From: a virus
Reading direction: 5' to 3' (one strand)
Virus record (IMG/VR): IMGVR_UViG_3300042731_001147
Location: 1-25,378 of that record
DNA: 25,378 nucleotides
Part shown: positions 1-25,378 of the stretch, piece by piece
Numbering within the stretch: position 1 is the stretch's first letter
How the letters are laid out: each line of letters begins with the position of its first letter
Program-made: the position numbers and the translations under genes
Notes under the pieces: model-generated
What the model was told of the DNA's origin: nothing
What the model saw: the letters and a program-made list of their open reading frames with translations, nothing else
Database searches by the model: none

Positions 1-865
1 CAAAAGTAATACCTGTTTCGCCAAAGTTTGCCGCATCGTGTCCTGGACAACTACCAAATGTAATAACTTCAACCGCATTGTTCGCATTTACATCCGCTTT
101 TACAATACCAAATGCTGGCATAGTGCTGGCGCTATTTGCTTGTGCCTTGTTTATGGTAGGTGTGTTGCCACTGATACCTGTTATGTAAACAACTTCACCC
201 ATAAGCAAGTTTGCATCTGCTCTTGCTGTGAATATAGTTGTGGTGCTTGTTACAGCGGCTACATCTGTTAGGGCTGAACCGTCTATTGCTGGTAAAGCAC
301 CTGTTAGTGTTGTTGCGTTTAGTGTGCCATTTACGCTGTCAACTAATAGTGTTGAATCTGCCGCAACAACATCTATTGAATGAGTAGAACCATCCGGTAA
401 AGCACCTACAGCAGGTGTATTAACAAAGTTGTTATAATCTAAATAAAATGCTCCTGGCTGAGATTCTAAAAATTGTGCATCAACACTCAAAAGTTGGCTA
501 CCGTCTATTGCAGGAAGTGTTCCAGTTAATGCATCTGCAATAATATTTGAATTAGTTCCATCTACAAGTAATGTGCTATCATCACCAAATACACTACCGT
601 TTAAATCTGCATCAATACTGCTACCAGGGCCGCCGCCAAGTGCAGTTACCTGTGTTTGTAAATTAGTGATGTCTTGTGTATGACCTGATGTTGCTGTTTG
701 AAGTGCAGATACATCGTTGTTAATTGTAACAATGCTGCCGTTTATACTTGTTATACTTGTATAGTTTTCTGTAAAATTATCTTCAATTTTAGAAAAAGCT
801 GAACGCAGACTTTCACCGTCACCTGCATAATCTGCTGAACCTATATTGATATTCTTTTGCGCCAT
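1..865 (-). CDS. Fibre-like virion structural protein, C-terminus cut by window edge
   Basis: The frame is open from an ATG at 865 to the left edge, so the C-terminus is missing and at least 288 residues are present. The N-terminus carries a short motif (GDGESLRSAFSKIEDNF) that also begins the protein at 22603-23301. Two copies of a repeat of the form D-D-S-T-L-L-V-D followed about 15 residues later by LTGxLPAIDGS lie near 505-615 and 270-370. The same repeat occurs in the gene at 23313-25181. A good ribosome site (AAGGAATGG) precedes the start, which follows the upstream stop codon closely. Composition is rich in Ser, Thr, Gly, Asp and Asn with no membrane segment, as expected for a tail-fibre or baseplate-decorating protein of a T4-like phage. 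The family assignment is from repeat architecture only; the exact virion location is unknown. Confidence 0.75.
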   Translation of the reverse strand, partial: MAQKNINIGSADYAGDGESLRSAFSKIEDNFTENYTSITSINGSIVTINNDVSALQTATSGHTQDITNLQTQVTALGGGPGSSIDADLNGSVFGDDSTLLVDGTNSNIIADALTGTLPAIDGSQLLSVDAQFLESQPGAFYLDYNNFVNTPAVGALPDGSTHSIDVVAADSTLLVDSVNGTLNATTLTGALPAIDGSALTDVAAVTSTTTIFTARADANLLMGEVVYITGISGNTPTINKAQANSASTMPAFGIVKADVNANNAVEVITFGSCPGHDAANFGETGITF

Positions 866-875
866 GTTCCATTCC

Positions 876-1295
876 TTAGTGATTAAGCATAATTTTGTTT
901 ATTGATCCGCTAGTCCAGTTTGAAACGTAGGCTCTTACCCAAACATAATTTCCCGTAAAATTGTAGTTGTTGTTTGCAGTTGAATCATCAAATGATAGAC
1001 TTGATACTATTACTGTTGACCCTGAACTTACTGCTCCTGTCGTATCTACAGTCCCTGCTACAGTTGTATTAGTAGCAAGTTCTACATTAAACCAATCATC
1101 ATCTGTGGGAGAAACAGCAAGGGTTCCTTGTATTTCAATTTGACCAGTAAATCCTGTTAAATTTACTTGTATGGTATGGAGACCATCGCTACGTCCATAG
1201 TAGCCGTCGCCTTTGAATTTATCGCCAGTGACAGTTGTAATTGTACTGTCGTCTGGGTGTGTATTTATTGGTAATATCGTTTCGCTCTGTGCCAT
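876..1295 (-). CDS. Conserved beta-rich hypothetical, probable virion protein
   Basis: This 139-residue protein is read from the ATG at 1295. A longer frame could begin with TTG at 1310, but neither start has a clear Shine-Dalgarno and ATG is preferred. The protein is rich in Thr, Ser, Val, Gly and Asn with alternating hydrophobic residues (for example IQVNLTGFTGQIEIQGTL and YVWVRAYVSNW), which suggests a single beta-sandwich domain. There is no signal peptide, membrane segment or Cys pair. It sits directly before a fibre-like gene and shares its transcription direction, so a virion or fibre-accessory role is likely. I do not recognise a named family. Confidence 0.6.
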   Translation of the reverse strand: MAQSETILPINTHPDDSTITTVTGDKFKGDGYYGRSDGLHTIQVNLTGFTGQIEIQGTLAVSPTDDDWFNVELATNTTVAGTVDTTGAVSSGSTVIVSSLSFDDSTANNNYNFTGNYVWVRAYVSNWTSGSINKIMLNH

Positions 1296-1299
1296 ATAA

Positions 1300-1986
1300 C
1301 TATTTATCAATAGTTGACTTGACTACCAGTTTGTCTATTCTTCGAACGTTATCAGTTAAAAGTGCAATTAATTGCAATGTTTTTTCGTCTCTTGCATAGA
1401 AGTACATGTTATTAACGTATCCGTTTCCTTCCATTTCTTCTAAGCATCTGTAACCTACCTTGACTAGCTTTTTATTTTTTCTAGCCCATGCCGCAAATGA
1501 TGAGTCTGTATTTTTATTTCCAAGAGTAACTCTAAATTGATACCCGTTATCCTTGTCAACAATGATAGTATTTGCATCTAACAATTTTATATCTTTAATA
1601 TTTGGTTTATATAATGACCTCACACTTTCTTTGTCAAGTAAACTAGCAACATACATTAGCCAGCTTAAATCATTACAATAAATGTTTAGATAATTGCGTT
1701 CAACTCTTAACTTATATTCATTATAATTCGAAAATGCGTTGTACAACTTTTTGGCATCAATAAAATCCTGTATACGTATAGGACTTAGTCTTCTACCCCA
1801 CGTTACTGTGAGTTCTGAATTGATGTCGTGTTGGGCTTGTAAATTATCTAAACTTTCCCTAGCTACATTTAATCTTTTCTCTCTAAATACTGTAGAAAGT
1901 TGATTGTATATTTCTAGTCTATAAAGATAGATGTTATAGTATAGTTTGTTAGACTCACACTGCTTCAATCTCACTCTCCACTTCAC
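1300..1986 (-). CDS. Conserved hypothetical protein downstream of ClpA
   Basis: This 228-residue protein is read from a GTG at 1986, 32 bases inside the 3' end of the ClpA-like gene. There is no in-frame ATG until around residue 111, so a GTG start and translational coupling to clpA are likely. It is basic, Tyr/Leu/Asn-rich and mixed alpha/beta, with CESNKLYYNIYLYRLEIYNQ near the N-terminus and no recognisable catalytic motif, membrane helix or signal peptide. I do not recognise a family. The tight overlap with the ClpA-like gene suggests co-expression and possibly a functional link such as a substrate adaptor, but that is only inference from position. Confidence 0.6.
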   Translation of the reverse strand: MKWRVRLKQCESNKLYYNIYLYRLEIYNQLSTVFREKRLNVARESLDNLQAQHDINSELTVTWGRRLSPIRIQDFIDAKKLYNAFSNYNEYKLRVERNYLNIYCNDLSWLMYVASLLDKESVRSLYKPNIKDIKLLDANTIIVDKDNGYQFRVTLGNKNTDSSFAAWARKNKKLVKVGYRCLEEMEGNGYVNNMYFYARDEKTLQLIALLTDNVRRIDKLVVKSTIDK

Positions 1987-4192
1987 AGTCTAGGAAGAAT
2001 GAATCGTTTCTAAAATCTATAGTTACACTTCCGCCATTTTTAAGTTTACCAAACAATAGTTCTCTTGATAGTTGTCGTTTTATTTCTTTGTCAATAACAC
2101 GTTGTAATGGCCTTGCACCATTCTTAGGATCAAACCCCTTGTCCACTAATGCATCTAAAGCATCATCAGTAACACTAATTGCAACATCTTTGTTCTTAAC
2201 TTGATTTTTTAGTTCTAGTAAAAACTTGCCTACAATTTTCATCATTACTTCTTTGCTTAATTTTGCAAATGTTATTGTTCCATCTAGTCTATTTCTAAAC
2301 TCTGGAGAGAAGAAACGTTTTAATTCAGTATCATCATAACTGTTTTCGAATTCATCACCAAAGCCGATTGTATTTTTCTCTGCTTGTTTTGCACCAAGAT
2401 TTGTTGTAAGAATTAGTATACAGTTTCGTAAGTCAGCTTCTTTACCATTAGACCCAGTTACTTTACCATTATCCATTATTTGTAATAATATTGTGCTTAC
2501 GTCTGGATGAGCCTTTTCAATCTCGTCAAGTAGTAGCACACAATTTGGATTTTCTTGTACCTTTTCAATTAGCTGACCACCTGTTTCTTCATGACCGACA
2601 TATCCTGGTGGTGAACCTATTAGTTTACTTACACTATGTTTTTCTTGATATTCACTCATATCAAACCGTACAAGATTTACTCCTAAATGATTAGCAAGTT
2701 GTTTTGCAGTTTCTGTCTTACCGGTTCCTGTTGGACCCATAAACACAAACGAGCCTACAGGTTTATCTTCAGGCTTCAAACCTGCTTGTGCAACTAGTAT
2801 TTTATCTACAATGCTTTCTAATGCTTCGTCTTGACCATAGACAACTTTTTTCAAATTATCTTCTAAATGGGCTAAGTTTTCTGACTCTGTTTCAGAAACT
2901 TGTTCAGTAGGTAAATTAATTACTTTGCTTAATTCAAATTCAATATTAGATGCATTTACAATCTTATCTGCACTTTCATTTAATTTAAATCTAGCACAAG
3001 CAATATCAATCAAATCAATTGCTTTATCAGGAAGTTTTTTATCTGACTGATATTTTACACTTAGTCTTACAGCTGCTTCAATTGCTTCCTGTGTTATTTC
3101 AGTTGCATGATAATCTTCATAATATTTTTTAATACCGTTTAAGATTTCTTTTGTAACTTCTGGTGTAGGTTCGTCAATAGTTACACGTTGGAACCTACGC
3201 ATTAAAGCTCGATCTTTTTCAAAGTATTTTCTATATTCTTCCCATGTTGTACTTGCTACAACTTTGATATTTCCTTTTGTAAGAGCAGGTTTCAACATAT
3301 TTGCAAGGTCGTTTGCATTTCCTTGGCCTCCTGCTCCTGCGCCATTCATCATGTGTGCTTCGTCAATAAACATAATAGTTTTACCCTTGCCCTTTAATCC
3401 TTTAAGAACAAGTTTAAATCTTTCTTCAAAATCGCCTCTGTATTTTGAACCTGCAAGCATCGCACCTATGTCCAACATATAGACTTCATACTCTTGTAAA
3501 AACGAAGGAACATCTTTAGAAACAATTTTATAAGCAAGACCTTCTGCAATAGCAGTTTTACCAACACCGGGATCACCTACCATAAGCACATTGTTTTTAT
3601 TTCTACGTCCTAGAGCAAGTGCAAGTTTTTCTAGTTCTTCTGCTCTGCCTATAACAGGATCAATTCTTTTGCGTTTTACTTCTTCATTAAGGTTAGTTGT
3701 GAAATGACGTAGTGCTTTTTGTGCAGCTCCGCTCATTTCTTCATCTTCGAACACTGCTTCAAACTCTGCACTTACGTATTCAGAAAATGTATCCTTTGAG
3801 AATCCTGCTTTTTCTAAATAGTAACAAGCATGAGTTTTCTTTTCATGTAGTACACTAAGCAATACATCTGCTAATTCTATTTCAGGCCGGCCTGCAAACA
3901 AAACTTGGGTAAACGCTCTGTTAAGCACTCTTTCAACAGACTGTGTCTTTTTAGGTTTATACTTGTCATTTTCTATTTTCACATCTTCTAAATTATTTTT
4001 TAGATAATGCTCTAACTGCGATTTAAGAAAATCTACATCTGCTCCATAACCTTTACATAGTTCACTAAAGTTCTCAGAACACATCATAGAAAAAACTAGA
4101 TGCTCAAGAGTTACATACTCGTGTTGTAACTTCTTTGCGTCTTTAATACTTTTATCAAAAACTAACTGTAACTCTTTACTTGGTTCAACCAT
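1955..4192 (-). CDS. clpA: ClpA-like AAA+ unfoldase (Clp protease ATP-binding subunit)
   Basis: At 745 residues this is close to full length for ClpA (about 758). The N-domain (about 1-145) has the Clp_N look, with EYVTLEHLVFSMM and the later ELADVLLSVL. The D1 ring has Walker A GDPGVGKT at 206-213 and Walker B FIDEAH. D2 has Walker A GPTGTGKT at 486-493, Walker B LLLDEIEKAH and a C-terminal small domain (GARPLQRVI). The tripeptide I609-G610-F611 falls where ClpA and ClpX carry the IGL/IGF loop that docks onto ClpP, whereas ClpB lacks it. There is no long ClpB-type coiled-coil insertion in D1. No clpP is present in the window, so the inference is that it feeds host ClpP or acts as a stand-alone unfoldase. 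The ATG at 4192 has an AAAGGAAAG ribosome site and overlaps def by 8 bases. Confidence 0.95.
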   Translation of the reverse strand: MVEPSKELQLVFDKSIKDAKKLQHEYVTLEHLVFSMMCSENFSELCKGYGADVDFLKSQLEHYLKNNLEDVKIENDKYKPKKTQSVERVLNRAFTQVLFAGRPEIELADVLLSVLHEKKTHACYYLEKAGFSKDTFSEYVSAEFEAVFEDEEMSGAAQKALRHFTTNLNEEVKRKRIDPVIGRAEELEKLALALGRRNKNNVLMVGDPGVGKTAIAEGLAYKIVSKDVPSFLQEYEVYMLDIGAMLAGSKYRGDFEERFKLVLKGLKGKGKTIMFIDEAHMMNGAGAGGQGNANDLANMLKPALTKGNIKVVASTTWEEYRKYFEKDRALMRRFQRVTIDEPTPEVTKEILNGIKKYYEDYHATEITQEAIEAAVRLSVKYQSDKKLPDKAIDLIDIACARFKLNESADKIVNASNIEFELSKVINLPTEQVSETESENLAHLEDNLKKVVYGQDEALESIVDKILVAQAGLKPEDKPVGSFVFMGPTGTGKTETAKQLANHLGVNLVRFDMSEYQEKHSVSKLIGSPPGYVGHEETGGQLIEKVQENPNCVLLLDEIEKAHPDVSTILLQIMDNGKVTGSNGKEADLRNCILILTTNLGAKQAEKNTIGFGDEFENSYDDTELKRFFSPEFRNRLDGTITFAKLSKEVMMKIVGKFLLELKNQVKNKDVAISVTDDALDALVDKGFDPKNGARPLQRVIDKEIKRQLSRELLFGKLKNGGSVTIDFRNDSFFLDCEVESEIEAV

Positions 4193-4691
4193 GCGTTGCT
4201 TTCCTTTTTTTATCTCTTTTCTTTTTTGCTCTATCGACTTTTAGCTTACTGACACGGTCAGTAAATTCAATGCCTTGTAAATGATCATATTCGTGTAAAA
4301 AACATCTTGCGTCAATGTCTATAAGTTCTATTATACACTCTGTAGCTGTAATGTCAAGATATTTTGCCCATATATGTTTTGCTCTATTTACTTGTAAAAA
4401 TAAGTCCGGATGACTTAAACAGCCTTCTGGCATTAATTCTGTTTCTTCACTAACTTTAATTATTTCAGGATTGATTATAGTTAAGTATCCATTTTTCTCA
4501 AGTAAATGAGTTTTCATAACAAAAATTTGTGCGTCCAATGCAACTTGATTGGCACTTAATCCAATGCCGCCTTCTTTTTCCATTACGTCAATCATTTGCT
4601 TAGACACTTCTTCAGCATTAAGAAAGTTAAAGCTGAATGGTTCAACTTTCTTTTCTAACCAAGGGTCAGGTGATTTAACGAGTTTTAGCAT
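4185..4691 (-). CDS. def: Peptide deformylase
   Basis: This 168-residue protein is a typical length for the family. It removes the N-formyl group from nascent proteins using a metal ion. All three family motifs are intact: motif I GIGLSANQ at 42-49, motif II EGCLS at 89-93 with metal ligand Cys91, and motif III HEYDH at 133-137 with the two His ligands and the catalytic Glu. A lysine/arginine-rich tail (about 151-166) extends past the catalytic core. The start ATG has an AGAGGT ribosome site. The gene overlaps the 3' end of the DnaJ-like gene by 17 bases and the clpA start by 8, so the three are very likely translated from one mRNA. Deformylases are known in marine T4-like phages; this copy sits with chaperone genes rather than photosystem genes. 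Confidence 0.95.
   Translation of the reverse strand: MLKLVKSPDPWLEKKVEPFSFNFLNAEEVSKQMIDVMEKEGGIGLSANQVALDAQIFVMKTHLLEKNGYLTIINPEIIKVSEETELMPEGCLSHPDLFLQVNRAKHIWAKYLDITATECIIELIDIDARCFLHEYDHLQGIEFTDRVSKLKVDRAKKKRDKKRKATHG
4330..4357 (-). promoter_or_regulatory. Possible internal sigma-70 promoter inside def
   Basis: On the minus strand TTGACA (4357-4352) is followed after 16 bases by TATAAT (4335-4330). Both hexamers match the sigma-70 consensus exactly. The site is inside the def coding sequence and would start a transcript near 4322, about 130 bases before the clpA start. The AT-rich composition raises the chance of a false match, and a 16-base spacer is slightly short. Confidence 0.35.
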
Positions 4692-5514
4692 CTATTACCT
4701 CTCTTATTTTACGTAGTGAATCATTATCTAAGTTTGTTGGAATAATAGCCTGAATAGTTACATATAAATTTCCAGGCTGATGATTGTGAACATTAGGAAC
4801 ACCATAACCTCTAAGACTTAATGTAGTATTATTTTTCGTTCCTTGTTTAATATTTAATTCTATTGATCTACCATCAGGTGTTTGAAAATTATGCTTAGTT
4901 CCTACAATCATGTCTAAACAATCTATGTTCAAAAATCCATGTACATTATCCCCTTCACGTCTCCATTGCGTACTATTATCTACTTTAATTATTACAAACA
5001 AATCTCCAGGTCGCATATTTGGAATACTGTTATCACCTAGACCTTGGAATCTTATTGTATCTCCATCTCTAACACCTATAGGAATATCTAGATCAACACT
5101 TTTTTCCTGTCCATTACGTAATCTATACGTAGCAATTACTTTTTTGCCCCTCCATAATTCAACAAAGTCTATATGTACTTTTAATCTTACATCAGCATTT
5201 GCTCTAGAGTGTTGATGCGGCTTATTTTGGAATCCTCCTCCAAACATACTATTAAAAACATCAGCAAAATTATTACCAAATGCATCATTAAAACTTCCGT
5301 TAAAATTTTGAGAGTTCATTCTAACCTGGGGGTTATCATACTCTGCTCTTTTTTGTGGATCTTTTAATGTGCTATATGCTTCATTTATTTTTTTAAATTC
5401 TTCTTCGTTGCCGCCGCGGTCAGGATGGTGTTGCATACTTTTTTGTTTGTATGCTTTTTTAAGATCTTTATCGGAAACATTCCTCGGCACTCCAAGAATA
5501 GAATAATAGTCCAT
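4675..5514 (-). CDS. cbpA: DnaJ/CbpA-type J-domain co-chaperone
   Basis: This 279-residue protein has an N-terminal J domain (about 1-65) with the invariant HPD at 30-32 (QHHPDRGG). A Gly/Phe/Asn-rich linker follows (about 68-105: NFNGSFNDAFGNNF, MFGGGF), then the two beta-rich C-terminal substrate-binding domains (about 110-270). The Cys-rich zinc finger of DnaJ is absent, which places it in the CbpA class (type II Hsp40). The HPD motif implies that it stimulates a DnaK ATPase. No dnaK is in the window, so the host DnaK is the likely partner. The ATG at 5514 has only a weak ribosome site. It is the first gene of the DnaJ-def-clpA run, and its last 17 bases overlap def. Confidence 0.93.
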   Translation of the reverse strand: MDYYSILGVPRNVSDKDLKKAYKQKSMQHHPDRGGNEEEFKKINEAYSTLKDPQKRAEYDNPQVRMNSQNFNGSFNDAFGNNFADVFNSMFGGGFQNKPHQHSRANADVRLKVHIDFVELWRGKKVIATYRLRNGQEKSVDLDIPIGVRDGDTIRFQGLGDNSIPNMRPGDLFVIIKVDNSTQWRREGDNVHGFLNIDCLDMIVGTKHNFQTPDGRSIELNIKQGTKNNTTLSLRGYGVPNVHNHQPGNLYVTIQAIIPTNLDNDSLRKIREVIDAKTR

Positions 5515-5557
5515 ACAATTACTTATCGTACGGACTATTGCTAAAACTTAGTAGTGA

Positions 5558-5995
5558 TTACTTAGACTTTCCTTTGTAAGCCTGAGCACCAAAGAATGCC
5601 ATTACGATAGCTGCAACAGACACAAAGTATGTCGCCGCCATAGATCCTAGTACAGTTGCCGCTTGCTCTAAACTTAAGAGCGTTGCGCCTACTACTGCAA
5701 AAGGATATAGTAACATTCCAAATAATGCAAACCATGCCATGTTACGTTGAGCATCACGCATTGCATCTTGGTCTTCTAGTTCCTTACGTTTAAATTCTAA
5801 GTGCATCTCCATTTCTTGTTTTGAAATATGACCGTCACCATTTAAATCTGCGCCTGGTACTGCTCCTGCATCAATAGACATTGATCTATCATATGTTATT
5901 TCAGGTGCAACCGGTGCCGGTGCTGGTGCTGGAGTTGCTTCTGGTGCTGGTGCAGCTGGTGCACTTTTTAGTTCTTCAGGTTTTTTTCTTGGCAT
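5558..5995 (-). CDS. Small membrane protein with a canonical EF-hand
   Basis: This 145-residue protein starts at an ATG with an excellent ribosome site (GGAGG at about 10 bases). Residues 12-32 are an Ala/Pro linker. Residues 50-61 (DLNGDGHISKQE) are a textbook EF-hand loop with Asp50, Asn52, Asp54, Ser58 and Glu61 at the calcium-ligand positions. A charged helix follows (about 62-84), then two hydrophobic segments (about 86-108 and 112-137) and a short KGKSK tail. The simplest reading is an inner-membrane protein with a helical hairpin and a soluble calcium-binding N-terminus. It closes a run of three membrane proteins behind the endolysin and spanins, so a holin or lysis-regulator role is possible but unproven. 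Confidence 0.8.
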   Translation of the reverse strand: MPRKKPEELKSAPAAPAPEATPAPAPAPVAPEITYDRSMSIDAGAVPGADLNGDGHISKQEMEMHLEFKRKELEDQDAMRDAQRNMAWFALFGMLLYPFAVVGATLLSLEQAATVLGSMAATYFVSVAAIVMAFFGAQAYKGKSK

Positions 5996-6397
5996 TTATT
6001 TTCCCTCCTTTATAAGTGTGTCAATCTTATGCCCGTTCTGATTAATTTTTTGTTCATTTATATCTGGCTTGGCGTCAAAGATTACCTTCTCAAGTTTTAG
6101 AGTAGGTATTCTTTCATTTGGAACATAACGCCATATATAGTCTCCATCAAACTCTCCCCCTTGTTTATGGATACCAAAAACTGTTTCTGTATTACCAATC
6201 TTTACAATTAATGCTCTTTCACCGTCGAGTATAACTTTATCTCCTTCATGAAATGCTGGATTCATTTTGAAAGCCATACCTTTAGCAATTTTTGTTGCAT
6301 AATCTTTAAACATTAATGTAATAACAAGTACTAGTAATGCTCCCACAAAAGGCATAGCCCATTGTGTTATTTGTGAGCCTACTTGTGTTGCATTCAT
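5996..6397 (-). CDS. Minimal MscS-like membrane protein
   Basis: I chose the ATG at 6397 (133 residues); a GTG at 6412 would add five. The ATG lies five bases beyond the upstream TGA and has GGAAA upstream. A single membrane helix (about 13-30, MPFVGALLVLVITLMF) leads into KDYATKIAKGMAFKMNP. A beta-type domain follows with the spacing seen in MscS channels: AFHEGDKVILDGERALIVKIG, then TETVFGI and YVPNERI (compare F-x-x-G-x-x-V, the strand to I-x-x-x-T-T, and V-P-N-x-x-I in MscS). The TM1-TM2 and C-terminal cage regions of MscS are absent. The similarity is by eye and moderate. Its position in the lysis cassette makes a pore, holin or membrane-tension role worth testing. Confidence 0.65.
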   Translation of the reverse strand: MNATQVGSQITQWAMPFVGALLVLVITLMFKDYATKIAKGMAFKMNPAFHEGDKVILDGERALIVKIGNTETVFGIHKQGGEFDGDYIWRYVPNERIPTLKLEKVIFDAKPDINEQKINQNGHKIDTLIKEGK

Positions 6398-6401
6398 TAT
6401 T

Positions 6402-6689
6402 TCACTTTCCACTTGTCTTCTCCAATTGAGCTATACGATTTTCTAGCTCATCAATTTTAGAAGTTATTTTGGGATATTTTACACGCCATGCATTTGGATC
6501 GTTTTGTAACCAAGTCCAACCCCAACGTATTGCCAGGTATTCTAAAAAAGAATCAAATTTAGTTACACCCCATGTTGCCATTCTTGTATCTTTAAACCAG
6601 AATAAGAATGCTGCACCTAGTATTGAACCAGCAATACTAGTATAGATCCATAGACGATCTCCTGCCATTTGTTGTATCATTTCCCACAT
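6402..6689 (-). CDS. Small single-pass membrane protein in lysis cassette
   Basis: This 95-residue protein starts at an ATG with a GAGAGG ribosome site. One hydrophobic segment spans about 14-32 (WIYTSIAGSILGAAFLFWF). A Trp-rich amphipathic middle follows (LAIRWGWTWLQNDPNAWRV), then a short C-terminal coiled coil (about 74-92, SKIDELENRIAQLEK). It is preceded by a late-type promoter element and lies just after the outer-membrane spanin, so it is a candidate holin or holin partner. I do not recognise a named family. Confidence 0.75.
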   Translation of the reverse strand: MWEMIQQMAGDRLWIYTSIAGSILGAAFLFWFKDTRMATWGVTKFDSFLEYLAIRWGWTWLQNDPNAWRVKYPKITSKIDELENRIAQLEKTSGK

Positions 6690-6714
6690 AGTAACCCTCT
6701 CTGTATACTATGTG

Positions 6715-6723
6715 TATTTATTA
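6715..6723 (-). promoter_or_regulatory. T4-type late promoter element (TAATAAATA)
   Basis: TAATAAATA on the minus strand lies 26 bases before the ATG at 6689. It keeps the TAAATA core of the T4 late consensus TATAAATA and overlaps the stop codon of the spanin gene. It is weaker than the CGATAAATA copies elsewhere in the window. Confidence 0.45.
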
Positions 6724-7200
6724 ATCAAATGGGTTAAGTTTGTCTAGTATACTATCTTTAGGGATATTCTGTTGATTTTTTACATCTTCTGATGTGCGTT
6801 CTATAGACTCATTTGCTTCGTCTAACGCTTTATTACTAGCTTCGTAATAGTTTTTATAAGCAAGTATTATAGCCTGTTGTTGCTGTACCAATGCTCTTAT
6901 ATCAGAAAAATTCAAACCTAAGTTTTCATATCCTTGATCTGTAAGTGCAAAAAATACAACCGGTCTTCCAGAAGTTTTAAATTTATCTACTTCTTCTTGG
7001 AAATTATCAGGCGTGAGTAACACCCACTCTATTTTACGCATATTAACAGCATCTGCTTTAGGCAGTACTAACTGCGGTTTTTCTATAGGTTTTGCTGATA
7101 TTTCAATCCGTTGGGGCGTCGAGCTGCATCCTGCCATTAACAACAAGATCGTCATAAAGCCAAGGACATTCACTATTGAACGCTTTGCCAGTTTCTGCAT
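6721..7200 (-). CDS. Outer-membrane lipoprotein spanin (Rz1-like)
   Basis: This 159-residue protein has a basic N-terminus, a hydrophobic stretch and a lipobox ending at Cys25 (LLLMAGC), followed by SSTPQ. This is a type II lipoprotein signal. The mature part has a Pro-rich start (KPQLVLPKADAV), a small conserved domain (WVLLTPDNF, VFFALTDQGYENLGLN) and a helical end (ALVQQQQAIILAYKNYY). The first 98 bases overlap the 3' end of the inner-membrane spanin gene in another frame, the Rz/Rz1 arrangement. It would span from the outer membrane to the inner spanin and fuse the membranes at the last step of lysis. It is longer than classical Rz1 (about 60 residues) and carries an extra globular part. 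Confidence 0.82.
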   Translation of the reverse strand: MQKLAKRSIVNVLGFMTILLLMAGCSSTPQRIEISAKPIEKPQLVLPKADAVNMRKIEWVLLTPDNFQEEVDKFKTSGRPVVFFALTDQGYENLGLNFSDIRALVQQQQAIILAYKNYYEASNKALDEANESIERTSEDVKNQQNIPKDSILDKLNPFD

Positions 7201-7588
7201 TTTTCTCTTTCTCCGTTAATTCTGCGCCACCTAATAATTCAAAACAGCGACCTGCTTTGGCGCTGGCACTGTTAATAATTCTTGACACTAAACCTGGTTT
7301 ACTTGATCCTAGCACTCCTAAATCGTGTTCTGCTAGTTTGTCACCAAGCACTTGGTTTTGCTTTCGTATGGCGGCAAATTCATTATTAACTTTATTAAGT
7401 TGTTCATTTGCTGCTTGTACATCTGCCACCATTTGTTTAATTGTTGCTTCATTAGTTTCAACTGCCACATTCAATTTGGCATTATTTTCTGTAAGGATGG
7501 TAATAGTTTTTTGCGTATCAGTATAATACCAATACCCTATACCGCCCATTGTAAAAATAACTATTAAAAGTAAACCTGACAGTCTCAT
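7103..7588 (-). CDS. Inner-membrane spanin (Rz-like)
   Basis: This 161-residue protein begins with one membrane helix (about 4-21), followed by a long heptad-containing coiled coil (about 27-88) and a conserved end with KPGLVSRIINSASAKAGRCFELLGG (written here as a run of conserved positions 97-121: Lys97, Pro98, Gly99, Arg103, Cys115). This is the layout of a type II i-spanin with its C-terminus in the periplasm. The start ATG follows the endolysin stop by three bases, and the 3' end overlaps the lipoprotein spanin. It would pair with that lipoprotein to disrupt the outer membrane after peptidoglycan degradation. Confidence 0.82.
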   Translation of the reverse strand: MRLSGLLLIVIFTMGGIGYWYYTDTQKTITILTENNAKLNVAVETNEATIKQMVADVQAANEQLNKVNNEFAAIRKQNQVLGDKLAEHDLGVLGSSKPGLVSRIINSASAKAGRCFELLGGAELTEKEKNAETGKAFNSECPWLYDDLVVNGRMQLDAPTD

Positions 7589-7591
7589 AAA

Positions 7592-8440
7592 CTATTCTCC
7601 GAACATTAAAGCCAAACTTTTTGGACCCATTATTCCGTCAGCAACTAGTCCGTTTTCGGCTTGCCATGCTTTTACATGTGCTTCAGTGCCTGGTCCGAAT
7701 ACACCGTCTGCGCCAATTTCAAGTTCTTCTTGAACAGCTCTCACAGTTGGACCTCTTGAACCAATCTTAATAGTTTCATAAACTATTGCACTAGGTGACC
7801 AATCGCCGCCTAATACTTCCATAGCATGTTTGTAATGCTTTTCACGATCTTCTAAGCCTATGTAACCGCCGTTGATTCGTTTTGTTGCACCTTTCACATC
7901 TCGTGCATCGCAGTATTTATTCAAACCGTTAGTATCCCAGAACCAACATGCTGAATCTAGTGCGCCTTTTTTTGTACGCACATAATCTACTGCTTCTTCT
8001 GGCGACATATCTACTTCTGCGCCAAACTTTGTATAGTTATAGCGACCTGTAAGTTGCAGTATTCCGCCGCCTCTAAAGCGCCAGCCATCACCGGAATCTG
8101 TATCGCCATTGTCCATTCTATTTGCGTAAATAACATTCGCAATTTTGCGAGGTTGTCTATGATACTCGTTAGCATCTCTTCCTGCTCTTTCAAAATATTT
8201 AGGAAATACAGCGTTTAATCCTTTGGCGCTGTAGTTTAGGTTTTCACTTAGTACTCTGAAATTGTTACTTTCATGCCCGCACTGAGCAATAAACATAGCT
8301 ACTCTTTCTGCTGTGTCTATTTCCCAAAGCGGAAGTATTTCACAAATAGCATCGTACCAATCTTCAGCTTCTTCATTACCTCTAAGTAATTCTAAAGCCA
8401 TTTCTTCAGTAAATTCAAATTTAAAGTCTTCTGCTGCCAT
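7592..8440 (-). CDS. Endolysin: GH19-type glycosidase plus C-terminal peptidoglycan-binding domain
   Basis: This 282-residue protein has an N-terminal chitinase-19-like catalytic domain (about 10-210) with the hallmark IAQCGHESNNFRVLSENL, where Glu57 is the likely acid catalyst and Glu66 the second acid. It is followed by RFRGGGILQLTGRYNY and the CWFWD segment. A short linker leads to a PG_binding_1 domain (about 222-280) with KIGSRGPTVRAVQ, DGVFGPGTE and DGIMGPKS. There is no signal peptide, so release to the periplasm should need a holin. The start ATG overlaps the small Cys-rich gene by 20 bases. It opens the lysis cassette that continues with the spanins. Confidence 0.92.
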   Translation of the reverse strand: MAAEDFKFEFTEEMALELLRGNEEAEDWYDAICEILPLWEIDTAERVAMFIAQCGHESNNFRVLSENLNYSAKGLNAVFPKYFERAGRDANEYHRQPRKIANVIYANRMDNGDTDSGDGWRFRGGGILQLTGRYNYTKFGAEVDMSPEEAVDYVRTKKGALDSACWFWDTNGLNKYCDARDVKGATKRINGGYIGLEDREKHYKHAMEVLGGDWSPSAIVYETIKIGSRGPTVRAVQEELEIGADGVFGPGTEAHVKAWQAENGLVADGIMGPKSLALMFGE

Positions 8441-8588
8441 CTATATCTTCCTTCGGTTTATTGCAGTTTTTACATCTACAGTGTTTACACACCACGATAC
8501 TATATATACCTAAATCGTGACCATTCACCTGCATTTCTCGGTTCACACCGCAATGCGATTCATGTCCACAATTTTGGCAGTATGTCAT
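8421..8588 (-). CDS. 55-residue Cys-rich zinc-ribbon-like microprotein
   Basis: The ATG at 8588 overlaps the stop of the upstream gene as ATGA, and the TAA at 8421 lies 20 bases inside the endolysin gene. The frame is continuous for 55 codons and begins MTYCQNCGHE. Cysteines at 4, 7, 13, 34, 37, 39 and 42 form CxxC (4-7) and CxxCxC (34-39) clusters plus Cys42, with His9, His12 and His36 nearby. This is the pattern of a small zinc-binding ribbon. It fills the 144-base gap before the endolysin exactly, which argues that it is real. Its function is unknown; a nucleic-acid or protein-binding role is only a guess. Confidence 0.72.
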   Translation of the reverse strand: MTYCQNCGHESHCGVNREMQVNGHDLGIYSIVVCKHCRCKNCNKPKEDIDGSRRL

Positions 8589-9301
8589 ACAGCAATTCTT
8601 TCGGTAACTAATGTATGTCCGTTGTTTTCGAAAGTAAGTTTGTTACCGTATTTGGTAATATTATAATCACCAATATACTTAGATAGGAATATAATTTCTG
8701 CAAAATCCCAAGGATTGAAGGATTCTGTAATTGAGTCTAATGTTTGTTGTGTAGGCCCAAAATCTATGTATTTAAAATGCACAGGATCTGCGTATTTCTT
8801 TTTAATAGTTATAATGTCTTCGTGCATTTCTATTGTATCAACATAACTTTTGTTGAAAAAGTTTTTAAAATTACGCATATTTGATTCGTTAGCAATTTGT
8901 GAATAGCTATTAGGATCATTTGGTATAGTTGCAAGTTCTTCTAAAGTTGCATCTTTACTTTGAAAATCCTTATAGTATCTAAATTTCATTTTTTCTAATT
9001 CTGTAAGTTTATAAACGCCATCTAATATTTCGTTAATTTGGCTGTCGATTCCTCTTTGTCTTTGTAGTTCTACAAAAACTTTATACTTGCCATCGTTTTG
9101 CTCTCCAGGAGTAACATCAGCATCTAAAATAAAATCATATCCCTTTTCAAGAAAATTCATTAAATCATCTGCAGGTTGTTTATCTACAACACTAAAACTT
9201 AAGGTTACAATATTTTTATCGTCTCCCATTTTAGACTGAAAAGAATCAATTTCAAAAATATCATCTACTAAATGTCTTAGGTCTCCAGCTTTTAGTGTCA
9301 T
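8585..9301 (-). CDS. Conserved phage protein, probable virion or baseplate component
   Basis: This 238-residue acidic protein has no membrane segment or signal. The N-terminal part looks like an alpha/beta domain (AGDLRHLVDDIFEIDSFQSK, then VTLSFSVVDKQPADDLMNFLEKG). The C-terminal half is helical and then beta (FNPWDFAEIIFLSKYIGDYNI, KLTFENNGHTLV). I do not recognise catalytic residues. It starts by TAATG overlap with the upstream gene and is driven by the late promoter at 9873-9881, so it is co-expressed with the lysis genes. Late expression fits a structural or assembly protein, but the position in the particle is not visible from sequence. Confidence 0.65.
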   Translation of the reverse strand: MTLKAGDLRHLVDDIFEIDSFQSKMGDDKNIVTLSFSVVDKQPADDLMNFLEKGYDFILDADVTPGEQNDGKYKVFVELQRQRGIDSQINEILDGVYKLTELEKMKFRYYKDFQSKDATLEELATIPNDPNSYSQIANESNMRNFKNFFNKSYVDTIEMHEDIITIKKKYADPVHFKYIDFGPTQQTLDSITESFNPWDFAEIIFLSKYIGDYNITKYGNKLTFENNGHTLVTERIAV

Positions 9302-9846
9302 TATACTATTCCTAATTCGTTTTGTTCATCTGGTGTAAGATCTGTAGCATTATCTAATTCATCTGCCTGTTGTGTTTCTAATGGTGGAGCATTTTGTACA
9401 GTTGCTGGATCTGAATTAAGTCCTTTGTTTTCTGCATAACTTGTGTATATGTCAGCTATCAATTTCTTAGGCATTTCTATTTCTACTATCCAAATAGGCT
9501 TTTTATCTAATTTACCTTTTTTAGTACCAGGTCTAATATCACCAGGTACTTTAATTTTTCTTGGTACAATAACATAATCTTTTTTATAGCCTATCTTACA
9601 ATCGTATTCTGTTAATCTTTTAGCACCCATAGGATCAGGCATATTTGCACGATCCCACATAAATTTACATGTAATCCAGTGTCTATCAATATCGGGACCT
9701 GCTAAGAGTTCTCCGTCAGACCAATTTTTATAAACATACATATCAAGTTCATCTAAAACTCTTTCAAAGTCCTTTAATACTTGAAATGCTGTGTTGCTAT
9801 CATAAATGCGTTCAATGTTTTTTACTAAGTCGTATGTGTCTTCCAT
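9301..9846 (-). CDS. Conserved phage protein under late promoter, probable structural
   Basis: I chose the ATG at 9846 (181 residues), which has GGAAGA upstream; a TTG at 9858 would add four residues. The fold looks mixed: a helical start (VLKDFERVLDELDMYV), a central basic section (DCKIGYKKDYVIVPRKIKVPG), a beta segment (KPIWIVEIEMPK) and a low-complexity acidic tail (about 145-181, rich in Asp, Glu, Gln and Pro). It is the first gene of the late transcript that runs into the lysis cassette. I cannot name the family with confidence; a neck, tail or baseplate role is inferred from late regulation. Confidence 0.65.
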   Translation of the reverse strand: MEDTYDLVKNIERIYDSNTAFQVLKDFERVLDELDMYVYKNWSDGELLAGPDIDRHWITCKFMWDRANMPDPMGAKRLTEYDCKIGYKKDYVIVPRKIKVPGDIRPGTKKGKLDKKPIWIVEIEMPKKLIADIYTSYAENKGLNSDPATVQNAPPLETQQADELDNATDLTPDEQNELGIV

Positions 9847-9872
9847 GTAATCTTCCAATTGTGCTGCATACT

Positions 9873-9881
9873 TATTTATCG
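9873..9881 (-). promoter_or_regulatory. T4-type late promoter (CGATAAATA)
   Basis: CGATAAATA on the minus strand lies 27 bases before the ATG at 9846. The same 9-mer precedes the fibre genes at 22570 and 25181. It matches the T4 late consensus TATAAATA in the ATAAATA core. It should drive the leftward late operon of virion and lysis genes. Confidence 0.72.
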
Positions 9882-9923
9882 TATCTAAACAGATAACAAA
9901 TAGTTTTTTTGGTTAAACCTCTG

Positions 9924-9932
9924 TGGTAAATA
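9924..9932 (+). promoter_or_regulatory. Possible late-like promoter for phoH (TGGTAAATA)
   Basis: TGGTAAATA matches seven of nine positions of the CGATAAATA element and keeps the TAAATA core. No convincing sigma-70 pair is visible in the 114-base divergent gap. Initiation would fall around 9939, right at the start of the hairpin at 9938-9969. Confidence 0.35.
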
Positions 9933-9937
9933 CTTTT

Positions 9938-9969
9938 GTAGGGCAATGCGTTCTACGCAAATACCCTAC
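9938..9969 (+). promoter_or_regulatory. Hairpin in the phoH 5' leader
   Basis: GTAGGG (9938-9943) pairs with CCCTAC (9964-9969). Inside, TGCG (9947-9950) pairs with CGCA (9956-9959) around a TTCTA loop, leaving an internal loop of CAA against AATA. No T-run follows, so it is not a terminator. It sits 12 bases before the AAAGGAGG ribosome site and could stabilise the leader or bind a regulator. Confidence 0.5.
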
Positions 9970-9995
9970 TCCATTCACTCAAAGGAGGATGCTTA

Positions 9996-10715
9996 ATGGG
10001 TGCAAAACGTAAGGCTGCACGTCAGCAAACAAAAAACTACGCAAACGTAGTGGATTTTAAACCATTTCAAAAAAAACAACAAGTCACAATAATTCCCAGA
10101 AATAGAAACCAAGAGACATATGTACTCAAACTACTAGACGATACTAAAGATATAGTTTTTGGTATTGGACCAGCAGGTACGGGTAAAACATTACTTGCAG
10201 TACAAGTAGCGGTGAAACTATTTAAGGAAGGAAAAATAGACAAAATAATCGTTACAAGACCCGCTGTATCGGTTGACGAGGATTTAGGATTTTTACCAGG
10301 AACATTAGAACAAAAAATGGCTCCTTGGACAAGACCTATTTTTGATGTTTTACGCGAGTATTTTGATGCTAGACAAATAGAAGGCATGATAGAAGAAGGC
10401 ATAATAGAAATCGCTCCACTAGCTTATATGAGAGGGCGAACATTTAAACATTCTTTTATACTTGCAGATGAAATGCAAAACGCAACGGCAAACCAAATGA
10501 AGATGCTACTAACACGTTTAGGAGAAGGATCAATGATGGCTGTTACAGGCGACTTAGCACAAGCTGATAGGCTCAAAGATAACGGTTTAATAGATTTTAC
10601 AAAACTGTTAGAATCAAAACAGACAGAAAGATTGGATGTAGTCCATTTTGCACAAGGAGATATTGAACGCCACGAGGCCGTAAAGGAAGTGCTTCAAGTA
10701 TACGGAGATGCTTAA
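9996..10715 (+). CDS. phoH: PhoH-like P-loop ATPase
   Basis: This 239-residue protein is the only plus-strand gene. Walker A is GPAGTGKTLLA (about 58-68). The PhoH hallmark ITRPAVSVDEDLGFLPG (here VTRPAV...DLGFLPG) follows, then Walker B FILADEMQNAT and the sensor-like MAVTGDLAQAD. It lacks the PIN nuclease domain of PhoH2. The start is fixed by a near-perfect AAAGGAGG 8 bases upstream. The exact role of phage PhoH is not settled; ATPase/RNA-linked functions and phosphate-stress induction have been proposed for the family. A terminator follows at 10722-10751, so it is a monocistronic unit set against the surrounding minus-strand operons. Confidence 0.93.
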   Translation: MGAKRKAARQQTKNYANVVDFKPFQKKQQVTIIPRNRNQETYVLKLLDDTKDIVFGIGPAGTGKTLLAVQVAVKLFKEGKIDKIIVTRPAVSVDEDLGFLPGTLEQKMAPWTRPIFDVLREYFDARQIEGMIEEGIIEIAPLAYMRGRTFKHSFILADEMQNATANQMKMLLTRLGEGSMMAVTGDLAQADRLKDNGLIDFTKLLESKQTERLDVVHFAQGDIERHEAVKEVLQVYGDA

Positions 10716-10721
10716 CTTAAA

Positions 10722-10751
10722 GGGGCACTGTTAATGCAGTGCCTCATTTTT
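10722..10751 (+). terminator. Rho-independent terminator of phoH
   Basis: GGGGCACTG (10722-10730) pairs with CAGTGCCTC (10737-10745) to give a 9-bp stem with one G-U pair and a 6-base loop. ATTTTT follows. It lies 7 bases after the phoH stop. It also lies over the last codons of the convergent gene at 10731-10970, whose stop codon is in the loop. There is no T-run on the minus-strand side, so it should work in the phoH direction only. Confidence 0.82.
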
Positions 10752-10970
10752 CCTTAACAAATATAAAATATACTCTTTTTCTGAATATATAAATTTAAAG
10801 GTGTTAGATCTAATTGGATGTGACCATTCACCATCATAGTAACTTTCTAACTCTACATATTTTTTAAACCAGATACGTTTCTTACTGAAACTACTCCTTA
10901 CTGGCCACCAAGCAAATTTTTCAGTAGTAGTTTCTTTAGGTGAACCATAGTGTACGCTAGTTGGCTTCAT
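10731..10970 (-). CDS. Small conserved hypothetical protein
   Basis: This 79-residue protein starts by a 4-base ATGA overlap with the methyltransferase stop. It is basic and aromatic-rich (FAWWPVRSSFSKKRIWFKKYVELESYY), and the C-terminus (YSEKEYILYLLRKNEALH) looks helical. There is no membrane segment or Cys pair. Its stop codon is in the loop of the phoH terminator, so it ends the middle operon head-to-head with phoH. I do not recognise the family. Confidence 0.7.
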   Translation of the reverse strand: MKPTSVHYGSPKETTTEKFAWWPVRSSFSKKRIWFKKYVELESYYDGEWSHPIRSNTFKFIYSEKEYILYLLRKNEALH

Positions 10971-12088
10971 TTTTTACGAAAAACATAAACACCTTCATAT
11001 TTTTCCCTCCCTTGTGTTTTGTCGTTGCCTACACCCGGTCGTGTGTTAAGCATCATTTTTATTGTACCAACATGTTCAAAGCCTATTCTTTTAGATACTT
11101 CTTTCCATGTCTCGACCACTTTAAATTCTTTGTTCCCGTAGGTTTTGTAGTCTGCGATGTTAGTAGCGAAAAGTCCTTCTCTATTGAGTCCGTTAAATAT
11201 TTGTTTAATGGTCGGAGTAACGTAGCCATCAAACCAATCATCCAACGTTTTATACCTAACCATGCATTGCGTATCTTCATCTGAATATTTCTCCAAGTTA
11301 AAATAAGGTGGACTACTAAATGCCAAATCTATATTCTCAGGTTCATATTCTTCACTTGTTGAACAAAAGATTCCGCTAGTAATCCCTATAGATTCTTCTA
11401 TAAGTTGTTGTAAATAATTTAGGTATTTTATTGTTTCTGTGTTGGGATCGATTCCTACGTAGTTGTAACGCATATTACTGGAGGTTATTCCTAATAATCT
11501 TCCACCGTATCCTGCACTATAATCATATATGTTTCCCCATAGCACAGGGCAAAGGTGTTCTACTATTGCTTTTGCGTTTTGTGCTTTGAAATTTGTAACG
11601 TTCTCGCCCGTAACAAGTTCAAGTGCCCTACGCATCGCAGTAGGATGTACAAGATTATTACCATCACGAAACTCAAAGCATATTCTGATTGCACGACGAA
11701 GTTTAGCGTCATTGTAAAATCTATCCTTTAAACTATTTGAGCCTCGACCTTTTGGCTCAGCTGTCATCATATTAGGAAACAAAAATCTATTTATGGTTTG
11801 TCCTGCGTTATTACCGAGTCCAATGGCTCCAGCTCTAACACCTGTATATGACTTGGTTCCAAACTCTTTAATTGCTGTGATGAGTCCTTGTTCGGTGTAA
11901 TATACGATAGGTACAAGATTAATACTACGATAAATGGTGAAAACCCTATCAATAATTCCTTCTGGATCTTTTTCATAATCTTCTTTTGTAATGTCTAATT
12001 GGTCATACACAGATTCATAACCAGTAAATTTATCTCCTGATATATGTTCATCTTTTATATTCCAAATATTATATAATTCTTTTATCAT
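10967..12088 (-). CDS. DNA methyltransferase (SPPY type) with unknown N-terminal region
   Basis: This 373-residue protein has a SAM-binding motif I DYSAGYGGRLLG starting at Asp189, followed by YVGIDPN. The catalytic motif IV is SSPPYF with Ser258-Tyr262. The motif order (I before IV) and the S-P-P-Y form are those of amino-methyltransferases acting on N4-cytosine or N6-adenine. The first about 170 residues have no recognised domain and may recognise DNA or fold around the target site. No restriction gene is present, so an orphan modification enzyme protecting or marking phage DNA is likely. It is coupled to thyA and to the 79-residue gene by ATGA overlaps. Confidence 0.85.
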   Translation of the reverse strand: MIKELYNIWNIKDEHISGDKFTGYESVYDQLDITKEDYEKDPEGIIDRVFTIYRSINLVPIVYYTEQGLITAIKEFGTKSYTGVRAGAIGLGNNAGQTINRFLFPNMMTAEPKGRGSNSLKDRFYNDAKLRRAIRICFEFRDGNNLVHPTAMRRALELVTGENVTNFKAQNAKAIVEHLCPVLWGNIYDYSAGYGGRLLGITSSNMRYNYVGIDPNTETIKYLNYLQQLIEESIGITSGIFCSTSEEYEPENIDLAFSSPPYFNLEKYSDEDTQCMVRYKTLDDWFDGYVTPTIKQIFNGLNREGLFATNIADYKTYGNKEFKVVETWKEVSKRIGFEHVGTIKMMLNTRPGVGNDKTQGREKYEGVYVFRKK

Positions 12089-12939
12089 ACAGCCATGGGT
12101 GCTTTTATACTTTCCATTGGATCATAATTCATTAACTTAAACATATCTGGTTTTGCTTCGTTTACCTCTGCTAGAGTCATAAATTCTGGCATCCAAAGAG
12201 TAGGACCTTTTCTAGGCTGTCTACTTATTTGCTCTTTTACTTGATCTAAATGATTAAGATAGATATGACAATCTCCGCCTGTCCAAACAAAATCACCAAC
12301 CTTTAAATTTAATAATTTTGCAACAATATGTGTTAGTAAACTATAACTTGCAATGTTAAATGGTACACCTAAAAACATATCTGCAGAACGTTGATAAAGT
12401 TGACAACTTAATTCATTGTCTTGTACATGAAATTGAAACATTGTATGACAAGGAGGAAGTGCCATACGATCTACTTCTCCTGCATTCCAAGCACTTACTA
12501 TGTGCCTACGACTCAACGGATCTTCATAAATTTGTTTAATAATATTAACTATTTGATCTACATGATGACCTCTAGCGTTCCAATTACGCCATTGGACACC
12601 ATAGACAGGTCCTAGCTCGCCGTCTGCATAACCTAGTGCCTTACCTTGCTTGTCAGCGTTTGCTGTCCAGATCGTTGTTTTTCCTACAAGTTCTTCACGG
12701 GGTTTACCGTAATGTATTTCTGCAAGTCTACGTTCATCAGACGAACCTTCTAAAAACCACAACAGTTCACTTACTACACTTTTCCAAGCAAGTTTTTTTG
12801 TAGTTACTGCTGGAAATGTTTCTCTTAAATCGAAACGCATTTGATAACCAAACACACCTCTGGTTCCTACGCCAGTTCTGTCATCGCGGTCCTTACCGTT
12901 TTCTAGTATGTAATTTAGTGCTTCTAGATATTGTTTCAC
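12085..12939 (-). CDS. thyA: Thymidylate synthase (ThyA)
   Basis: This 284-residue protein converts dUMP to dTMP with methylene-tetrahydrofolate, leaving dihydrofolate. The catalytic Cys164 lies in ALPPCHTMFQF. SRRHI carries the phosphate-binding arginines, and GDCHIYLNH is the nucleotide-binding segment. I chose GTG at 12939: it forms a GTGA overlap with the upstream DHFR stop and has AAGGAAA at correct spacing. A TTG at 12960 would add seven residues but lacks a ribosome site. It follows DHFR, which recycles its product, so the pair supports dTMP supply for AT-rich DNA. It overlaps the methyltransferase start by ATGA. Confidence 0.96.
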   Translation of the reverse strand: MKQYLEALNYILENGKDRDDRTGVGTRGVFGYQMRFDLRETFPAVTTKKLAWKSVVSELLWFLEGSSDERRLAEIHYGKPREELVGKTTIWTANADKQGKALGYADGELGPVYGVQWRNWNARGHHVDQIVNIIKQIYEDPLSRRHIVSAWNAGEVDRMALPPCHTMFQFHVQDNELSCQLYQRSADMFLGVPFNIASYSLLTHIVAKLLNLKVGDFVWTGGDCHIYLNHLDQVKEQISRQPRKGPTLWMPEFMTLAEVNEAKPDMFKLMNYDPMESIKAPMAV

Positions 12940-13430
12940 AGGTATTTCCTTTTTTTCCAAATTTGAAATGTTACTTTATCATGTGCTTCTTCAAAATCTA
13001 ATTCAAATAATGATTCAATTTTCTTTAGTGGAAGGAATGTGTCGCAGTCGTATGTTCCTGGTATCCGACTTATATAAAATTCGTCAATTACTCCTAGAGA
13101 TTGTTCAATTATATTTGGACCTCCTATATTCCAAATAATAATTCCAGGACAAGTTGCTTCAAGCTCTTTTAGTTCTATATTTAAGTCGCCACTGATATAT
13201 CCATCTGCTCCTGGATAATCTTCTTTGCGTGTAGTTACTAGTACATTTGTACGTCTAGGTAACGGCCTTGGCATATGAGGATCTTCCCAAGTAGTAGATC
13301 CCATTACAACAACATGTCCTGCTGTATTGTCCTTAAACCATTGTAAATCTTTTGAGTTGTGAGGCCACGGTAACGTTCCGTCTTTACTCACACCGCCTTC
13401 ATCATCACATGCTAATATAGCTTTTATCAT
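12936..13430 (-). CDS. folA: Dihydrofolate reductase
   Basis: At 164 residues this is a typical bacterial/phage length. The family core is visible: a GVSKDGTLPWPHNSKDLQWF segment with the substrate-binding Asp, then VVMGSTTWE, LPRRTNVLVTT and the IWNIGGPNIIEQ loop that contacts NADPH, and EFYISRIP. It reduces the dihydrofolate made by ThyA, whose gene follows by a GTGA overlap. Its own ATG overlaps the stop of the 30-residue membrane gene as ATGA. Confidence 0.95.
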   Translation of the reverse strand: MIKAILACDDEGGVSKDGTLPWPHNSKDLQWFKDNTAGHVVVMGSTTWEDPHMPRPLPRRTNVLVTTRKEDYPGADGYISGDLNIELKELEATCPGIIIWNIGGPNIIEQSLGVIDEFYISRIPGTYDCDTFLPLKKIESLFELDFEEAHDKVTFQIWKKRKYL

Positions 13431-13519
13431 TTTTCATTATTCCACATAATTAATAAGCCTACTGGAATGGTGTACATAGCAATCATCCATAGCACTGTTT
13501 CTAATATAATCCAAATCAT
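13427..13519 (-). CDS. 30-residue membrane microprotein
   Basis: The ATG at 13519 overlaps the upstream gene stop as ATGA, and its TGA at 13427 overlaps the DHFR ATG as ATGA. The 30 codons read [17 protein letters not shown], then IPVGLLIMWNNEK: one hydrophobic helix with a lysine-containing C-terminus. The precise fit between two genes by the same junction used throughout this operon is the main argument that it is translated. The function is unknown. Confidence 0.6.
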   Translation of the reverse strand: MIWIILETVLWMIAMYTIPVGLLIMWNNEK

Positions 13520-14121
13520 TTAAACCTCACATTTCCTGAAATCGTAATTCTATAATCATCAGAAGTAAAAAACGGTTGTACAGAATGTAACAGTTGTCCT
13601 GGAAAAAATATAATTTTGTTTTCCCAAGTTTTATCAACAGGCAAATAACTAGGTATAATGTTACCAAGAATATCGGTATAGTAAAAAACAAAACCTGATG
13701 CAGTATCTATTTTTTTGTCTTTTGTACTATGATATTTTCTTTCTTGTTCATATGTAAAAGGAACTTGTAAATAAAGAGCAAAACTAAATTCTCCTACATG
13801 TGTGTGAGGTGCAAAAAACTCTCCTTTTTCTTGGAAGTTAACCCACGCACTATGCAAGTAAGGTTTTCCTTCCGCTTGATCTATGTGAAAGTTTTCGTAA
13901 TACAAACCAACAAGTGGACAGACGAGTTTCTCTAAATGCTCTAAACTGTCTTGTATTTTATATTCTTTTTTTACTGTACTGGTAAATGTATGATCAGTTT
14001 GTTCTTTTGTTGACCAATTGTTTTGTATATCTTTTATTTCTTGACGTATTGGAATAAGGTCTTGGACATTGTATTCATGCCCAACATATCCACAGTTAGG
14101 AAAGTTTGCCACATATGTCAT
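13516..14121 (-). CDS. 2OG-Fe(II) oxygenase-like protein
   Basis: This 201-residue protein resembles the short 2-oxoglutarate/Fe(II) oxygenases found in marine T4-like phages. The signature is spread along the sequence: [26 protein letters not shown] with His106 and His108, then [16 protein letters not shown] with the distal His179, and YRITISGN with Arg191 as the likely 2OG carboxylate ligand. The usual HxD is not clear here (HTHVGE), so the acidic ligand would have to be the Glu. It is coupled to the ferredoxin by ATGA overlap. The substrate is unknown; protein, nucleotide or small-molecule hydroxylation are all possible. Confidence 0.7.
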
Positions 14122-14471
14122 TCATCACCTTTTCCAGGATTAGAAGAAAAGTGTTCTTCGAACTTGTTAGGTACACCATTCCATTCGTCTGCGTCTGATG
14201 GCACATCTTCTATCCTTACGGTTGTAATTAATGGCCACTGTAAACTGTACTTTAAATTTATATCATGCCATTTATCACGTTCATCACCTAATGCACTGTC
14301 AGGTAGTATTGCGTCAGCAGGGCATTCAGGTTCACACACCCCGCAGTCAATACATTCATCAGGGTTAATTACTAACATGTTTTCACCTTCGTAAAAACAA
14401 TCAACAGGGCATACTTCTACACAATCCATATGCTTACATTTTATACAATTATCTGTAACTAGATATGTCAC
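14118..14471 (-). CDS. fdxA: Seven-iron ferredoxin (FdxA type)
   Basis: This 117-residue protein is read from a GTG at 14471, in a TAGTG overlap with gp44. The N-terminal half is a close match to the Azotobacter FdI-type 7Fe ferredoxin. Cys9, 12, 17, 21, 25, 40, 43, 46 and 50 are all present with identical spacing, carrying one [3Fe-4S] and one [4Fe-4S] cluster. Short identical stretches include VTDNCIKC and [13 protein letters not shown]. The C-terminal part (about 60-117) is the family's helical tail and ends in an acidic, Gly-containing stretch. It is a soluble low-potential electron carrier. It is placed directly before a 2OG oxygenase-like gene; a functional pairing is inference. Confidence 0.93.
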
Positions 14472-15385
14472 TATAACCTCGCTAATCTAATCAGCGTTGC
14501 CGCTAAGTTAATTTCAGGATCAACAACAAGTGTATGATCAACCAATCCTTGCTTAATAATTAGCACTGCTTGATCTTGTTGTTCTTCATTTCCGAACAAT
14601 TCAATGTTGTCATATAACCAACGATAAACTTCTTCCATTTCTTCTGGACGAATAGTACCACACAGTAACTTACGTGCTTCTTGTATTTTACCAGCCTTGA
14701 AAAGTTCGACCATATCTAACTTCCAATCACTTTCTCCTGTATCACCTTCGTGTGGTGCAAGTAATTGTCCGTCTGATGAATTCATCTGTACCATATTGAT
14801 ACACTTACGCAAGTCTGGATAAGTTGCCTTTACATATGTATCTAGTACATCAAGATCAGGAGTGACGCTTTCAGTGATAAGAATTTCAGCGACACGAGCA
14901 GTAAACTCTGTCTGATCAATTTTGGCAATATGGAAGCCTTGGCACCTGCTGTGAATAGCTGGAATAATTCTGTTAGGATAGTTACAAGTAAGTATAAAAC
15001 GGGCCGTTGTATGATATTCTTCCATAACACCACGTAGTGCGGCCTGTGCGTTTGGAGATAAGTAATCTGCCTCATCTAGTAATACAACCTTAAAGTCCCC
15101 AAATGGGATCATTTGTACAAAGTTTACAATTTTATCTCGAACATCGTCTACACTATTTGTCCGAGATGCGTTAATTTCTAGTACGTCTAAATCGTTGACG
15201 TCTAACTCGTTGAACAACAATTTTGCCAACGTTGTTTTTCCTATTCCAGCATTGCCTGAAAAAAGCAAGTGTGGAATTGTTTTGTCTTTTATCCACGTTT
15301 TTACCTGTGTCTTTTGTGCTTCATCGCGAAACACATAACCATCTACTGTCTTCGGTCTATATTTTTCTACCCAAAGTTCCTTCAA
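14471..15385 (-). CDS. 44: Clamp-loader large subunit gp44 (AAA+ ATPase)
   Basis: This 304-residue protein has the RFC/gp44 start [15 protein letters not shown], Walker A GNAGIGKT at 44-51, Walker B VVLLDEAD with Asp104-Glu105, and the SRC motif at 146-148 that senses the neighbour's ATP. The C-terminal helical collar domain follows. With gp62 it would load the gp45 sliding clamp on phage DNA. Neither of those genes is in the window. Its ATG overlaps the upstream membrane gene by ATGA. Confidence 0.95.
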
Positions 15386-15708
15386 AACATACCTCCTGCA
15401 AAATATCTTAACATACTAGTACCTAGTATAACACATAAAACAGCATTGAGCAAGAGCAAAGCTCTATCATGCCATAAATAACCAACCCAAGCCCAACCAA
15501 TTGTTCCTACAAAACTTAATACAACATCATAAATTTTCGGAACTTCGTCTACACTTCTACACATTACTGCGACAAGTATAAAAGCACTGGCTATCCATTT
15601 TATATACCAAGATAAATCTCCTTTAGGAGTTACCGCTTTATATACACGACTGGAGTTAAGTTTTTTAATCTTATCATCTAGTTTTTCTTGAATTGGTTCT
15701 ATACTCAT
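15382..15708 (-). CDS. Small polytopic membrane protein
   Basis: This 108-residue protein has a charged cytoplasmic-looking start (about 1-30, KLDDKIKKLNSSR) and then three hydrophobic segments (about 34-51, 57-78 and 83-103). A Cys and Arg lie in the first loop (MCRSVDEVP). It has no recognised motif. It is coupled to gp44 and to the 53-residue membrane gene by ATGA overlaps on both sides, an arrangement that puts two membrane proteins between the exonuclease and the clamp loader. The function is unknown. Confidence 0.75.
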   Translation of the reverse strand: MSIEPIQEKLDDKIKKLNSSRVYKAVTPKGDLSWYIKWIASAFILVAVMCRSVDEVPKIYDVVLSFVGTIGWAWVGYLWHDRALLLLNAVLCVILGTSMLRYFAGGMF

Positions 15709-15866
15709 GTATTCTCCTGTTGTAATCTTAACTTACAATACCAATTCACCCAAACTTCATAAACAACATAAGCCAATAATGCACCAAAACCAGGAACTGT
15801 AAAAAAATTTAGCATCATAAAATACGCAAATACTAATGCCGCAGGAATATCATACCATCTAATCAT
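15705..15866 (-). CDS. 53-residue membrane microprotein
   Basis: The ATG at 15866 overlaps the exonuclease stop as ATGA, and the TGA at 15705 overlaps the ATG of the 108-residue membrane gene as ATGA. The product begins MIRWYDIPAALVFAYF and continues through a second hydrophobic stretch (VPGFGALLAYVVYEVW) to a basic end (CKLRLQQENT). This reads as two short membrane helices around a Pro-Gly turn. It fills the 154-base gap completely. The function is unknown. Confidence 0.72.
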   Translation of the reverse strand: MIRWYDIPAALVFAYFMMLNFFTVPGFGALLAYVVYEVWVNWYCKLRLQQENT

Positions 15867-16408
15867 TTAGTTACTCCAAAGTGTTTATATGATTGTTGTA
15901 CACACTTTGCTTGATAGTAACAGTCTGCTAGTGCGTTATGCAAACTTTCCTGTATTGCCTTGCGAGGATCGCTTGGCATCATTGCAAATAATGTTCTACT
16001 ATCTCTAATTTGCCAATAGTTCCAAGGTGCAGGTTTTTCTGCCTGTTTATACAAATGCTGTAGTATAACAAAATCAAATGTTGGACCTTGACACCAAATA
16101 TAGTCTAGTCCAACACACCATTTGTTAAGTTGACGTAACATTTCTTGTACACTTACTCTTTTGTGTTCATCACCGAATGCTTCGTCTTGTATCGCTTGTG
16201 GTTGTTTACTCCACCATGCAAGAGTGTTGTCGTCTATACTTCGTTCATAAGGAAATTCAGTCTGCTCTTCTACATCACCTCTAAGATAAAGAGGACTATG
16301 GGGTTCTGAATCATTGAATGGGTCAAACTTTATTGCACCTAGTGTCATAATAACACTATCTGGTTCAACACCTAATGTTTCTAAATCTATCATGCCGTGT
16401 GTAGCCAC
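15863..16408 (-). CDS. dexA: DexA-like 3'-5' exonuclease (DEDDh)
   Basis: This 181-residue protein is shorter than T4 DexA (about 227). The four acidic residues and the His of a DEDDh nuclease are all visible: Asp8 and Glu10 in MIDLETLG, Asp112 in GPTFDFVIL, and His157 plus Asp162 in HNALADCYYQ. The start is GTG at 16408 with AGGGG at good spacing; ATG at 16393 is the alternative but would leave only two residues before Asp8. It probably degrades single-stranded DNA ends in recombination or host DNA turnover. It is the first gene after an exact-consensus sigma-70 promoter. Confidence 0.88.
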   Translation of the reverse strand: MATHGMIDLETLGVEPDSVIMTLGAIKFDPFNDSEPHSPLYLRGDVEEQTEFPYERSIDDNTLAWWSKQPQAIQDEAFGDEHKRVSVQEMLRQLNKWCVGLDYIWCQGPTFDFVILQHLYKQAEKPAPWNYWQIRDSRTLFAMMPSDPRKAIQESLHNALADCYYQAKCVQQSYKHFGVTK

Positions 16409-16438
16409 TATATACCCCTAAAATTAATATTTTAGTAT

Positions 16439-16467
16439 ATTATAGCTTAAGATTTAGGATATGTCAA
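16439..16467 (-). promoter_or_regulatory. Exact-consensus sigma-70 promoter upstream of dexA-like gene
   Basis: On the minus strand TTGACA (16467-16462) is followed by a 17-base spacer and TATAAT (16444-16439). Both hexamers and the spacing match the optimal host promoter. The start point would be near 16432, with a 24-base leader containing AGGGG before GTG 16408. The -35 box lies in the last codons of the SGNH gene, and the -10 box lies just after its stop in the intergenic gap. Confidence 0.82.
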
Positions 16468-17166
16468 GTAATTTTTATCTGTGATTAGGCCTGTTTCAAA
16501 GCCAGTTTTCAAGTCTAATGCTTGATCATTTTCAAAAAATTCATATATTTTATCAGCCAGAATAAGATGATTTTTTTCGCTCATATGGTTTATTCTGAAG
16601 TCTGCCTCACCTGTTGCATAGTATTTGTCAGCAACATCTTGTGATGTGAATTCGCCCATACATATGTCATTTAATCTTCCGCCCACACCTGCAATATCGT
16701 GAAATCCTGGTAAGAATAATATCTTAAGGTCAGGCCTCATGTTTGCTATGTAAAGCAATGCACACACAAACATATCATAGTTTGATTCTAGTACAGTATT
16801 GTGCCACAGATGTCTCTTATGAAGTTCTATTGCTTTTAGTTCATCTTTGGTGAACCAATCTTTTTCAACAGGACACATCATAAAATTACTACATTCTGGG
16901 TATTTTTCAGTTAACCAATACCTGCTAAGGCTTGTAGTTTGTACAATTATATAATCGCCGTTTGCATAGTTTTCAAAATTACTTGAAAATCTTCGCCAGA
17001 TCCAATCATTGCCTACTCCAAACTGAGCCTGCACCGTTAAATCTTGTTTTAATTTATCTGCAAGAGCTGTTTGATAGTTGTTCTCTATAACAGGATACTC
17101 GTTGTATAATGCTGTGTAGTGGGCATCTAAACCAACAGAAAAACTACAACCGAAGCACCATAACAT
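16447..17166 (-). CDS. SGNH/GDSL hydrolase-like protein
   Basis: This 239-residue protein begins LWCFGCSFSVGLD, where G-C-S-F-S matches block I of SGNH hydrolases with Ser8 as the nucleophile. GVGND (about 50-54) matches the Gly/Asn oxyanion blocks. DFRINHMSEKNHLILADKIYEF (positions about 189-210) supplies a candidate C-terminal D-x-x-H type pair followed by the usual helix. There is no signal peptide, so it should act in the cytoplasm or on the particle. The substrate is unknown; esters of lipids, sugars or cell-surface glycans are possible. It overlaps the MazG-like gene by TAATG. Confidence 0.7.
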   Translation of the reverse strand: MLWCFGCSFSVGLDAHYTALYNEYPVIENNYQTALADKLKQDLTVQAQFGVGNDWIWRRFSSNFENYANGDYIIVQTTSLSRYWLTEKYPECSNFMMCPVEKDWFTKDELKAIELHKRHLWHNTVLESNYDMFVCALLYIANMRPDLKILFLPGFHDIAGVGGRLNDICMGEFTSQDVADKYYATGEADFRINHMSEKNHLILADKIYEFFENDQALDLKTGFETGLITDKNYLTYPKS

Positions 17167-17519
17167 TATAAAAACTTCTCAAGTTGTGGCGCTTTCCATC
17201 CTTCTGGCTTCAAAACCTTGCCATCTTCACGCTTACGGACTTTACCAGTGTCTGGATCAATCTTTGCAAAGTTTGTATCCATTACTTCTTTCCAGGCACC
17301 TTGTCCGTCCCAACCTGCGGCACGTATAGCACCCATTGTAACAACAAGAATATCAACAAGTGCATCAAGTTGTTCTAATTTATCATTTGAATTTACAGCA
17401 TCATTAAGTTCGCCTACTTCTTCATCAATTAGGCTAAGATACATTTTATAGTTTTCTTCGCTCGGCGGTTGATCACAAGCCGAACCGAAACGTTCAATAT
17501 CTGCAAACGGGTTAGTCAT
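17166..17519 (-). CDS. MazG-like nucleotide pyrophosphohydrolase
   Basis: This 117-residue all-alpha protein has the metal-binding EExxE motif (Glu33, Glu34 and Glu37 in IDEEVGELNDA) and the second acidic helix LDALVDILVVTMGA with Asp52 and Asp56. The C-terminal NFAKIDPDTGK...EGWKAPQLEKFL segment is typical of the phage branch of this superfamily. Such enzymes cleave NTPs or dNTPs to the monophosphate and pyrophosphate. Possible roles are cleaning the nucleotide pool or lowering (p)ppGpp-like signals; neither can be chosen from sequence. It sits 12 bases behind the co-chaperonin gene. Confidence 0.88.
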   Translation of the reverse strand: MTNPFADIERFGSACDQPPSEENYKMYLSLIDEEVGELNDAVNSNDKLEQLDALVDILVVTMGAIRAAGWDGQGAWKEVMDTNFAKIDPDTGKVRKREDGKVLKPEGWKAPQLEKFL

Positions 17520-17531
17520 AATTTTTTACCT

Positions 17532-17930
17532 TTAAGATGCTACATCGCCAACCCATGCACCTTGACCGTCACTATATTCTGCGCCGATTTGTGCATCGTT
17601 TGGCTTTTCTTTTGAAGAAGCAAGAACTGCTTCAGATTCTACCATACGTACAATTAAACCTTCTTGTTCAGGAGTGTCAATATTCATAGCCCGTGTCCAA
17701 CGGCCATGTTCAATTAATATCCAATCTCCTACTTCATATGGGTCTTTATTAAGGGGACCTTTTGAATAAACTCTACCCCAACGAGGATATATTCCTCTTG
17801 TTGTAGCATTATCATCTGTGAGAATAATGCCGCCTTTTGTAGTTTGTTCACCAAAGTGCATATCAGTTACAAGAACTCTATTTCCTACTGCTCTTGGTGT
17901 TCCTTTAATTGCATTAAGGTTAATAGCCAT
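17532..17930 (-). CDS. 31: GroES/gp31-like co-chaperonin
   Basis: This 132-residue protein follows the GroES layout. PRAVGNRVLVTD is the first strand. GEQTTKGGIILTDDNATTRG is the mobile loop, with GGIIL at 33-37 replacing GGIVL. Strands with GRVYSKGP, YEVGDWILIEHG and VRMVESEAVLA complete the barrel. About 28 residues (105-132) extend past the GroES core, ending GQGAWVGDVAS. It should cap host GroEL and help fold the major capsid protein, as gp31 does in T4. The ATG overlaps the upstream stop by TAATG. Confidence 0.85.
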   Translation of the reverse strand: MAINLNAIKGTPRAVGNRVLVTDMHFGEQTTKGGIILTDDNATTRGIYPRWGRVYSKGPLNKDPYEVGDWILIEHGRWTRAMNIDTPEQEGLIVRMVESEAVLASSKEKPNDAQIGAEYSDGQGAWVGDVAS

Positions 17931-18307
17931 TACTTACCCTTTTTAGTTGTAGTTTCTTTTTTTACAAAATTTCCTTCTTCGTCTTCTACCCAATTACTTG
18001 TATCTAAATCAGGATCAACGAAATCGTCTGTAAGATCTTTTTCAACTGCTTCTACAGGTGGTTGAAATTCATCTCTACGAACTGCTTTTTGTGTTTTTAC
18101 ACCATTGCTGTTATCATAATATTCTTTAACAATTTCTTCACGTTTACGAATAATTTGTCCGCCAGGTCCTAGTTCGTCGCCTCTTGCGTTTACAGAAACA
18201 TTACCAACTGCTGGTGTTAGCTCATTTCTTTTGCGTAACATATCCATATTAACAGATTTGCCTTGCATTGTTCTATAGACTTTTTGTCCAGTTTGTTTTT
18301 GTACCAT
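17930..18307 (-). CDS. Conserved T4-like phage protein of unknown function
   Basis: This 125-residue hydrophilic protein starts at an ATG with a perfect AGGAGG site. The front half is basic with MDMLRKRNELTPAVGNV and NARGDELGPGGQI, and the second half is acidic (DLTDDFVDPDLDTSNWVEDEEGNF) ending in a Lys/Thr tail. It looks partly disordered, with no membrane segment or Cys. It is directly upstream of and overlaps the co-chaperonin by TAATG. The strong ribosome site and a late-type element 22 bases upstream suggest high late expression, so an abundant structural or assembly protein is plausible. No function is assigned. Confidence 0.72.
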   Translation of the reverse strand: MVQKQTGQKVYRTMQGKSVNMDMLRKRNELTPAVGNVSVNARGDELGPGGQIIRKREEIVKEYYDNSNGVKTQKAVRRDEFQPPVEAVEKDLTDDFVDPDLDTSNWVEDEEGNFVKKETTTKKGK

Positions 18308-18328
18308 AAAAACCTCCTATTGTATGCT

Positions 18329-18337
18329 TACTTATCT
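18329..18337 (-). promoter_or_regulatory. Possible late promoter variant (AGATAAGTA)
   Basis: AGATAAGTA on the minus strand differs from AGATAAATA (used at 19727-19735) by one base and is 22 bases before the ATG at 18307, the same spacing as the stronger copies. It overlaps the stop of the DnaE-like gene. It could give the downstream protein and the co-chaperonin late expression. Confidence 0.4.
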
Positions 18338-18889
18338 CAGGAACTCTCGCCAGTCCAGGCCATATTGGATTGAATTTATACGATGTACACCGATCAAATA
18401 TAACACATAACTAGCAACACTAGATCCACGTCCTACACCCCATACGATGTTGTTCTCACGCATAAAGTCCACTAGATAAATCATATAGCGTAATAGGTCA
18501 AACATACCACGTTCTTTAAACGCTTCTAGTTCTTCTTCTACTCGCATCCATTCTGGAGAGTTATATATAAAATCAACTCCAAAGTTTTGTTTTTCTTCAA
18601 TCACTTTTGCGAATAGCCATTCTCCTATAGCAAGTGCTTTGTATTCATCTGGCATAAACCATTCACTTTGACACACACCGTCAAACGTCTTTTGGTCTAC
18701 ATCTAATGGAATATATTTTTGCAATGGATTCATACCTTGCTCTTCCATTGCTGTATTAAATTTATCTACATCATCACTAGAATCACATAACACCACATGG
18801 ACTTTATCAGCATGACCTGAATAGATCATATCGATTAAATCGCGATTAGAGAATCTCGGTATACCTAGTTCGTCTGTTTTCATAAGCAT
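18332..18889 (-). CDS. DnaE-like fragment (DNA polymerase III alpha-related), non-catalytic
   Basis: This 185-residue protein has a C-terminal third that matches the stretch of bacterial DnaE just before the polymerase active site: WGVGRGSSVASYVLYLIG (about 150-167) corresponds to the GPGRGSGAGSLVAYALG element. HRINSIQYGLDWREFLR follows the pattern of the ITDIDPLKYDLLFERFL segment. The protein stops there, so the DxD catalytic aspartates that come next in DnaE are absent. It cannot be a complete polymerase. A role as regulator or decoy in host replication is possible. ATG 18889 or ATG 18883 could be the start; no ribosome site is visible, and the promoter at 18896-18924 would start transcription almost at the first codon. 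Confidence 0.78.
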   Translation of the reverse strand: MLMKTDELGIPRFSNRDLIDMIYSGHADKVHVVLCDSSDDVDKFNTAMEEQGMNPLQKYIPLDVDQKTFDGVCQSEWFMPDEYKALAIGEWLFAKVIEEKQNFGVDFIYNSPEWMRVEEELEAFKERGMFDLLRYMIYLVDFMRENNIVWGVGRGSSVASYVLYLIGVHRINSIQYGLDWREFLR

Positions 18890-18895
18890 ATATGT

Positions 18896-18924
18896 ATTTT
18901 ACGATACATTTATTAGATTGTCAA
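18896..18924 (-). promoter_or_regulatory. Sigma-70 promoter, leaderless position
   Basis: On the minus strand TTGACA (18924-18919) is followed by a 17-base spacer and TAAAAT (18901-18896), one mismatch from consensus. Initiation about 7 bases downstream falls at or next to the ATG at 18889, so the DnaE-like mRNA would have almost no leader. Confidence 0.65.
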
Positions 18925-19132
18925 GTCCTGATTCACTATCAGTTTGACTTTTTTGCAGTTGCTTTGCTCTACGGGTGGCCGCTTCTGCTTTAAACATTTC
19001 TAAAACTGTTGAAATTTGTTGTTGTAAAGAAGGATTTTTAGTTTGCCAATATTTACGTGATAACTCTTGTATTTTGTCATCAACTTCAGAGTCTGTTAAA
19101 TCATCAAAGCTATCTACTAATGGGTTGAACAT
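18899..19132 (-). CDS. Small conserved phage protein
   Basis: This 77-residue hydrophilic, mostly helical protein begins MFNPLVDSFDDLTDSEVDDKI, written here as an acidic N-terminus, followed by LSRKYWQTKNPSLQQQI and a basic helix (EAATRRAKQLQK). There is no membrane segment or Cys. It begins three bases after the stop of the 190-residue virion-type gene and ends inside the sigma-70 promoter of the DnaE-like gene. Proteins with this start recur in marine T4-like phages, but I know no function. Confidence 0.68.
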   Translation of the reverse strand: MFNPLVDSFDDLTDSEVDDKIQELSRKYWQTKNPSLQQQISTVLEMFKAEAATRRAKQLQKSQTDSESGLDNLINVS

Positions 19133-19135
19133 TTG

Positions 19136-19708
19136 TTATACTGTACTGTATTCACCTAAATATTCTAAAAAGACTGTTGACCCACCATCAGACGTCCAAG
19201 CATCTACAAATACAGGTGTACTTGATGAAGTTACTCTTAAGGTTGCTGGCCAGTTTGGACTTGTTCTAATAATTCCTGTGTTTGCCGCAAGCAACGTTAT
19301 GTCTCTTTGAATATTTACATTACTTCTTAATGCCATTCGAATTTTTCCGTAAGTACCGTTTTCGGGCCAAGCACCTAAAATTAGTGTTATAGGATCAATA
19401 CCAACTGTAATATTTTGATACGCTCCATCTGTCCATTCGATGTTGCTGTCAACTTCTAAATTTCCTGTATTGTACACAGTTTGAGATATTTGATTTGTTT
19501 TAGCATTGGAAATTAGAATGTTGTTAAAGTTGTTATCTACATCTTTACGAGCACCATTTGTAAGCAGATCTGTTAACTCTAATGCTGCATTTTGTAATGC
19601 TGTTTTTGTTATTGAAAAATTATCTCTAAAACCCTGGGAATCATTATCCTGTCCGGCTATAGGAAATTCTTCGTCTAAATTTTCATATTGTACTGTGCTA
19701 TTTGCCAT
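19136..19708 (-). CDS. Virion protein with fibre-type N-terminal motif
   Basis: This 190-residue protein has an N-terminal segment (EEFPIAGQDNDSQGFRDNFSITKTALQ, positions 13-39) with the D-x-x-G/S-F/L-R-x-x-F-x-x-I/T pattern seen at the starts of the neighbouring fibre-like proteins. The rest is beta-rich with Asn/Thr repeats (NFNNILISNAK, GTYGKIRMALRSNVNIQRDITLL). An AGGAG ribosome site and a late promoter precede the ATG. It probably attaches to or decorates a tail fibre or baseplate. Confidence 0.75.
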   Translation of the reverse strand: MANSTVQYENLDEEFPIAGQDNDSQGFRDNFSITKTALQNAALELTDLLTNGARKDVDNNFNNILISNAKTNQISQTVYNTGNLEVDSNIEWTDGAYQNITVGIDPITLILGAWPENGTYGKIRMALRSNVNIQRDITLLAANTGIIRTSPNWPATLRVTSSSTPVFVDAWTSDGGSTVFLEYLGEYSTV

Positions 19709-19726
19709 TTTTATATCTCCTAAACA

Positions 19727-19735
19727 TATTTATCT
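19727..19735 (-). promoter_or_regulatory. T4-type late promoter (AGATAAATA)
   Basis: AGATAAATA on the minus strand lies 19 bases before the ATG at 19708 and just after the end of the 943-residue gene. One base differs from CGATAAATA upstream of the neighbouring structural genes. Confidence 0.68.
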
Positions 19736-19738
19736 TTA

Positions 19739-22570
19739 TTATATGTTGTATCTGTAATTTGCGAACAATAAGTATTGTGTATCGCTTGTATTCGTAGAAC
19801 TATCAATAGTGTATCTATCAATTTCTAAATTAAAGTTAGAAAAATCGTATCCACTTGCATCAATCGCAGCTTTTACTCTTGCACTTGTGCCAGGCTTACA
19901 ATAACACAAAACGATGCTAGGTGTATATCCTAATTCGTTGACGCTGTCAGCTTGTGTGGTACGCATCCATAAAGGAACAAAACTTCTATTAGTTAGACCC
20001 ATAGATCTAATATTATCTCTCATGTTATCTATATTACTAATATACCTAATATTGTCATTTGAACCGGAAACCTTTATTGCATCACTATCCGCACTTACAA
20101 CATTTGCGTATTGTGGCCTATACTGATTAATATTTGCTAAACCTTGGATAATTTTTATTAAGTTATCTTCAGTTCTGCCGTCTACTTCTAATCCGCTTAT
20201 CCAATTTATATCTACTATGCCTTCTCCTCTTGTTTCTATTGTGAAACTTTCACCAAGTGTTACATTTTGTATACCTTTGTTTCTTGTCGCGATCACAAAC
20301 GATGGTAATGTTTCATAGTCATAAAATTGATTTTTAGGATTAAAAGAAACAATATCAGTTGTTACTTTATTTTCAGTTATAAATCGAAAAGATTTTTTTG
20401 TCCTTCCGTTATCAGGTCTGGCAGGGTCTTTGATATCTAAATATACAACTTCGTATATCACATCATTAGTGCCAGGAGTTTTTGCTACTGCTGTTTTTAA
20501 ATCTCCTACAATATATTTTTTCTTCTTATGGTTCTTTGACATTGCCGCGATAAATTCATTCAATTCTTTTGTTTCAATACCGTAGTACAAAGGTATTTTT
20601 AAATCTTTTTGAATGCCAAAATTAGGATCACCAGGTCTATATATTGTTTCAGGAATAAAGACTTCAGGATCGGATAAAAAGTTAACAAAATTTTGTTTCA
20701 CATCTTGCTTTATTAATGGCTTTAGGTGCAAATTACTATATTTTGTTATTTCTGGATCTAATACTTTAAGTACAAACTCTCGTTTAACAATGCTGTATTT
20801 GTACTGGTCTTCTGCCGCAACAGTAAATTTATATTCTCTGTCGATGCTTGTTTCTGCCGCATCTAATAAAAAGGTGTCTTTATCAAATACTGTAAGTCCA
20901 GTTTGAGTAAATTGAAATTCTACCCAAAGGGCTGTATCATTTGTAAAAATATTCGAACTTGTATGATCGCTTACTGCTTTGTAATAAAAATTATTGTATC
21001 TTACAATATCGTTTACTTTATATGATCTACCTGTTTTCCAAATGCTTTTATATATACCTTCGCCGAATGCACTAACTGTTCCTACAATTTCGCCATCAAA
21101 ATTTAATTCTAATCCTGGTGGTAATCTTCCTTTGCTAAGGCTGTATAGAACATTTGCTCCTGGTACATTTGTTGTTGCTTCTACCCTTAGTACACTTAAC
21201 GCATTTGAAGCAAGAGTGCCTAGATTACTTTCAGTAATCCAACTTGTTTGTGAATCAATTTCCCCTAATATTCTAAGTGTAAATGTTTTGTATGATGAAG
21301 CCTGTTCCTCTATTTGATCAGGTGTAAATCTAGTTGCTTTTATTGTAAATGAAAATGATCGTACTACTTCAGCTTGATAGGGAACCCTTCCTGCTATATC
21401 ACCTGTAGAGGTATCTAAATCCATACCTGTAGGAATCTCACTAGCAGTTTCAGGCACTATGACTTCCCATTCCGAAGGTTGTATTGGATCAGCAACTAAT
21501 CCAGTAAAAGAATTAGGTCCTCTACCACTATCTATAAAATTAGGCAGTATTCCACTTATTTCATATTGTCCGTTATAGATTGTTTCTCCAGTTGAAATTA
21601 ATCTGTAGGTGCCGAAATTAGTTGTTTCAAGATTATAATTTATAAATCCTATCGCTGCGTTAGTGTCAATAACATCTAAAGGTATTGTAATATAATTGTT
21701 TGCACGTTTAATACCTAGATCTGCAGGAGTAATCCAAATAGGAGTTCTTAAATTACTATTATCTGCTGTAAATACTCCATTACTTACTTGTAATACAGTG
21801 TTATCTGCTCTAAAGAAATCATCACCAACTACAAAAATTTTAAAAACACGTCTAGATACACTATTGCCATCTGTAACCGAAACAATAAATTCATAATACC
21901 TGTTTAACTTTTTTGGGGGGAGTTCAGAATAGCTGAAATCCCAAACAGTTGTATCGTAATAAAAACTATCAAATCCGTTTGAATTTCTTACACCAAAATC
22001 AAATCCGCCGGACGATAAATCATATGGTGATGTATCATATGACCCAGAGGCATATATTTCCCCTCTTTCTATTGCAAGTAATGGATCAACAATACCTACT
22101 ATACGTCCATCTTCTGTTAAGGATGTTCCGGGAGGTAGTTGCCCGTCGCCTTCTGCTATATAATAATTAAGTTTTCCGCCTAATTCTATTATATCATCGT
22201 CTGCAACTAATTGAAAGTCTATAGGACTACTGTCTAAAATGTAATATGTATTATTATTACCTACAGGTAGATCGCCTTCAGGAGTTATCCAGAAAGGATC
22301 ATCTTGTCCTAATATTTTTATTGTAAAAGTTCTATCTTCAGTTAAATTAGCATAGTCTGCTCTGATTACAAATCTATAATCAGTATCTCTAGCAATTTCA
22401 TATGGTGTACCTACGATTAAATTGTTATCTAATCTAAGTCCGCCAGGAAGGTTACCGCTTATTAAGGAAGTGCTTGCTCTATTTAAAACAGGCAATGAAA
22501 TTGTTAAAGTTTTTTCTTCCTCAAACGTTCCTAATGATGTGTTAGATTGCTGTGACCATAAACTTTGCAT
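19739..22570 (-). CDS. Large virion protein with Ig/cadherin-like repeats
   Basis: This 943-residue protein is built mainly of beta-repeat units. Four He_PIG-like turns are visible: LPGGLRLDNNLIVGTP, LPPGTSLTEDGRIVG, IPTGMDLDTSTGDIAGRVP and LPPGLELNFDGEIVGTV. Three units begin with a W-I-T tripeptide (Trp94, Trp279, Trp444), spaced by 185 and 165 residues. The last about 300 residues differ and contain KKKKYIVGDLKTAVAK and a mixed alpha/beta end. There is no signal peptide. Late promoter CGATAAATA and an AGGAT ribosome site precede the ATG. Such repeats act as stalks or adhesins, so a long tail-fibre or baseplate-associated receptor-binding structure is likely. Confidence 0.8.
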   Translation of the reverse strand: MQSLWSQQSNTSLGTFEEEKTLTISLPVLNRASTSLISGNLPGGLRLDNNLIVGTPYEIARDTDYRFVIRADYANLTEDRTFTIKILGQDDPFWITPEGDLPVGNNNTYYILDSSPIDFQLVADDDIIELGGKLNYYIAEGDGQLPPGTSLTEDGRIVGIVDPLLAIERGEIYASGSYDTSPYDLSSGGFDFGVRNSNGFDSFYYDTTVWDFSYSELPPKKLNRYYEFIVSVTDGNSVSRRVFKIFVVGDDFFRADNTVLQVSNGVFTADNSNLRTPIWITPADLGIKRANNYITIPLDVIDTNAAIGFINYNLETTNFGTYRLISTGETIYNGQYEISGILPNFIDSGRGPNSFTGLVADPIQPSEWEVIVPETASEIPTGMDLDTSTGDIAGRVPYQAEVVRSFSFTIKATRFTPDQIEEQASSYKTFTLRILGEIDSQTSWITESNLGTLASNALSVLRVEATTNVPGANVLYSLSKGRLPPGLELNFDGEIVGTVSAFGEGIYKSIWKTGRSYKVNDIVRYNNFYYKAVSDHTSSNIFTNDTALWVEFQFTQTGLTVFDKDTFLLDAAETSIDREYKFTVAAEDQYKYSIVKREFVLKVLDPEITKYSNLHLKPLIKQDVKQNFVNFLSDPEVFIPETIYRPGDPNFGIQKDLKIPLYYGIETKELNEFIAAMSKNHKKKKYIVGDLKTAVAKTPGTNDVIYEVVYLDIKDPARPDNGRTKKSFRFITENKVTTDIVSFNPKNQFYDYETLPSFVIATRNKGIQNVTLGESFTIETRGEGIVDINWISGLEVDGRTEDNLIKIIQGLANINQYRPQYANVVSADSDAIKVSGSNDNIRYISNIDNMRDNIRSMGLTNRSFVPLWMRTTQADSVNELGYTPSIVLCYCKPGTSARVKAAIDASGYDFSNFNLEIDRYTIDSSTNTSDTQYLLFANYRYNI

Positions 22571-22592
22571 TGATTAAAAATCCTATATAACG

Positions 22593-22601
22593 TATTTATC
22601 G
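22593..22601 (-). promoter_or_regulatory. T4-type late promoter (CGATAAATA)
   Basis: CGATAAATA on the minus strand lies 23 bases before the ATG at 22570 and starts two bases after the upstream gene's stop codon. It is identical to the copies at 9873-9881 and 25203-25211. Confidence 0.75.
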
Positions 22602-22602
22602 C

Positions 22603-23301
22603 TTAGGATATATAACCAAAATCTACAGCCTCTCCCGCTTCTGGGTCTATAAAACCGAATTCTACATCTACTTGTGCTAGAATAAATTCAAGTGCATTTG
22701 AATAAACTTCTCTTGCTTGACCAAAGTCAAAACCTTCTAAGAATGGTCCTAAAGTTCTAATATCGACGCCCCAAACATTACCGTATAATTCTCCATTAAA
22801 AGAATTTGCAATAATATTGTTTGCACTCACAATATCATTGTTATTTGCAGACAATGTTCCAGATAATGCAGGTGCTGTATCACTAGATACAATACCTGTC
22901 GAAGCTAAATCTATGTTTAATGTTTGCCCGTTTGTACTTGTGTTAAGTCCTTGACCTCCAACAATAGTAATACTTTCTCCGTTACTTACGCTGATAGTTC
23001 CGTTTTCTGATGCTACTATTAGTTGTTCTAGTGCTTCTGTGCCTTCAATTGTTATTGAAGTTTCATTACTAGAAATAGATATATTTTGACCATTTATTAA
23101 TCTTTTGAAACTATGTACTCCGTCAACTAAGCCGGCATATACTGCTGTTCCTAAGCTACCCACATTTTCAATTGGTATGTCAGCAGCCGCTTTGAGGTCT
23201 AATTCTTCAAAGTTATTATTAATTTTAACAAATGCTTCACGAAGATCGTCACCTGTGCCGTCGTTTGCTATTGTTCCTACATTTATATATTCAATTGCCA
23301 T
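22603..23301 (-). CDS. Fibre-like virion protein
   Basis: This 232-residue protein has the N-terminal signature NVGTIANDGTGDDLREAF (positions 7-24) followed by KINNNFEEL, which is shared in form with the gene at 1-865. The middle is a run of short beta-strand repeats rich in Ser, Asn, Thr and Gly (NISISSNETSITIEG, SISVSNGESITIVGG-type units). The C-terminus holds FNGELYGNVWGVD, a relative of the GSVFG repeat in the neighbouring fibre genes, and an acidic phenylalanine-rich end. The start has a CGGAGAC ribosome site 11 bases after the upstream gene's stop. It is probably a trimeric fibre or fibre adaptor. Confidence 0.75.
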   Translation of the reverse strand: MAIEYINVGTIANDGTGDDLREAFVKINNNFEELDLKAAADIPIENVGSLGTAVYAGLVDGVHSFKRLINGQNISISSNETSITIEGTEALEQLIVASENGTISVSNGESITIVGGQGLNTSTNGQTLNIDLASTGIVSSDTAPALSGTLSANNNDIVSANNIIANSFNGELYGNVWGVDIRTLGPFLEGFDFGQAREVYSNALEFILAQVDVEFGFIDPEAGEAVDFGYIS

Positions 23302-23312
23302 TTATGTCTCCG

Positions 23313-25181
23313 TTATAATGCCGCTATACGTGATTGAAAATCAGCAAAATCTGCACTTGCAGCTACTTCTGTCTTCAAAGTTGCGAGGCTTATATAGCCT
23401 GGGATTGTTCCATTTACTGCATCTACAAGTAATGAGCTATCATCAGCAAATATAGATCCGTTTACATCACCATCAACATTACCAGTAATGTTTATATTAG
23501 CTGTTGTACCTGAACGCACTACACCGTCTTCATTTGCCAATGCTACCCATTGACCACCATGTGCAAAATACATTGCACCGTCTGCATGACTATGTGCAAT
23601 AGCACCATGATAAGTTGTTGGATCAGGAAAACTGACTTGATCTGCATAGTAATATCTTAGAATGTGATTATTTTCTGTAGAAGTTAATTGTCCAATTACA
23701 TCAATATTACCTAAATTATTAATTGTAATACTTCTTGTGCCAGTAGTTGTTGTCAACACAAGAGAATCATTATTTGCTGTTGTAATAGTTTGTGCAATAA
23801 CATTACCCGAGTTTGCTTGAAGTGTAATATCGCCTGTTGTCGAACTTATAATGTTTCCTTGTATGTTAATATTATCAACTGCTAAACTACTTGTAATTGA
23901 TACAGGATTACTGATACCTGCAAACAGCATTCCACTAGCGTCAAGTGCAGGCATTACTCCAGTTAAATTTTCTGCAGGTATAGAGCCGCTCACAGCATCT
24001 ACTAATATTGTACTATTGTCTGCAAATACACTACCTGTAAGATCTCCTGTAAGTTGAACATCTAATCCAGATACACTTGCATTATTAAAATCTACAATAC
24101 TACCGCCAAAATCTACAGTAGTTCCTAATTCAAACTTAACATTACCAGAAGAAGATTCGAGTTTTAAATCTCCTGTTGAAGAAAGCGTCATTTCATTTGT
24201 TGCATTCAAAGTTACATTTGTAGCATTTGGTACGTTGAAAATACCATTAGGTGTAAATTCTATACCTGCTAAACTTTTTACTGCTAGTATAGAACCTTGT
24301 GTCCTTTTATCAATATCACCATTTACGTCACCGTTCAAAATACCGTTCAAATCACCTGTGTCTGGATTTACAACTAGAGTTGAGTCATTAGAATAAACAA
24401 ATCCTGTAAAAGTTCCATAAAGTCTATCTGCTGTCACTCTTCCTTTTAAGAATATTTCGTCTCCGTCAAGTGTAATATTACCTACACCATTTACATCTAT
24501 ATTAATATTTTCAATTAAATCTACACCGCCTGTTGTAATATCTAAATCACCGCCCGGCGTTGTAATTACATTTGTACTTAAATCTGCTAGTATTTTATTA
24601 TTAAGGTGATCAACTAACAGTGTACTATCTGCACCAAAAACACTACCTACCAAATCACCTGTATTAGTAACTTCTACAGTAAGTGTGTCTCCTACAAGTT
24701 GACTTTGCGTTACAATTTCATTTGCGTCTACAAGGTCAGTAAATGAATTACTAACTGCTACTGCACCTAATCCTGTAATTTGACTTGCCGCAATGTTTAG
24801 ACTTTGTTCATTAGCAAAATTTGTATCATTTTCTAGCTCACTTAATTTTGTAGGAATAGTAGGTGCGTTTGTAACAGTTGCCCAGTCTACTCCTGTAGGT
24901 AAGTCTTGAAGATCATTATAGCTTCCGCTAAAAAGCACTGGTAAATTTGTAAGGTCATTGTAATCATTGGATATAGCAACAGGAGCAATTGAGCCGCCTC
25001 CTGCTCCTTGGATATTTAAGGTTGTTACATTTAGTGTAGGTACTGTAAGTGTTCCCGTAGCTGTTATGTTTACAGCATCAATAATACTAGAACCTGCTAA
25101 GTTTAAATTATCCCCTGAGGGTAATTCTTTCATTGTACCTGATGTCTGTGCATCAAAAACTAAAGGAAATCTATTTGCCAT
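23313..25181 (-). CDS. Fibre-like structural protein with repeated SVFADDSTLLVD modules
   Basis: This 622-residue protein starts MANRFPLVFDAQTSGT and continues with LPSGDNLNLAGS, a start I recognise from marine T4-like phage structural proteins. Four copies of a G-x-V/I-F/Y-x-x-D-S-x-L-V-V/D module occur near 24609-24660, 24361-24410, 23941-24060 and 23395-23475. Between them are beta-rich Gly/Asn/Thr repeats (DLNGILNGDVNGDIDK). A conserved section with HGAIAHSHADGAMYFAHGGQ (positions about 533-552) precedes the C-terminus. There are no Cys pairs or membrane segments. The ATG has AGGA and a late promoter. It is probably a tail-fibre or whisker-like virion protein. Confidence 0.8.
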   Translation of the reverse strand: MANRFPLVFDAQTSGTMKELPSGDNLNLAGSSIIDAVNITATGTLTVPTLNVTTLNIQGAGGGSIAPVAISNDYNDLTNLPVLFSGSYNDLQDLPTGVDWATVTNAPTIPTKLSELENDTNFANEQSLNIAASQITGLGAVAVSNSFTDLVDANEIVTQSQLVGDTLTVEVTNTGDLVGSVFGADSTLLVDHLNNKILADLSTNVITTPGGDLDITTGGVDLIENINIDVNGVGNITLDGDEIFLKGRVTADRLYGTFTGFVYSNDSTLVVNPDTGDLNGILNGDVNGDIDKRTQGSILAVKSLAGIEFTPNGIFNVPNATNVTLNATNEMTLSSTGDLKLESSSGNVKFELGTTVDFGGSIVDFNNASVSGLDVQLTGDLTGSVFADNSTILVDAVSGSIPAENLTGVMPALDASGMLFAGISNPVSITSSLAVDNINIQGNIISSTTGDITLQANSGNVIAQTITTANNDSLVLTTTTGTRSITINNLGNIDVIGQLTSTENNHILRYYYADQVSFPDPTTYHGAIAHSHADGAMYFAHGGQWVALANEDGVVRSGTTANINITGNVDGDVNGSIFADDSSLLVDAVNGTIPGYISLATLKTEVAASADFADFQSRIAAL

Positions 25182-25202
25182 TATCTTTTATCCTATTTAA
25201 CA

Positions 25203-25211
25203 TATTTATCG
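25203..25211 (-). promoter_or_regulatory. T4-type late promoter (CGATAAATA)
   Basis: CGATAAATA on the minus strand lies 22 bases before the ATG at 25181, just after the stop codon at 25221. It is an exact copy of the elements at 22593 and 9873. Confidence 0.75.
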
Positions 25212-25220
25212 TTATTCAAT

Positions 25221-25378
25221 TTAACCTACTAGTACTTCAATAATACCTTTGTCGGCATCTGATTTTGAATTAATTGCTTTACCGATAATAGCACCGGCTT
25301 TAGCATTATTGTCTACACAAGCAAACCCAGCAATAGCACTAGCAACAAGTATGTCGCCTTTTTCAACTTTACCTAATA
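25221..25378 (-). CDS. C-terminal end of a phage structural protein (N-terminus outside window)
   Basis: An open frame enters from the right edge and ends with TAA at 25221-25223; about 51 residues are visible. They include GKVEKGDILVASAIAGFACV, AGAIIGKAI and the end GIIEVLVG. This V-E-x-G-D-x-L-V-x-S ... G-x-x-I-G-K-A ... I-E-V-L-V-G pattern is the common C-terminal domain of fibre and adhesin-like proteins in marine phages, where it may trimerise or self-cleave. The N-terminal part cannot be judged. Confidence 0.72.
   Translation of the reverse strand, partial: LGKVEKGDILVASAIAGFACVDNNAKAGAIIGKAINSKSDADKGIIEVLVG

Follow-up and report, generated by a model that had tools for sequence, protein, structure and literature searches.

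The window analysed here, i.e., the whole 25,378-nucleotide stretch of viral DNA, carries three overlapping genes coding for a J-domain protein (DnaJ), a peptide deformylase (Def) and a two-ring unfoldase (ClpA), which are best explained, with a probability of roughly 0.6, as a protein-quality module, conserved among the late genes of T4-related jumbo phages, that combines a phage-owned ClpAPS protease with the host DnaK. Individual components have been described in a few jumbo phages, while the conserved operon appears to be undescribed. In the literature searched, no relevant paper treated DnaJ, peptide deformylase and ClpA of phages together. Because the DnaJ–ClpA pair is conserved over a wide jumbo-phage group and is accompanied by phage ClpP and ClpS, these separate accessory genes can be studied as a single module, which bears on whether a J-protein and DnaK can feed ClpA. 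The features of interest are the following:

876..1295, minus strand: orfE, a virion structural protein and conserved downstream boundary gene, with the ATG at 1295 taken as its revised start
1300..1986, minus strand: orfD, a conserved gene starting inside the 3' end of clpA
1301..1308, minus strand: octamer GATAAATA, at -13 of the orfE ATG
1955..4192, minus strand: ClpA, a two-ring AAA+ unfoldase with a Clp_N domain and the ClpP-docking tripeptide IGF
4185..4691, minus strand: Def, a peptide deformylase bearing all three catalytic motifs, with residues 149–167 as a basic C-terminal helix
4675..5514, minus strand: DnaJ, a class B (zinc-less) J-domain protein with a J-domain bearing HPD, a G/F-like linker and DnaJ_C
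5505..5539, minus strand: a 15-bp perfect hairpin whose 3' arm contains the start codon of DnaJ
5520..5527, minus strand: octamer GATAAGTA, late-promoter-like, at -13 to -6 from the DnaJ start codon
17532..17930, minus strand: a probable GroES/gp31-like co-chaperonin (phrog_931, 2e-13; phrog_3188, 7e-6)

The cluster proper (1955–5514) consists of intact ORFs with complete catalytic motifs in all three products. The ORFs, their strands and both overlaps, 17 bases between DnaJ and Def (4675–4691) and 8 bases between Def and ClpA (4185–4192), are as given in the earlier note. The operon is embedded among virion genes (neck, endolysin, tail-fibre and others). The phage harboring it is large and aquatic. 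A tRNA-Leu prediction within clpA is a false positive.

Pfam profiles delineate in ClpA the Clp_N domain, two AAA+ modules, AAA_lid_9 and ClpB_D2-small; phrog_4871 matches the protein with an E-value of 4e-253, and the alignment to E. coli ClpA spans residues 6–728, in line with its earlier description as a full-length two-ring protein. The middle-domain insert of ClpB is absent, as in Hsp100 unfoldases of class I. The protein scored 889 bits against the TIGR02639 ClpA model vs. 667 bits against the ClpB model; since the equivalog cut-off of TIGR02639 (993 bits, cellular) is above this score, it is, judging by its sequence, a member of a phage subfamily of the ClpA family and not a cellular ClpA orthologue. 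In the phylogenetic tree, phage ClpA forms a single clade (SH-aLRT 100) beside cellular ClpA, with ClpB and ClpC outside (SH-aLRT 100). Hence, a ClpB-like identity is ruled out by both the profile scores and the tree, and the grouping with ClpB-like proteins, named earlier as the outcome that would speak against the proposal, was not seen. The Walker A/B motifs and arginine fingers are intact; the ATPase motifs are near-invariant among 248 ClpA relatives, all of which (248/248) possess the ClpP tripeptide [IVL]G[FMV], missing from two ClpB controls. ATP-dependent unfolding and ClpP binding are predicted for phage ClpA.

The DnaJ protein matches the Pfam families DnaJ (3e-22) and DnaJ_C (9e-32). 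The HPD motif is kept in 155 of 156 distinct relatives, and the CxxCxG zinc motif was found in none of the 156, so the reported Hsp40 with HPD and without a zinc finger is borne out and the protein, which also has DnaJ_C, belongs to class B. The label “CbpA-type” is appropriate for this architecture but not for orthology: the CbpA equivalog model yields 114.5 bits, far below the cut-off of 403. Since no Hsp70 (phage DnaK) was found in the 13 records of large relatives searched, recruitment of the host DnaK, as proposed earlier, is the best reading, and DnaK is likeliest to be the main part borrowed from the host.

The gene order is widely conserved. DnaJ is situated upstream of ClpA in 75/75 loci of close relatives, and the DnaJ-(Def)-ClpA order recurs in 74/78 and 67/77 loci of two wider sets (700-base limit), so the genes are not scattered at random and, on these comparisons, the DnaJ–ClpA order is not a matter of chance. 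The adjacency is retained down to about 45% ClpA identity, and ClpA, DnaJ and Def show correlated distances (r 0.71–0.79). Recent capture from a host operon is rejected because DnaJ was upstream of ClpA in none of the 68 cellular ClpA loci and phage ClpA represents one old clade. The cultured phages with the pairing are PA5oct/Paride, Atu_ph07 and Phosso, the last in the order DnaJ-def-ClpA.

The earlier suggestion that the phage redirects host ClpP is probably incorrect or only part of the picture, since the search for phage partners revealed that relatives encode their own ClpP and ClpS. ClpP was found on the same strand as ClpA, 35–65 kb upstream, in 7 contigs, among them 6/6 of those in which the upstream DNA extends for 54 kb or more; where it reaches at least 80 kb, ClpS is present in 5/5 contigs, and both genes were found in 5/5 cultured ClpA phages checked. 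The catalytic triad of ClpP is intact and the pocket motif of ClpS is retained. Neither gene is present in the window, a 25-kb fragment, or ever inside the operon, and ClpP was not detected in one 330-kb relative (L080), though ClpS was. By analogy with the relatives, the source phage itself probably encodes both and would therefore bring its own protein-degradation machine; a phage-encoded ClpAPS protease rather than hijacked host ClpP is the likeliest reading. L/F-transferase, needed for a complete phage N-degron branch, was not found in the 13 records.

Among the closest known counterparts is the gp194–gp184 block of PA5oct/Paride (Arenbergviridae), a collinear block with the putative co-chaperonin, clamp loader, opposite-strand PhoH, two virion proteins, DnaJ, ClpA, the orfE homologue and a tail protein. 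There, DnaJ is shorter (229 aa) and diverged, and orfD is absent between ClpA and the orfE homologue. DnaJ and ClpA of PA5oct lack the virion-MS note carried by their neighbours, a point in favor of the module reading. Paride has ClpP and ClpS elsewhere in its genome and lacks Def. The same DnaJ-def-ClpA order is found in Sinorhizobium phage Phosso, whose ClpA is about 43% identical and is followed by thymidylate synthase and DHFR instead of orfD and orfE, with ClpP and ClpS elsewhere; in AP-J-162, deformylase and DnaJ are gp154 and gp155 (PMC11242549). In Agrobacterium phage Atu_ph07, ClpA (gp292) adjoins DnaJ (gp293), as here; ClpP (gp676), ClpS (gp708), ClpX and ClpB were also reported (PMC6102473), and Def was not found in this genome. 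The domain plan, the docking tripeptide, the ClpS adaptor and the ClpP triad are common to E. coli ClpAPS. However, bacteria pair clpS with clpA whereas the phages pair dnaJ with clpA, clpS being far off, and phage ClpA is separate from the cellular ClpA of ClpA–ClpS operons. Paride and other PA5oct-like phages infect the laboratory strain Pseudomonas aeruginosa PAO1; therefore, the module is open to deletion and client trapping.

Def matches Pep_deformylase at 3e-42 and TIGR00079 with 123.6 bits (cut-off 104), and its motifs GxGxxANQ, EGCLS and HExDH are all intact, as noted earlier. Its AlphaFold model (pLDDT 95) features a C-terminal helix at residues 149–167, and the tail is basic in the relatives as well, suggesting a ribosome-docking-type helix with predicted ribosome binding. 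The viral deformylases Vp16 and S-SSM7 share the catalytic motifs, but all viral PDFs identified by 2017 were described as lacking the ribosome-interacting C-terminus (PMC5591237), so the Def reported here is an exception to that statement. The gene lies between DnaJ and ClpA in about half of the relatives, is missing from 41 of 75 close operons and is located at another genomic place in two relatives (G006 and G008); its presence on the ClpA tree requires at least 22 changes, i.e., repeated loss or relocation. A role of Def on ClpA clients finds no support, and the gene has many times been lost from the operon or moved.

In the favored module, the ClpA hexamer would dock on a ClpP that is most likely supplied by a phage gene at another genomic location, and phage ClpS would serve as the N-degron adaptor. 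The hexamer might clear late-infection obstacles, e.g., virion proteins that are misfolded or in excess, early proteins no longer needed and perhaps proteins of the host. DnaJ would enlist host DnaK so that the abundant structural proteins are held or folded, and the two could pass failed ones on to ClpA; Def may enhance the deformylation of phage proteins during translation. Several points count against this explanation: the AAA+ protein known to work with DnaK is ClpB and not ClpA, one relative lacks a detected ClpP, Def is frequently missing, ClpA scores below the equivalog threshold, and ClpP and ClpS are absent from the window and never part of the operon.

Alternatively, ClpA and DnaJ could be ClpP-independent assembly chaperones remodelling tail or head intermediates with host DnaK. 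The virion-gene surroundings, with the virion protein orfE as a constant neighbour, and an overview in which jumbo-phage ClpA is suggested to act in virion assembly (PMC7824862) favor this; still, the universally kept docking tripeptide would be dispensable for pure remodelling, and ClpP and ClpS accompany ClpA, making the possibility an unlikely one. Host takeover, with ClpA degrading host regulators or defence proteins via host or phage ClpP and DnaJ diverting DnaK (e.g., to alter sigma-32 or defence sensing), seems less likely again. It draws on the RB43 J-domain protein Rki, which, like the present DnaJ, is expected to act on host DnaK and which binds DnaK and stabilises sigma-32 (PMC3486835), and on the involvement of host DnaJ in phage sensing, according to a paper cited in PMC12619734. 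However, Rki is an early gene product with a J-domain only (PMC3486835) whereas DnaJ here is a full class B protein with the substrate-binding domain DnaJ_C, and the octamer and the position among virion genes suggest late expression.

The mobility of Def, as well as 121Q and Vibrio phage 2.275, which have ClpA, ClpP and ClpS but no DnaJ, would fit three separately useful accessory genes in a late cassette without a joint mechanism; given the persistence of DnaJ–ClpA adjacency despite ClpA divergence, this is the least probable of the alternatives. An elaboration of the module reading, itself tentative and rather unlikely, is a phage-specific relay in which ClpA takes the place of ClpB and receives DnaK clients straight from DnaJ, the orfD product possibly acting as an adaptor encoded in the operon; such a phage-owned triage machine would either fold or degrade virion proteins late; the late transcript would be near-leaderless and the start codon hairpin-hidden in read-through mRNA.

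Late expression is suggested by the octamer preceding DnaJ. NRTAARTA occurs at exactly the -13 offset in 43 of 54 distinct set 1 loci (rate in shuffled upstream sequence, 0.0016), and GATAAGTA probably marks a transcription unit DnaJ-Def-ClpA-orfD, whose genes would be transcribed together from a late promoter immediately preceding the start codon of DnaJ. The exact T4 late promoter TATAAATA was not found in the window, the related GATAARTA being the candidate; RATAAATA is not enriched (8 found vs. 8.1 expected), so the support is positional only. The hairpin keeps at least 12 of its 15 pairs in about 24 of the 54 loci and is virtually missing from sets 2 and 3, hence it is weak as a general feature. 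The octamer GATAAATA is probably the start of the next late unit; it overlaps the Asp-Lys-stop codons of orfD.

The orfD gene adjoins ClpA in nearly all set 1 and most set 2 loci. Comparison of its confident model (pLDDT 94) with the PDB gave no hit at E ≤ 0.001, which lends no support to an adaptor of the ClpS or another known kind. orfE matches phrog_14467 (virion structural protein, 1e-11), and its profile matches PA5oct gp185 (5e-24), annotated with ESI-MS/MS in the virion. The claim that the cluster and the co-chaperonin together touch all main chaperone and protease routes is overstated. The Cpn10 score of the 17532–17930 product (21.1 bits) is exactly at the cut-off and weak alone; the product is also 40% identical over 101 aa to the “chaperonin” gp194 of PA5oct, located in the same collinear block as DnaJ–ClpA.

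Three consecutive genes, encoding a J-domain protein (DnaJ), a peptide deformylase (Def), and an AAA+ unfoldase (ClpA), are identified concordantly by Pfam, PHROG, and NCBIfam:

4675-5514, minus strand, DnaJ
4185-4691, minus strand, Def
1955-4192, minus strand, ClpA

In this 25,378-base fragment of a virus genome, DnaJ and Def overlap by 17 bases and Def and ClpA by 8; DnaJ possesses HPD and lacks a zinc finger, and Def retains all three catalytic motifs, in agreement with the earlier note, which called the deformylase intact. A tRNA-Leu called by ARAGORN inside the clpA coding sequence (2098-2187, minus strand) is a false positive, since no relative carries it.

An end-to-end alignment with E. 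coli ClpA shows that the window ClpA lacks the ClpB middle domain. In a tree of 69 proteins, all phage ClpAs form a single clade (SH-aLRT 100) that neighbors cellular ClpA, while ClpB and ClpC fall outside both; the grouping with ClpB-like proteins that the note had named as refuting its proteostasis reading was not seen. The ATPase motifs are near-invariant across phage ClpA proteins, and the ClpP-docking tripeptide [IVL]G[FMV], absent from both ClpB controls, is present in 248/248.

In the close set (the 80 closest viral loci; ClpA identity 71-80%), DnaJ lies upstream of ClpA at all 75 loci with sufficient upstream DNA, either adjoining ClpA or separated from it by Def alone, except for L060 with its 496-base gap. 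Thus, the DnaJ-def-clpA order proposed for checking in related phages is conserved in its DnaJ-ClpA part, with Def in between at 34 of the 75 loci. Two wider scans started from ClpA proteins of greater divergence and counted DnaJ within 700 bases, finding it at 74/78 and 67/77 loci; the remainder mostly have a longer gap containing Def and further sequence. The arrangement was found at none of 68 ClpA loci of bacterial genomes, the exceptions (L111, L113-L115, and truncated L112) being phage-like contigs binned into MAGs labeled as Neomarinimicrobiota, Halobacteroidaceae, Rickettsiales, Pelagibacter, and Pacearchaeota, i.e., bacterial and archaeal. In these, e.g., L111 (PBPT01000016.1, 335 kb), a phage-type ClpA adjoins orfD and orfE, the genes next downstream in the window, and phage DnaJ is present wherever the contig extends far enough; they are mis-binned jumbo phages.

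Among cultured phages, Phosso has the same order as the window, whereas Atu_ph07 and PA5oct/Paride have DnaJ-ClpA without Def in between. In PA5oct, more of the window recurs: a co-chaperonin, the clamp loader, PhoH (encoded on the opposite strand), and two virion proteins, then DnaJ, ClpA, the homologue of orfE, and a tail protein. The Paride DnaJ still bears the annotation “hypothetical”. Some records of the phage collection resemble host chromosome, inflating match counts for housekeeping genes (Acinetobacter phage MD-2021a, several “Listeria phage” and “Staphylococcus phage” entries); one example bears a clpS-clpA locus beside argC and aroF.

The ClpP and ClpS partners to be looked for were both found in 5/5 cultured ClpA phages checked. 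ClpP occurs on 7/20 relatives’ contigs, always on the ClpA strand and 35-65 kb upstream by contig coordinates, and ClpS on 6/20, at 65-100 kb upstream, a position that in L080 requires a circular contig. Wherever the contig extends 54 kb or more upstream, ClpP is present (6/6), and the same holds for ClpS from 80 kb onward (5/5), so the negative contigs are mostly truncated; in L080 (330 kb), ClpS was found and ClpP was not. The catalytic triad is intact in the aligned phage ClpP proteins, and phage ClpS retains the pocket motif. A ClpP subtype (L084-L088, L102) has a ~10-residue insertion and TMIHR[VA] around the catalytic His, its triad being intact. Among 13 large records, neither Hsp70 nor L/F-transferase was found, and Cpn60 occurred in one. 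With Hsp70 not found in these records and phage ClpP and ClpS present in relatives, the partner of phage DnaJ is most likely host DnaK, and redirection of host ClpP need not be invoked, judging by gene content; of the two host routes suggested earlier, the former is favored and the latter is not.

Along the ClpA tree, Def presence has to change ~22 times. G006 and G008, large phage contigs that lack the operon Def, encode Def elsewhere; being ~43% identical to the operon Def and clustering with Def of sister phages, it suggests replacement. The Def tail after HExDH comprises 14-41 residues and is basic as a rule, the viral sets having median net charges of +6 to +7.5, and an AlphaFold model places a helix at residues 149-167. 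From these we infer that Def may bind the ribosome via its C-terminus; according to a 2017 study, a ribosome-interacting C-terminus is missing from all viral PDFs identified up to that time (PMC5591237).

Single jumbo phages with ClpA, ClpP, ClpS, and DnaJ were reported earlier (PMC6102473, PMC7824862, PMC11242549); ClpA belongs to the core genes of “moraphages”, among which DnaJ is common (PMC12619734), and phage J-protein action on DnaK was proven for RB43 (PMC3486835). Within the literature searched, three findings appear new: conservation of a DnaJ-(Def)-ClpA operon among jumbo phages, its regular co-occurrence with phage ClpP and ClpS, and a phage deformylase with a putative ribosome-type C-terminus.

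In 43/54 distinct close relatives, the motif NRTAARTA occupies precisely position -13 relative to the DnaJ ATG (expected rate in shuffled upstream sequence, 0.0016). The window octamer there is GATAAGTA, and a clear Shine-Dalgarno is absent. GATAAATA, a probable late promoter of the window phage, precedes four virion-region genes by 21-29 bases; these elements and a hairpin are as follows:

9873-9880, minus strand, GATAAATA
19727-19734, minus strand, GATAAATA
22593-22600, minus strand, GATAAATA
25203-25210, minus strand, GATAAATA
5505-5539, minus strand, 15-bp perfect hairpin with the DnaJ start codon inside

The octamer resembles the T4 late promoter, TATAAATA. If it worked likewise, transcription would begin at the DnaJ ATG or close to it, and the unit DnaJ-Def-ClpA-orfD would extend as far as the next octamer. 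The latter precedes the orfE ORF start in 37/76 loci, at position -13 or -12, and overlaps the orfD stop in the window. The hairpin retains at least 12/15 pairs in ~24/54 close relatives, with a few compensatory changes. The transcription-unit and start-codon hairpin reading is suggestive only.

orfE belongs to a virion protein family. Since its PA5oct homologue, gp185, bears an ESI-MS/MS note and PA5oct DnaJ and ClpA do not, the latter two are probably not virion parts. orfD has a confident predicted fold, for which a solved-structure relative was not found. Elsewhere in the window lies the following gene:

18332-18889, minus strand, 185-aa protein matching phrog_11127 (DNA polymerase) over 171 positions

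It also matches an internal segment within larger families of DNA polymerase and, by these matches, is a separate small polymerase-related gene.
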